Source: Nannochloropsis oceanica
Lineage: Eukaryota > Sar > Eustigmatophyceae > Eustigmatales > Monodopsidaceae
Reading direction: 5' to 3'
NCBI GenBank assembly: GCA_004519485.1
Contig: CP038132.1
Coordinates: 186,001-250,000, forward strand
DNA length: 64,000 bases
Made by a program: the position numbers and the translations under genes. A model generated the notes under the pieces. That model saw only the letters and a program-made list of their open reading frames with translations, was not told the origin of the DNA and did no database searches. Below, one piece after another: positions 1 to 64,000 of this stretch. Position 1 is the stretch's first letter. Every line of letters begins with the position of its first letter.

Positions 1-1776
1 ATCTGCACCCGCTTTCTGGACTGCTGGCACTGCCTCGATCCCAATGCCCCCAATGGCCACCAGCGGCACGTCCACTAGGCGCCGCCACTGCTTGAGCCGA
101 GCTAAACCCTGGGGACCAAAATTTATTTTCTTGGAGGCCGTAGGAAAAATAGGACCCAGAGAGATATACGATGGCCTAAGGGCGACGGCGCGGCCGAGTT
201 CGGTAAAGGTGTGGGTGCTGATGCCCAAGCGGACGCCTCCGCGCTGTATGGCGGTCAATGGCTGGTCAGGCGCCGTAAGCAGGCCTTCGAGGTCCTCCTG
301 CCCGATATGCAGCCCATAGGTTTGATATCGGAGGGCCAGCTCCCAGTAGTCGTTCACCCACAGCCGGGCTTGGACCTTGCGGCAGCTTTCGGCGGCTTCT
401 CTTACCTCTATATCTAGCTCCCCTGCTGGCCGGTCCTTGATCCGCAGCTGAATGTCCCGCACGCCCAAATCCAACAATCGCTGCACCCATGCTGCCGAGT
501 CCACGCATGCGTATAAACCTATCTCCCGCTCGCACGCCGCGAACGGTCCAGAACGCTTCGCGTCAGACCCCTCCTCGGCACAGATGCTGACCCTGTGTTT
601 TGTTTCGGGCAAAGCGTCAAGCAAATGAGTACATGCAAGCAAACAAACATGCCTTTTGACACAAAAACGGTAAGGGTTGGGAGAGGAACGTCGAACTCCT
701 GGAAAGTCGTGGGCGTCCACTTACCAAGGGAAGTCTGGTGGACTGGCCGGCCATCCCGTCTGCTGAACAGGGCCCGGTCCATGCCCGAGCTGGATCGCTG
801 CGCGGATGCCCTGGCTAACATAGGCTTTGGCCAGCACCACTGCGTCTTCCAACGGCAAGTCCTGCGCAAGAAATGCTGCGACGGCTGATGATAAAGTGCA
901 GCCCGTGCCGTGTGTGTTGAGATTTTGGAGGCGGGGCGAGGTGATCCACATGCCTTGGGTGCTGTCCCGCTCCAAGAAATAGTCCTGGGCTACCGTCGCA
1001 TCAAACGACTCCTCTTCCTCTCCTTCACGCTTCTCCTCGTCGCTGTCTAGGGAATGTCCACCTTTAACCAACACTGCACGACTATTGCCCATGGCCATCA
1101 CGTCACGTGCTGCTCGCTCCACATCCTGTGGCGTTTTGAGTCTATAGCCTACCAGGACCTCGGCTTCATGCTTGTTGGGCGTGATTAAAGTTGCATGGGG
1201 AAAGACGCGGTCAATCATTATTCTTCGCGCACCCTCGTCGAGAAGGACAGAGCCACTTGTTGTTACCATGACGGGGTCACAGACCACGGGTCCCAGAGAC
1301 CCATTTGCTGCTTTTTGGGCCAAGAAGTCTCCGACCTCCCCTACCACCTCGGCCGTAGCCAACATGCCCAGCTTGACCGCCTTTGCGGGCATATCGTCCT
1401 CCAGCGTCGCCAGCGTGGTGCGTAACATTGCGAGACTTGACGTTTCAACTTTGCGTACCTGGTTGCTGTTCTGTGCCGTGAGCGCGGTAATGACGCTGCA
1501 TCCGTGGCATCCGAGGGAATGGAAGGCCAGGAGGTCGGCTTGGATGCCCGCCCCACCCCCAGAATCCGAGCCCGCGATAGTCCACACGATTGGTGGCGGC
1601 AGAGGTGTTGGTGGTGTGGATGAAGAGCTTGTGCTGGGGTTGGTGGTGCTGGTGCTGGCCATCATTCTGAGGCCGGGACTCTGCTTTGGTGCGGCTAGGA
1701 ACCCGTCGGCTTCCGTACAGAGAAGGAAAAGTGCTACTACGAGCAGAAGGAGAGTCCCATGGGGCCTGGGGGGCAT
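1..1776 (-). CDS. TH1: Bifunctional HMP-P kinase / thiamine-phosphate synthase (ThiD-ThiE fusion), plastid-targeted, 3' end outside window
   Basis: The N-terminal half is a ThiD kinase (phosphorylates hydroxymethylpyrimidine phosphate) with AGSDSGGGAGIQAD and the anion-hole motif HGTGCTLSSA. After one intron (724-593, GTAAGT/CACAG, keeping frame through a split Trp codon) a ThiE domain follows: IQLRIKD, VNDYWELA, GLHIGQEDL and SLGPIFPTASKK are all visible, then the frame runs off the left edge. Exons are 1776-725 and 592-1. The order ThiD then ThiE is that of plant TH1, so one protein would make the pyrimidine diphosphate and couple it to the thiazole. The leader (LLLLVVALFLLCTEADGFLAAP) is a signal peptide with Phe just after the likely cleavage site, the complex-plastid signature. 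The last ThiE residues and the stop are not in the window. Confidence 0.9.
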
Positions 1777-2255
1777 GGAACGGTGCCGAGTGGGCGTTCA
1801 GAGACACACGATCCGTCTCTGTGTGTATGTGGGTGCGTATGTGTGCTATTAGGCGCTGTAGACTGCTGGGAGGTGTACCAGGTTGCCAGGTTGTGATCGC
1901 TCGATCACTCGCGGACGAAGCACTGCCCCATATTCGCACGCTCCCATCCCACCCCCTGCTGTACCCACCACCACTTCCTCACACCCAGACACAATACAGA
2001 GGTCGAAGGGTGCAGCGAGGATGGAGAAAACTGGCTGCCAAAGCGCTGCGCCCATGAAAACGACGGCTACTTATCCCTTCAAAGACAGGCCTGCCACGAG
2101 CCCTCGCAGGTAAGGCTTACGTTCAGGCGGATGCAGGCGGGTTTGTGGACGAGAAGTGATCAGCACAGTTGTCGACGAATAAGGGAGGGGAAGTCGCAAG
2201 GGGTTGATTCAATAAGAGAAGTGAGCGGGCAGTAATTGGAGATCTGCAACATGCC
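1777..2255. other. Intergenic, divergent promoter region
   Basis: This gap separates the thiamine gene (leftward) and the phosphotransferase (rightward), so it should hold both promoters. I see no gene, repeat or recognisable regulatory motif in it. Confidence 0.5.
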
Positions 2256-3560
2256 ATGTCCTTCTCCGACATGTCTCCTCACCTTTTACTACACACACGT
2301 CACAGGTGGGTGCTTTCCGAGGTGGCACTGGAAGGCGTGGCGGCATACAAGTACGTATGCGGCTCATCAACGCCCCTGGATAGGATACTTAACCACTTCT
2401 GGAACTGGGCCGTGCAATTGCTTCCTCTTTGGCTAGCGCCCAATCTCGTGACGCTCCTGGGTCTGGCATTTATGATGGCCTCGGCGGTCTTAGTCGTTCT
2501 CACGAATCCGAGTCTGACCGAACCCTTATCGCCTGACGTCGCCTTATTTTGTGCATTTAGTTTGTTTGCCTACCAGACGCTAGATGCCATTGATGGGAAG
2601 CAGGCCCGGCGAACGGGCACGTCCTCACCCCTTGGTCAGCTATTTGACCACGGCTGCGACGCGCTAAACGCAGTACTAATCTGCACGGTGCTGGCGGGTG
2701 CTTGGCGACTGGGCGATCACCCTTGGTTGATGATGGTCATTTTGTTCAACATCTTCTTTGCTTTTTTTATGGGGCAGTGGGAGGAGTACCACACCGGCTT
2801 GATGATGTTGAATAATGGGTACGTTGGTGTCACGGAAGGCCAGGTCGTGCAGATAGCCATCCTCCTCGTCACGGCCACAGTGGATGCCTCATTTTGGGAG
2901 ACGCCACTCCTTCAAATTGGTGGCGTAGGGAAGGGGGAAAGCAGCGACGCGGCGGTATTGGTCGTCACTGTCAAGGCAGTGACCATGGCCTGGGGTTGCC
3001 TTCTGACCTTCTGGGTTTCGGCTTGCAGCATCCACCGCGTGCTTCTCTCGGGACAAGCACGGATCCTACCAACCGAAGAGGTAGGTGGTAAGATTTTGGG
3101 AAGGAAGGTAGCCGTGCAGCATCTGTTGCCCGTTCTGCTCTCGTTCATCCTTGGGGGCATGTGGACAGTCGGGCACGGGCAGCACGTCTTCCTCGACCAC
3201 CCCGTGGGTGTATTAATGGCGCTGGGCTTGACAATGGCCTACCTTTCCACGCGCATGATTGTCTGCCACATGGCCAAACAGCCCTTTGGTACATCCGAGC
3301 TGGCCTTACCCGTCCTTCCTCAACTACTTGTCGTCTTTAACACTTATTGGAAGCATCTGCCTCAAACCCTGTATGCCGCTATCATCCGACCCACGGGCGG
3401 CGGTCTATTGCCTCTTTCGGACGTGGTGCTCATGTGGGCTTACGTGGGTCTTATGGCGGCTGTGTACTTTTACTACACCTTGGGTGCCACAGAGGATATC
3501 TGTTCTCATTTGGGACTGTATTGCTTAAGTATTTACCCGCGACGGAAGAAGGCGGAGTAA
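2256..3560 (+). CDS. CDP-alcohol phosphatidyltransferase (ethanolamine/choline phosphotransferase)
   Basis: Transfers phosphoethanolamine or phosphocholine from the CDP-alcohol to diacylglycerol, the last step of the Kennedy pathway, in ER-type membranes. The CDP-alcohol phosphotransferase signature is complete: D110, D113-G114, A117-R118, G127, D131 and D135 (D-x2-DG-x2-AR-x8-G-x3-D-x3-D). Upstream, EGVAAYKY and FWNWAVQLLPLWLAPN match the usual start of eukaryotic EPT/CPT proteins, and several hydrophobic helices follow. At 434 codons it has family length. No intron is needed. The first 15 residues are weakly supported: a possible splice acceptor (CACAG before 2306) lies just inside the frame, so an upstream first exon is possible. 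Ethanolamine or choline preference cannot be read from the sequence. Confidence 0.9.
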   Translation: MSFSDMSPHLLLHTRHRWVLSEVALEGVAAYKYVCGSSTPLDRILNHFWNWAVQLLPLWLAPNLVTLLGLAFMMASAVLVVLTNPSLTEPLSPDVALFCAFSLFAYQTLDAIDGKQARRTGTSSPLGQLFDHGCDALNAVLICTVLAGAWRLGDHPWLMMVILFNIFFAFFMGQWEEYHTGLMMLNNGYVGVTEGQVVQIAILLVTATVDASFWETPLLQIGGVGKGESSDAAVLVVTVKAVTMAWGCLLTFWVSACSIHRVLLSGQARILPTEEVGGKILGRKVAVQHLLPVLLSFILGGMWTVGHGQHVFLDHPVGVLMALGLTMAYLSTRMIVCHMAKQPFGTSELALPVLPQLLVVFNTYWKHLPQTLYAAIIRPTGGGLLPLSDVVLMWAYVGLMAAVYFYYTLGATEDICSHLGLYCLSIYPRRKKAE

Positions 3561-3865
3561 GTCAGTTGAAAAATAAATATGCGTGAGGAAGTGGAAAAGA
3601 GGATAGATGACGGTGAAACTTTATGTAGATAATTGTATACGTACGTAAGTAGAAATGAGATAGCGATCGCCGCCACCACAAAAATTTCATCAGGTGGGGA
3701 GGGCGAACATAATTGACCATTTGAAAAATAGTTTGAAGTCGATATGAGAAAAAAAATAGCAATAGCAACGTACACTATTCTTTCCGAATATTCACGAGGA
3801 ATGCTCATGTCTTTTGTAATGGTTAACCCTTCCCTACATCTGCTTCATCTTTTGATCCCCAACTC
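3561..3865. other. Intergenic between convergent genes
   Basis: AT-richer DNA between two 3' ends (phosphotransferase and U2AF large subunit). It should contain both 3' UTRs; I see nothing else. Confidence 0.5.
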
Positions 3866-6010
3866 TTAGTCTAAATCTTCTTCGACCGCATCAGGTACAG
3901 CTATGGGCGACGGCGGCGGTAAAGAAGACGAGTCTCCTTCTCCAACCCTCCCTCCATCTCCTGGTGTGGCCTCCACCTCCCCGCCTACACCCGCCACTCT
4001 TTCTCCTGTGACAGACAACTCTGCTATTGCCGTATCCTCCTCCTTCGCCTTTTCCACCGCACCGTCCTCGGACTCCACCACAGGCTCCTCTTCGGGCAGG
4101 GGCTCGGCCTGCAAATCCTTGCTCCTATAAGCCTTCAGAGGAAAATACCGGCACTTCACTGTCCGCCCATCAAACGACCGACCTTCCAACTTGGCTTGGG
4201 CACGTTTCGATGCCCGAACGTCCCCAAACTCCACAAAAATCAAACCCTGAGCCGTGTCCATTTCCAAAGACACCACATTGCCGTACTTTCGACATTCGTC
4301 GGTCACTTCTTCCTTGATCTCCTCCACCTCCTCCGCATCCATGTCGTCCGCCAGCATATTCTGTAAACGAATCACAGACGAACCGCCTCCTCCCTCGCCA
4401 GGCCTACCGGTTCCCATACTGGCAGTCGCCACCGGCTTGAGCAACATAGTGGCTTGATGGGCTGGGATTTCCTGGATGCTCAATCGCTTCCCGCCCAAGT
4501 CAAGTCCTGCCAAGCCCTTCAATGCCAACCCTGCCTGCGCCCGGTCTTCGTACTCAAAGATGGCGATGCCCTTCGACAGGCCCTCCTTGTCCTTGAGCAT
4601 GTTAAAACTCATGAGTTTCCCAAACGGATCAAGGAGCGCTTTGACGTCCAGCTCCCCCAGCACGTTTGGGACATTCGCCAACATCAAAAAGTGGCCGTGG
4701 GTTTGAACAGGCGTCGGTCCCACTACGGCTGCGGCAGACCCTGTCGTGTGAATGACGGGCATTCCCCCGACCGTGCTGGAGGGCGTCGGGGCGACAGCTG
4801 CGACTGCTGTGGTGGATTGACCTGTGCCGAATGCAGTGGCGGTCGACGTGACGGGAGGAGCAGCTGCAGCTCCCGTACTGGCGGCATCGGCAGCACTTCC
4901 GCCTTTGGCCAGCGTCTCATAAAATTCTTGGTATTCCTTCGGACGGCCCACACGGAGCTGCATCGCCCCCCCACCCACCTGGAGCTTGTCCAGAGCCAGG
5001 GCGCGGTTGGCTTCCTCCAACGACCGAAAATCCACCAGGGCAAACCTGCCATCGGGGCTCATCCAAATCCCCACTACTGGACTCCCCACCCCCAAGGTCA
5101 GTTTCATCTGCTGCATTGCCGCGCTTATAAACTCGGCCAACTGCGGTCCCAACACACCCACGGGCAAATTCCCGACGTAAAGCTGACGGGCGGGTTTTGT
5201 GGAATCCACAAGCGTAAAGGGCGAGGCAGCTGCCAGCCGCGCCGCTGCCAAGGTGTTGTTCAGAACCAACTGCGCCTGTGCCGCGGCTTGGGTGGCAAAG
5301 ACTCGAAGTTGCTTGGTCTGCTCGATTTTCTGGAGGGCCTGCATCACGCCCAATCCTCGGTTTTGACTCAGCATTTCCTGCAGGGTGGGCAGAGGCCCTC
5401 CCATCCCTCCTTCAATCATTATGTCCACCACTCCCGGAGGTAACTCCTCTTTTTTCGCACCATTGCTGCTTTCTTCCCCATCCTCCGAGCGCGACTTCTT
5501 CCGGTGCCGAGAGGAAGAGATTGGGGAACGGGAACGACTCCTCGAACGGCCCCTTCGGCCGCCGTACCGTCCAGGCGGTGTCCGGGAGCGCCCTCGGTTC
5601 CTGTAAGATCCTCCTCCTCCTCGAGGCGGCGAACGAGAACGGCCACGCGACCTGCTGACGGGTGGGCTTCGCCTGCCATTATCACGGCCTCGCGGGCTGG
5701 GGGTACGTCGCCGCCGTTGGCGATCCCGCCAATCATCGCCATCCCCCTCATCGTCGGGGCTCCCTTCCTTGCGGCTGCGCTTCTTTTCCTTTTTCTCCTT
5801 TTTCTCCTTTCTCTCCTTCTTTTCCTTCTTCTCCTTCTTCTCCTTCTTCTCCTTCTTCTTCTTTCGCTCCTTGCCTTCCTCTTCCGAGGCCTCGCCGCTG
5901 GAGGTTGCCTTGACGAAACCCAACACACTGGCAGCCGTCGTGGAGGGTTTGCTGTCACTGCCACTACTGAGGCCAAGGCCGACTGGCGCGGCTTCCAATT
6001 CTTCGTCCAT
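3866..6010 (-). CDS. U2AF2: Splicing factor U2AF large subunit (U2AF65)
   Basis: Binds the polypyrimidine tract at 3' splice sites and recruits U2 snRNP in the nucleus. The 714-residue, intronless frame has a Lys/Glu-rich stretch (about 45-80), an Arg/Ser-rich region (about 100-175; RSRSPPR, RSRSRSRSP), then three RRM-like domains: about 275-355 (RQLYVGNLPVG, FALVDFRSLEEANRAL), about 445-525 (FLMLANVPNVLGELDVKALL, GIAIFEYEDRAQAGLAL) and a C-terminal UHM-type RRM at about 560-655 (VIRLQNMLA, GLIFVEFGDVRASKRA). This order is diagnostic for U2AF65. It is longer than the human protein because of low-complexity insertions (an Ala/Thr-rich linker between RRM1 and RRM2) and an acidic tail. Confidence 0.93.
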   Translation of the reverse strand: MDEELEAAPVGLGLSSGSDSKPSTTAASVLGFVKATSSGEASEEEGKERKKKKEKKEKKEKKEKKERKEKKEKKEKKRSRKEGSPDDEGDGDDWRDRQRRRRTPSPRGRDNGRRSPPVSRSRGRSRSPPRGGGGSYRNRGRSRTPPGRYGGRRGRSRSRSRSPISSSRHRKKSRSEDGEESSNGAKKEELPPGVVDIMIEGGMGGPLPTLQEMLSQNRGLGVMQALQKIEQTKQLRVFATQAAAQAQLVLNNTLAAARLAAASPFTLVDSTKPARQLYVGNLPVGVLGPQLAEFISAAMQQMKLTLGVGSPVVGIWMSPDGRFALVDFRSLEEANRALALDKLQVGGGAMQLRVGRPKEYQEFYETLAKGGSAADAASTGAAAAPPVTSTATAFGTGQSTTAVAAVAPTPSSTVGGMPVIHTTGSAAAVVGPTPVQTHGHFLMLANVPNVLGELDVKALLDPFGKLMSFNMLKDKEGLSKGIAIFEYEDRAQAGLALKGLAGLDLGGKRLSIQEIPAHQATMLLKPVATASMGTGRPGEGGGGSSVIRLQNMLADDMDAEEVEEIKEEVTDECRKYGNVVSLEMDTAQGLIFVEFGDVRASKRAQAKLEGRSFDGRTVKCRYFPLKAYRSKDLQAEPLPEEEPVVESEDGAVEKAKEEDTAIAELSVTGERVAGVGGEVEATPGDGGRVGEGDSSSLPPPSPIAVPDAVEEDLD

Positions 6011-6124
6011 TGTCTGGTTTTACAGTGGGGTAAAGAGAGTGTGCGAGTGTTTGGCAGGAAATGAGAAAAGTTGCTGAAGGAGTCTGAGGCGCGAGAGCGC
6101 TTTTATCCGTGCGATGCATGTCAT

Positions 6125-7082
6125 TCACCCCCTACTTGTCTTATGCTGCAGGCATACAGCGACCAAATAAAAAGGCATTCATACGTGTCATCCCCACACG
6201 CTAGAACGCCGCAATCCTCATGCACACAGCATGCGCCTTGTCCTCTTCCCCACTGGCATCCAATGATGCGGGGCTCTAAGCATGCTATTACTTACTCTGT
6301 CTGAGCTGCGCGGGACAGCTCCTTGTATCTCCTCCTCCGCTGTCACAACGTCCATCAGGCCCCAGTATGCAACCAAGGCTATGGCGTACGCGCTCAAGAT
6401 AAAACAACCTATGTATATATGTATATGTATAAATATATGAGACAGGGTGATCTGGCCAAGGGAAGCGAAGAAGCGAAGAAGAGCAAGAGGTTATGGCGGA
6501 GCGTGGAGCTTGAGGCATTGGTGAGTCCGTAGCCTGTCCATGCGATTCTCTATTCGTCCTGTATGAGAGGTGATACCCTTGTGAATGGGGGCAGTTATGA
6601 TGTTAGGCAGGCAACAGCGCGATGCTTATGATGATGGGGGTGACTGCGTCTGGCTTCGTTGTTGGACGCTGCGTGGATATGGAGATCAAAACTACTTTGT
6701 CTTTCAAGCCTTCATTGCGTGACATCGGCGTCCTTCCACCGCTCCAAGACTTGCACACAAAAAAATAGCATGTAGCGCCACGTGTTGGTGAGAGACAGGA
6801 AAACCGGGTAGGTGCACGTGGGATGGGTGGCCAAGGGCGGCCACCTCCTCAAAACAAGCCTTGCCTCGCGATGAAGATGCACGCGCTGCGTGGCTCTTTT
6901 CCCCCGCCCCTGCGAAGGACTCCAGGACCGAATGCACAAACCTATCATCTCCATCACAGTGTCCAGACGTGATTGATGGTCTTTGGGTGGCTGGCCAGGG
7001 CCAAAGCATAGTCTAACGTACCTTTCGTATCGAGTACTGGCGTGGGTTCTCTTCTTGCGTCGTCTCGACGGGCCATGATCAT
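6125..7082 (-). CDS. Small spliced single-pass membrane protein (about 62-64 aa), unknown
   Basis: A three-exon gene read from splice signals: exon 1 from ATG 7082 (or 7076) to 7022, donor GTACGT; exon 2 6408-6296 (acceptor ATACATAG, donor GTAAGT); exon 3 6145-6125. Phases join without shifts. The product has a charged N-terminus (MARRDDARREPTP), one hydrophobic helix (CFILSAYAIALVAYWGLM) and a short polar tail. I do not recognise the family; a small subunit of an ER or organelle complex would fit. If exon 2 reads through, the tail is longer (about 20 more codons) instead of exon 3. Its start lies about 80 bp from the start of the divergent gene at 7165, suggesting a shared promoter. The U2AF gene follows on the same strand after 114 bp. 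Confidence 0.5.
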
Positions 7083-7164
7083 TCTCTCCAATGCCCGCAC
7101 GCATTCTCATACCCACCACCCATCATAAATATCGACAGACTCGAACGGTCAGAGAGAGAGAGCC

Positions 7165-7654
7165 ATGCCTAACTGGTGGAATTTACCGTTCCGGGAGTTT
7201 GTGGTGAAGGAGGTGACCCGCCCGGGCTTCAGGGAGTTTGCCGTGGGGGCCGTGTGAGTAGGGTAGATTGGAGGGTTGGAGTGCAAAGGGAGGGTGCCCA
7301 ACTGGGCCTAGCATGAGTAATAGTATTGTGTTTACTGTCTTGTATGCTCTATTGGGGTGAATTGGTAGAGATTTCGTCGTTCCTGCGGTGGGGTTTGGAG
7401 ATGGTACCAAGCGCCCGTACCTGGAAGGAAGAGTGCATGGCCGTTTCGTATGCTTTCTTTGATTATCGTGTCGGCACCTTGCTGTCATTGATCTCACCTT
7501 TGATTTTCTTCCTGTCCCACACATATACAGCGTGGTGTTCTTTGGGTTGGGCCTGAAGATCAATGCCGGTATTACAGACAAGGACCGGGCAGAAAGCGCC
7601 TACTACCAGGACTTTATCGCGAAGAAGGACGATGGCGCGCACGGGCACCATTAG
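7165..7654 (+). CDS. 70-aa mitochondrial single-helix protein, resembles ATP synthase subunit j / plant 6-kDa subunit
   Basis: Two exons, 7165-7253 and 7531-7654 (donor GTGAGT, acceptor TATACAG; a Val codon is split), give a 70-residue protein starting MPNWWNLPFREFVVKE. An amphipathic N-terminus is followed by one hydrophobic helix (FAVGAVVVFFGLGLKI) and NAGITDKDRAESAYYQDF. The plant 6-kDa subunit of mitochondrial F1Fo-ATP synthase and yeast subunit j share this plan: a basic/aromatic start, one helix, then a 'sAGlTeedaknSpf'-like tail. The resemblance is short and judged by eye, so the assignment to the Fo membrane sector is tentative; the coding status is better supported, by clean splicing and a compact frame. 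Confidence 0.6.
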
Positions 7655-8288
7655 AGTATGATAGATGCAGGAGAGTAGGGCCAAGCGGTTTAGTAGAGCA
7701 GCAGCGGTGGAGAGAGAGGAAAGGGGACGGATGATACGAGAAGAGGAAATTAGGAGGTGAAACCGTCTGTCGTGTGGTTACGCATTGTAGCGGAGGGCTC
7801 ACTGGACAATGTGGTTGAGCAATGCGGGTGGATGGAATTTGATGTACGTTTGAACAAGAGGTTAAGCGAGCCACAAAAAGAAAAGACAAAGAGAAGGTAG
7901 GGCAGGAGATGGGCCGCTGCACAAGATGGCATGTGCTCGAAATGAGACATTTCGTTTTTTCCTATTCTTGATTCTCATCTTACGTCCTTACCGACACACC
8001 TACACTCATCGTCGTCGCCAGTCTCGTGCCTCTCTCTCTCTATCGACGCCACTCTGCAGCCTATCACATACAAAAAAATACCTTCCATAGCCCTGGCCGT
8101 AGCCGTTCATTCGTTCCTTTTTTCCCCCTCCTCTCCTTCTCTCCAACACATCCACACACATCCGCTCCTTCCACTCTGATTCCGAAAAAATCTCGGAATT
8201 AGGGTATCAAAGTATAGACCCCCTTCGTCCGAACGCCCTCTCATTTCGTTCGTCGGCACTGTACAACCCTCCCTCCCAACCCTACTAC
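7655..8288. other. Intergenic between convergent genes
   Basis: Downstream of the 70-aa protein gene and of the DnaJ gene. I see only 3' UTR-like sequence and CT-rich stretches (about 8000-8160), with no coding signal that could be supported. Confidence 0.5.
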
Positions 8289-9878
8289 TCACAGCAACCG
8301 GGTCGCCTCCTGGAACAACCGGCATGACTCCAGGGGCATCTCGTCCGCCTCGGCCATCCTTCTTGCCCTATCCTCCGCATTGAAAACCCTCCTCGCCGCT
8401 TGTACCCTGCGAGCCTTGTCCTGCTTCTGGCCCTCGCACTGCCGCTGGAGGTCGTACAAGTAGGCCTGCTGCACTTCCCGCTCCACCTGGAAGAGGCGCC
8501 GCCGGTCCCGTGCATGGTCTCGGGAAAAGGTGTTGCCCACGAAGTAGGGAATATTGGGCAGGATGTGATCCATTGATGTGGCGCGCTGCATGGGGTGCCG
8601 ATCTGTACGGCTCAATGAGAAAGCCCGCTCGCTCTCTTGGGGGAATGAGAAGAGCGAGAGAAAAAGGAGAAGTAGGACGGGAAGCATTTGCAGGAATTGG
8701 GCCATGGCGCTGTGTGGGAAGAGAAGAAGGGAGGTAATGGTGAAAAGGAATAAAATAGGGCGGTGAAATAAGGAAACATATACTGACCCGTTTTTGCAAA
8801 TGAGACGAGACATGCGATCCGCATGTCCTCCCGTTCCTCTCGTCCCTTCCTTCCTTTCCCACTCCTCCCCGTCCTCCCTCCCCTGACTCCGCTTACAACG
8901 TACCCAAGCGGATTTTGTTGTTGACCTTGTCGCTGATGCTGCTGCTGCTGCTGCTGCTGGTAACGGGAAAAAGGGTTGCCTTCTTGTTGGGAACGATAGA
9001 CGCGGAAATTGCCCGGACGCCCTCCACCCATCCCTCCGCCGTTCATGCCGAAGAACATGTTAAATATCTCCTCGGGCGACACGTCCGCGTGTCGGAAGGG
9101 GTGTGCTTGCCCTCCTCCGGCCCCTGGCCCTTCGTCATCCCCGAACTGGTCGTATGATCGCCGCTTGTCAGGGTCACTCAGCACTTGAAAGGCGGTGCTG
9201 ATAGCCTGGTTTGGAGGTGGGACAGACAGGAGAAAGCGAGGAACGTCAGCGTGCATACAGCGCGTTTCATATATCCATGATGATGGGAACATAAAGAAGG
9301 CGGTCTGACACCGGGCGACTTTATCAACGTAACGTCAGTTCTACACTTGCGTCCCTTCGTACCTTGAACGCCTCGTCTGCCTGCGGGGCTGCATTCTTGT
9401 CGGGATGGAATCTCAAGGCCAACTTCCTGTAAGACTTCTTGATCTCGTCGTCAGTGGCAGTGCGAGAGATACTCAGGACCTCATAGTGGCCTTTCTTCTT
9501 CGAATGGATGATGGCACGGCAGGCCACCACCTCCTCCTCCGTGTACGGCCGTCCGTTCTGGCCCACACTGGCATCCCCCCCGCCACTACTTCTACTATAG
9601 CTTGTGCTCTTTCCGTCAGCAGAGGGTCGTCGCCGAGGCACTTGCCCACTACCCCCGCCCGCATTTGCACTGCTGCTCCCACTCCCGCTCTGATTGGTGC
9701 TGCTTGTCGCCCGTTGGCCCTCGGCTTCAGCCCGTGTTTTGAGCTCCTTGACGCCTGGCAAAGGGTACAGCTTGAGGGACTTGTCCAGGAACTTGACGGC
9801 CTTGGCATGGGACCCCTCCCGCATAAACTTCCGCCCTAGCTCCAGGCAGCGCTCCGCTTCATCCTTGTTCATCTCCAT
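8289..9878 (-). CDS. ER-membrane DnaJ (Hsp40) of the DNAJB12/DNAJB14 family
   Basis: J-protein that recruits Hsp70 to the cytosolic face of the ER for membrane-protein quality control. Three exons, 9878-9363, 9205-8904 and 8709-8289, join in frame to 412 residues. The start [19 protein letters not shown] matches the family's conserved N-terminus. The J domain has [20 protein letters not shown], the HPD motif (RFHPDKN) and, across the first intron, [20 protein letters not shown] Gly/Gln-rich region with a CAG-type run (QQQQQQQ) follows, then a hydrophobic helix ([15 protein letters not shown]) and a DUF1977-type C-terminus ([12 protein letters not shown], ending near CRLFQEA as in the animal proteins). 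Introns are short and use GTACGA and GTACGT donors. Length matches the family. Confidence 0.92.
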
Positions 9879-10617
9879 GGCTACGTTGCGGGATGTGACC
9901 TGGTAGTTGCTACCTACTGTGAGGGAATGATTATGGTGATGAGGCGAGGGAGCTTCGCAATGGAAGATTTAACTGGTGCAAGAATTGGGCATAACACACG
10001 CACACACTGAGTTAAATATAGCCCTGCTTACCAGGCTGACAAGGGTCGTGTGGTATGGTGCATGGTGCATGGGTTTAGGGGGCGTTTAGCCCCTGGGTTT
10101 GAAGAAGCGCGCGCCGTTTGCACGGCTTCCCCGATGATGACGATGTCAGATGTGCAGACCTGCGGTCCGAGCAAGCACGCATATTTCTTGACACTGCTTA
10201 TCACGCCATCCTTCGCACACCACATAATTACAAAGGTGCAGGTCAGCAGGGGACGTTTTTGTGGGTTCTCTGAATTGCTCGTGGCTGGGTGCTGCTGCCT
10301 TATCCTCCACTCCTCCCCTCTCAGGAATCCTCGCGACATAGCTACGGTAAGAGAAAAAGGTAAGCGCTGGCGGAGCTCTTAGGTGAAACCTGCGTCTTGA
10401 ATAAGTGGCACGAAATTGGTTGCCATGTAGGGATAGTGAAGACGGTAATTGTTTCCGTTCCTCATTCTGCTTCCATACGTAGTGAGCGCCCGCTCCTTAC
10501 CTCGTCACATTTGATGATCTAGCGCGCTGCGTGCCATATAGGAACACTTGGCAATTCGTCGATGCCCATAATCTGTTTTTATTTTACACACACTAGATAG
10601 ATCCTGCCACCCTATCG
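9879..10617. other. Intergenic, divergent promoter region
   Basis: Between the DnaJ start and the LETM1-like start. Short open frames near 10030-10340 exist on both strands, but none has a convincing start, splice structure or family resemblance. No repeat is apparent. Confidence 0.4.
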
Positions 10618-13596
10618 ATGTCGGGAATTGTTAGGAACATGCTAGTTGTCGGGCGCAGCCGATTGCTATACATGTTTTGCTTCCTATGCTGCTACCAGGC
10701 GGTGGCCACGATGGTGGCCTACATGAAAGGACCAGGACGCCGACCTGAGGGCATTCGCCTCTCGCATGCTGTCATCACATCATCGGTAAGACAATAAAAA
10801 GACCTATACGTGCTGTTATCGGTTCACAAATCGTCGAGAGCCCTCAATCCTAAACCCGTCCTTCCGCCCCACTCCCTCCCTTAGACCAGGGTTCGCTACG
10901 ATTGTACTTTTCTCGGGCCTGCCTTGGCCCACCAGGCACGCAGGAGGATATCATATTCTGGAATCTCACCGCTTCATAGCAGCACGGTGCAGCAAGACGA
11001 GGCGCGGGCGTCGCGGGCAGGCAACAACCCGGCCTTGGCTCCGGGCAAGGCCATCCGAGCCCAACGCCTCAAGGACTTGCTATTGGAGAAGGAACTCCGC
11101 AACGATATCTCCACAGCCGAGTTCGCATTAAATTTGGACATCGCACGGATAGAGCCACGAAGCGCCGATGGCAAGGCCGGTGATGCGGGGGCTGGCAAGG
11201 GTAGTGGTGCATCCTATTCCTCCAAAATGAGGCCGCGCGGTGTGATTGATTATGAGAAGATCGCGGAGAAGCTGGAAAAGAGTTTGGAGCTCGTTGACCG
11301 CCGACAGGGACGTATGGCAGCAGCCGTCGGCTGGGGTGCACGCGCGGGGGGGGATACTGAAGGAACCAAAGCTGAGCCCCGATCTATAGGGGAGGAATCC
11401 ACCCTTCGTGTGACGAAACGACTAAGCGAGACGCGGAGCGAGCTCCAAAATGTCCTGTGGAGGGTCCGGGCATCCATGGTGGGTACTAACAGCGGGAACA
11501 CTAAGATTGGGGAGGGTAGTGGCACGCCGGGTGGGGCCACCAGCGCAGCTGAGGTAGGTGCTGGGACGACAACAGCTGGAGAGGAGGGTGAGCGGCCCAT
11601 GAACCCATTCACGGTGTTCGTGCGAGAAGATGGGACGGTGGACTGGGACGGGGCTTTCCAGAGTGGCAAAGAGCTAGCCAAATACAGTGGGGAGGTTTTT
11701 GAGCGGCTGCAAGGCAAGAGTCCGGGGGAGGAGGAAACGCCACCTAAGGCGAGCACCAGTCTGGCCACAATTGACGCCACCCCAGGCATGCAAGTTCTGC
11801 AGCAGTTTTTGCAGCAGCTCGAGTCGGGACTGCGCTCTGCCGAAGATGAGCGTGATAAGTACGTAATGAGATTTGTGCGGGTACACGGGTGGGGATTTCA
11901 TTGCTTGGGTGAGATACGGCACGTCTGCGCGTTTTTCCTTTTTTGACTTCTCCACACGATTTCGTATAACCCCATAAACATGCACCTACTAAATCGCCAT
12001 CCGCTTGTGCATTCTTTGTCACAGGATTTTAGAATTGCACAAGGCTCTGCGTAAGCAAGGTTTGGATGTAAGTAAGGCGCAGAAGGGTGAGCTCCGCATC
12101 GCTGAGGACCAGGCCGTGGAGATGAGGAGACGAGTTGAACTCCAGGTATGGAATACAGGTTGAAAGGAGAGAGGGGTATTAAACAAGATGGGAAACATGC
12201 GCGTGCATAGAAAAATGACCGAGTGCTTTCCTGGGCGGATGCAGACTGAATGCCTCCCAAGATTGCAAGAGTCGATCTAGCCTCAGATATTTTTGAGGAA
12301 CGTTTATTCCATGTATTTAAGGCAATAGGCTTATTTATGTGCCTTGACCGTTGTGCGCGTGACATATATGACATGGATACTTCGAACAGCCTTATTTATG
12401 TCCATTCATATATACATGGGTGACTGACTTCGGATAGACCGATAACACTCAGTGAATGTACAACGCGCGCAGCCATAACACAAGAGATGCGCACAAACAA
12501 CGTACTTACTGCTTCGCCCACTCCTTCCCTCGAACACAACAGCGGCTGGACATGGACATGGAGCGTGTCTGTGCGTACATTGAGCAGGAGATCGATCAGT
12601 CCACCTCGATCCGCGAGCAGAAGCTGTTGGTGGCCGAATTTGGGCTCCTGGACGCCCAACTATCCACGCTCTTGACCATGCTACAGGCTTCCGAGGTAAG
12701 TTTTGTGCATCTAGGAATCTGTGGATAGTTGGTGCGTTTACATTTAATTTAAATTGTATCTTGCATCATCTAGATATAAGATTGACTTTGTGTTTTTTGC
12801 ATAAGAATGTGTGTCTTCTTTTCAGGTAATTGGGTCTTTAATGACACAAAACTGACAAGACAAAGACCAAACTTGCGCGCTTACGTATGTCTGTGTCTGC
12901 TGTACCGTGCTATTATCGGTCGAGTGATGATTGATGTAAAAGCCTACAAGCGTTTTGTAATCGGAGGCAAACGGCGATTTCCTGGTTCTTCGCATAGCAC
13001 TAACGACGAGAAATCCAGACGCCCATTTAATTTCAAATACACGAACATTGAAACCCATCCCACAGCCGTACATGGACGGCTCCTCATCGCTGCTGGAACT
13101 TGACGAGGACGAATTGCGTGTGGTCGCGAGCGAGGTGCAGGACCTCAAGACCCGCCTGGGCCTCGTGGAGGATACTACGGGCGGCCCCAAAGTCGACTGG
13201 TCACTGTTCAACGCGTATGTGCAAGAGAGCATCGGCAAGATTCGCAAGGGTGTTTCGTTCTACGTGACAGGCGGCAAGCTCTTGACATCCGACCTCCAGT
13301 ACGCTTGGTGGCTCATATCTCGCGCTGCGCAAGGCTACACTCTCAAGCCGCGCGAGGTGCGAACGCTGCAGCGCACGGCCAAGGACCTATTGACCCTGAT
13401 CCCTTTTACCATTATTCTCATTATTCCCTTGACACCGATCGGGCATGTGCTTATCTTCTCCCTCATTCAGCGCATTTTCCCCGACTTCTTTCCGAGCACT
13501 TTCACCGAGCGTCGTCAGAACCTCTCCAAAATGTATGATGAAATCGACAAGAAACCGTCGGTCGAAGGCACCCCACCGCCCTCAACTGGTCAGTAG
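10618..13596 (+). CDS. LETM1-like membrane protein
   Basis: Five exons, 10618-10785, 10885-11858, 12025-12145, 12543-12695 and 13066-13596, join in frame to 648 residues. The conserved C-terminal block has the LETM1 pattern: TGGKLLTSDLQYAWWLI, GYTLKPREVRTLQRTAKDLL, a hydrophobic helix (IPFTIILIIPLTPIGHVLIF) and RIFPDFFPSTF, where LETM1 has the 'LxxxERRqFlR...D..rLvPF...vvPf.Ellp..lklFPnmlPStf' region. Helical, charged segments precede it (ALRKQGLDVSKAQKGELRI; DMERVCAYIEQEIDQSTSIR), as in plant LETM1-like proteins. LETM1 proteins act in the mitochondrial inner membrane in K+/H+ or Ca2+/H+ exchange. This protein ends soon after the core, without the long C-terminal coiled coils. The leader (LLYMFCFLCCYQAVATM) is hydrophobic and could be a signal or organelle-targeting sequence; the compartment is uncertain. 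Confidence 0.82.
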
Positions 13597-14092
13597 TTCC
13601 AAACATGTGGCCATGCCTCGGAGTCTAATGCGAGCAAGGACTATGAGAAGATGTGAGACGCGATAATAGCGGGTATGTAGCATAATTAGTTTAATAATTT
13701 AAAACGTGTCTGCATGTGCGACCTTACGGAGCGAACGAACATTCCAGTTACTTGCAATAAAAAAGAGTCAAAATTAAGTGTTGGAAAGCGCAAAGACTTT
13801 CCAGGTACAAGTTATTGCAACCTTCAAGTCTTTTTTCTTCGAATGGACGCATCGTCATGATCGTTCCGCAGGATTGAATTGTCACCTTGACACTTCGTTT
13901 GAGCGGATGCTCATGATCCATCCCAAAACGCGTCGCAATGGAGCAGAATAGCTTCTTGACGCTGCGCACAGCCACATCTTTACTTTGTGTCTTAAGTTAT
14001 CCTCCAAGTGTCTTTTTTGTTTGAGAATCCTCTTCTTTTCATGTAAAATTGCAAAATCTTCTGTCAGAGGCCAACGCTATCTTTCCGTACTC
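13597..14092. other. Intergenic between convergent genes
   Basis: AT-richer DNA between the LETM1-like stop and the CBM-like stop. Nothing beyond probable 3' UTR sequence is visible. Confidence 0.5.
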
Positions 14093-15038
14093 CTAGGCAC
14101 GCTTCTCCTCCTCCAACTTGCGGTGATGGTGCCGTCGCTCATAAAAATCCCGTCGCAAACGCAACATGCGCCCATTGCCGGTCTCATTGTCACCATCATC
14201 GCAGAAACGAGCGTGTTCGACCGTGGCGGGACCCTCCGTGGCACTCCCATTCCAGTAGCCATGAATAATGTATCCAAACGGAACGACCCCACCTTTTTTA
14301 TAGACAATGTCCGCCCAAGTCGGAAAACGAAGTTCCATTTGTCCAGCCGATACATTACAAGACTGAACATTGTAAGAGCTATAAAATGGCGGCCGACGGG
14401 TGACATTACTTCCCTTGGTCAAATTCGAGTTAAGGGGAGCAGTCATTACCATGCCACACACGTCTCGATCCCCAGTATTTCGCAACAGATAATTATTTTG
14501 CTCAAACTTCTTTCCTGAAGTCGCGTCAGTCCAAGAGTTGTTATTGATAAGCTCTACCTTCAACGCCGAAGCGGCATTGGATGAAGTGAGAGCCGACACA
14601 GAGGCGGGCGTAGGGGCAGGCGTGGGACGTGGAGTAGGCGCAGGGGACGGTTTGCCTCCTCCTGCAGGGAACGAGTTGAAAAAAAAAATGAGGAAGGGGG
14701 GGAGATCAAAAAATGAGAATTGAGGTGGATTTCGATTGAATGGATTGCCCAATGAAATAGCGGGGACACGCACGCCACATCGCTCTCTCTCACACAAATA
14801 TTTCCCCCTCCCATCCTAGCTCCATCCCGTTTTACTCACCTTGCTCTTCGTCATTGCCACCGTACGTAGGAGAGGGCACGGGCGTGTACGCCCCTTGGCC
14901 CCTGTTCCCATCCCCATAGTTGCCCCCATAAGGGTCAATCTGATTATTGTTACCCTGCGCTAGGACGGACCGGGGTCCAATTACGTAGCTCCAAGCAACG
15001 AGCACCAAGGTGCTGCCGACGAGGTTTCCCTGCATCAT
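14093..15038 (-). CDS. Secreted protein with a CBM49-like (cellulose-binding type) domain
   Basis: Two exons, 15038-14840 and 14661-14093 (donor GTGAGT, acceptor CTGCAG), give 255 residues. It starts with a signal peptide (MMQGNLVGSTLVLVAWSYV...SVLAQG), followed by a Gly/Asn/Tyr-rich stretch and a Pro/Thr/Ser linker (KPSPAPTPRPTPAPTPAS) typical of O-glycosylated spacers. The C-terminal domain (LKVELINNNSWTDATSGKKF, YLLRNTGDRDVCGMVM, LRFPTWADIVYKKGGVVPFG) has the beta-sandwich pattern of CBM49, the carbohydrate-binding module of some plant and protist cellulases, including the closing aromatic and 'G..v.FGYi' segment. No catalytic domain is attached. A role in cell-wall binding is inference. 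The tail is basic and His-rich (ERRHHHRKLEEEKRA). Confidence 0.7.
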
Positions 15039-15951
15039 GACTACGATAGCAGAATTTATATGTTTACCGAAATAGGCGGTGGGGAATCTTTGTCGTGAAA
15101 TGGATAAGAATAAGTTCATCATTGATCATGCAGTACCCACAGGCGCGACGTTTAGACAAAGAGCTTCAATGCCCCCCCAGATCTCTTTTGCCTTTGGGCC
15201 TGCCTTGACGAAAATAAGTTGCAGTTTAGGAAAGACAGGGCATTAATTAAGCACACAACCTTATCAAAGTAAAGGTTCCAATGAGATATACAATTTCCTG
15301 AGTGACTGGCACCTTCCTGAGGGCCATGTGGGTGCGGCGGTGGAAAATTACGTTCCGAGCGAGATCAATGTGATTGAATGGTGAAAATGCAAGAGCCACT
15401 GCCCCGGGCAATCGAATTAGTGACACCTTTTACGATTTTCACGCCATTAAAAAAGGATCATTTGGTACCTTTTGCGTTTAAAAGGAAGAGGGAGAGTGGG
15501 TGCGTATGAGTGGATGGAGGGAGTGATAGAGGAAAGGAGAAATGGTTTCCAGGTTTGTTGTTGGTTCTCAATGAGGTGCACGGCCTCGTCCTTGGCGCCG
15601 AAGAGTTTATATAGAGGGAAGAATGAAGAGAAAAATATAGAGAGAGATGGAGTGGAGGGGAGGTAATGAAGCATTCGAATTTGTTTTATGGGGTCTCTTT
15701 CTCCTGCTTTCAGGGAGAGAGCGAGGGACAAAATTGGGGAGGGTGAGAATAGGAGTCGAGTAAGAGGTAGGAAAGAGGAAAGGAAAACAAGAAGTCGCTG
15801 TCCATTTAATCAAGCGACGATGCCTTCATTAATGTTTCGGGAAATCTTTGATTCTCCTCGATTATAATTAAACCGTTTCGTACTCCCCCCCCTCCCACCT
15901 CAAACATTTCAAGAGTTCATGTGTATATACATCGCTAGATAACAAATCTTT
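15039..15951. other. Intergenic, 0.9 kb
   Basis: Between two leftward genes. A purine-rich stretch (about 15480-15790, GA-rich on the plus strand) is the only notable structure; open frames there follow from base composition. No gene is supported. Confidence 0.4.
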
Positions 15952-17606
15952 TCAAGATGAAACCCGTAGCAGCGTTCTGAGAGTGGGACGTGCGGGCACA
16001 ATATCAGCGCAGGCAGCAGGAGTAGCCCCGCTGGCCTCCACCACCAACGACATGCCCATCACGCTTCCCTCCTTGGAAAGAGACAGATAGTCCGTGATGA
16101 ACATCGCCTGCCCGCCTGTCATGGGCAGGGTCAACTTTCCATGTCGGCCGGAGAGGTCACCCAACGCGCATGGTTTGAAGGGAGAGGTGTTTTCAAATTG
16201 CTTGCAGGCCTGCAAATCACCTGGATTTAAGAGCTTTGCCCCTTCACTGCCGCATGGTGCGTCGAAGACAGCGAAGGCCACAGGAGCGGTGGGAGCTGCT
16301 ACACCCTCCGCCATTTTCAGGTCCATAAAAATCTGCGTGTCGGCCTGGTTGTTGTCCTTGGGCTGGCTGAAAATGGCCTTGCCCACGTAAGGACCCGTCT
16401 TGAATTCGGCCGTAGCCATGGCCACTTCCTCGTCTTCATATTTGATAGTGCCGCAAGCAATGCGGATCCCGTCTTGGTTGTGAATCACCACCGAGCGTCC
16501 CATGATGCTTTGAATAGGAGGAAGGAAAAAGAAAAAGATGAATGCGTTGAAACGGCAAAGAAGCGTAAGGGAGAGATTGAGCAGACAGACAGAAGGCAGA
16601 CAGCGCGCTGACGGAAAAGATAGTCCACCGTGACGCGAGCAAAAAAGTAAGCAACGCGCTTTTTCCGGAGAAAAGACTCCCCCATCGCCTTCTCCTTCCT
16701 CACCTGTTGAACCCAAAAAGCGTTAGCTTTGGGTCAGTGACTGCTCTCTGCACGTCTCCTCCCGTCAAGGGACCGAACTTGGTGGACAAATCGCCCGCCT
16801 CGCACGCAGCTGCGTCCTTGCAGGCCTTGTAGGTGGCACTGACGGCGAATGGGTTGTAGTGCCCAGACGTGCTATTGGCCGAGCAATCGCTCACGACAGG
16901 CAGGCGGTGGATGTGCCACGGCCCCACCGAGTCCGTCAGGTCCTTAAGATTCAGCTTTATCTCCAAAGGGCTCTTGTAGTCGGATTGGGTCATGCGTATG
17001 TCACCAGACACGCCATTGTTGAACACAACTTTGGCACTCTTGGGCTGCAGGCCCGGATCCGTGACCATATTGAGCATCACCATGCGATCGGTGGCTGGGG
17101 ATCAAAGTGTAGGAAATGTGAATTTAAATATGTGTACGGTAGGAACGTAGGATCGATCTTGAAAGGGGGCTCGGAAGAAGGGAAGTCACAAGGGCAACAT
17201 GTCCATTATAACGAGACACTAGAATTCTTGCATGGGCATTATATGAGTCGAATATAGTTGGCTAACGTGAGAAGTTTGTGGTGGCGTGTAAGGAGCAGTG
17301 CTTAGTGAATGCTTTGAGGGGCTACTGGGAAATGCCTAGGGGGATTCTAAAGCGTGAGCTGGGGCGTTCGCCCAAGAAGCGGGCCCCCCCATTCGACAAC
17401 CCAATAAAGGTATGCATTTCAAGTGTCTCTCTGTGTTGTGCCCGGTAGCTAGGACAAGAGTCAAAAAGGTGAATGTTGGACAGCAAAAAGGAAGGTGGAC
17501 CTCTTCGATACACTCGAAGATCGATCGATACCATACCGTAGTGGAGTAGCTACGTACCATGAGAAGATCCCATGAAAAAGATGCAGACGAAGAGAATAGG
17601 CCACAT
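15952..17606 (-). CDS. Secreted two-domain Cu-SOD-like protein; first domain keeps the Cu site but not the Zn site
   Basis: Exons 17606-17558, 17094-16704 and 16507-15952 join in frame to 331 residues. Exon 1 is a signal peptide (MWPILFVCIFFMGSSH). Domain 1 follows the Cu/Zn-SOD fold: WHIHRLPV (two Cu His), SGHYNPF (bridging His), CEAGDLS (the Asp of the metal loop), LTLFGFNSIMGRSVVIHN (fourth Cu His) and RIACGTI (disulfide Cys). The His usually found just before GDL is replaced (CEAGDL), and the His-rich Zn loop is not seen. Domain 2 repeats the order (VAFAVFDAPCG, CALGDLSGRHGKL, YLSL...SVMGMSLVVEASG, AACADI) but has lost every Cu His. Copper-only SODs of this kind are known as extracellular enzymes of fungi and oomycetes. 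Dismutase activity of domain 1 is plausible; domain 2 should be inactive. Confidence 0.78.
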
Positions 17607-18396
17607 ATCGTCTTGGAGAGGGAGTGCACGCTGGAGTCTGTGAAGTGTCGTGTAGCGTCAGACACAAGGGCAACCAAAAATTCATTAGGATAGGAGTATC
17701 CGAGGGACACTGAAGGTGGCAGGACAGAAATAAATCATTTATGGATTCCTACATGTGTGAAGGATAGATCAGCATTCTCAAGCATCAGTTGAAACGCTTT
17801 ACATCCGTGCAACAGCATGGAATACTTGATGCAGTGACAAATTGTGAGGAACTAAAAGTGCATTTGAGGCCGCATTCCGAGCTGAAGAGCTTTTGATCGG
17901 TTTTGTAATTTCTCACCATAACTCCACGACGAAGTGACATCCCACCAAATAACTTTAAACATCTTCATGCATGCACATAGTACGAAGACGATCAGTACGT
18001 TGGTTGTCGAGAAAATGGCGTCGATCTGTTTCCTTCATTCATTTCAGTCACGTAAATGTTTCTCACCTCAGCGGACGAGTCCGCGGACTCAAGTCGGACT
18101 CGTTCCACGCTTGACCCTAAGGCTACGTGTAGCCCTACACACCCGACCAAGAGCTACGAGAGCTACGCTACACTCACAAATGCAACATGAAATCCACATG
18201 GAAGCCACCTAAAAAATTCTCACCACTGCCCGTGAGAGTCTCCAAGAACCAACTTGTTTACCTAGTAGTGAACTTCCCGCGGCCGGCATCGGATGCCTTC
18301 CTACTCTCATACCACCCTCTCTATCCCATTAACAGAGAGACAAAATACTTGGCTACGCACAAACTCTGCCAGCACTGTCTTGATTACAACAGAAAG
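17607..18396. other. Intergenic, divergent promoter region, 0.8 kb
   Basis: Between the SOD-like gene and the 2OG oxygenase gene. The stretch around 18070-18170 contains short internal similarities (ACGAGTCCG/ACTCGT; CTACG repeated), but no coding region can be supported. Confidence 0.4.
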
Positions 18397-19572
18397 ATGA
18401 TGCCGTCACAAGCTGCCACTGAGGTACGAAAGGAGCGGCTAATTCCCTCTAGCAGTACTTCCCACCCCCACTCCTCCTAAACCCTCCAGCAAACCGACAG
18501 ACAAGCCCTTCTGATTGAGACCATCGACCTCGACGCCTACTTTTGCACCGCGACTCCCTCCTCTTCCTCTCGCCGCCAGGAGGAGTGTGTAAAGGCGGCC
18601 CGAAGCCTTCAATCCACCGGTTGCCTGTACGTCCGCGACTCCCGTGTGCTTCATGCCGACAACGAGGCTTTTCTCGACTTGCTCGAGAGGTACTTTGCCT
18701 CATCCGACGGCATTCGTGACGCCCGCCCCGAGCTCCATTACCAAGTGGGAGTCACGCCTGCTATGAGCGAATGGCCCCGCAACAACTGCTCGCGTGCCGC
18801 CGCCCTCCCTCCCGCCCACCGTCCTGTCACCCTCTGCCCCCCCGAGGCGGACCCCAAATGGCGATACTTCTGGCGGGTCGGGCCTCTCCCTCCAACCCCC
18901 TCCCGATTCCCGCAGCTGAATACCGCTCCTGTCATCCCCCCCGACTTTCCCGAGTGGAGCCAGATCATGGACATGTGGGGCCGGAAAATGCTAGCGGCCG
19001 TCAGCGGCGTGGCAGCAGCACTAGCAGAGGGCTTTGGCCTACCTGCGGATGCCTTCACCAAGCGGATGGAGTACGGCCCGCATTTGCTCGCGCCCACAGG
19101 ATCCAATTTCGGGGGCAGATTCGGGAAAGTGGGCACGGTGCTTGCAGGCTATCACTACGACCTCAACTTTTTGACGATCCATGGCAAGAGCCGCTTCCCA
19201 GGGCTATTTGTTTGGCTAAGGGATGGGCGGAAGGTGGCCGTGAAGGTGCCGGAGGGGTGCTTGTTGGTGCAGGCGGGGAAGCAGTGCGAGTACTTGACGG
19301 GTGGAAGAATCTTGGCGGGTTTCCACGAAGTGGTGGTGGCACCAGAGACCAGGGAGGTGATAGAGAGGAGGAGGAAGGAGGGGGCGTCGTTGTGGCGGGT
19401 GTCATCGACGTTGTTCAGTCATATTGCCTCGGACGAGGTATTGAGGCCATTGTTGAAGAAGGAGGAAGGGGAGGAGAGCGAGGGCGAGAGGGAGGACGGA
19501 GAGAAGAGTGAATACCCCCTGGCTGGGGAGCAAGTTCTATCGGAATTGCGCGCCATCAAGCTGGGAAGATAG
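18397..19572 (+). CDS. 2-oxoglutarate/Fe(II)-dependent oxygenase (isopenicillin-N-synthase-like fold)
   Basis: Two exons, 18397-18423 (nine codons, MMPSQAATE) and 18490-19572 (donor GTACGA, acceptor CCTCCAG), give 369 residues. It has the DIOX_N-like start (IDLDAYF; STGCLYVRDSRV) and the double-stranded beta-helix core with the iron-binding HxD (GYHYDLNFLTIHGKSRFPGL), the distal His (GGRILAGFHEVVV) and an R-x-S pair (WRVSST) where 2OG is usually bound. This is the layout of plant gibberellin/flavonoid oxygenases and bacterial and fungal IPNS-like enzymes. The substrate cannot be read from sequence. A Glu-rich insertion lies near the C-terminus (EEGEESEGEREDGEKSE). The first exon is very short; the start could instead lie further upstream. 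Confidence 0.82.
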
Positions 19573-19769
19573 CGAGCAGCTGACATGGACATTTGTAGTA
19601 TATCTTTGGTATCGAAAGTAATCGTACCAAGCAAGTGGCAGAAAGCCATCTTCATCCAGCGACCAAAGGATGAAAAAAAATCGCAAAAAACTGTCTGCAC
19701 TTCATAGCTCTTCTTTCGAATACATACAAGCAGCCCCCCCCCTTTCCCTTCCTCCCTCCCTCCCTAATC
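19573..19769. other. Short convergent 3' region
   Basis: The 197 bp between two stops (2OG oxygenase and Bet3). CT-rich on the plus strand near 19735-19770; nothing else is seen. Confidence 0.4.
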
Positions 19770-20753
19770 TCAGCCCCCCTCATTATACTCCTCCCCAAAG
19801 CTCTCCTCCAATATCTGCTTCAACTCCACGCGGATCTCATTCACCTCATCTCCCTTCAGCCCGTCCTTCACGAACCGACACTCCACCCGATATTTGATCA
19901 TTTCCAACGCCCCTCTTATCACCCCACACAACAAGTTCGAGTACACCAACCCAGAGTACTGCGGCGGAAGCTCGACATAATCCGCGAGCGGATTGTCATA
20001 CACCTGCAAACTGAACGCCGTGCCCTCGTTATTCCAATTTGTTACTTCCACTACCACGCCCAAGAACATCTTGAATCCCACCTTGGCCACCGCTTCGGCG
20101 ACCTCTCGGATGTTCCCACAGTTGCCCACGCCGGACTTGGCGAGAAATTCGTCGATGAGCTTTTGTCCAATGTTGTAGCCCCTTGTTCAAAAAGTATATG
20201 ATAACCCAAAGTGAGAACATGGGCTGTCCATGGTTGGTCGAGCCAAAGGGATAGTCGAAAGAAAATCGTTGGCGGAGCGTTGGCGCCAAAACTGGCCGAA
20301 GAAAAAACGGAAGAGGGGTACAGGACCGAAAAAGGTATGTACACACATAAAGACAAGACCCATGCAACATAAAGTCACATTTACAAACTTATGTCGCTTA
20401 CACGAGACCGTGAGGAAAGGAGGAAAGAAAAGTATATCCAAGCCAGCCCACTCGCGCAAACTACTATCCATGACACACGTACATTTTTTCCAGCTGTTGG
20501 TTCACATCTTGTACATCCTCGTAGTCCCGAATCAGCTGCATGATCATGGCTCCATATGTGAGGTTGAACAATTCGGCGTTCTGTGAAGGGAGGGAGGTGG
20601 GGAGGTCGGCATGAAGAGGAGGCTCAGAGGGCAGAGGAGACAAGGGCAAAAGCAGTGACCACTTTCCCCTTGCAAACATACCATCTTGCTCATCTTGGCC
20701 CAGGCTTGGTCCCCCGCGCGCGTGGCCGCAGAGCGGCTACTGGCCGACGACAT
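19770..20753 (-). CDS. BET3: TRAPP complex subunit Bet3/TRAPPC3
   Basis: Core subunit of the TRAPP tethering complex and Rab1/Ypt1 exchange factor in ER-to-Golgi traffic. Exons 20753-20682, 20580-20483 and 20181-19770 join in frame to 193 residues. NAELFNLTYGAMIMQLIRDY, MGYNIGQKLIDEFLAKSGVG (the first Met codon is split by an intron), REVAEAVAKVGFKMFLG, NPLADYVELP, SGLVYSNLLCGVIRGALEM and GDEVNEIRVEL follow human TRAPPC3 almost block for block. The conserved Cys in SNLLCG is the position that is palmitoylated in the family. Length is close to the usual 180. Donors are GTATGT and GTACGT. Confidence 0.95.
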
Positions 20754-21249
20754 GTAAGCACCTGTTGAAAGACGATGATGATGATGATGGTGTTGTGATG
20801 AAGTCGTTTGCGATGATGCTGCATGGTATAGTCGGAGTGGGGGAGCGCCAATCATAGCCCACCACAGGCTACCATTCTGGTAGAATCCCTCAATGGAGTA
20901 TCTGTATAAAGACAGGCAGAGCGTGAGCGTGAGCGTGTAAAAGCGACGCTATTCATCTCAATTTTGATCATTTGATCGCTGGAGGCTGCATATTTTTGTT
21001 GGCGGAAGACGCCGAATTCTATGAGAGTGTGGGTGCCTGATCACGCCACTCAGGACCTCAGACACATCCCAAGCCCTCATACACAGTATCCACCAGTATG
21101 CCTAGGATTGCTTATCACGAATGCGGTGTGATGCCTCTTCCTTGTCAAACAGGGTGCGCCTTCTTCCCCTTGCTTAGCGTCATCACACCTTTTTGTTAAA
21201 CGCACCCTGCCATACACCCCTGTCTTTCTCCCACACCATAACAACAGCT
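20754..21249. other. Intergenic, divergent promoter region
   Basis: Between Bet3 and Rpt2. It contains a short CAT/GAT triplet run (20773-20795). No gene is seen; it likely serves as promoter for both housekeeping genes. Confidence 0.4.
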
Positions 21250-22593
21250 ATGGGACAAGGAGCTCCGGGGGGCATGCCTCCGCCGGGCGGGCAAGGCCCT
21301 GGTCAGGGCGAGCAGAAGAAGGAGGACAAGACCAAGAAAAAGAAATTTGAACCCCGCCCGGCGGCTAGGAGCGGGCGTCGCCGTCGTCGCAAGGGCCCTT
21401 CCGCAGCCGTTCGCATCCCGCAAGTTTTTCCCACGTCCAAGTGCAAGCTACGACTGCTCAAGCTTGACCGTATCAAGGATTTCTTATTGCTGGAGGAGGA
21501 GTTTATCCGCAACCAGGAAGTGTTTCGTCCCCATGAGGAGAAGGACCAGGAGGAACGGGCCAAGGTAGAGGACCTGCGGGGCAGTCCCTTGGCGGTTGGG
21601 AACCTGGAGGAGATGATCGACGACAACCACGCAATTGTCTCATCCTCGGTAGGCCCCGAGTACTACGTGGGCGTGCTGTCTTTTGTGAACCAGGACTTGC
21701 TGGAACCCGGGTGCACGGTGCTGCTGCACAACAAGGTGATGGCGGTGGTGGGCATCTTGTCAGACGACACAGACCCTATGGTTTCTGTCATGAAGGTGGA
21801 GAAGGCCCCCCTGGAATCCTATGCCGACATTGGCGGGCTGGAGTCGCAGATCCAGGAGATCAAGGAGGCGGTAGAGCTGCCCTTGACCCACCCAGAGCTT
21901 TACGAGGACATAGGTATTCGGCCCCCCAAGGGCGTCATTCTGTATGGCGAGCCAGGCACGGGGAAGACCTTACTAGCCAAGGCCGTAGCCAACCAGACAT
22001 CGGCAACATTCTTGCGCGTGGTGGGCTCGGAGCTAATTCAGAAGTATCTAGGTGATGGTCCCAAGTTGGTGCGGGAGCTCTTTCGGGTGGCGGACGACTT
22101 GTCACCGTCAATTGTGTTTATCGATGAGATTGACGCGGTGGGTTCCAAGCGGTATGATTCCAACTCGGGGGGCACGCGGGAGATCCAGCGGACGATGTTG
22201 GAGTTGTTGAACCAGCTGGATGGTTTTGATGAGCGGGGAGACGTTAAGGTGATCATGGCTACTAATAAAATTGAGTCCCTCGATCCTGCCCTTATTCGTC
22301 CCGGGCGAATTGATCGAAAGATTGAATTTCCCCTTCCAGATATCAAGACAAAGCGTCGAATTTTCGGGATCCACACGGGGCGGATGACCATGAGCGATGA
22401 CGTGGACTTGGAAGTGTTCGTCATGGCGAAGGACGAGCTGAGCGGCGCGGACATCAAGGCGGTGTGCACCGAGGCGGGGCTGTTGGCGCTGCGGGAGAGG
22501 AGGATGAAGGTGACTCAGGAGGACTTTGTCAAGGCCAAGGAGAAGGCGTTGTACCGGAAGAAGGGCAACATCCCCGTCTCTATGTACTTGTAA
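21250..22593 (+). CDS. RPT2: 26S proteasome regulatory ATPase Rpt2 (subunit 4)
   Basis: AAA+ ATPase of the 19S base ring, which unfolds substrates and opens the 20S gate. A single 447-codon exon. The start MGQGAPGG is an N-myristoylation signal, typical for Rpt2, so 21250 is chosen over the in-frame upstream extension. Features in order: basic N-terminus ([19 protein letters not shown]), coiled coil and OB domain, Walker [14 protein letters not shown], Walker [15 protein letters not shown], the arginine-finger region [15 protein letters not shown] and the C-terminal MYL (an HbYX motif that docks into the 20S alpha ring). The frame is uninterrupted and of normal length. Confidence 0.97.
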
Positions 22594-22962
22594 AATTGAG
22601 GGGAGAGGAGGGGGCGGATGGTTTGTGCTGATGTGGTGGGTGCGGCAGAAGAAGGCAGGGGAAGGGAAAACGAGCATAGACAACGAGTGGGAAAAAGTGA
22701 GACGGAATTGGAGAAAAAAGGATAAAAACAAAGAGAGCCTTAAGAAAAACGAAAGAAGCAACACGAGCAAGGCGAAACGATTGCTAGGTACTGGTGCCCA
22801 CATCTGTGTGTGGAAGGAAACACCAGATATGAAAATCAGCTTCTAAAGCACATCATGTTAATTCCTTAGCACGCGTACGTCAATACACGGGCATTCATTT
22901 ACTTGGTTTATACATATTTACACACAGCTCACTCTTGTCGTTTCTTGATTCACGCATTTGCA
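22594..22962. other. Intergenic between convergent genes
   Basis: 3' flanks of Rpt2 and of the lipase gene. Purine-rich plus strand to about 22770, then AT-rich. No gene is seen. Confidence 0.4.
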
Positions 22963-25900
22963 TCATCCTTCTCCGCCCCACTCTCTCACGCCCTCCCTCC
23001 CCTCATCACCATTTCCACAGCTTCCCTCTATCTCATCTATGGTGTGCAAAATGGAATGACAATGATAGCTAAAACGCTCGGGCGAACACCTTATTGTCTG
23101 GGCCTTGATGCTTTGTTGGTCAATAAGAGGTACCAGATCTCCGAGAGCCCACACGTTCACGTTGTAGGCATCCACATCCTCAAGGGAAACTTTGAACTTT
23201 CGCCGAGAGAGTACGACGCCCGGCGCAGAAAACACGACCGCAACGCCTTTCAAACGGGAGGCAACAATCTGAGCGACTCCACCACCAAGACTGTGGCCCG
23301 TGAACAGGAGTTCGTACCCTTGATAGTACGGGTCTGTGATGATGGTGCGGTTGATGTAGTCGGCTGGTAGGGGAGAGAGGAGGGAAGATGTGGTCGGAAA
23401 TTAAAGGTGGACATGAATAGGCGATACATAAATTAAGACACGGAACAAGACGCTACACCCCCTCAATTTTTATGCCGCATCGACTCACCTAACGCATCGT
23501 AATAATACCGTTTCCCAGCCGTCGCCTGCTCCTGCCCCGGTCTCGTTTCCTCTTTTCGCTTATTGGTAATTTCCATCTGACTGCCTTGCTGCCGGTTCAA
23601 CAGGACATCTTTGAGCGTGGCCAGAGCTTCAACCAGGTGATAGCTCGTGCCCACGAATTTATTCAATAGAGGTTGAAAGATCGGACTGGCATACAAAGGG
23701 AATAAAGATGTACACAATTGAATGAGGATTGCTTCACTGTAAGCATCCAAGTCTTGAAATAAGTCAAACAGGGCATTTGTCCCCCTGATCCCCCACAACA
23801 ACACCTTGCTATGCGGCAAATCAAACAAATACGTCACCGGACCATACTGGCCCAAATCCACCAATGTCACATTGCTAAATCGATGCCTCGGCACGTTCTC
23901 GACGAGGTAATTCTGCAGCTCGGGTGCGTCCATATATGCGGCATTGGAAACATGAGCCAGGTCCAAGACAGTCAACCGATCTCTTGAAAATCTTTGCTCG
24001 CAAAAAGCATAGGGTTGGGGAGCTTGTGCCGGATCTGCTGCTGCTGCTGCTGCTGCTGCTGCGGCGGCGGCGGCGGCGACGGCGGCGGCGCCAGAAGGGG
24101 ACGAAGCGAGATGTGGTGGCTGTATCAGCAGTGGGTTTCGAGAAGCACCTCTCGCAGCTTTGTATGCATTGTGGGCTTGTTGGTAGTTTTCAGGAACTGT
24201 CCGTAGGCAAAGGACTAAAACGACGAGAAAGAGGATGGAGGCGAACCCCCATTTACGCGCCGTTGTGATGATGGCATGCGTGCGAGCCTTAGTGTGAAAG
24301 GCGAGGCATTCTTCGTAGGTATGGGGTGGGGGCACTCGTTTGTCGCGGATGGCGGGGAAGTGTGCGAGCAGGACCAGGGCGTTGGACAAGATAATCACAA
24401 GAATTACTGTTATGCCCAGGTAATAGGATGCTAGGGAGAGGCAGAGCAAGAAGCCCGCGATAAGGAGAAGCGTAAGTGCGACGTCCATAGCCAAGAGACC
24501 GGCGGGGCTCAAGTAGACGACGATGAATCTTGCGAAGATGGCTCGAAGTACAGGCACGGCGATATAGTAGGAAATGATGAAGCCAAAGAGGATGTATGCA
24601 CGGACGGAGAGTGCGGTGTACGCCAGTAAGACAAGAAAGGTGGTGAGGAGGAGGTTCCAAGGTAGGGTCACCAGTACTTGAACGGAGCGGTTTTCGTCCA
24701 ATCGCCAATTGCTCTTCCAACTCCACCAGTGTAGGCAATACCATCCTGCGTGCCATGCAGTTGGCCATGGTTTGACGCCTTGGCTAGCTAGCTGCTGGCG
24801 GCGTCCTCGTTGGTACGCCTCTCGTTCCTCCATGCGTTCCTCCTCTAGCTTAGCCTCGCTGCTGCCGCCGTCGTTGTCGTTACCCGTGTCCGCCTCATAC
24901 GGGTAGTTTATTGCCCCATCTAAATCCATAGGCTGAGGCAGAAAAGACTTTGCAGCATATTTCCCCCAGGGCGAATCACTGCTGCTGAGAGCGCCGCCCC
25001 CTTGAATGGTGCTTCTCATATATATTCTGATCGCTTCACTAGCTTGTGAGTGAAGGATAATATGCAGCGAGTGCCGCCACCGTGCAAGACACCGATGCGC
25101 TCCAGTAGAAGAAGAGCTAGTTGAAAGACCCTCTGCCACGTCTAACGCCTCGCGGTCTTTGACCTGTCTAAGGACAGAGTGGTCCTGTCCAAGCAAAGCT
25201 CCACCAAAAAAGAGGAAGACCAGCGCAACATTGCATGCAAAACTCAGAACGAACTGGGTTCGCCACAGCCAGTCACTGGCTGTTTTCTTCAGCTGCACCG
25301 CAAATACAGCCAGACTGAAGAGTACGGGTCCATTAATGAGAAAGGTAACGAGGACTGTCAGTGTCCTTCTAGCAAAAGAGCTCCGTAGTTTCCGTCTTAA
25401 GGAAAAGAGCGATGCATCCAGATCATAAAAGTCATCCCATACGCCCCAAAACAAAACAATATACACGAAGCTAAAGAAGAGCCACAGCAGCGTTATGACT
25501 GGCAGGAGCCCAATAACAATGGCGGCTTGCCCCAAGCTATCCACTGTCTCCAATGCCTCGTACACTATTGTAATCAACGAACAGACAGCTAGCGCAAGGA
25601 AGATGACGGTCCAATTAAAGAAGTAATAGGCCCAGACTAACTTCATGGACGTGCTCAGGCCGCTCCACCAGGCATTGTACCCACATACGCGCAACCCGCA
25701 GGCCCCAAACTGGAGCACACTGGTCTGCAGCCGGCCACTTTCCCTGCCTTTGCCTACATCGTCGGCATCGTCGTCGTCGCTGTCCTCCTCGTCACCGTCT
25801 CCTCTTCTCACTTCGACTACTCGATCGCTCTGCAAACGGATGAGGACAGATCGTGAGGAGCTGCTGTAGTGGGTGTATAGATTCGGCCGCCGCAGTACGG

Positions 25901-26327
25901 GCTTGTTGCTGCCGCGTGCGGGCATGACCTCGGCAGAAGCGGAAGGAGGGCCTTCGTCCTGCTGCGGCTGCCGCAGCAAGGGCTCCTCGTCCAGGGCTGG
26001 AGACGAGACCTGTGAGATCATTTTTCTGTCGTCGTCTCCTAGCTTTTGGGTGCTTGCGGAGGTTGAATGTAATGTTTGAGGTGAGATCGACAAAAGTAGG
26101 GGATCGCGGCAATGATGATGAAGGCCCATGGTGAAGGGGTTGTTGTGGTCAATGACTGGGAGAAGACGCGTACATGAGTCAGGGCCGCCCAAGCCCCGAA
26201 ATGGTTCGAGTGCGTAAGATCTGAGTGCCCTGCCCATGGAGATGTGATATTCTGCACGGTACAGTGTTGGCCTGCTTCGGCGTGCGCCATGAAAATCCCT
26301 CTCGGTGTATTCAAAAAGAACGATCAA
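22963..26327 (-). CDS. Polytopic membrane protein with C-terminal class 3 (DAG-lipase-like) lipase domain
   Basis: Two exons, 26327-23489 and 23363-22963 (donor GTGAGT, acceptor CCTACCAG), join in frame to 1079 residues. The N-terminal two thirds hold about ten hydrophobic helices (for example IFLALAVCSLITIVYEAL; VTLLWLFFSFVYIVLFWGVW; LLIAGFLLCLSLASYYLG). The lipase domain then shows LTVLDLAHVSNAAYM, the oxyanion-region RGTN, and, after the intron, the nucleophile elbow LLFTGHSLGGGVAQIVASRL, a likely catalytic Asp in ALGDLVPLID and a His in CHSILHT. The catalytic triad is thus encoded across the intron. A poly-Ala tract, encoded by a triplet repeat at about 24036-24090, links the parts. The role is probably hydrolysis of membrane or storage acylglycerols; the substrate is unknown. 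The N-terminal start is uncertain: several later Met residues (for example MISQVSSPA) are possible. Confidence 0.8.
24036..24090. repeat. Triplet repeat (CTG)n(CGG)n encoding poly-Ala on the minus strand
   Basis: Runs of CTG followed by CGG triplets on the plus strand encode about 16 Ala residues in the lipase gene. Such runs are prone to length change. Confidence 0.85.
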
Positions 26328-26437
26328 GTCAAGTCAAATTAAGTCAAGATAACTGAGAAGCTAGCCGGGGAGAGTTGGACAGAAATTGATGTCTCCAAAG
26401 TGTGCGATTCTTCGATATGCAGCGCTGCTGCTGTGTG

Positions 26438-27757
26438 TCACATTCCCCCTTTACTTCTTGGTGGCGGGGTAGTCGAGAGCACCGGACCGCCGCTCTGTTT
26501 CTTTCCGTCGCCCTCCTTCCCTTCCTGTTGGCGATTGTTGCCCTTTTGCTTCAAACGAGCGGCGACTCTTATTTCGTACTTTTTGATAGCCTGCAGCGCT
26601 TGGGACAAAAGCCGCGGATCGACCAAGGCCGCCCCGCCTCCTCTTCCTGATGATGACGGCGACTCCGAGGGAGGAGGTAGGGACGACTTCTCCTCTTTTG
26701 TACCGACAGGTGGAGCCCCCGCACTAGCACCTGGTACTGGTATGACAGGAAAACCTAACATCTCACGGACACTTGCGTTGCGCAGAGCAAAATGCTGGGC
26801 ATGGCCATACATGCTGGAAGTGAACCAGTACACAAAGACACCCGCCGGGAGGGTGGACGAAACCGGAGCTCCCAATATGAGCAACAACTGTAAATTATCC
26901 TTCAGAAAACGCAGAATCGTTTGCGATTCATGCAAGCGGGCAAACCCCAACTCTAAATTCATGTAGGTGGAGCCCAGGCAGAGTGCAGGGAGGATAAGGA
27001 GGGAGTCGGCCTCGGTTAGGTCTTCAAACCACGCCAGGCCTCCGGTTTCTAGCCCTGGGACGTGCGTGTCAATCATGCGACGATTCGCCAACGCAAAGGT
27101 TATAAAAACGGGTAGTTGAATCAACGGCGAAGCGACTGCAGCCAGCAGTCCGACCTGGTGGACCTTCAGTGCGGCATTAACCCCGGCAGCATAAGTCTTG
27201 CAGGTTGCAGTCGTCGCCTTAACGTCCCCCGGGCGAATTCCGTCGAGACGCTTGGAAAGGGCTTGATTCAGCGCCACGAGCAACGGCCCGGCCTTGGCCA
27301 AGCGTGCGAGGGCATGTGCTTGGTACCTCACAATAGGGAGCAAGGTTATGCGGAAGGCCAAGGTGGAGACGACGATGGACGCCCACCAGGGAAAACCCGT
27401 GGTGTCCTGTATTGTCTCAAGGAGGCCTTGCATGCCCTGCACGGGGATGGAGTCGTAGATCCAGGCGTGCCAGGTGGTAGAATCTTCCAACGACGAATGC
27501 GATAGTGGTGAAGTTGAGAGATCGGTGGTGGGTACTGAGGAGGAGACGCTAAATGCTCGGTACGACGACAGGGCAAAGGTTGGGGCGAGGCGATGGGCTC
27601 TGCGGTGTGAAGGGGAAAATGTTGCCATGCATGCTGATAAATGTTGCCGCACTGCTTTTGCTCCTTGTCTTGAATGTACTGCTTCTGCTGCGCTTGGTGA
27701 TGGTGGTGGCCGCCGTCTTGAAAGGATCTTCGTGCCTTGGCCCCCCAGCCTCATCAT
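26438..27757 (-). CDS. Oxa1/Cox18/YidC-family membrane insertase, probably mitochondrial
   Basis: Inserts proteins into the inner membrane. The 439-codon intronless frame starts with a basic, hydroxylated leader (SPSHRRAHRLAPTFALSS YRAFSVSS region) that looks like a mitochondrial presequence. The YidC/Oxa core follows: GFPWWASIVVSTLAFRITLLP (first conserved helix), VGLLAAVASPLIQLPVFITFAL, ADSLLILPALCLGSTYMNLEL, and ILGAPVSSTLPAGVFVYWFTSS (final helix with the typical PAGlxlYW). The tail is Lys/Gln-rich and charged, as in Oxa1, where it binds the ribosome. Both Oxa1 and Cox18 would fit; the charged C-terminal tail favours an Oxa1-like role. It is followed by the lipase gene on the same strand after about 110 bp. 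Confidence 0.88.
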   Translation of the reverse strand: MMRLGGQGTKILSRRRPPPSPSAAEAVHSRQGAKAVRQHLSACMATFSPSHRRAHRLAPTFALSSYRAFSVSSSVPTTDLSTSPLSHSSLEDSTTWHAWIYDSIPVQGMQGLLETIQDTTGFPWWASIVVSTLAFRITLLPIVRYQAHALARLAKAGPLLVALNQALSKRLDGIRPGDVKATTATCKTYAAGVNAALKVHQVGLLAAVASPLIQLPVFITFALANRRMIDTHVPGLETGGLAWFEDLTEADSLLILPALCLGSTYMNLELGFARLHESQTILRFLKDNLQLLLILGAPVSSTLPAGVFVYWFTSSMYGHAQHFALRNASVREMLGFPVIPVPGASAGAPPVGTKEEKSSLPPPSESPSSSGRGGGAALVDPRLLSQALQAIKKYEIRVAARLKQKGNNRQQEGKEGDGKKQSGGPVLSTTPPPRSKGGM

Positions 27758-28199
27758 AGCTGCCGCTGGTTCCCGGCTGCCCCGAGGGTTTTGTTCTTTG
27801 CTTTCTCTGGCGCCTTATCCTGCCCTGCGGCCTTGCCCTGGCATAAGTGCGCTTCTTATAATGCCTGTATGAATAGTGGCAGTGGAGCTGATTGAGTGAG
27901 TGTCAGTGCTCCGGAAGAACTATCGAATCAGACGGTGATGGGGACAGGCGTGGGAGAGGACATATCAGGGACTAGAGACCATATATTTCACCGAGGACGC
28001 AAAGACATTCGACCACCTGCCCAGCGGTCGACAAGCATGACATGCCTGAATTCATGCTCATCATGCTTTTCGGGTTAGTTTCTTGTTTCATTGCCTACAA
28101 TGATTGCAAACGCTTGCTGTGCTTTCCCCTCTTTTGCTCCCTCCTCCCCGTCTCCCCTCATCACAGGCGTGTAGGAGCCACTTTAAAAAGCTGGCCAAT
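27758..28199. other. Intergenic, divergent promoter region, possibly with an SRP9 leader exon
   Basis: Between the Oxa1-like and SRP9 genes. A splice-acceptor-like CATCACAG at 28160-28167 sits just before the SRP9 frame, so a 5' exon may lie here; I could not define one. Confidence 0.35.
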
Positions 28200-28538
28200 A
28201 TGACGGGCGCAGGTGAGAAGTGCAACACGACCAAGACGGCTTCGGTGGAGATTCTACAGGAGCATGTAGTGGATCTGTTTGCGCGGAGTGGGGAGAAGGC
28301 ACGGTTGGTGCTAAAGTACCGTCACTGCGATTCCAAGCTGTCGTTGCGGGTCACGGACGATCGCAAGACGGCCAAGTACAAGACACGGCGACAAGCCGAG
28401 TTGAATAAGATCAAGCGATTAGTCGGACTGATCATCACGGGGAAGGCCGGGGAGCAAGGATTGGACGGGTCTGGTGCAGGCGAATCCCCTACCCGTTCAC
28501 GGAAAGGCAAGGGCAAGCACAAGGCGAAGAAGGGGTGA
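28200..28538 (+). CDS. SRP9: Signal recognition particle 9 kDa protein (SRP9)
   Basis: Binds the Alu domain of SRP RNA with SRP14 and mediates elongation arrest. The core GEKARLVLKYRHCDSKLSLR, VTDDRKTAKYKTRRQAELNK and IKRLVGLIITGKAG match the SRP9 fold (beta strand with 'KaR.vlKYRH.dg.L.lkVTDd', then the helix 'dvkkieklh..lm'). The C-terminus has a Lys-rich extension (RKGKGKHKAKKG). At 112 codons it is slightly longer than the human protein (86 aa). The start MTGAGEKCNTT is uncertain because the usual N-terminal W-x-E-F helix is not clear; a preceding exon ending at an acceptor near 28167 would lengthen it. The SRP9 subunit itself is clearly recognised. Confidence 0.85.
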   Translation: MTGAGEKCNTTKTASVEILQEHVVDLFARSGEKARLVLKYRHCDSKLSLRVTDDRKTAKYKTRRQAELNKIKRLVGLIITGKAGEQGLDGSGAGESPTRSRKGKGKHKAKKG

Positions 28539-28980
28539 GGATGGGATGTAGTTAAAAGAAAGTGGTTCAATCAATGATATTGACGGTGTCTAATTGGTCT
28601 CATTCTTTGTTTATGTGGCGTGAGTTCACACACTGGGAGTTCAAAGCCTGACTGACGGACTGACTGTTTATCTAATCTATTGCGAAGGGGCGTCTTACCA
28701 GCGGCGTTGTACTTTTGGTGCTACGTTTCGCGTGCTATCCCTCTTATAATTTAATTTTCCTTCGTTCAAACCCCCTATTCTCGGTTCGCATGTTGTTATA
28801 TATATGAAAGCAATAATGTAGAAAATATTCGGATTTAGAAATGCACTGCGTTCTAGTCACTCCGCTCCCTCTTTTCTCCTCGATTTGATCTTTTCCCTGC
28901 ACATGTTAATTACCACCACGTTTCATGGTATACTTTTGGCTGTTGCTGGGGCTGCTGTTGCAGCTGCAGCAGCACCTACT
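28539..28980. other. Intergenic between convergent genes
   Basis: Increasingly AT-rich sequence between SRP9 and the sugar transporter 3' end, with a short TATATATA run near 28796. No gene is seen. Confidence 0.4.
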
Positions 28981-30888
28981 CTACAATAATTCCTTTACTC
29001 CTCCCTCCCTCCCTCCCCTACTACTAGTGATGGCTGCATGTGCTTGTCGCCACTCAGCCATTCCTCCCGCTTTCGAGGAAGAGGAGGATGCGGGGATATC
29101 AAAGCTGTTTTTAAAAGGCAAATACATCGCTGAGATCGCAGACGCAGCTGGTGGGGACAAGGCAGCTTTACGAGCACTCCCCACGTTAAACCACCCCTTC
29201 ACGTCCCGGGCGTGGGATTTGGGAATGTGGACTGACGGCAAAATACCCCCGCCAGATGGGGTAGAAAAGGAGGACGACCCACCACTGCCGCTAGAGCTGC
29301 TGCCAGCCTCTCTCATCCCGACCAGGCCCCCAAGGAGGGCAATCACGCCCCCATTTCCATTTCCTTTCCCTTCCTCCTTCCCTCCTCCTCGTGCTACTCC
29401 ACTACCCCCCGCGGGAAACCGTGGCAGCCCCTCAAGTTGATAGACGAACAAGGCCACATTAACCAGGCCCGCCCCCAGGACAAAGAGGAGGGAGGGCTGA
29501 AAGTCAAATAGTAGCCATTCGAGCGTGCAGGACAACACAATCGAAATGGACGAGCCAAATCCCTTCATAATATTGTCCGCGTGTACGACCACCAGGGCCA
29601 CGACAAGCCCGCCCAAGGCTTGCAGGAGGATGACGCCGACTACCGCCCAGTTGTACCCATAGAAGAATCCTTTCTCGGCAACGACAGCTCCATCCTTGCT
29701 GTAGACTGCCAGAAGGGCCATAGCGACTGAGGTGGCGCCCATTTGGATGTTGCGGATCCACATGCTGTTGGCAGCAGCAGCGGTAGCAGCAGAAGTAGAG
29801 ATGGATGAGGGTGAAGCGGTGATGGAGGGAGAGGAGGGAGCGGTGGAGGGAGCGGTCGAGGAGGGGGTGACGGTGGACACCCGACGGGTAGTAGGCCCCG
29901 CTCCGACCAGCAAGGAAGAGGAGGCGGTGCTTACATCATCTTTGGCAGCAGCTTCAGCAGTAGCAGTAGCAGGAGCAGCTGCTGCAGCCTTGCCGGAAAG
30001 CAAGCCAGGAGTACGACTGCCCACATTCTTGAGAATCTTTTCGAACCACACGCCCGCAAAGCCCGAGGTGAGACAGGCCATGAGCACGCACAAGAAACCA
30101 AGCGTGGGAGACTGATCCTCTGAGGAGGAAGACGATTTATTCACTTTATGCGCGTCCAGCTCGGTGAGCGAGACCCCCACAGTGAGGATGATGAGGGAGA
30201 TCCACTTGGTGCGGCTTAGGGCGCGTTTGAGAAGGATGACGGAGAATAGGGCTGTTGTCAGTATTTTAAGCTGGTAGCAGACTTGGTAGATGGCAGCGTC
30301 TAGGTTGGCCAGTGCAATGTAGAGAAGGTTGTTTTGTAGGGTGTAGAGGAGGGAGGGGACGGAGAGGAGGAGGAGCTCGCGGGGCTTGAGAATTTCGCGG
30401 CGGAGATGAGCGAGGAATTCCGGAAGAAGTTTGAATTTCTGCGTATGAACATATTTACCCCCAAAAAAATGGAGGGTAGGGGTGGAGGGAGGGAGAAAGG
30501 GAAGATGGGTTGGACAGCAAGAAGAGTAGCTGAAGGGAAGGCAAATTGAAGAGAAGGAAATGGTAAGAGACAAAGGCGCCGAGACGAGACTTACCCATCC
30601 CTCCATGGCTATACATGTCACGACCTTGACGCACTGTGTCGTTGGTTGTACGTGTTTATGGTGCGTCAGTATAAAGCACACAAAAAGTAAGCTACATTTG
30701 AAAGGGGGGTCCCCCTTCCTTCCAGGGAGCAGACTCACCTCCATGCACGCTACGGCGGTGGTGACGATGTAGTGTTCGCCGGGGGCTGTTAAAGAGGAGC
30801 GCATTAGCAGGACCAGGGCCGTGTTCTGAACGACCAACAGGAAAAGGGCAACCCATTTCATGGACTCTGGCAGAAGCATTTTCCTCAA
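28981..30888 (-). CDS. Nucleotide-sugar transporter (SLC35A / UDP-galactose or UDP-GlcNAc type)
   Basis: Golgi/ER antiporter that imports nucleotide sugars for glycosylation. Exons 30888-30739, 30633-30595 (13 codons) and 30438-28981 join in frame to 548 residues. The NST core is clear: ALVLLMRSSL, TTAVACMECVKVVTCIAMEG (spliced), SVPSLLYTLQNNLLYIAL, LDAAIYQVCYQLKILTTAL, FSVILLKRALSRTKWISLI, LMACLTSGFAGVWFEKILKN, LGGLVVALVVVHADNIMKGF and SSISIVLSCTLEWLLFDF. The YQ-x-KILTTA block is diagnostic of the SLC35A branch. A 100-residue Ala/Ser/Thr insertion sits in the loop after helix 6, and the C-terminal tail is long, Gly/Ser-rich and probably cytosolic. The sugar carried cannot be told from sequence. 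Confidence 0.9.
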   Translation of the reverse strand: MRKMLLPESMKWVALFLLVVQNTALVLLMRSSLTAPGEHYIVTTAVACMEVSLLPGRKGDPPFKCSLLFVCFILTHHKHVQPTTQCVKVVTCIAMEGWVSLVSAPLSLTISFSSICLPFSYSSCCPTHLPFLPPSTPTLHFFGGKYVHTQKFKLLPEFLAHLRREILKPRELLLLSVPSLLYTLQNNLLYIALANLDAAIYQVCYQLKILTTALFSVILLKRALSRTKWISLIILTVGVSLTELDAHKVNKSSSSSEDQSPTLGFLCVLMACLTSGFAGVWFEKILKNVGSRTPGLLSGKAAAAAPATATAEAAAKDDVSTASSSLLVGAGPTTRRVSTVTPSSTAPSTAPSSPSITASPSSISTSAATAAAANSMWIRNIQMGATSVAMALLAVYSKDGAVVAEKGFFYGYNWAVVGVILLQALGGLVVALVVVHADNIMKGFGSSISIVLSCTLEWLLFDFQPSLLFVLGAGLVNVALFVYQLEGLPRFPAGGSGVARGGGKEEGKGNGNGGVIALLGGLVGMREAGSSSSGSGGSSSFSTPSGGGILPSVHIPKSHARDVKGWFNVGSARKAALSPPAASAISAMYLPFKNSFDIPASSSSSKAGGMAEWRQAHAAITSSRGGREGGVKELL

Positions 30889-31437
30889 GATTCAAATGCG
30901 CGACGCTCACAGAAGAACCAATCAGGGGCGAAGGTGGAGGGGAAAGAGAGGTTTAGGCGGCGTGTCTAGCCTAGGTGCATGCGACAGGAGAACGACTACC
31001 TCTTTGACCTGTGGGAGTAATGGGGAGACACAGAGGTGAGAAAAATATGAAGAAGAAATCGTTCTCAAGATAGACTCGGAACCTCCTGGCGCTGCGCCTC
31101 TTCTCCGTCCTCTTTCCTCAGACCATGGGAAGTTCTCGATGCCCACATTATGAGTCTGCTGCAACGGCGAATCCTCCTCCTTCGTCTCTGCGACTGGCTT
31201 AACGAAGAAGACCCATTGTGTGGAGACCAAGAACTTCGCAAAGGCGCAGCGAGGGATCGAAACGCTCATTCATTTTTTCAAGTGCTGTTTTTGCCACCAT
31301 GTTTTCACACACCATGTAAAACTGCGCCTAGCGCTCCGAGGCGGAGGTGATTGATTTCGTGACCAATAAGCACAACGCATCCATCCAGAAATATGTCGTC
31401 TAGGTGCTGTTTCCGGTGCAGGTGGCCTTCAACACAC

Positions 31438-31465
31438 GGTATGTGCCCTGCAACGGGCACATACC
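31438..31465. repeat. Perfect 11-bp inverted repeat (hairpin)
   Basis: GGTATGTGCCC (31438-31448) and its exact reverse complement GGGCACATACC (31455-31465) flank a six-base loop, TGCAAC. It lies in the gene-poor region, outside any supported transcript. Confidence 0.85.
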
Positions 31466-31649
31466 AAAATATTTACGATTTTCACCTTTGTCTTTTTCCC
31501 AAGCACCACCCCGCCACTTGACCTGTCGTACAAAAGATGAAAAAGATTCAGGTCTACATATTTCACTACGTGACTTGGTGTGTCTTTTACCTCCGTGTTG
31601 TTCATTTGGCGTTCCCAAGTAATTTCTAATTAATTTTAGGCCGCGAATT

Positions 31650-31865
31650 AAGACTTGTGGCCCGAAGCCATATCCTTCGGCCCGAATTGCCACACACTCC
31701 CCCTTTCATTTGGGCGGGGATTCGAGACTTGTGTCCCAACATCACTTTCTTGGGTCCAAAATTTCGATTCACACTCCCTTGGGCCGCAGTTCGAGACTGA
31801 CTTTTCGTCCCAATTTTCTTCGATCCAAATCTCGATGTACACACTGCCAAATCTCGGGATATCCG
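31650..31865. repeat. Degenerate tandem repeat, three units of about 70 bp
   Basis: Three units begin near 31650, 31724 and 31793. Shared blocks are GACTTGTGkCCC near the unit starts, a 'tcttGGgtCCaaa..TTcGat' or similar middle, CACACTCCC, and TTCGAGACT at the unit joints. The copies have diverged strongly, so the array is old. Confidence 0.5.
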
Positions 31866-34403
31866 CTGTCCGGTAGGAAGTTTGTTAAATTATCCATATG
31901 TGGGTGTGGTAGAGTTACCTCCTTCATCGCCTATTTCGACTCTTTGATAGGGGCGAGAGGGGGAGGGATAAAAGGGAGGGAGGCAGTGTGGGCGTAGAGA
32001 AAGGAAAACAAAGTCATGTTGTAAGGGAGAGAACGAGAAGAGAAGGGGACGAATGTGTTGTGAAATAGAACACTTCATAGGCCAGCACACCAAGAAAATC
32101 ATTGCCATGCTATGGTGGTGCAAAAAATCCCGATTTGCAGCCTTGGAAGGCGTGGCCTCAAAAGAGTATGACTGCAAGCGCAATTACACTGGCTCCTCGT
32201 CCATGGATCCTGCTTTCTACGTGGAGATGGTATCGTAAGTACGTCAAAGAGATGGGTGGATACCTATTGGCATATTGTGCAGGCGGGGACACAAAGAATT
32301 CTGCAGCCATCGGGATCAACGTCGTCCCTTTCCCCATCGCCGACGTCAAGGGGGCTCGGGCTCGCCCTTGTCGGTCCGTGTACCTTTCAAGAGGTGGTAT
32401 CTACTCAAGATAGTGGGGAGGGGTCTCAAGAAGCTGCAAGCTGCAGAGCTTACGAATAACAGGGAGCACTCGTTGGGTATCTTATTCAGTAATCATCCAG
32501 CGTATAGAGGCCTTTTTCAAAAGTCATGGCCTCTTGCAAAGAGGCAGACAGCTAGGACGTGGGGACATCGAGCACCGTGCAAAGGAGCTGCGGGCTGCTG
32601 TCGAAGCGGCCATCTACCACTATGGAACGATTTTACGCAATGCACACCCCCCTCCCCCCCTTGTGCCACCCGCAACTCTCCACGGTGCTGTAGACGGTAG
32701 AGGAGGGAAAGAGTCAACCCTTCTTCCCTTCACGGGGATGCTCAGAGGTTTTCTGGACGGAATATTTGTTGACGCGAAGCTAGCGGCGGGAAAGTATATG
32801 AATGGTCTGTCGGGCATCACTATATTGTTAAGGGCGGGGGAAAGACCTGGAAAGTGTTAGTACTACCGTTTCTGTTTCGCCGGTTCGATATTCCAGCAAT
32901 TATTGCAGCGGGGCTTTGGCAGCAACGTGGTGGAATGTGCGTTGAGCTTTATATACCAACTTAGACAACTAAATCCACGCTCCACGGGTGTGGCTTTAAC
33001 ATAAAATTCGCAAAGTGTTTTACTCGGCAAGACGCACGGGAAGGCGAATGCATTGCCGAAGGTTGTAGTGAGCGATGGTGTACATGCCAGTCAGTGCGTG
33101 CGAGGGGTGATAGACCAATTGCAAGAAAAGTAGAAGAAAGAAACTGCATTCACTCAAAACATACAAACCAAGCAAATATGGGCATGGCGTCGGTTCAATA
33201 GAAGTGAGGTGTACTTACTATAACTAAGGTGTGGATGAAATGGAGGGGGCGTAGGGGCGGAATATGAGCAAGGAGGGGGTAACTATCAGCAAGGGCAGCA
33301 AGCATAGATTTACAGGGATATATTTGCACAACACTGGGATAGTTGTTTGCTAGAGTAGAAAAGATGGACGGAAAAGAAGTATAAAAAACGATGATACCAT
33401 TAGACAAGGCACTTTCGCTCCACTGCACCCATTGGTTTCCATTCCTTTTCCTTTTCTGCGTGCTCGTGCCCGCCATACAAAAGGACAACTTCCTTGAACG
33501 GTCGCACGATCCAACTTATCTTTGTTGCTGTAAAAATAAGCGGAGCTCCTGGGAAGTGACACTTTTCAAAGGTGGCCCATTTCGTTGGGTTATGGGGCAT
33601 TAGCGAGACGACATGACTTCAGAGGTGTCAATTGATTCAGAGTCTGATTTCGAAAGTACGGCAGGGGGAAGGAGTCATGCGGGTGAGTCTTTCTCAACAT
33701 GACACTGTAAATCTAATAATCCTCAACAACATGTCGGCTAAGCTTGTCGTCGATGTCGGGGCTCTAAGTGAAAGTAATGCTCAGCGATAGTAGTTCCCTT
33801 TGGACATCCAGCACGAGAACTCGACAAACAACGGCTGACTGGGCCTCCTCCGATGAGCTCAAAAGTGGGGATACTATTGGGGTCTACTAATCCTAAAACT
33901 TCTGGACCCCCCACCACTCTACGTGATACATATTCTGATAATTCAGAGTTAAATCGCCATACTGGCAACAGTCCACTGACATGATGGGTTGACTTGTTGG
34001 AAAAGGCTCACATGAGAGAAAGTCGACGAGAGGGAACACCCATTCGACCTGGTTGTCTCCTTAAAGTGCTCTTGCTTGATCTGTCGCGTCGTCTTCAAGG
34101 CCACGCCTACCCCGAGTCTTGCCCTGACTTTTGTCGCTGAGGTTTCCTCCGCCAGGACAACATTGCATGTGCTGAGCCGCTATTTTCTTACTCTGTCCAA
34201 TGTCAAACATGATCACACATCCATACTTAGTCTGCTGGGCCGAGATTGCTTAGATATCTTGCTTGGTGGGCGCTGCCGCTTGCGGCGAGTGGAGAAGCCA
34301 ACACAGCCCAATTCGTGTCTCCGGACAGGGTGTGGGAGGCCCCCTTGCAACGCACACGAGCACCAGCAACACCACCAGCAACAGCAACAGTGCGGTAGTC
34401 GGC

Positions 34404-37400
34404 ATGACGACCCTCCTTGGACAGCCCCCCTCCTCGTTGAGGGCGATGGGGAGTGCATTTTACGATGAGGACGCTCAGAGCGTCGTGGCCCTCGGCCAAC
34501 ACGCTGCAGGCAGTGGCACGGAGGACGAGATGGATACAGACCATTTCGATGAGTTGGACCGCATCATCTTCGACATGCCGTACGTGTCAGAGCAGGATCC
34601 CTTGAGCAGCTGTAGCGTCGGAGGGCAGTCGCAAGGGCAAACCAACGGGCAGGGCCATGGGCACCAAGAGCGGGGGGCGTCACAGCACGGGGGCGCGGGT
34701 CTCTTGATGCCTAACCCCCACAATGGCCACATCCACGGTGATGGGGGTCACCACATAAATCACAACAACCATGGAAGCGTCCGAGGGGGAGGGATGGACT
34801 GGCACGCGAAGGAGGAGGACGCCTCATATCATACTGCGGTGGACTCCAGCTGTCACACTGACCGGAGCTACCATCGTGTGGATGCCTCGGGGCATTCCAT
34901 GATCGACGCCTCCAGCCATAGCATGATGGATGCATCGGGGCACGAGTCCCTGATTGATTCGAGTGGGCATTACGACGACTTCGCCGCGCACAAGGGCGAC
35001 CCCAGATATATGGAGCACAGCTGCGAGGCCTGCAAGCGATCCAAGGTAAGGAGCGGTGGGATGGAGTTTGAAATGATAGGTATTTGCTTTGGGATAGTCC
35101 GTGAATCTTCGACACACACGGCTTAATGATAATTGTTGGTTGGTTTGGTTGTCCCTTCTTTTCGTGTGTTTTGTCTCGTCCAGCATCTGAACTGAGCTCC
35201 ATCTGCTTGTGGCGACTGTCGCCCTTCTCCATTTTACAACGGCCCCCAGCCTCACTTTCTACTCTCATTTCAAGATGTCGAATTAATTGTCTCCAGGCCT
35301 TACTGCACATTTGTATTTGCCCTTCCATTTTTTGTATTGAGTGTACCTCAAGTCACATGCAACCACTTGTCGATCTATCCCCGAACATTAATTAACCCGC
35401 CGTGAGACTCCCTCTCCCTTTTCGTCCGTGCAAAGGCCCCACCACGGCTACACATTACACGTCCTCCCATGTTTTTTCACGGAAATCGATGGTGCTGATC
35501 ATTCAATTCAACCCACACTCTCCTCCCTACTTCTCCCCCAGAAACGCTGTAACCGTCGCAACCCCTGCCAAATATGCACCTCCCGAGGCATCAAGTGCGT
35601 GCCCCAAATCCGCGGACCCGGTCGTCCTCCAGGCAGTAAGAGCAGCAGAGGCTCCTCCTCCTCTTCCTCCCTCACTCTGGGCAGTTCCCGCCATGGTGGC
35701 TCCCGGGGAGATGTGCGCTCTTCCCTCAACAGCACCCAGCATAGCACCAACAGCAGTGCCACCACCTCCGCCGCATCTTCCACTGCCTCCTCCCTCTCTC
35801 GCTCTTTGTCTGGTAACGGGTTGTTACAGCAAGAGCAGGACTTGGTGGTAGTGGCTGCTGCTGCTTCTACGAGACAATCCCCTCCAAGGGACCCTTGGCA
35901 CTGTCGATTCTTCTTCGAGGCGGCGCGGCATTGCAAGGAGGCGTTTCTGAAGGCCTGGCATGACAATGAGTTGGATACGTCCAAGTGTATTATGCTCAGG
36001 TACGTGCGTGCAAGTTTTTTTGGGCGACTTGGTTACCCGATGTGTATGGGTCGGTGGGGTAGTTCTGTTGGTCATTCCCCTCCTTTCTCTCACTCACTCA
36101 CCCCCTTCACCTTCCCCCCCCCCCTCCTTTTTATCCTCCCAGGAACCTCTGGACCAAGACGTCCTCCATCCTCGCCTCAGGGGTCGACATGACCTTCGGT
36201 ATCTGTGACCAGCTCCAAGAAGTGGTTGGGCCCGCCCCAACGGGCTCGGGCCCGATTGCCTGTAGTCCTGCGACGAGGAGCAAGAGCCAGGCGGCGCAAC
36301 AAGCCCAGCTCTTGTCGCACCCGGGGTCGAAGGAGGGAATGGGTCCTTGGAATCTGCCCGATGATTTGAGGAAGATGGATGATGGAGTGTCGATGTTGTG
36401 TGGGTTCATGTTTATCCAGGACGAGTTGTTCGTGTTTACAGACGAGAGGTTCGCCGCTACATTCATGACACGCGAGGAGGTGGAGGGGAAGGTGGAGAGC
36501 TTCGCAGTGTTGCCGATACTGTTGTTGGCGGAGATATTCCACCCTGACGACCTACCTGATGTTTATGCAGCAATTGGCGCGCATTGGTTTAGGCGGCGGC
36601 CGAGCTCTGGTGTAGGGGTGGGGGGAAGTAATGGGAGTATCAGCAGCATGAACAGCAGTAGCGGTAGTACGAGCAGTAGGGACTCGGCAAGCCCGGGGCC
36701 AGTGTCTCGGGGAGTACCTGAGGCGGCTTGGATTTGCAAATGCATTGATAAGCGGAATACGGAGATAACGGCCTTGGTGCGGTTTCGGTCATTTGCGGCA
36801 CCGACGGAGGGTTACGCGGGTGCGGCTATGTTATCGATCTTGCCGTTGACAAGAAGCAAGTATATTGCGGATCCGGATGTACAGACGAACATGAGGTCGG
36901 GGGTGTCGTCGAGGCACCACTTGAGGGATACATTTGGGGCATTGCCTACTGCTTTGCCGGAGCACGATGACGAAGACGATGACGACGAGCATCACCATCT
37001 GGTGTTAGAAAGGAGAGGGGAAAGAGTGGGGGCGTCGGGGCATGGCCAGGATTTGTTAAATGAGGAGGAGGACGATGAAATTTTTTTGGATGCACACGGT
37101 GACGACGCTATGTTCCGGCCCTTGCGGCGGGGGATGACGGTGTTGTCGGCTGAGACGAGCGGTCCTCAACCGGTGCCTCTTTCCAAGCATGCCTCTGACC
37201 CTCTACCTCATCACAACGAGCACCACTTCCACAGCCAGCCCCAGCACACCTCTTCTCATTTGTCTAGTTTGAGTAGCATGGCGTCGCATCAGACAGGCGT
37301 GTCGTGGGGGGGTGGAAGGATTTCTGAATGCCTGGGGAACCAAAACCGCAGCGCCTCGCAATTCTACAACACAGTGCAGCATCAAGAGCGGCCTAAGCGG

Positions 37401-38162
37401 GAGCAAGAGGAGCCGCACCAGCAGCACCGTGAAGAACAACAGCAACATCGCCTTCCAGGCAACAATAGCTTGGACGGGAGCAGCAGCCACGGAGGCGCCA
37501 TGGACCAAGACCTCCCTACTGTTCAGCTGACCCAGGCGCAGCTCTTCCTCTTGCAGGGGGGCACTGGCAGTGGCATCGGTTTATTTAAAGATATACAGCA
37601 GGAGCAGCAGCACATGTGCAACCAGATTTCGCCAGACGGCGTGACAGCAGCGGAGGAGAGCGCAGAGAGAGTCGCTACTGAGCTGTACGGTTCGAGTCCC
37701 AGTCCGGAGCCGCACATCCTTGGCCATTCCCGTCACAGCCCAACGCAACGTGCACAGCAGCAGCAGCAGCAGCAGAAAAGGCAACAAGAACGCCAGCAAG
37801 AAGATCAGCAACAAGAACAAGGACATCAACAGCAGCAACAGCAGCAACAGCAGCAGGGGATGGTGCTGCCCCTGCCACACCTGCCTGGGATGGTGCCGTC
37901 GCTTGTCCGCACCGTGAGCAGCAGCGCCATGTTGGGTGCCCGCCCCACAACCATATCCCAAGGAAAGGACGAAGGGGGACGTGGAGGGGCGTTGAGTCAC
38001 AGCAATAGCAGCACCGACCTGGATATGTCTTGTCATGGCCCGGCGGATCCGAATGGGTATGGTGGATTGCATTGGACGCCGGCGCCATTGGCTTCTTTTT
38101 TGGGGGTTTCCTCTTGGGGATCAAGGCGTGGCTCAAGGAAGGAGGAGAGATCTAAAGATTAG
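34404..38162 (+). CDS. Zn(II)2Cys6 transcription factor with AT-hook, possible PAS-like domain and Gln-rich tail
   Basis: Nuclear DNA-binding regulator. Exons 34404-35045, 35542-35999 and 36143-38162 join in frame to 1039 residues. The first intron splits the binuclear zinc cluster: CEACKRSK | KRCNRRNPCQICTSRGIKC, spacing C-x2-C-x6-C-x5-C-x2-C-x6-C, exactly canonical. An AT-hook-like RGPGRPPGSK follows at once. Upstream is a His/Gly/Ser-rich region with a repeated DASGHS/DASSHS motif. Downstream, LCGFMFIQDELFVFTDERFA...EIFHPDDLPDVYAAIG and LVRFRSFAAPTEG resemble a PAS-type fold (weak). The C-terminus is rich in Ser, His and Gln runs (QQQQQQQ), typical of activation domains. Zn2Cys6 proteins are mostly fungal but occur in stramenopile algae; one in Nannochloropsis gaditana (ZnCys) is known to control lipid accumulation. 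Whether this is that gene cannot be decided here. The start may lie further upstream. Confidence 0.85.
37755..37860. repeat. CAG/CAA triplet tracts encoding Gln runs
   Basis: Two CAG-rich tracts (37757-37775 and 37830-37855), with mixed CAG/CAA between them, encode Gln runs in the Zn2Cys6 factor. Confidence 0.8.
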
Positions 38163-39622
38163 AGACTGCTCAATCTTCTGGGAGTCAGTCGCCGGAGAAG
38201 CAGAAGAGGAGGATTGAGCAGGCGGTATTACGGGGGACGCGGGTGAGAAGTTGCAGCTCGACGGATGGTGGTGGTGCTGCTGCTGCGGCGGCGGCGGCGG
38301 CTGAGGCAGCTGAGGCGGCGTTGCCTGTTTTTGACGCTCATTCCTTTGATGCTTAAGGGTGTGCACTTGGCTCGAGAAGAAAGAAGGAGTATAGACGGAG
38401 AGTGGAGATGGTGATCAATTTCGTGTTGGAATATATATTGGCAGTTTTTCAATGTACATGGCAAGAACAACAATGACACCAAAAATAATAATAAGAACAA
38501 CCAACACAATAATAGCATTGGAGGATTGACAGGAAGGATGAGGAAAAGCAGTGGCACGAGCTGCAATGAATGCAGCAAGCAAACAATTTTGGACTTGAGG
38601 GGAAAAGGTGGGGAAAAAGAGAGGAGAGATACGCGCTACGCACTTAGGTAACGACATGCCACAAGTTAGTTGGCAGCAGGGACCACCACCATCAGCAGCA
38701 GTAGCAACAGCAGTATTTTTGTTGCTGCCTGCCTCCGATACCCCGTACACATATGCGTGTTAATTATGATTTTTAATTCCTATCGATGTGAGCATAATGA
38801 CAGTGCACAACTATTCTTCCGCTCGTAGGTAACCTTAACCCGTCGCTTGACGATGAAGTCGACAATGAATGGGAACACATATAATAATGATTTTTTAAAA
38901 AAAGGTTGGATAGCTTATGAGAGAAGATCTTGAGACTTGCTGAAGGGAGAGAAAACGAGGATGGACTTAATATGCGGTGACTCGAGCACAGTGATACAGC
39001 CGCGCGTAGCAGGAATTGAGTGCAAGAGCGGAGAAACGATGAGGGAAGAAGGGAAGGAGAAATCGTGTGCGTCCGTATGTCTGTGTGTTATATATTACTA
39101 GGTGGCGGCCATCCTTTTCCCTCTATATTAAGATATGAACGACCTCTTAAGCGAAAGATGGAGATGGAGAAGGATGAGGAGTTGCACATACGGCTACAGG
39201 AGTAGGACGCCCTTTAGGTAACGCACTAGAAGACATGAGACAGAGATGATGGTGACGAGGAGAGAATGAGCTGGAGATTAAAAACAAAATGTGCGTCGTA
39301 ACCAGCCAGCAATCAAACAGTAGCCTTTTAAACTCTTCTAGATTGATGATGACTAAAATAGGAAAAAATTAAGAAAGCAGGGCCCTCACAGAAACCGCCA
39401 ATAGTCAAACAAACCTGTGTGTGAGCCCGTAGCGAGCGAGTGAAAGGAGTGCATGTACGCATCTGTGGGTTTGAGTAAAACAATTATCCACTCTTGCGTA
39501 CATGTGTCTCCCGCGAGACATAGTGGGTCAGCTCCCCCACACATAATTACACCACTAAAACATAAAATATTGGCTTCCGTTTCTTCGCTTCTAAAGTTAC
39601 TTTTCCTTTTCGCTGTCGCGTA
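38163..39622. other. Intergenic between convergent genes, 1.5 kb
   Basis: Contains a triplet-rich patch (CTG/CGG, 38272-38325) just after the Zn2Cys6 stop, then GA- and AT-rich sequence. A short open frame at 39020-39205 has no support. Likely a long 3' UTR plus spacer. Confidence 0.4.
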
Positions 39623-40399
39623 TTACTTGCCATCAACATCATCTTCTTCCTCATCCTCGTTCTTCATATTGCTAGGCCCTAGCCCCGAAGCATCACCCAA
39701 AACCTTGGCCTCCACAAACTCCCTGAGGGTGTCTCTACTCACATTCCGCATCACCCCCCCCGCCAACCCTCCAAACATCTCCTTGTCCACTAAACTCATA
39801 TTCACACCCCCAGGTCCCAACATCTGGTGTACATATTCCTGCGTGTCGAACTTCTCTGCCTCCTGGTACTGAGTCTCTGTTGCGGCTTCCTCCGCCAAGA
39901 CTCGCCGCCAGTCCATATTATTTTCCAAGGCACCCTCTTTCTTTTCTAGTAGCAGCTTCACTGCCCGCTCGGGACCAAAGCCTTCCAAGCTCCAATAGGT
40001 GCCGTCCAAGGCAATCCGCCCCTTGAGCTTTCCACCCAACAACATCTCTGTGCTATTCACCAACCCCAGCTTGAGACTCGTGGCTGCCGCTTTGAACAGC
40101 ACATCCTCCTTGCGCGTTTCCGGTGGGACGGGCACCGTGACTTCCAGTTCCCAATCGTTCTCCGTCCACGAATATCGGTCGCCAACCCATCCTATCCCTA
40201 TGGGACCGCCCCCTCCCTGCACACACAGCACAAGGCCCCGGGCACGACGCGAAGCGTGAGGTCGTGAGGATGAGGGAGGGGCATTGCAGAGACGAGGAAA
40301 CCAGCCTTGACAGAGGGGCAGGGTTGACGCAAAGAGGAGCACGACGACACGATAAGGGGGTGTTGCTCTTTTTTTCTTTGTTGGCGGGATTGTGTTCAT
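39623..40399 (-). CDS. CS-domain (p23/NudC-like) protein with a plastid-type leader
   Basis: A single 258-codon exon. The N-terminus has a signal-peptide-like hydrophobic stretch (VVVLLFASTLPLCQGWFPRL) followed by a Ser/Arg-rich transit-like region. The aromatic residue after CQG fits the complex-plastid leader, though less cleanly than the F of SAF motifs. The CS domain runs about 75-155: YSWTENDWELEVTVPVPPET, LKLGLVNSTEMLLGGKLKGR and YWSLEGFG match the p23/NudC beta-sandwich (yxWxQt.eev.v.vplp...k...v.i....l.v...g..ll.G.L...i..de..W.le). Such domains are Hsp90 co-chaperones or general chaperones. The acidic tail (NEDEEEDDVDGK) also resembles p23. Partner and compartment are inferred. Confidence 0.78.
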   Translation of the reverse strand: MNTIPPTKKKRATPPYRVVVLLFASTLPLCQGWFPRLCNAPPSSSRPHASRRARGLVLCVQGGGGPIGIGWVGDRYSWTENDWELEVTVPVPPETRKEDVLFKAAATSLKLGLVNSTEMLLGGKLKGRIALDGTYWSLEGFGPERAVKLLLEKKEGALENNMDWRRVLAEEAATETQYQEAEKFDTQEYVHQMLGPGGVNMSLVDKEMFGGLAGGVMRNVSRDTLREFVEAKVLGDASGLGPSNMKNEDEEEDDVDGK

Positions 40400-40733
40400 A
40401 GCTGTGCGTGTATATTGATATATGGTTCAGGACGTGGGTATGGCAACTGCGAGGTCGTCTCAGCGATGATGAGGCGGAAGCTTACTTGTCTCTAGAGCTA
40501 GTCTGTGAGTTTGCTTGAGCGTGCGTCCCGAAGGACTAAATTAAGCAGCGATGCGTGATCTCTGCGCACCATCCCATCATGGTAATCGTGGGGGAAGTGG
40601 TGACTTATGTTTGCCGAAGACTGACAATTTGGAGGATCCCTTCCTCACTGTCTGCTCCAGTAGCCATACCGCAATCCCTCCACTAACCACCTCTGCTCCC
40701 TCGCTTCGCAAATCACAGGACTACCGCATCACC
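40400..40733. other. Intergenic, divergent promoter region
   Basis: Between the CS-domain gene and CWC15. An in-frame upstream extension of CWC15 to 40551 is open but does not look like the family. Nothing else is seen. Confidence 0.4.
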
Positions 40734-41519
40734 ATGACGACGGCAGCCAAATCAACATGGAACTCTAAGCAGGGGGGGGCCTCTGACCTGGGCAGCTGGA
40801 GCCTCGGCGGGCAGACGTCCCGGCAATTTTCTGTCCTTGACATGCCCGCGCACAAGACCCTCAAGTATCGGAAAACGGGCCAAAACACGGCGGCGGAGTT
40901 GCGCAAAAAGGATTTGCGGAGCGTGCTGGACGAGAAGGAGCGGGCGGCACACATGGCCAAGCTGCAGGAACGTGGCAAGGGAGGGGATTTGGGCGCCCGC
41001 GAAGAGCTGCGGCGGTTGGAGGCGGGAGAGGCCGCAGCCACGCCCTTGTTGCTCAAGGACAAAGAAGAACTTCGCCAAGCCACCCAGCGCTTTGACGATC
41101 GCGATGATGAGGCGAATGATGACGATGATGATGCGGGCGGGGTGGGTGGGACCGGGATTGAGAGTGATTTGGATAGCAGCGACGACAGCGACGATGACGA
41201 TGACGACGACGACGAAGACCTGTTACGTTTGGAGTTGGAAAAAATCAAGCAGGAGCGGGAAGAGGCTCGTCGGAAGCAGGAGGATGAGGACAAGGCCGAG
41301 GCAGCCCGAATGAAGGAGGATGAAATCAATGCGGCGGCCTTGAAGGGAAACCCGCTCCTAGCAAGTGGTACTGGTAGTGCACAGATCAAGCGTAAATGGA
41401 ACGACGACGTGGTCTTCAAGAACCAATCTCGGGGGGAGACGGAGAAGAAGAAGAAGTTTGTAAACGATACGATCCGCAATCCGTTCCACAAGGCTTTCTT
41501 GCAGCGGTACATGAAGTAA
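40734..41519 (+). CDS. CWC15: Pre-mRNA-splicing factor CWC15 (AD002/Cwf15)
   Basis: Component of the Prp19-associated (NTC-related) part of the active spliceosome. A single exon of 261 residues. The start MTTAAKSTWNSKQGG is chosen because CWC15 proteins begin MTTAaRPTw..arGG. SVLDMPAHKTLKYRKTGQNT and RSVLDEKERAAH follow the conserved N-terminal block; a long Asp-rich region (DDSDDDDDDDDEDL) and a Glu/Arg-rich helix come next; and the hallmark C-terminus KRKWNDDVVFKNQSRGE, NDTIRNPFHKAFLQRYMK is intact. Length is typical for the family. Confidence 0.96.
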   Translation: MTTAAKSTWNSKQGGASDLGSWSLGGQTSRQFSVLDMPAHKTLKYRKTGQNTAAELRKKDLRSVLDEKERAAHMAKLQERGKGGDLGAREELRRLEAGEAAATPLLLKDKEELRQATQRFDDRDDEANDDDDDAGGVGGTGIESDLDSSDDSDDDDDDDDEDLLRLELEKIKQEREEARRKQEDEDKAEAARMKEDEINAAALKGNPLLASGTGSAQIKRKWNDDVVFKNQSRGETEKKKKFVNDTIRNPFHKAFLQRYMK

Positions 41520-42009
41520 GAGTTGTGTGTGTACGTGTGAGTGTGTGTTCATCTCATTTCCGTTTGTCCATAGAAAAATCTGCCTGAAAAACGAAAAAAG
41601 AAGGAACGAAAGATTTCTACCTGACAGTTCATCTAAAAGAGGTTGATACTGAGGGTAACGTCCAAAGGAAACCTCTCTTTGCCATAAATCAAACAATAAT
41701 GACATCTAGAGCGAGCGCCAGCGCCACGCCTCGGTCCTCCTTCTCCTCCTTCAGCTTGTCAAAAAATTAACCGGAAATGCATGAGCATACTTTTCTGCAA
41801 GTCACGCCCCCCCCACGCCCCCCCCATGCACCTATTGCGGTTCTTCCACCTACAACGATTCAGCGAACAAGGCAATTTCCGGGAAAGTTTTTGTCTGCCT
41901 GCTCTCCAGATTCCGACCCATTCCTGACATGGAAGAATGGAGGGCACTCACGATAAGCTTCCATATCTACCGTTCTGCCAACAGCCGCGCTGTAGCTTGC
42001 CCATTGTCA

Positions 42010-42096
42010 ACTTAAGTAAAGTAAAGTGAACTATATAAAGTATAAATAAAGTAAAGTAAAGTATAAAGTATAAAGTATAAAAATAAAAATAAAAAA
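42010..42096. repeat. AT-rich microsatellite (TAAAG/TATAAAG units)
   Basis: Irregular units AAAGTA, TATAAAGTA and AAATAAAAAT. It abuts the terminal hairpin side of repeat copy A, as a different AT microsatellite abuts copy B. Confidence 0.8.
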
Positions 42097-42109
42097 TCTT
42101 TGTAATGTG

Positions 42110-42285
42110 TAGTTCTTTTTGGGCGTTCCTACATCCCTCTAGAACTATCGCATGCAACCTGCGTCTTCGAGGACTTGCATACGAGGGGGAGCCTTCCAAC
42201 AATAAAATGTTGTCATCCCTTATTCCTCGTCCGAGTTTTACTAGCGACTTTGACAGGTGTTTTGAGGTTGGTCAAGGGTCACACA
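42110..42285 (-). mobile_element. Dispersed repeat copy A: truncated 3' terminus of the element seen at 48.8 kb, inverted
   Basis: Reads on the minus strand as a close relative of 48790-48968. About 130 bases of the core differ at roughly ten positions by eye, including the shared blocks TCGAGGACTTGCATACGAGG and GGAGCCTTCCAACAATAAA. It keeps the end-proximal inverted repeat (TAGTTCT at 42110-42116, AGAACTA at 42141-42147). The Fanzor-type coding end present next to copy B is absent here, so copy A is truncated at its inner side. Confidence 0.75.
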
Positions 42286-42580
42286 ATAATAATGCCCAAA
42301 CCCAGAAAACTAAAAATAATCCATTTCCTATTTCAGTAGCAAGCACGTAAGGAGTGCTCATGCCACATGACGATGAGCGGACGTAGTCTAATGGCCTTCT
42401 CGAATGAAGTGAACCATCATCGATTTGCCTTTCGCCCACCAGGCACCACTGTCGTAATTCAAATTCAGGGCTGATTTCAAAGTGTTCTCTGCCTGCGTTT
42501 ATCACACACTGATAATTCCTGCTCCTCCCTATCACCACAACACACTGCATAGGTAGACACGCATCGCTGTCCTATCCACT

Positions 42581-44820
42581 ATGCCAAGAGGAAGGACGGC
42601 GGTGCCCTATTCTTATGGGATGCTGCTGTTGTTGTTGTTAGGAGTAATGGAACTCGTGCCGGCGGAGCCCGGCAAATGGGGCAAATCGGCAGTCTTCGTC
42701 AAGGGACAGTGGACGCCATTCGACGAGAACGACGAGGCTGGCGTGCCACAACCTTATCCACCACGGACGGACTCGTGGATGCAGAATGACACAAGCATCA
42801 TGGTCTCCATCTCCTCGTTTCGGGATTACCGGTGCCCCAAGACGCTCTACAACCTTTTTACGTACGCACTGAGGGAAGAGAGGGAAAATAATTGGGATGT
42901 ACATGTCTTGTACGAATTAATTGATGTGTGCATGCTTTTCAATTCTCGCTCGGTCCCAACTTTGGAAGAAGATTCAGAGTAAAGTTTGAAATAATAGCGT
43001 GGGGGGGGTGGAGTGGGGGGGGGACCTTGCACCTCCTCGCCATGTCGTTCCACACCCTGAACAAGGTTTCGCCTTCATTGTTTCTTACCTCAAATCGCTG
43101 TCTTCCCTTCCCTTTCCAATATGCCGCTCCACATCCCCAACCACAGCAAAGCCACCAACCCCAACCGCGTCTTCGCAGGTGTTGTTCAGCAAAACAGCCA
43201 CGATGACGCCGACTGCCTCTATGGCTATTGCGAGATGATCAAAGAAGAACGTGGACTTGAGCCGAAAACGCCCGCAACAGGACCGGCAGCCAAGGTCTTG
43301 GAGAATTGCCCTCACGCAGATCAAGTTAGGATGCTGCGCGTGTCTAGTGAAGATGCCAAAGGGCCAACATATGGGCGGTATCTAGGGAGCAAGCTGCTGG
43401 GCAGTGAGGAATTTTGCATGCAAATCGATGCGCATATGGATTTCGAGGATGACTGGGATAAGCAGCTTTTGGACATGTGGGGTGAGTGGGTATAAGGAGT
43501 GTTCGTGTGTATGTGTCTGTGTGTGGAGCATATACGCGGCAGAGCATGGGTGGTTGTTGCTGCTGCAATTTTGCAAAATTCTCACACTATCCCCCCTTCT
43601 CCTTCACACTCTTTCCCCCTCCAGGACTGACGAACAATGAGTACGGCGTGCTCACCACCTATGTGCCCAACTTCGACCAGCTCCACCTCAACCTCAATAA
43701 CCGATATGAAGTCCCGCAGATCTGTAAAGTTCTGTACACAAAGCCCGAAAACATGGTTCGTAACGAACAAGCGACAAATTGCATTTGGCTGAGCAAACCC
43801 AAGCTGACGGCATCGTGGGCGGCAGGCTTTTCGTTTAACAAGTGCCACGCGGATTTGAAGGCGCCGTATGACCCGCATCTACCCTCCTTGTTCGACGGCG
43901 AGGAGTATTCGAAATATGCAAGGATGTGGACACGGTACGTCAATCCCTCTTCATTTTGACACTTCATACGAAGTCCTGTTCTCCCTCCTCTGCCCCCCAC
44001 CTCCCCCCCCCTGTCCGAGTGCAAGTAAAGTATATACCTTTTTAACCCCTTCTCTCTTAATCCCCGTTTCTACCCCAGTGGCTACGATACCTACACGCCG
44101 CACCGAAGCATCGTCTACCACGACTATACCCATGGTCCACAGACCAAGCGCGCCAACGCGTGGTCTCGGAAACATCGCGAGCTAAAACGTTCGCATGACA
44201 GGCTCCGCACCCTCCTCGGTGATCCCGACGCGCATATCAAGAGAGATACGCCTGAGGCGAAAGAGATGTTGGGGAGGTGGGATTTGGGTGAAAAGAGGAG
44301 TTTAAACCAATTGATTGCGTTCACGGGGGTTGATACTCGGAATTCTAAGATTGATTTTGATAATTGTGGGAAATTGCAGTGGGTGCCCTTTGAGGAGGGG
44401 GAGGACGATGATTGGTACGTGGAAGATAGGAGGGAGGCCCAGGCCAAGGCGAAGAGAATATCGGATAAAACTAGGGCGCTCGCGGGCATGAGGGGGAAGC
44501 GGGTTTCAGATAAGAAGGGGAGAGGGTCGAAGGGCAGCATCACTGGTGGACAAGCACGGCATGGTGCAGGCGGTGTGCATGGATTGGACGAGCGCCTGGC
44601 GATTCCTGAAGGGGGTGGAGCTGTGTTTATTTTGGCGATATGTTTGATTGCTTTTGCGGCAGTGGTTTGCGCGTGCATCTACACGGGTAGAGTACTGCGG
44701 TTCCCTGAGGGAAAACTTGAAAAGGGGGGATGGGAAGGAGGGAGGGCATGGGAAGGGGTAGATGCAGGATTGCTGGCTGACTTTGGGGGGCTGGGAAGCA
44801 AGGTCGTAAAGATGATATAA
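42581..44820 (+). CDS. GlcNAc-transferase of the GT60 type (Skp1-hydroxyproline GnT-like)
   Basis: Exons 42581-42861, 43147-43481, 43625-43934 and 44079-44820 join in frame to 555 residues. The GlcNAc family pattern is clear: IMVSISSFRDYRCPKTLYNL, (F)TKATNPNRVFAGVVQQ across the first intron, the Asp-x-His metal site in FCMQIDAHMDFEDDWD, SKPKLTASWAAGFSFNKCHA, and YDTYTPHRSIVYHDYTHGP. Known GT60 enzymes add GlcNAc to hydroxyproline of Skp1 (cytosolic, in protists) or to mucin-type proteins in the Golgi (trypanosomatids). Here an N-terminal signal or anchor (MLLLLLLGVMELVPA) and a C-terminal helix (AVFILAICLIAFAAVVCACI) argue for a secretory-pathway enzyme. Basic, Gly-rich residues precede the last helix. 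Acceptor unknown. Confidence 0.87.
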
Positions 44821-45051
44821 CGAAGAATGTATTTGTGCGTATTGTGTTTGTAGGAAGTTTCAGTAATTGGAGTTTTAAAAATAAAATATGACAATTCCAA
44901 AGAGGAGAAATACATGTGATGGCATCAATAGGAATCGAAACAGGAGAAAAAGCGCCAAAAACTTTAATAAGACGGCATTGGACATGATTGATTGACATTG
45001 AAGCTTGTCTTCGTTGCTTTAGCTTCTTGCTTTAAGGATTGTTGGCACCTA

Positions 45052-45209
45052 TTAACGTTTTTCGTCCGAGGGGGACGAGGATGAGTCAGAATCGTAACCC
45101 GAATCGGGAGAGGAGGAGGAGGAGGAGGAAGATGAAGAGGAAGAGGAGGAGGAGGAGCCGGAAGAGGAAGAGGGGGAGGATCCACTACTACTACTACTAC
45201 TGCTACTAC

Positions 45210-45285
<76 letters not shown>

Positions 45286-45861
45286 ACTGCTACTACGACT
45301 ACTGCCGCTGCTGCTGCTGCTGTCAGAATCGCTGCTGCTGTCAGAATCGCTGCTGCTGTCACTATTCGACGAGTGAGAGGAAGAAGGAGAGGAAGAAGAC
45401 GAGGAAGAGGGTGAAGGAGACCGACGCCGCTTCTTCCCTCCACTTATCTTCCTCTTACTGCCGCTAGACGCCTTTTTGCTTTTGCTCTTACTTTTCTTGG
45501 ATTTGTTCTCCTCCGCCTGCATTTTACCCTCCTTTTGTTCCTTGGTCTCGTACCCGGGAGGCACATCCAGGGAGAAGGAAGGTTTCAGGCCTGGGTTTTC
45601 TAAGATAGCAGTCCTACTCTCTCGCTTCTGGTAGGGCCGAGCTTTCGCCTTGCATTCGTATGTCCAGTGTCCTGGGTGATTACACTTCTGGCACATAGCG
45701 CTCTTTTTATCCTCTCGCATGCGTTGGTAAGGACCCTTGCGAAGGTCAGTCACGACCGTCCTCCGTCCCCCGCCCAAGAGGTGGGAAGACATGGGAACTG
45801 GCGGGAAGATGATTGTTGCGGTTGGCTGCTTCCTCTTGCTCCTCCGTGCGCTCTCCAACAA
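45052..45861 (-). CDS. ZCCHC10: ZCCHC10-like zinc-knuckle protein with long poly-Ser tail
   Basis: The N-terminal region KKSAMCQKCNHPGHWTYECK contains one CCHC zinc knuckle (C-x2-C-x4-H-x4-C), followed by ARPYQKRESRTAIL as in ZCCHC10. Lys/Ser-rich segments and a very long Ser/Asp/Gly tail follow, as in animal ZCCHC10, which ends in a Ser-rich low-complexity region. The protein probably binds RNA in the nucleus. Family starts resemble MSSHLLGGG..., so the true ATG is likely 45792, giving 246 residues; the 45861 start adds 23 residues of no clear character. The Ser tract is encoded by a long triplet repeat and is therefore likely to vary in length. Confidence 0.75.
45184..45300. repeat. (TAC)n/(TGC)n triplet microsatellite inside the ZCCHC10-like gene
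   Basis: Near-perfect TAC triplets turn to TGC on the plus strand, encoding Ser on the minus strand (AGT/AGC). Short copies of a CTGCTGTCAGAATCG unit follow at about 45318-45360. Confidence 0.9.
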
Positions 45862-46243
45862 GCTTGGAATCGCCGTGCCTGAGTTGGGTGTGCAAGCTTG
45901 GAGTGAGTTGTTGCCCGGGAGATGCGGGGTAGAGTCTCAGCACACAAAGAGAGTATCAACGACCAAGAAGACAGCAATTTTCGACTACTGATGACTGGCG
46001 GGCGAACTTGAAGCCCTACCGAGCGGGCCCCAGCCCACCACCAAAAAATGACCACCACATCACGGTCGAGTGACGACAGGTGATACCAAAGCCCACCACT
46101 CGTAGACATTCCATCGGTCATTCCAGTGCGGGTAGGCTCGGAAACCCACAAAAAGTAAGTCTGAAGGATGAAATAGAAAAAAACAACTCAAGCACGACTT
46201 CACTTCACCACATTTATCGCATCTTTTAAGTCTCTATTCAGTG
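45862..46243. other. Spacer between tandem leftward genes
   Basis: Holds the promoter of the ZCCHC10-like gene. I looked here for the missing C-terminal part of the upstream Gfo/Idh gene and did not find it in any minus-strand frame. Confidence 0.5.
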
Positions 46244-46978
46244 TCACAGAGTGTCCAGGTCCCCTGCCGCCTTAGCCTCGGGCACCCACGAGGCTCCTTT
46301 CACGTAGACCTCCTCAATCTCGCTCCCCACCAAGAAACGAGCCATATCAAAATCGTGGCTGCTCATGTCCAAAAAGATGCCGCCGCTTGTCTTGAGGTAC
46401 TCAGCAGGGGGTGGGGCCTGATCCCGACTTACGATGCGGAAAGTCCGCATTTCGCCAATTGCGCCTTGCGTGATCTGCTTCTTGACATTTTGAAAGTTGA
46501 TGTCGAAGCGACGTTGGAAGCCGAGGATGAGCTTGGTGCCCGCCTTAGCCGCAGCTTGAGTGCAGGCGTCAATAGCAGAGAGATCGTTCGAGATCGGTTT
46601 CTCACAGAAGTCGTGTTTGCCACGCTCGACGGCCGACATGATTTGCTCCACGTGGCAGGGCGTGGGTGAAGCCACCACCACGGCATGCACATCGTCGCGG
46701 TCAAGCAGCTCGAAGTAGTCCTTGTGGTAGGTGGGCATGCCACCCGTTTGTCCTATTAACTTCTTACCCATCTCCTCGAAGGGGTCCGTAATGGCCACAA
46801 GCCGCGCGCCTGGCGTGTGGAAAGCGAGGGTATTGCCGTGTATCTGTCCGATGCGCCCGCAGCCAACGACGCCTACTCCCAACGGTGTTCGGGACATGCG
46901 GAGAAAGAAGCCCCAAGTTAGGACCGGGAAATGGAAGGCGAGACTTAGAAGGACGACGACGGCCTGCTTGAAGGCCAT
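46244..46978 (-). CDS. Gfo/Idh/MocA oxidoreductase (inositol-dehydrogenase-like), C-terminally short
   Basis: NAD(P)-dependent oxidoreductase acting on sugars or inositols. After a hydrophobic leader (AVVVLLSLAFHFPVLTWGFF) with Phe at the end, of plastid or secretory type, the Rossmann fold starts LGVGVVGCGRIGQIHGNTLA. The family motif CEKPIS is present (catalytic Lys), then GFQRRFDINF and the active-site segment GGIFLDMSSHDFDMARFL (Asp/His). The frame stops at 244 residues, directly after EEVYVKGASW...GDLDTL; relatives run about 100 residues further (GDlDta.v.lrf..G...). No downstream exon with the missing sheet was found, so the gene looks truncated at its 3' end, though an unusual intron (GTGACA donor) cannot be excluded. 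Confidence 0.75.
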   Translation of the reverse strand: MAFKQAVVVLLSLAFHFPVLTWGFFLRMSRTPLGVGVVGCGRIGQIHGNTLAFHTPGARLVAITDPFEEMGKKLIGQTGGMPTYHKDYFELLDRDDVHAVVVASPTPCHVEQIMSAVERGKHDFCEKPISNDLSAIDACTQAAAKAGTKLILGFQRRFDINFQNVKKQITQGAIGEMRTFRIVSRDQAPPPAEYLKTSGGIFLDMSSHDFDMARFLVGSEIEEVYVKGASWVPEAKAAGDLDTL

Positions 46979-46992
46979 GCTTCGATTCGAGT

Positions 46993-48723
46993 GTGACCGA
47001 TGTAATACGGATCATACTGGTGGCACTTGCTGAAGCACGACCCCGGGCAGCTGCAGGAGGAGGAGGAGGAGGGGGAAGGGATAGCAGGATGGATACAGGA
47101 GGGGATCCTGGAAGGGTAGGAGTGGGAGTCGGGGCGGCCGGAGCGGCAACAGGAGGAGGAGGAGAGGGAACGAGGGGAATCTCCACTATACTCTCTTTAC
47201 CCGGAGAACAGGCAGCACGAGCACTAGAAACCATTGGTAGAATTCGTGCGGCACTTACTGGAGGAATGGAGAAGGGAAAGAGAAAGATAGTGAGGCCGCT
47301 CCGACGAGGGGGAAGAGGGGGAGGAGAAGGAGGAGGAGGGGGAGAAGGAGGGAGAGGGGGAGGAGGGAGAGGGGGAGGAGGAGGAGGAGGAGGAGGGGGA
47401 GGGGGAGGAGGAGGAGGAGGGGGAGGAGGAGGAGGGGGAGAAGGAGGAGGGGGAGGAGGAGGAGGACGAGAAGGAGGGGGAGAAGGAGGAGGGGGAGGAG
47501 GAGGAGGACGAGAAGGAGGAGGCGGTGGAAGACGGGAAGAAGAAGGTAGAGGAGGAGGAGGGGAAGGAGGGAAAGGAGGAGGGGAAGGCAAGAAAGCTGG
47601 GGGTGGGACGGAAGTGGGAGGGAGGGGATATGTGGGAGCCAGTGCAACATCAGCACCAGCACCAACACCGGCAGTGGGAGGAGGGGAAGGAGGAGGGGGA
47701 GGAAGAAGAGGGAAAAGAACCCGGGCTGCGGAAGCAGCAGCAGCCGCCGGGATGCAGCTGACCATACTGGTGGCACTTGCTGAAGCACGACCCCGGGCAG
47801 CTGCAGGAGGAGGAGGAGGAGGAGGGAGGGATAGCAGGATGGATACAGGAGGGGATCCTGGAAGGGTAGGAGTGGGAGGAGTCGGGGCGGCCGGAGCGGC
47901 AACAGGAGGAGGAGGAGAGGGAACGAGGGGAAGGAGGAGGAGGAGGAGGAGGAGGAGGGGGAGGAGGACGAGGGAGGAGGAGGAGGAGGAGGAGGAGGAG
48001 GAGGAGGAGAAGAAGGAGGGGGAGAAGGAGGAGGAGAAGAAGGAGGAGGGGGGGGAGGAGGACGACGAGGAGGAGGAGGACGAGAAGGAGGAGGCGGTGG
48101 AAGACGGGAAGAAGAAGGTGGAGGATGAGGAGGAGAAGAAGAAGAAGAAGAAGAGGAGGACGAGAAGGAGGAGGCGGTGGAAGACGGGAAGAAGAAGGTG
48201 GAGGAGGAGGAGGAGAAGAAGAAGAAGAGGAGAAAGAGGAGGAAGAAGAATGGGGAGGAGGAGGAGGGGGAGGAGGAGGGAGAGGAGGAGGGAGACGAGG
48301 AGGGGGTGGAAGGGGAAGGGGCGGAGGAGGCGGAGGCGGTGGAAGCAGAGGACGGGGGGGGAAGGCGGAGGAGGCGGAGGCGGTGGAAGCAGAGGAGGAG
48401 GAGGGGAAGGTGGAGGAGGCGGAGGAGGCGGAGGCGGAGGAGGCGGAGGAGGAGGGGGCGGAGGCGGTGGAATTAGAGGGGAAGGAGGCGGAGGAGAACG
48501 AGGCGGAGGCGGAGGAGGACGAGGACGAGGCAGAGGAGGAGGTCATGGGCGGGCCATCCGAGGACTGTATTGGTGTGACACCTGTGAACAGTTCGTGTCC
48601 CGGGACGGCAATGGGGCACGTAACATCCTGCGGGTGTACAGGAGTATGGTCCGTGGAGAAGCTCGTCCCCATGATCTGCGGTTTGGTCAACCACGGCAAG
48701 ATATGCGGACACTCTATGTGTAG
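46993..48723 (+). CDS. 576-codon open frame: low-complexity Gly/Glu/Arg body with Fanzor/TnpB-like C-terminus
   Basis: An open frame runs through 1.5 kb of GGA/GAG repeats and ends in about 60 ordinary codons. Most of it ([25 protein letters not shown] types) is open simply because purine triplets contain few stops, so it is not good evidence for a protein. Two non-repetitive islands exist: LPGEQAARALETIGRIRAAL (about residues 73-110) and the C-terminus from GRAIRGLYWCDTCEQFVSRD onward. The latter is a real family signature (see the separate entry). A spliced Fanzor-type gene could use only these islands; I cannot tell. Confidence 0.3.
   Translation: MTDVIRIILVALAEARPRAAAGGGGGGGRDSRMDTGGDPGRVGVGVGAAGAATGGGGEGTRGISTILSLPGEQAARALETIGRIRAALTGGMEKGKRKIVRPLRRGGRGGGEGGGGGEGGRGGGGRGGGGGGGGGGGGGGGGGGGGGGGEGGGGGGGGREGGGEGGGGGGGGREGGGGGRREEEGRGGGGEGGKGGGEGKKAGGGTEVGGRGYVGASATSAPAPTPAVGGGEGGGGGRRGKRTRAAEAAAAAGMQLTILVALAEARPRAAAGGGGGGGRDSRMDTGGDPGRVGVGGVGAAGAATGGGGEGTRGRRRRRRRRRGRRTREEEEEEEEEEEEKKEGEKEEEKKEEGGEEDDEEEEDEKEEAVEDGKKKVEDEEEKKKKKKRRTRRRRRWKTGRRRWRRRRRRRRRGERGGRRMGRRRRGRRRERRRETRRGWKGKGRRRRRRWKQRTGGEGGGGGGGGSRGGGGEGGGGGGGGGGGGGGGGGGGGGIRGEGGGGERGGGGGGRGRGRGGGHGRAIRGLYWCDTCEQFVSRDGNGARNILRVYRSMVRGEARPHDLRFGQPRQDMRTLYV
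47013..47175. repeat. Direct repeat unit 1 (pairs with 47763-47930)
   Basis: Begins CATACTGGTGGCACTTGCTG and continues through GATAGCAGGATGGATACAGG to about GGAACGAGGGGA. The second copy, 750 bp downstream, is almost identical apart from small GGA length changes, so the duplication is recent. Confidence 0.85.
47300..48545 (+). repeat. Purine-strand (GGA/GAG/GAA)n tract, about 1.2 kb
   Basis: Nearly all purine on the plus strand, made of GGA, GAG, GAA and GGCGGA units, broken by the second direct-repeat copy and a short mixed patch near 47600-47760. Such mirror-repeat purine tracts can form triplex or R-loop structures and vary in length; assemblies often misplace copies. Confidence 0.9.
47763..47930. 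repeat. Direct repeat unit 2 (pairs with 47013-47175)
   Basis: Same sequence and orientation as unit 1. A smaller unit, GGCGGTGGAAGACGGGAAGA, recurs at about 47521, 48091 and 48172 within the purine tract, showing repeated local duplication. Confidence 0.85.
48545..48723 (+). mobile_element. Fanzor/TnpB-family C-terminal coding segment (zinc-ribbon half and RuvC-III motif)
   Basis: The plus-strand frame reads GLYWCDTCEQFVSRDGNGAR followed by NILRVYRSMVRGEARPHDLR and a stop. C-x2-C (codons at 48574 and 48583), then R-D-x-N-x-A-R-N-I (Asp codon 48604-48606), is the signature shared by TnpB, Cas12f and eukaryotic Fanzor proteins: the second half of the zinc ribbon followed by the third RuvC catalytic Asp. 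Fanzors are RNA-guided nucleases carried by eukaryotic transposons, and their guide RNA usually overlaps the element's end 3' of the gene. The RuvC-I/II regions and the recognition lobe are not visible upstream, where only purine repeats lie, so this is probably a remnant or the last exon of a gene I cannot resolve. Confidence 0.65.
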
Positions 48724-48789
48724 CGTTCCCGCTGACCTCCTCTTTTCTCCTCCTTCCCCTTCTCCTCCTGGCCCTGTGTGGGCCGTCCG

Positions 48790-48968
48790 GGGACTTTGCC
48801 AGGTCAAAAAACCTATCAAAGTCGCCAGAAAAACTCGGACGAGAAATAAGGGATGACACAAATTTATTGTTGGAAGGCTCCCCCTCGTATGCAAGTCCTC
48901 GAAGACGTCAGGTTGCATGCGATAGTTCTAGAGAGATGTAGGAGCAAGCAATAGAGCAAAAGAACTAT
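48790..48968 (+). mobile_element. Dispersed repeat copy B: 3' flank of the Fanzor-type segment, with terminal hairpin
   Basis: Starts 66 bp after the Fanzor-type stop and is the inverted relative of 42110-42285. It ends in a perfect 8-bp inverted repeat (ATAGTTCT 48922-48929, AGAACTAT 48961-48968) with a 31-nt loop, after which similarity to copy A stops and an AT microsatellite begins. This is where TnpB/Fanzor elements place the guide (omega) RNA and right end; that function is inference. Confidence 0.7.
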
Positions 48969-48975
48969 TCAGCAT

Positions 48976-49016
48976 TGATAATAATAAATAATAATACATA
49001 ATACATAATACATAAT
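48976..49016. repeat. AT microsatellite (AATAAT/ATACATA units)
   Basis: Short AATAAT units followed by ATACATA units, directly outside repeat copy B. Confidence 0.8.
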
Positions 49017-49064
49017 GTTGATATGTACCTCTCCCAAATATGTACACTTGCAAGCTAGCCTTAA

Positions 49065-51452
49065 CTACACTACATGATCTTTGGCTTCCCCCTCCGTTTC
49101 ACTCTTACCCTGCTCCTCGAGCAATTTCACCAAAAATGCGTGCACCTCCGCCGCCGATGGTCGCTGTCTCGGATCCACATGCCAACACTGTCGGAGTACC
49201 TGTTGAAGCCTGAACGGTATAGAAAGAGACCAGGGATCATTTCCCCCTACGTCACCCTCCCCAAAAGATGGCCGACCCCCCTCCACAATATGCTGGACCA
49301 AATCCTGTGATCGCAAGGAAGTGAAAGGCTCATGGTGGAAAGGCACTTCCATGGTCATCACCTCATGCAAAACCAATCCTAAGGAATATACATCCATCGA
49401 GGGGTGGTACCTGGTCGCTCTCCCCGCCAGTACCTCAGGAGGAGCCCAATTAATGGTACTGGGAAGGACAGGTCCACCGCCCACTGGCACCGCTCCTGCC
49501 CTCCTGCATTCTCCGACATCTCCTAATTTGACGGAGAGTTTGGCAGTCACGAGAAAATTGAGAGATTTAATGTCACCGTGCACCAGTCCATGGGCATGTA
49601 AATGGCAGACACCCGCTGCGCACTCAAGCATAAATTGGAGGCGTAGGACCCGAGGGAGAGCGAGGGGGAGGGGGGGTTCGAGACCATTCGCTTCGTCTGC
49701 GCCGCTTCGTCGTTCACTCATTTTCCCTTCTCCGCGGCTGTTACATCTATTCTCAAGACGCAACCGCTGTGCTGCTTCACTGTCCTCGTCGAAGTCCTCC
49801 TCCTCCTCCTCCTCCTCCTGCTCGTTCTCGTCGTTGTCGTTCCCTTCGCTGTCATTGTCTTCCGCACGCAAGTCTTGCTTCTTGATCCCGCCATCGCATA
49901 GATGTGTGTCCATATCCTTCCCTCCCTCCTCCTCCTTCTCCTTGTCATCAACATTCCCCGCTGCCACCGTCACCACTACCCCCGGCTGCTGCCACACCTT
50001 CTTTTTCGCTCTCTCGTCCTCCCCCTCTTCCTGACCATGCTGCTGCTGCTGCTGCTGCTGCCACCGTCGTTCCCTTTCTTTCCGCACCTGTTCCCTCTTA
50101 AACCTCTTCAAAAAATCGAACATCGATCCATGTTCGCACAACTCCGTGACCAAACAGGCCGCTGGAGGCATGATCGCGACCCCAAGACACTTCAATACAT
50201 TCGGGTGTTGTCTTAGTGAGTACAGCATCCGCGCCTCCTGGAAAAACTCTCGGAGGATGACGGCGTCGAGCTCCATGGCAAAAAGCATTTTGACTGCCAC
50301 TGTCCTAGAATTCCACTCTCCGACATAGACACGACTGTTGCTGCCTGAGCGATATTTAAGATCGGTTCGGAGGAAAATTTGGCCGAAAGGGATAATGGGA
50401 ACCCGCTCCCGAGTCAGTGCTAGCACGGGAGGGGTGGGAGGAGGAGTGGAGGAAGAGGCGCCCTCTGGGGTGGTTTCAAGTTGATACATCAAGCTTGCGA
50501 GCTCGGAGGCAGGAGCTTCTAGAAGGCCGTCCCCCCAGACGTCCAGCAGAGGAGTGTTTAAATTCCCCGCCCATCCATGCGGATCGTGATAGAGGCCTTG
50601 CCACCATTGGGAATCCATGACCAGGGCACGGTAGACGACAAAGGGGTAAATGGCCCAGAGAAGTAATGACCAGGTTGTCCACAGCAGGCAGGGGCCCGGG
50701 AGGAAGCAATGTGCGACGAGGAGGGCTTCCCGAAGGACGAGGGTTGCGAACACGGCGGACATGAGTAGAGCGATGGGCAGAACGGCAGGGCGGCGGGGAA
50801 GGTGTTTCATAGGTGCAAAGGCCAGAAGCATGTAAGCGAGAAGGGGGGGGAATAGGTAAACAAATGCAATGATGTCGCCGACGGTGTTGGTTTCTTCCAC
50901 AGCTCGGAGGAGAGGGACACAGTACCATGCAAGGAAGGAGATGAGGGCCCACATGACGGCGTAGGTGAAACTGTATTGAATCGTCGCGAGGCCCACACCA
51001 TGATGAAGAAGGAAGATGGTAAGTCCTTCGGTGATGAGTCGGGATAAGGCCCAGCAGAGTGCCGCGATGGCGGGGGGGAGTTGCCCGCCGAAGGCTAGGG
51101 AGAGGGCAACGGTTAGAACGTCGACAAAGGCCGTGGCGAAAAAAAGGGAGTAGTAGAAGGGGAAAATGAGGGATGAAGTGGCCGCCGCGGCCTCTGCCGA
51201 GGAGGAAGATAAAACGAAGCTTCTGGAGGCAGAAGAAAAGGATCGAGCGAGGCGTTTGCGGTAGTACATATAGAGGAGCACGATGATCACAGCGCCAGTC
51301 TTGATGCAGGCTTCGACAGTCACGTAGATGCTGCCCGAGATCTGAGAGGGCTGGTTTCCGCACATTGGCGTATATTCGGACGTGTGCAGCAGGGGCGATG
51401 GGGAAGCAGTTGCCTTTGCGGCCCTCGCCACGTCGCGCAAGAACCGGCGCAT
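49065..51452 (-). CDS. Seven-transmembrane protein with C-terminal TKL-like protein kinase
   Basis: A single exon of 795 residues. Seven hydrophobic helices occupy about 41-64, 97-121, 126-149, 155-180, 192-214, 223-250 and 256-279. The kinase domain follows (about 357-785): Gly loop GSNSRVYVGEW, VAVK (K388), helix-C Glu in FFQEARML (E406), catalytic loop LVHGDIKSLN (D627; HGD replaces HRD), metal loop GDVGE (D645; DVG replaces DFG), WAPPEVL and DVYSLGLVLHEV, with the TKL-type end CWHVDPRQRPSAAEV. All ATP- and metal-binding residues are present, so it is probably active. An acidic, Gln/Glu-rich insertion of about 140 residues sits between helix D and helix E. A 7TM receptor fused to a kinase in one chain suggests direct signalling at a membrane; ligand and compartment are unknown. 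Confidence 0.85.
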   Translation of the reverse strand: MRRFLRDVARAAKATASPSPLLHTSEYTPMCGNQPSQISGSIYVTVEACIKTGAVIIVLLYMYYRKRLARSFSSASRSFVLSSSSAEAAAATSSLIFPFYYSLFFATAFVDVLTVALSLAFGGQLPPAIAALCWALSRLITEGLTIFLLHHGVGLATIQYSFTYAVMWALISFLAWYCVPLLRAVEETNTVGDIIAFVYLFPPLLAYMLLAFAPMKHLPRRPAVLPIALLMSAVFATLVLREALLVAHCFLPGPCLLWTTWSLLLWAIYPFVVYRALVMDSQWWQGLYHDPHGWAGNLNTPLLDVWGDGLLEAPASELASLMYQLETTPEGASSSTPPPTPPVLALTRERVPIIPFGQIFLRTDLKYRSGSNSRVYVGEWNSRTVAVKMLFAMELDAVILREFFQEARMLYSLRQHPNVLKCLGVAIMPPAACLVTELCEHGSMFDFLKRFKREQVRKERERRWQQQQQQQHGQEEGEDERAKKKVWQQPGVVVTVAAGNVDDKEKEEEGGKDMDTHLCDGGIKKQDLRAEDNDSEGNDNDENEQEEEEEEEDFDEDSEAAQRLRLENRCNSRGEGKMSERRSGADEANGLEPPLPLALPRVLRLQFMLECAAGVCHLHAHGLVHGDIKSLNFLVTAKLSVKLGDVGECRRAGAVPVGGGPVLPSTINWAPPEVLAGRATRYHPSMDVYSLGLVLHEVMTMEVPFHHEPFTSLRSQDLVQHIVEGGRPSFGEGDVGGNDPWSLSIPFRLQQVLRQCWHVDPRQRPSAAEVHAFLVKLLEEQGKSETEGEAKDHVV

Positions 51453-51958
51453 GGTTTATTTAGGGGGTATGCAGGAGAGGGCGTCACCCCACGTGGAACA
51501 ATGAATGCCCTTGTGTGCTGTGCTGCTGCTTGCTCCTGGCGCTTTCAGGTTTGCGGCACGGCCATGGGCGCTATGTTGAAAGACAGTCTGTACGTACGTG
51601 TGTGTGGTGGTATGGGTGGCCACTATGCTGGAGTGACAAGGCAACGCAATTGAAGCAAAGCAAGTGATATGCCACAGAAAATCCTCGATCAAGAATCGAG
51701 AAAAATGCCGAGACATTCTTGACCCACACGCTCGTCGAAGCCACAGATGTCCTTTGTGAGCTTTGTCAAGGGCGTGCTGTGCATGGATGCATCACTAATC
51801 ACAAGCTGCATTTCCTCACCATTTTAACTGGACCCTTCGCGTTTCTCATTCATTCTGCTGCCTTCATAAATCAAGCAGGGAGCCGACGTCGCGTGCAACG
51901 ACATTCTCACCTCATTGTTCCAAGGGCACCTGCCTCTACTCTGACTAACAGAACGACC
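51453..51958. other. Intergenic, divergent promoter region
   Basis: Between the 7TM-kinase and the 212-aa plastid protein. An in-frame extension of the latter to 51719 is open but does not resemble coding sequence with a leader. Nothing else is seen. Confidence 0.4.
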
Positions 51959-52597
51959 ATGCATCCGCGCGGTTTCCTCCTCTTACTTTACACCTATTCT
52001 TCGGCCAGTGCTTTTTTCCTCGGCGGCGGCGCTCCCACCTTGATCATATCCCGCAGCCGCAGGACGCCCTCCTTGTCCTCCTCCCTCCACATGAGCCGAG
52101 ACTGGTTCACAGATGCCGCTGGCGAAGCCCTTATTCCAGACGACAAACTCAACTTTGTGCACGATTTTCTGGACAACAAGGGAAAGAACGTAGTGCGTGG
52201 CCCCGCGCAAGTGACAGCACCTGATGGACGCTTGCTCGACGTGCTGCCGGGGGAAGAGGTTGAGATTATCGGTGGCATGGTCTACCGCACGTATCTCAAC
52301 GGATTTCCGGCTGTAAACGAAGCGCGTCTTCGTCAAGAAAGGCAAGTGGTATTGGAGATCAAGTGGGGTGATAACTGGGAGACAGAGGGCTTCACCTTGG
52401 AAGTGATGGGTGTGACGGGGCCGTCGTGTGAGATTTATACGAATCGGTTTTGCGAGGCAACGGGGTGTACTCCCAAGGGCCCTATGGTTGTGAAACCTGC
52501 TTATTTTGAAGTGCCCTTGACAGTTAATACTCAAAACGTAGAGGCGGTGGAAAAGCTGCGACAGGTCCAGCTTGGGACAGCGTCAATTGAATTTTGA
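51959..52597 (+). CDS. Orphan plastid-targeted protein, 212 aa
   Basis: A single exon. The start at 51959 gives a textbook complex-plastid leader: MHPRGFLLLLYTYSSASAFF, a signal peptide with Phe directly after SASA, then a Ser/Arg-rich transit part (TLIISRSRRTPSLSSSLHMS). The mature domain contains IPDDKLNFVHDFLDNKGKNV, a segment with GEEVEIIGGMVYRTYLNGFP and a beta-rich C-terminus (VVLEIKWGDNWETEGFTLEV, CEIYTNRFCEATGCTPKGP). Four Cys in the last third may be redox-active or bind metal. I do not recognise the family. The soluble character and leader suggest a stromal or thylakoid-associated role. Confidence 0.75.
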   Translation: MHPRGFLLLLYTYSSASAFFLGGGAPTLIISRSRRTPSLSSSLHMSRDWFTDAAGEALIPDDKLNFVHDFLDNKGKNVVRGPAQVTAPDGRLLDVLPGEEVEIIGGMVYRTYLNGFPAVNEARLRQERQVVLEIKWGDNWETEGFTLEVMGVTGPSCEIYTNRFCEATGCTPKGPMVVKPAYFEVPLTVNTQNVEAVEKLRQVQLGTASIEF

Positions 52598-53020
52598 GGG
52601 AGAAAGAGGTTAGCCGAGCGATCTCCTCTCCTCTTTTGTTGTTGTACCCATAGCCATATGGATAAAACCACGGGCCGAAGAAGCCGCGAGAATAGCAGAG
52701 AGAAAAACTGCGGGGGCATCAGCACCAGTAGCTGCAGCAGCACCGTGAATCGAAGTGAAGTAGCGTATGAGGAGGACTCTATAATAGAGGATGACTGAGG
52801 AATGAATAGCCATACTCGATGTACCAACCTACTGAAATAGAGCGCGTGTTTCATTCTTCTTTCTTTAGGTTGTAAGCTTTCGTTGCTGGCTTCATATACA
52901 CTTAACGCACACACACACATGCACATACTACTTTCGCCTCCTCTACTGACTACTCCTTCTAATAACAAAAATCATTCCCCTTCCTCCCTCAGTCTCTAAG
53001 TATCCTCCTTCCCTGAATAC
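52598..53020. other. Intergenic between convergent genes
   Basis: 3' flanks of the plastid protein gene and of Dbp9. No gene or repeat is seen, apart from a short CA run (about 52907-52919). Confidence 0.4.
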
Positions 53021-55875
53021 CTAATGCCGATGGTGAAGCTTATACTGCTTTCGAGTTACGCGGGGCTTGGGATTAAACTTGCCTTTTTTGTGCATCTTCT
53101 GCCATCTTACCCTACCTGCCGTACTCTCCCCAAGGTCATCCCCCTCCGCATAAATCCGCTGGTCTAGCGGCACTCCTCCGTCTCCCCCTTCCTTCCCCTC
53201 GTCCTCCTCATCAAACGCATCTTCAACCTCCTCCGCCTTCCTCTTCCCCTCACCTCTCTCTTCCTCCTCTTCGTCCTCCTCAACCCCAAACTGCTGCAAA
53301 GGATCATTATCCTTTCTCCTCTGCGGGTCCGCCCCCTGCCCCACCGCCCGCTTCTTCCCCGCCCTCCTCCTCCTCTTCCTCTTCTTCGCCGCCGGATCCA
53401 CTCCAACCCGCATCCCTTCCGGCAAGAGATAATCAGGAATATGCTTTAAATGCCCCTGCACACGGTGCGAAGGCAAGAGGCCTTTATCATGCCTCAGCAC
53501 CTGGAACTCATGCGGGTTTGCCGCAAAATGACTTTTCAAGGCCTCGGAATTCATCAACTCCTGCTTTATCTCCGTCAACCTCGCTTCCTTGACCGCTACT
53601 TTGGTCACAGCCCGTCGGATGTCTTCCACTCGGTATCGAAAGCCTTCCAGCTCCTTCAAATCGAAGGCCAGCGGGGTGGGTTGCGCTCGCAAGGACCCTC
53701 CCCATCCTCCTGCTTCTCCTACTCCGCCAGCACCCATATTTTCGAGGGGGGTATCTCCTTCCATAGGGGCAAGGGCGGGTTGGGTCGCTTGGACTTCTGC
53801 CAGAACTTCCCACTGGCTCGGGTCGTCTTTGTTAAGGAGGGAAAGGGCAGTACCGTTCGCCCCGCCACGGGCCGTGCGACCGATGCGATGGGTGTAGGCA
53901 CGCGCGGTGCGGGGAAAGTCGACATTGACTACGAAATTGACGGCTTGGAAGTCAATGCCACGATGGACACCATACTCTGTTTTTTTGGGGGAAAGAAGAA
54001 GAAGAAAGGAAGAAAATCTAAGACAAGTGAAAGCCCGCGGGTGGGAGGAAAGGAGGAAGGGAAGGGAGGATGCATGTGTAGGGAAAGAAGAAGTACCGTG
54101 GGCGCGAGAGCGAGTGTGGACCCGCTACTGGCACCCAGGCCATGCCTTCACAAGGGTAGAAGTTATACAGAAATAACGACACCTTCAAAAGAAGCTCGGC
54201 CCTTTCCCGCAACCCTCAGAGAGTGGAAACAACAAGTCAAACAGAGGAGGTCCTGAGACGCCCTCATCCTGGCTGGTGTGTCTTCAATGTGTTTTAAGAG
54301 GGTGCATTTACTCTGGCACGGTTCTCTTCGAAAGTCGTCAACGGAGACAGACCACCTTCGCTTCACACATGCGGTTTTATGATTTTCGAACTTGTCTCAT
54401 GCGAGGAAATAGTATTGAAGGAGAGGCAAAAGAGGAAAAGGCTCTCTGTGGCATCCATACATACAATTACGCATTACTCAATCATTTACACATTCCCTCA
54501 TTCTCTCGTGATGAGCGATGAGGCGTATAGCGAAATACTTGGGCAACCGCCCCTTTCTCTCCCCCCCCCAAAATCTCTTACCTTTCTCATCTCCCGCTTC
54601 GTCCTCATCCTCCTTCGCCGCCGGCTTCTTCGCAGCTATTGCTGCCTTTCTTCCCTTCTTCTTCCCCTCCTTCTTTTTCTCGCCTTCCATGTCCTCCACT
54701 TCCCCCACAACGTCATCCTTGTTCTTCTCCGCCTCCTCTTCCTCCGCCTCATCCTCCTTCTCCTCCTGTTCCTCCTCCTCCTTCTCGCTGTCACTTCCCG
54801 CCCCACACGCCGCATCCATGCTCTCATCCGTTGCAATCAAAAAGTCAAAAATACCTCGGTTGAACTCTTGCAACGTGTGTAACCTCGAGTTCAGGGGCAA
54901 CTCTGCATTCAATACCGCCGAACGAATCGAAAATTGTTCCAAAAACAATTTTAGCCTATAACACGCATCGAGGCTGTTCACAAAGAAGAGCCCCTTGCCC
55001 TCCAGGACCCCCAGCTTCAGAAATACAAATACCAACAACAATTTATCTGCCTCAGGCAGCGCAACATAAAATTGCAGGAGCTCGCCATCGGTACGTCCTT
55101 CTTCAAGCTTCAATACGGCTGGGCTATGCAGAACAACGCGTTTCAAATCGTCAAGTTCAGGAGAAAGAGTCGCGGACATCAGCATGCCTTGATAAATGCG
55201 AGGTAAAGCGGCCACGACCTGCTTCACGTCCTCGTCGTACCCAAAGGAGAGGATCAAATCTGCTTCATCCATTACTAAGGTTTGCACAGAGTCTTTTAAC
55301 TTGACGTTCTCTGCTTGCAAGTGGGAGAGAAGCCTGGAAGGAGTGGAAATGAGGATGTCGGGCCGGTCGCGGAGCAAGGCCTGTTGCGCACTCATCGTCG
55401 CCGCATCCCCGCCCCCCACCAAGGCTTGCACATTCACCACATCACGACAGTAGTAAGTAAGGTCCCAAAATGTGCGAAAAGTCTGATCACATAGCTCCTT
55501 GGTCGGCACCAGCACTACGGCCAAGACCCCACCTTGTTGCCGTGCGGTAGATGCCGTTGGGGTTTGCTTCCTCTTGCCTGCGCGCGTGGTAGATGCCGTG
55601 GTGGCTGCAGCACTCGTTGTGTTCTCTACCGCAGTGGCTGCCTCTGTCTTGTACAGCAAAACCTTGTGCAGCGTGGGCAGGGCAAAGGCGGCGGTCTTGC
55701 CAGACCCCGTGCGCGCCCGTACTAGCAAGTCCTTTCCTTCCAACGCCAAGGGAATAGCCTTGCTTTGGACCAGAGTAGGATAGATGAAGCCCATGCGCGA
55801 CACTGCTTTGATCAGCCGCCGGTCCAGGCCAAAGTCAAAAGCACTGAACGTGCCAGCTTCCTTGTCGAGCAGCAT
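53021..55875 (-). CDS. DBP9: DEAD-box RNA helicase Dbp9/DDX56 (60S ribosome assembly)
   Basis: Nucleolar ATP-dependent RNA helicase needed for early 60S subunit maturation. Exons 55875-54582 and 53976-53021 join in frame to 749 residues across a 605-bp intron (GTAAGA/AACAG). Motifs: [25 protein letters not shown] (Q-motif region, split here for length), ARTGSGKT (I), VPTKEL (Ia), STPSRL (Ib), MDEADLIL (II), MSATLSP (III), [14 protein letters not shown] (IV), [20 protein letters not shown] (V) and [12 protein letters not shown] (VI). The acidic insertion after ATDES ([20 protein letters not shown]) before the GVhRGID motif is characteristic of Dbp9. The C-terminus is basic ([13 protein letters not shown]) and ends [14 protein letters not shown] likely 5' UTR acceptor (CTACACAG) sits 3 bp before the ATG, so a non-coding first exon probably exists. 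Confidence 0.94.
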
Positions 55876-56631
55876 AGCCTGTGTAGTTGGAAAGGGTGGG
55901 CGGTGGGTGGAGGGGAAAGTTGGCAGGGTGGGTGGACTAGATTGAGTGTGGTATGGATTCGCAATGAATATCGCAACGGCACATTTTGTCGGGATACGTA
56001 GATAGGTGATCTGCTTGGTTTGCGCTCCATACCAGCACGAACGCTCGAGGCATGGCCATAGAACATATACGACGCGAGGATACTGGCCCGGCACTTGTGA
56101 GACTGGGTCTCTGATTTCTCATCCTACTGAGGCCGAGAATGCAAGCGAACGGCTCACGAGCCTCGGTCTCCTTCCTCCTGGTCACCCCTTCTTTCCTGCA
56201 CAAGCAGTACATGATAGTGCCTTGATGCGGCAGGTCACCTTGCTGTCGTGCAGCGTCCTATTTGGCTTTGGTGGTCTGCGGCGGCCGGACGTTGTACAAG
56301 CCGTTAAAGGGCTTGGATGGTGGGGAGGCAAGAAGCGGGCATGGCGCGGGCTTCTTCGCTGAGGCTGCCTGTGAGGAGGAGGAGGAGGGTGTAGGAAAAG
56401 GGCTTTGCCAACGGAAGTACGGGTATAATTCAGCCCTTAGCCGAGCAGCATGATTGGCTGGTGCACGCTCAAGGACTGGGAAGCAGCTGAGGCTTCCTAC
56501 GACGCCTGCCCTCTCTCTGTCTCTGAACAAGAGAACTGTCACCACGATCAACTTTGCCTGTCTTACCCCTTTCCCTGCCTACCTTACACTTGCACAACAA
56601 CACAGGAAGTGATCGTTCTTCTTGTTCATCC
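55876..56631. other. Intergenic, divergent promoter region, 0.75 kb
   Basis: Between Dbp9 and ribosomal protein L27a. It should contain the 5' leader exon of Dbp9 and the L27a promoter. No coding region could be supported. Confidence 0.4.
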
Positions 56632-57317
56632 ATGGTAAGTGCTACAGCTCAGTCGAGACGAATGGAAGGGAGCGACGATTGATCCCAGCATCATCATCAG
56701 CCCGCATGCTCATTACCCTTCCTTTCCTCCCTACAGCCTTCGAGACTCTCTAAGAACCGAAAGAAGCGAGGGCACGTCTCTGCGGGGCACGGGCGTATCG
56801 GCAAGCACCGCAAGCATCCGGGTACGTCACAGGGATCTGAGGGAGGGGAGGGACGAAGTTGGGGTGGCAAGGATTTGGAACGCGGAGTAATTACCACTCT
56901 CGTACAACACGCGCTCTAATCTTACGTGTCTCTATTCCTTTTCTCCTCTCTTTCTTTCTCGCAGGTGGGCGTGGTAATGCTGGTGGTCAGCACCATCACC
57001 GCATCTTGATGGATAAGTACCACCCTGGTTATTTCGGTAAGGTGGGTATGCGCCACTTCCACGTCCTCAAGAACCGCACCTACACCAAGTCCGTGAACGT
57101 CGACAAGCTCTGGTCCCTTGCGGGTGCAGAAGCGTTCGAGGCAGCCAAGAATGGGGACAAGGCGCCTGTGCTGGATGTGACGCAGATGGGTTTTTTCAAA
57201 GTGTTAGGCAAGGGGAAGTTGCCCTCTGTGCCCCTGGTCGTGAAGGCCAAGTACTTTTCCAAGGACGCGGAGAAGAAGATTAAGGCGGCCGGGGGCGCAA
57301 CCCTTCTAACGGCGTAA
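56632..57317 (+). CDS. RPL27A: 60S ribosomal protein L27a (uL15), first exon only the ATG
   Basis: Exons 56632-56634 (ATG only), 56737-56821 and 56965-57317 join to 146 residues. The spliced start is [20 protein letters not shown], the exact pattern of eukaryotic L27a; then [20 protein letters not shown] across intron 2, [24 protein letters not shown], and [17 protein letters not shown] with [10 protein letters not shown] at the end. Intron 1 follows the start codon at once (ATG|GTAAGT), a feature common in ribosomal protein genes, where the first intron often holds expression signals. Donor 2 is GTACGT. Confidence 0.97.
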
Positions 57318-58222
57318 AGAGTGGAAAGGCTCGCATAAGGGTGGAGACAGGATGGAGGGACAGACAGACGCGGGGGGCGGCACGACAGACGGACTTTTTG
57401 TTGTTGGTAGGAAAAAAGCAACTTCACGAGTGGCCACGAGGGTGGGCTCGTGCTTTGCTAATAGAGGACTTATTTGAATAAAAAGAAAGAAGTTCGGGTG
57501 CCGACCCTTACAGAAGTGGTGCCGCTGGAGGGGATTTATTTTGTGGAGGGAGCGTCACCCTTGCATTGGTAATCACATCTACTTCCACCTGTTCTGTTGA
57601 TGTCATGAAACGAGTGAGGGCTTGGAGATACACTCGTCTCCTTTTGTTCATCATCCCACCCTTCTGTATTTTCCCTTACCCCCCTTTCCCCTCCCCCTGT
57701 CGAACGCCCTCCGCCCCTGCAACCTCCTCGCTCCTCCACCAGAAGACCCAAGGTCTCCTCAGAAAGAAGCAGATGCAGTCCATAGCACCTTTATTCAATA
57801 AATTATGAATATGCAAAATAGTCTGTGCATAGCATTGGAGTGGCTGCGCGGGAAGGATTCAGCTGCAGCCCCGGGTACAGTCTACGCCACAGACCTTGGA
57901 AGTATACGAGGAAGAGGAGGAGAAGGGGGTGAGGAGGAGGGGGGGGGGGGGGTAGCTCGCGCAGTAAACTGATAAATGATAAGGGCCGAGTCAGGATCGG
58001 ATGATCTTCAAACTTCCTTTTTTCTTTGCCTTTCTTGCTTTATCAAGGGTATGCGAGTCTCTTTTTCTGTTTCCTTTTCTCTTTTTCTTAAATCGAGCCG
58101 CAGTGGAAGTGGCAGTATCGTCCAGAAGCGAGACAGCAGGAAAGAAAACAAAAACTAATGCGGCAATCCGCGTTCAATCTATCCACCTGTCCTGCTCTCT
58201 TCAAGCCGCCATGGCGTTTCAT
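57318..58222. other. Intergenic between convergent genes, 0.9 kb
   Basis: Contains probable 3' UTRs, a T/C-rich patch near 57640-57760 and a 14-base G run near 57940-57953. No gene is supported. Confidence 0.4.
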
Positions 58223-59147
58223 TTAAGCCTTATTCATCTTCTGGATCCAGGCAGCAACGTGCAAGCCCCAGGAGATGGGCGTCAGGAAAGATCCAAGCAC
58301 GTATGCGGGGTAGATGCTGTGGTGGGGGAAGGGGGGGGGGGGGGGTGAACGGCGGTGCATAGAGGCGGGCCTTGTTTATCTGACATAGAAAGACCTCGAA
58401 GAAGAAGAAAGCAGGCAGGAAGGAAGGGAGGAAGGGCATTTTAAGATTTTAAATGACTAGGACTTATACGACCCTCCTCGTTCATCTCCCATGGCGCTAC
58501 TTCCGGAGGGCCGGGCCATCGCATGCATGTACAAGTCGGGAAAATCACAGGAAAAAGACAACAAGAAATTCAAAGGAAAAGAAGGACTCACGTGTCGACG
58601 GTGAGGGTGTTGAAGATGTTGGACTCGTGCGTGCAGTAGGAGCCCTGTAAATCGTGAAAGCATTCAAATGTAGAGGCAGCTTAGCGTCCTTCCGGTTTTC
58701 TTCTCTTTTCCGTTCATGCATCTACCTCTATTTCTTGCGCGCTCTCCCCCTCCCCCCTCCTTTTTTTCGCAAATCTGATATTTAAAAAAACGTACCACAA
58801 TGAGGGCGACGAGGGAGGCAGGGCCAAGCACACCGGAGGGGATCTTGGAAAGAAAGGGGCCCAGCACGACGGACGGGGGGGCCTTGCCTTCCCAGTAGGT
58901 GCTCTCCTCCATCATCTTCATGGTGCGGCCTGTCGGGGGGAGAGTTGAGTGAGTGTTCAGGAAGGCATTGTCTTGGCATGGGAGCCGTCTCCATGTCTAA
59001 ACTAGACACTCAATCTGCATGTCCTTCAAATGCTTGCTTACCGCGGGCGACGACGGGGCGGGCAGTGTGCACGGGCGCCTTGGGCATGAAAGCATTGGAA
59101 AAGTTGAACAGGGCGACGAGGGCCAGAAGGATGCAAAAGGTCTTCAT
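58223..59147 (-). CDS. Small plastid membrane protein with two helices (128 aa)
   Basis: Four exons, 59147-59042, 58929-58796, 58644-58592 and 58316-58223, join in frame to 128 residues. The leader [20 protein letters not shown] is a signal peptide with Phe after SNA, the complex-plastid signature, followed by a short transit part. The mature part ([20 protein letters not shown]) has a hydrophobic segment ([14 protein letters not shown]), then [20 protein letters not shown] and a second helix ([20 protein letters not shown]) ending KMNKA. Its size, thylakoid-type layout and plastid leader suggest a small photosystem or antenna-associated subunit, but I cannot name one. Intron 3 has a 15-base C run as its polypyrimidine tract. 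Confidence 0.72.
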
Positions 59148-60398
59148 TCTTGAAAAGACGTGAGTGTGTTGTGGGGATGCTACCTGTTCGGTAGGACGTG
59201 TAAACGTACAGAAGGAAAAGGATGAAAGATTAGGATGGTTGTCGCGCTGGCGGGAACAAGGTATGAAGAGGAGACACGAGCCAGCAAAGCAAGTTGTGTG
59301 GGCTAGATATGAGAAAGATGATGGGGAACTCCCCAGTCAAGCTTGGGATCAACTCCAGCCCATCTTGGTCTTCCCCACAGCTCCAGCGGGCGCTGTCGCT
59401 GGGTCAGGGAAAGGATAAGGAAGTGGGATCGGGCTTCGCCCACGTCTGATTGATGTTGCGAGCTTGCGCTGGTTGAGTCGCGTAACGCAGAATGCGTTAG
59501 CGGAGGAGCTTCTTATGAGTGCAATCTGCGGAAGGGCTTTTTATTGCGCGTGCCGAAGCGGGCTAACACTGCACCGTCGAGAACGTTGCACCTTCATGAA
59601 TAGAGTAATCAGCTTTCGAGCACCTGAACCACCTCGGGGCTTGTGGAATTCTGACTCACTATGGTCGTCCTAATTACGTTCCGATCTGTCTGTTAATTCA
59701 TCCCCTAGCACTTCAGTCATGATTCTCGGTGCGAGACCGCTTTCAAGTCACAGGACGAGTTTTAAAAAAACAAGACAGCTTCCCGGCGAGTAAAAATATG
59801 AGGACTGAACACACCGACGAGGAAATGTTTACCAAATACCGCTATTATTTCTTTTCCCCATTTTCTTGTTTTCTTGTTTGAATCAAGTCCTGGGTTCGTT
59901 TTCAGATTTGATCAGTATGAAGCAGGTTTACGCCGAAAGAACGGGAACGAGACAATAACTGCCTCTTACCTCTAGTTCCCTGACTCTCCTCAATCACACT
60001 GTGTATGGTACTGCTAATGATTACCACTGACCACTGCATATCACCCGAACACACGCCAGTACTTGCGCACTCTCCCCGGCCTGCCCTGCAGGGTTGTCGG
60101 GGCAAATTTCTTTCCCTTTGTCCTAACCATTCTTCTATCTTTCTCTCACAACGTTGCACTCACTGCGGTCGGCTACTCTCTAAAATAAAGGCTCCCTCTT
60201 CCTTCAACCTGTGTCGCTCATTATTGTCACATGTCACACGTTCCTCTGGACTTCTCGCTCGTCCAACCCACCATTGATTCTTCCTCTTGTCAAAACGCAG
60301 CTTTCACACCTTTCCCATATGAAATGTCTGCGGTCTTCCCACCATTTCTATTTCTGTACAGTATAATCCACTCCCTTTTCCACCCTGTCGACTATCGT
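59148..60398. other. Intergenic, 1.25 kb
   Basis: Between two leftward genes. Many short open frames exist but none with a plausible start, splice pattern or family match. It includes the promoter of the two-helix plastid gene at its left end. Confidence 0.4.
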
Positions 60399-61586
60399 TC
60401 ACTTCTCCCCTCTCTCGCCCCCTCCCCGGTTTTGCTCCACGTAGGGCTTCAGCCACGATGTAGCCCTCTTTAACGCTCGCTCTGCCGCGTACTCGACCAA
60501 CCACATGGGCACCAAGTTGTTCACCTTGACCGTCGCCGACATGTACACACGCGTCCACCCCTCGGTGCGATCCGCGGGCCTGTCATCAATAAACCAGAAG
60601 CCCTCCGCCATCTCAAGAATGCTACGGTATTGCGTCGAGTCCGGGTCCAAGTAAAAGTCCAAGCGGTTCTGTGGAGGGAAGGGGGGGGGGTTGTGAGGGA
60701 CGGAAGGGGGAAGGGAGGGAGGAAGGGCGACGTGAGTGATCTTAACATCCATATGTGATCCGGCAGAGCAAGCCTAGGATACGACCGACACTATCCGGTC
60801 TCCTTTTTTCGACAGAACATACCTCCTCCGGCACATGCTTGTGTACCACTGACAAGCGAAACCGGAACTTGGACAGGGTGAAGAGACCCTTGGTAATTGT
60901 CCTCCATCGCGACGTCACGCGGGTCTTCCGAATGGTCGGGATCATCTCTGGGTATCTCTCAAAATTCAACAGAGTCTCCCACACCTTTTTACTGTCCGCC
61001 AGGACATCCACGACGACATAACCACTTCCCATGCATCCGTTACGGATTTGATGTTGTACCCGCTGACCGGCGCGCAGGAGGATAAGATCGTCTTTGCTAA
61101 GCCCTGGGAGGTTGGCTGGCTTGCCGATTGCACGGGTGCGGGCGGCAGCTCGAGAAGGAGGGAGTGATAGGGCGGATGAGGAATCTTGCTGTATTTAAAA
61201 GGAGGAAGGAATGTGAGATGATTGGTACGTGGATGAATGAGGGGGAGAATGAGGACGAGTCGTTTTTCACTTTTCGTCTGACTCACAGTAATGGCAACAG
61301 AGGAATGGTTGAATTGGACAACCACAGGCGTAGTGGGCGTAGGACTGGAGCCAGCACTCGTGCCTGTGTAGCTCACGTGTACTCGTGGCATCGATATCCG
61401 TCTGCTTGCACTGCTGCGGCTGCTGGCGGGCCCCAGGGCGGCGGCGGTAGAGGGTGGCAGGAATGGACCAAGAAAACCGGCTGCACTGCTTTTTGTGACT
61501 GAGCTAGTCCAACCCCCTCCTACTGCGGTTGCTAGGCTGACAAGTGAGCAACAACAGAGAACGAGAAGCCCATAGCCCATAGCCAT
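60399..61586 (-). CDS. SRPBCC/START-like (polyketide cyclase, COQ10-type) plastid protein
   Basis: Exons 61586-61287, 61188-60823 and 60668-60399 join in frame to 311 residues (all introns phase 0). The start at 61586 places a signal peptide at the N-terminus (MAMGYGLLVLCCCSLVSLAT), followed by a Ser-rich, Phe-containing transit part (SSAAGFLGPFLP); the Met at 61730 would bury it, so it is less likely. The C-terminal 160 residues show the SRPBCC pattern: GYVVVDVLADSKKVWETLLN, FERYPEMIPTIRKTRV, FRFRLSVVHKHVPEE, NRLDFYLDPD, GFWFIDDRP and NLVPMWLVEYAAERALKRAT. Plant and cyanobacterial relatives are plastid proteins of uncertain lipid or tetrapyrrole role. The ligand is unknown. Intron 2 has a C-rich polypyrimidine tract. 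Confidence 0.8.
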
Positions 61587-62390
61587 CTGCCTGCGGCGAC
61601 GTTCATTCCCTCTCCGCGTCAGCGTCAGGGCGGGAAAGGGAAGGCCTGACGAGGAAGAAGGGCAGGGACACGAAGCGCCGTCCCCGCTGGCATGAACAGC
61701 ACTGCTGATGCTGGTGCTAGTGCTGGGCATTATGTTGGTGTGCTGGAGCGCACAGTTCGTTGTGTGATAGCTGCTGAGAGTCAGTCGGGGCAGCAACCAG
61801 AACACGCACGTCTCAAAGCGGACGAGGGCCAAACGGTCGTTGTGCGAGAGACCTGTCGCATGTGATGACGGGTAAAATGGAAGGGACAGAAAGAGAGGTG
61901 AATGTGGCAGCACAGCGCGACAGAGATCATGGCGCGGGCTGTCCCAAGCCCGACAAAAACAGCTCTAAAAAGAAGGCACATGGCCATGCTTTTCATTCGG
62001 GAGCAACACGTTGCTCCGGCTCCTCGTCATCACGGAGAGATCCCCACCCGGACGCACGAGAGGCCGCCCGCCTCCTGACCCTTACACACCCACGCCAGGG
62101 CGAAGAGAAAGGTAGATACGGAAATACTCAGCGCCAGGAAACAAGAGGGATGCCTTCCTAATTATTGCCAAGGAAAAAACAGAAGCTTTGGGGTTCCGTC
62201 TGGAAGTAGCCATGCAGACAGTCAGCTCAAGAAGGACGTGTCTTTCCGCAAGCCAGCCCACCCCATGGGGTTGCCGCCGTGCACGATTCCGAAAGATAGG
62301 ATAGCGCACAATTCCCTTGACCAAATCAAAAGCGCCATAGCCCACGGGTGTACAAAACAGTTTTTATATTCACTTATAACTTTTTTAGTC
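61587..62390. other. Intergenic, 0.8 kb
   Basis: Holds the promoter and 5' UTR of the SRPBCC gene (with an alternative in-frame ATG at 61730) and the 3' flank of the methyltransferase gene. No further gene is seen. Confidence 0.4.
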
Positions 62391-63644
62391 TCATGTCACG
62401 TCATTTTCCTCTTCCTCGTCATCACTCATGAGCGGGGCTTGCCATTCCTCCACTTCCACTTCTGGTGGGGCGACCTTCCATATGTCCCGAAACCAACGTG
62501 CTTCAGACGCTTTTAAAGCAGAAATAGACATAGCTTCATCCTCAATATCAGCGAGAGGCAAAGGAAATAACACAAAGACGCTGCCACCTCCCATCATTTG
62601 GACTCTCCGACGGTGCCGTCCCCGGAAACCTCCTCTACCTGCCTCCCCTCCTTCCCCCTCCTTTCTCCCCTCTTCCTCCCCCTCATCCTCCTCATCATCA
62701 CCACAATTAATCTCCCCCTCCTCCTCTTCTTCCTCCTCAATCACCATAAACCCTTCTTTCTCATCTGCAAAGAGGTCGCTCCCGGTCACCACTTCCTCTA
62801 TTTGAAACCGTTCCTCCCGCAACGCGAGGAGGAGATGGCGAAGCGTGGCCTTGTTGTCTCGATCTAGGAAGCTGAGAACAAATCGCCCCTTCAATTTGAC
62901 CATGTGTTTGACAGCATCTTTCTCTTGAGCAGTGTCTTGCATATTTGATAACTCATCTCCAGAAGTTAGCAAAGTTCGCACGGAATGTAACAGTTGAGAT
63001 ATCACGGCTGGTGGGATGGAGGGATAGAGAATGTCGCTGCCAAGCACAAATGAGGCTGTACGATCAATTCCTGAGCCAAGGGCTTTAATTTCATTCTGGT
63101 TGCCCCACCGCAGCCGCTGCACCACGATGTCAGCGTAAGGTGCCATGGACATAGTCGTGTTGTTGCCGTCAAGTCTCATTTCCCTCCCTCCTCTAAAATG
63201 ATGCTTGGCGTTATACGAGAGAAGTGCCACGCTTTCTGGATCACCATCCGTGAGAGTGACGCGCGGTCGCGATATTCCGCTGCTGGAACCGGAGGGCCGC
63301 TCATAAGAAAAATGCGCCAGTAGTGAGCCTGCTAAACCCGTCGCCCCTGCACCAAGCTCTACCACATGTCGGAGAGTTCCTGCCTTCCTCAGTGATGCGC
63401 GCGCTGCCAGAAGATATGCACACATTAAAAAGGAGCCAGGCCAAAGTAGAAGGCCGGTGCGATCTACATGTGCGTCACCAGCCGCACTGTTTAAAAGTTC
63501 ACCCTTAAAGGACTCGCAGCACTGGATCTGCATCATCAGGGTGCCGGCGGCTCGGCTTCCAATCCATAGGACCCGGGTGCTTTGCTCTTGTGTGCAATGA
63601 GATGGTGGCGATGAGGATGCAATTTCTGCCTGTGTCGACATCAT
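62391..63644 (-). CDS. METTL21/Nnt1-type protein lysine methyltransferase
   Basis: SAM-dependent methyltransferase of the Methyltransf_16 family, most members of which modify lysines of translation factors or chaperones. The single 417-codon exon shows DRTGLLLWPGSFLMCAYLLA (family start motif), RHVVELGAGATGLAGSLLAH (motif I, SAM binding), RVTLTDGDPESVALLSYNAK, VVQRLRWGN and FVLGSDILYPSIPPAVISQL (the D-x-x-Y post-II motif). The Asp/Glu-rich insertion near the C-terminus ([20 protein letters not shown]) is unusual in length. An acceptor-like TTTTCTTTTCTAG lies about 30 bp upstream of the ATG and the frame stays open to it, so an upstream coding exon is possible. The target protein is unknown. 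Confidence 0.85.
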   Translation of the reverse strand: MMSTQAEIASSSPPSHCTQEQSTRVLWIGSRAAGTLMMQIQCCESFKGELLNSAAGDAHVDRTGLLLWPGSFLMCAYLLAARASLRKAGTLRHVVELGAGATGLAGSLLAHFSYERPSGSSSGISRPRVTLTDGDPESVALLSYNAKHHFRGGREMRLDGNNTTMSMAPYADIVVQRLRWGNQNEIKALGSGIDRTASFVLGSDILYPSIPPAVISQLLHSVRTLLTSGDELSNMQDTAQEKDAVKHMVKLKGRFVLSFLDRDNKATLRHLLLALREERFQIEEVVTGSDLFADEKEGFMVIEEEEEEEGEINCGDDEEDEGEEEGRKEGEGGEAGRGGFRGRHRRRVQMMGGGSVFVLFPLPLADIEDEAMSISALKASEARWFRDIWKVAPPEVEVEEWQAPLMSDDEEEENDVT

Positions 63645-64000
63645 GGCGCCTAACCCTGACGCCTTGCTGTCAGTCTAGAAAAGAAAAAAGGGTGTATGAA
63701 GAGCATGTCAGTGGTGCTGGAGATGTGACGTGATGGGCTTTTGGACCATAGGGCTCAGATCCTTCGGGAAAGGGAAGACAGAGGACGTGTCACAAGACGC
63801 GTCTTCAAGGGTTGTGATGGAAGTTTTAATGCGGCGGGTATGTAAGCTTATCGGCGACATGGAGGACGCGGCGGTGGCTCGCCTCCCCTTCATATAGTGA
63901 CGGCACGAAGCTTTCCAATTTGCTACTTGTTTTCTTTTAGTGCCAGGGTTACCCCTAATGCTTTGTCTAAACCTTTGTTGTCCATCTTCACACCTACTCC
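63645..64000. other. Right edge, promoter or leader region of the methyltransferase gene
   Basis: May contain a 5' exon of the methyltransferase gene (a minus-strand ATG at 63893 opens a 61-codon frame), but no splice donor of good quality was found. Nothing else is seen. Confidence 0.35.

Follow-up and report, generated by a model that had tools for sequence, protein, structure and literature searches.

A 64,000-nt stretch of the Nannochloropsis oceanica genome (referred to here as the window; G000:C6:186001-250000 of a genome of 29.26 Mb in 32 contigs) contains two copies of a conserved tail that closes with a short hairpin. A sequence-only reading had described this tail as beginning at position 48790 behind a Fanzor-type reading frame and as being both the right end of a mobile element and a candidate guide (omega) RNA. 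The question raised by the locus is whether the tail is kept as the end of an element, as the scaffold of an RNA, or as both. The features on which the analysis is based are the following.

47010..48967, plus strand: copy B, a probable 5'-truncated Fanzor1 element with its start inside a Gly-rich insert (alignment to longer copies, right-end pattern)
48544..48723, plus strand: C-terminal coding remnant (...GLYWCDTCEQFVSRDGNGARNILRVY...LYV) with the second zinc knuckle and the RuvC-III RD, stop codon TAG at 48721-48723 (TNB hit below cut-off)
48724..48967, plus strand: non-coding 3' tail of B including its right end, a candidate omega-RNA scaffold (conservation, fold)
48923..48967, plus strand: terminal inverted repeat of B, TAGTTCT / 31-nt loop / AGAACTA (sequence)
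48968..48990, plus strand: right flank of B, the putative guide-coding place if the tail is an omega RNA (flanks differ between copies)
42110..42285, minus strand: copy A, tail-only, 5'-truncated and inverted, right end at 42110 (sequence comparison)
31443..32069, minus strand: fragment W, a tail-less 5' portion of this element family (98% identity to region 4159-4785 of locus L017)

Results

Two tail copies and a further fragment in the window

The sequence comparison confirmed that the tail is common to B and to the inverted copy A, with right ends at 48967 and 42110, respectively. Both copies carry the same 7-bp terminal stem TAGTTCT/AGAACTA, the strands of which are located at 48923-48929 and 48961-48967 in B, and the loops differ in length (31 nt in B and 24 nt in A, on the minus strand). 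The seven pairs described previously are thus present, whereas an eighth pair has to be dropped, as one of its bases (48968) belongs to the flank. The last three bases of the terminal inverted repeat, CTA, are identical to the target motif described below. The left end of B was placed at 47010 by comparison with c9, c27 and L011, three of the four longer copies aligned, and at 47056 by the alignment to L028. The alignment of A reaches to about 42267, and a weaker likeness can be followed by eye to 42285. No target-site duplication was seen for either A or B. The region represented by fragment W is also located upstream of the Fanzor1 frame in the C9 copy.

Additional observations were made in the surroundings of these features. 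A perfect 11-bp palindrome, GGTATGTGCCC-GTTGCA-GGGCACATACC, is located at 31438-31465, within fragment W or at its border, and its core is also present in L020, L062 and L063 (three of 67 loci). The minus strand encodes a GFO/IDH/MocA oxidoreductase according to Pfam at 46244-46978, with the start of the open reading frame at a distance of roughly 30 bp to the left end of B, and a CCHC zinc-knuckle protein with a long serine run derived from a triplet repeat at 45052-45861.

A repeat family with a constant right end and variable left ends

A genome search with the 179-base tail yielded at least 41 listed matches, the query itself included, from 162 first-look candidates of which only the best ones were scored. 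The right-end pattern TAGTTCTAGAGRGATGTAGGA-N(1-30)-AAAAGAACTA gave 50 exact matches in the genome, among them A and B, and its reversed control gave none; a recurrence of this size lies well beyond chance. Retrieval of 60 loci provided 42 distinct copies, each trimmed at its right end; they were picked by regular expressions requiring this end near AAAAGAACTA, and the uniformity of the right end in the set is partly a matter of construction. More divergent right ends and loci without a recognisable end exist beyond the 42 copies.

Within this set the right end is constant and the left ends are variable. In 33 copies the distance between the right end and the left limit, which was set by hand, is 51 to 932 bp, and the other nine copies are longer. 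In 14 of the 42 copies the sequence comprises less than 250 bp, and the other 28 reach past the 250-bp mark, counted from the right end, into Fanzor coding sequence. Position 48790 does not represent the start of a feature; it is the place where the 5'-truncated copy A begins. The longer copies run on for 2-4 kb or more and again have several left starts, some of which are common to four copies each. A common left end was not found among the longer copies compared, and position 4023 of L017 was rejected as the true left end, because four other copies remain homologous beyond it on the left. Compared with L017, internal deletions were detected in L006, L020 and L023. The loop of the terminal hairpin comprises 19-39 nt in 41 of the 42 copies, and tail copies are up to 98% alike. 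The sequence outside the hairpin varies between copies, as had been anticipated for a guide: the 20-nt right flanks share a mean pairwise identity of 0.27 (maximum 0.65), which is expected of any transposon end.

The assignment as an element right end was borne out by a sharp terminus, unlike flanks, target-site duplications in some copies and a Fanzor1-like gene upstream of the tail in the longer ones. The tail is probably the right (3') end of a 5'-truncated, 3'-anchored and apparently non-autonomous Fanzor1 element of at least 4 kb.

Unusual arrangements were noted as well. L012 and L015 (C11:850176-850525) are arranged tail to tail at a distance of 12 bp, with CTA on both strands at this place, and a tail-to-tail arrangement is also found at L085. 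Two different sequences precede a shared 5' region in L120, L121, L123 and L125 on the one hand and in L127 and L128 on the other, suggesting chimeric or alternative left parts.

Target-site duplications begin with CTA, preceded by a pyrimidine

An exact search starting from CTA showed that 11 of the 42 copies are bordered by target-site duplications beginning with CTA and 8 bp or longer, whereas 0.38 were expected; the other 31 copies have no exact duplication of this length. A test at the truncation points, with expectations derived from flank swapping, yielded duplications of at least 8 bp in eight of 33 copies versus 0.14 expected, and all eight begin at position -3, though -4 to +4 were permitted. 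The base preceding CTA is C in nine and T in two of the 11 duplications (C or T in 11 of 11, P 0.0005), resulting in the motif YCTA in each of them, and the base following CTA is not conserved. The duplications of L025 (8 bp) and L048 (12 bp) are less sure, as they flank long stretches that could not be assigned to the family; without them nine duplications are left, with C before CTA in seven and T in two. The duplication of L014 is located 826 bp from the right end, compared with an alignment limit of 710, indicating that some left limits are too short.

The longer copies carry a Fanzor1-like gene

Fanzor proteins are related to CRISPR nucleases. The longer copies carry a Fanzor1-like gene. 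The open reading frame beside B is unable to encode a complete nuclease, since B starts at 47010 within the Gly-rich insert. This frame contains only the C-terminal motif GLYWCDTCEQFVSRDGNGARNIL, with a Pfam hit to PF07282 (Cas12f1-like TNB) at E 0.06-0.07, below the cut-off; the second zinc knuckle and the RuvC-III motif are the only parts present, and the RuvC-I/II region is absent. The C-terminus of the B remnant gave 110 genome matches at E up to 10 (105 below 0.001), several of which are split pieces of one copy.

The motif organisation is seen in L022, a 5'-truncated copy in which DPG-x154-E-x6-HLDC, a 77-residue Gly-rich spacer and CNTC-x6-D, that is all three RuvC motifs, are located within one open stretch of 456 amino acids. 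The C9 copy has an open stretch of 887 amino acids that covers the N-terminal region through the first knuckle, after which a stop separates RuvC-III, and in the C27 copy RuvC-III is split off by a frame change. A whole protein in one frame was not seen among these three copies. The published Fanzor pattern, according to the available text of PMC10711439, comprises the RuvC-I DPG and a RuvC-II glutamate six residues before the first knuckle, with the spacing DPG-x(120-160)-E (printed there as '120160', which we took as 120-160). The RuvC-I/II spacing of L022 (DPG-x154-E-x6) lies within this range, and its RuvC-III aspartate (CNTC-x6-D) follows the second knuckle within the 4-8 residues of Fanzor1. 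The Fanzor1 zinc finger CxxC-x(12,18)-CxxC is altered, as the first knuckle reads HLDC and the knuckles are 77 residues apart owing to the Gly-rich insert; the second CxxC knuckle is intact in 49 of 57 parsed rows (of 61). The predicted product of the long copies thus fits a Fanzor1-like nuclease, with motifs that agree with the published pattern except for one zinc cysteine and the spacer.

Profile similarity of the Fanzor frame is weak (PF07282, E 0.064; NF040570, E 0.026; phrog_506 transposase, E 0.014). Comparisons with PDB, Pfam, NCBIfam, PHROGs, phages and viral contigs gave weak hits and no closer relative, and no Fanzor chain was present among the PDB rows listed (33 rows, and the best 60 of 293 in a second search). 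Pieces of the same motifs in broken frames occur in L110 and L111, which are older, decayed relatives. Moreover, L065, L067, L113 and L115 form a second decayed Fanzor-like family that is distinct from the tail family, with the motifs LDPG in L067 and L113 and CSSCG in L065 and L067.

Signs of selection on the coding part and the tail

Codons with stops were skipped in the comparison of young and old copies. Seven chosen young copies show pN 0.030 and pS 0.154 in the C-terminus with a tail distance of 0.097, and six old copies show pN 0.196 and pS 0.176 (pN > pS) with a tail distance of 0.246; between old and young copies the values are pN 0.169, pS 0.329 and 0.285 for the tail. A pN/pS value of 0.44 was obtained for 16 of 20 stop-free sequences. 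The evidence for coding selection is uneven, and the tail is somewhat, but not strikingly, constrained.

The terminal stem and the fold of the tail

The combination of an identical stem with a variable loop had been taken as a sign that the fold matters. In a count of 65 rows, 23 of which are divergent and were typed by hand from the alignment output, 54 keep all seven pairs (wobble allowed), eight keep six and three keep five, so that the stem is not maintained in all copies; 17 of 40 divergent loci with an undefined stem or end were left out of this count, including L085, which has lost the 5' strand of the stem. The changed cells are 14 broken, nine one-sided and five two-sided, i.e. they break pairing as often as they keep it, and both strands are about as conserved as the remainder of the end. 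Covariation of the terminal stem was consequently rejected as a sign of an RNA fold.

The tail as a whole gives a mixed picture. A fold with 44 pairs was modelled for 48767-48967 and its relatives in an alignment of 33 sequences (A1), comprising 33 of 41 non-redundant rows out of 66; the rows L078, L080, L083, L087, L090, L092, L093 and L103 were dropped at the last step, as their end is missing or parts are deleted, and L070, L073, L095 and L098 were dropped earlier. The structure was drawn by hand from members of A1 and is thereby favoured over slid controls. Two-sided changes occur in 10 pairs and 21 cells, compared with 5.9 and 9.5 after shuffling (0 of 500 for the 21-cell count), which argues for an RNA structure. 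On the other hand, paired cells amount to 87.6% versus 86.1% after shuffling, further pair types to 34 versus 34.5, and 14 of the 21 two-sided cells reside in the helix 163-175 and the pair 155-229 and may represent few events. In the consensus computed by RNAalifold itself, the covariation term is -0.53 and the terminal stem is absent. The minimum free energy fold of B likewise lacks this stem, and that of A forms it; the folding z values are -2.25 for B, -1.61 for A and -1.24 for L108. Among the older copies, a terminal TGTAG-GAAA-CTACA hairpin is present in L104 and L108 and in imperfect form in L101 and L106, whereas L102, L105 and L107 have no GAAA hairpin. Rfam gave no hit for the tail. 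These data point to modest covariation across the whole tail.

Discussion

How the element may have spread

In the reading that we favour with some reserve, the tail is first of all the cis-acting end of the element. New copies would be laid down starting from the right end, the terminal CTA of which would match the YCTA target, and copying would usually stop early, which would account for 5'-truncated copies like A and B. Mobilisation would depend on machinery acting in trans, and the most likely route is a DNA mechanism of the one-ended Helitron type, which has been proposed for the Fanzor1 families CRe of Chlamydomonas. That precedent, together with the lack of a clear reverse transcriptase, provides the main grounds for preferring a DNA mechanism. 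Helitron2 elements combine a 3' hairpin with a hairpin at the 5' terminus, and Helitron1 elements end in CTRR; here a 3' inverted repeat is present, a left end was not found and the base following CTA is variable. The profile Helitron_like_N (PF14214) had no match in the genome, a weak negative result since no control genome matched either, and no Rep or helicase element sharing the 3' end of the element was seen. PIF1 gave 21 genome matches, eight on C17:631880-664281 and four on C18:823959-837049, without a link to the right end of the element; the 1.2-kb PIF1 piece that was read is interrupted, and the clusters on C17 and C18 are possible Helitron remains.

The fixed 3' end, the 5' truncation and the duplications also suit LINE-type priming. 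In this alternative the tail is the 3' tail of elements copied via RNA by target-primed reverse transcription, the RNA end ...AGAACUA pairing with the nicked target and early stops producing the truncation; the variable length of the duplications, the CTA common to element end and target, and the internal deletions in some copies agree with it. Yet the RVT_1 profile gave no match over the cut-off in 29.26 Mb, with three hits below it, though the tail copies of up to 98% likeness suggest fairly recent activity, and no reverse transcriptase was noticed by eye in the long copies, the left part of which is incomplete. Furthermore, a survey of Nannochloropsis oceanica lists, in the available text, two LINE copies that together comprise 659 bp, and it ranks Helitrons first in abundance among the transposons (PMC3499364). 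We consider LINE-type copying rather unlikely. A SINE or satellite unrelated to Fanzor that adjoins the frame by chance would explain the tail-only copy A and the copies below 250 bp, but it is contradicted by the majority of copies that reach the coding region and by the C9 and L022 copies, in which tail, C-terminus and RuvC region are joined; this explanation is highly improbable.

A possible additional role as guide RNA

A role as Fanzor omega-RNA scaffold, with the right flank as guide and the hairpin kept for the RNA fold, is compatible with the tail being a cis-acting end. Of the earlier proposal, the position between the Fanzor1 stop and the right end stands, while the conservation of the terminal stem no longer serves as evidence for a fold. 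In SpuFz1, as far as described in the available text of PMC10432273, about 75 nt before the right end and 14-15 nt of the flank form the RNA, and the tail sits in the corresponding place. An omega RNA of the present family would cover the tail together with about 14-20 nt of flank and be bound by the nuclease. The excess of two-sided changes, the fold of B and the GAAA hairpins of older copies speak for this role; the broken pairs of the terminal stem, the control-like proportions of paired cells and pair types, the concentration of changes in one helix and one pair, the RNAalifold result, the folding z values of A and L108, the old copies without the GAAA hairpin and the Rfam result speak against it. 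A guide RNA made from the tail is plausible. To the additional function as omega-RNA scaffold of Fanzor1, in which the right flank would serve as guide and YCTA would be the adjacent motif, we give a little less than an even chance.

An extended version of this role would regard every truncated copy as a guide unit with the tail as scaffold, and YCTA as the adjacent motif recognised by Fanzor1 proteins from a few source genes. The RNA of a locus would guide cleavage to the empty allele (YCTA plus target), and the filled site would be spared, the ACTA at the element end being a near-miss of the motif and the left duplication of a filled site matching just the first 5-12 guide bases; the genome would then contain a large collection of ghost guides that rely on Fanzor1 acting in trans. 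We regard this as improbable, in part since none of the copies read has the complete protein in a single frame.

Comparison with known systems

The closest known system, judged from the available text of PMC3627910, is represented by the Fanzor1 families CRe-1/2/3 of Chlamydomonas reinhardtii, which were described as non-autonomous Helitron2 elements with 5' truncation, an intact 3' end and duplications of 7-19 bp (Bao and Jurka 2013, PMC3627910). Shared features are a Fanzor1 gene, many copies with a 3' end that is intact in almost all of them, 5' truncation along with internal deletions, and duplications of variable length right after a fixed target motif. In contrast, the target is YCTA here and TTTT in CRe-1/2/3 (PMC3627910), the terminal CTA repeats the target here, a Gly-rich insert is located in the zinc finger, and neither a 5' end nor a 5' hairpin or RepHel partner was found for the present family. 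Table 1 of the same report lists a Fanzor1 named NOc of Nannochloropsis oceanica, which could be the very family of the tail element.

The SpuFz1 elements and ghost loci of Spizellomyces punctatus, as far as the available text of PMC10432273 describes them, likewise have a conserved region between the Fanzor stop and the right end followed by a differing flank, and they include many copies without a usable Fanzor gene. They differ in being two-ended ghost elements, whereas 5' truncation prevails here and inverted repeats at two ends were not recognised; moreover, the distance from stop to right end is 244 nt in B versus about 80 nt in SpuFz1 (PMC10432273).

The tail family would add another example of Fanzor1 elements spreading from a single constant 3' end and becoming 5'-truncated, here at a different target motif. 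Its dozens of junctions allow the target motif, the possible guide and the possible self-protection to be read directly, and one small genome thereby makes the use of Fanzor to its transposon a testable question.
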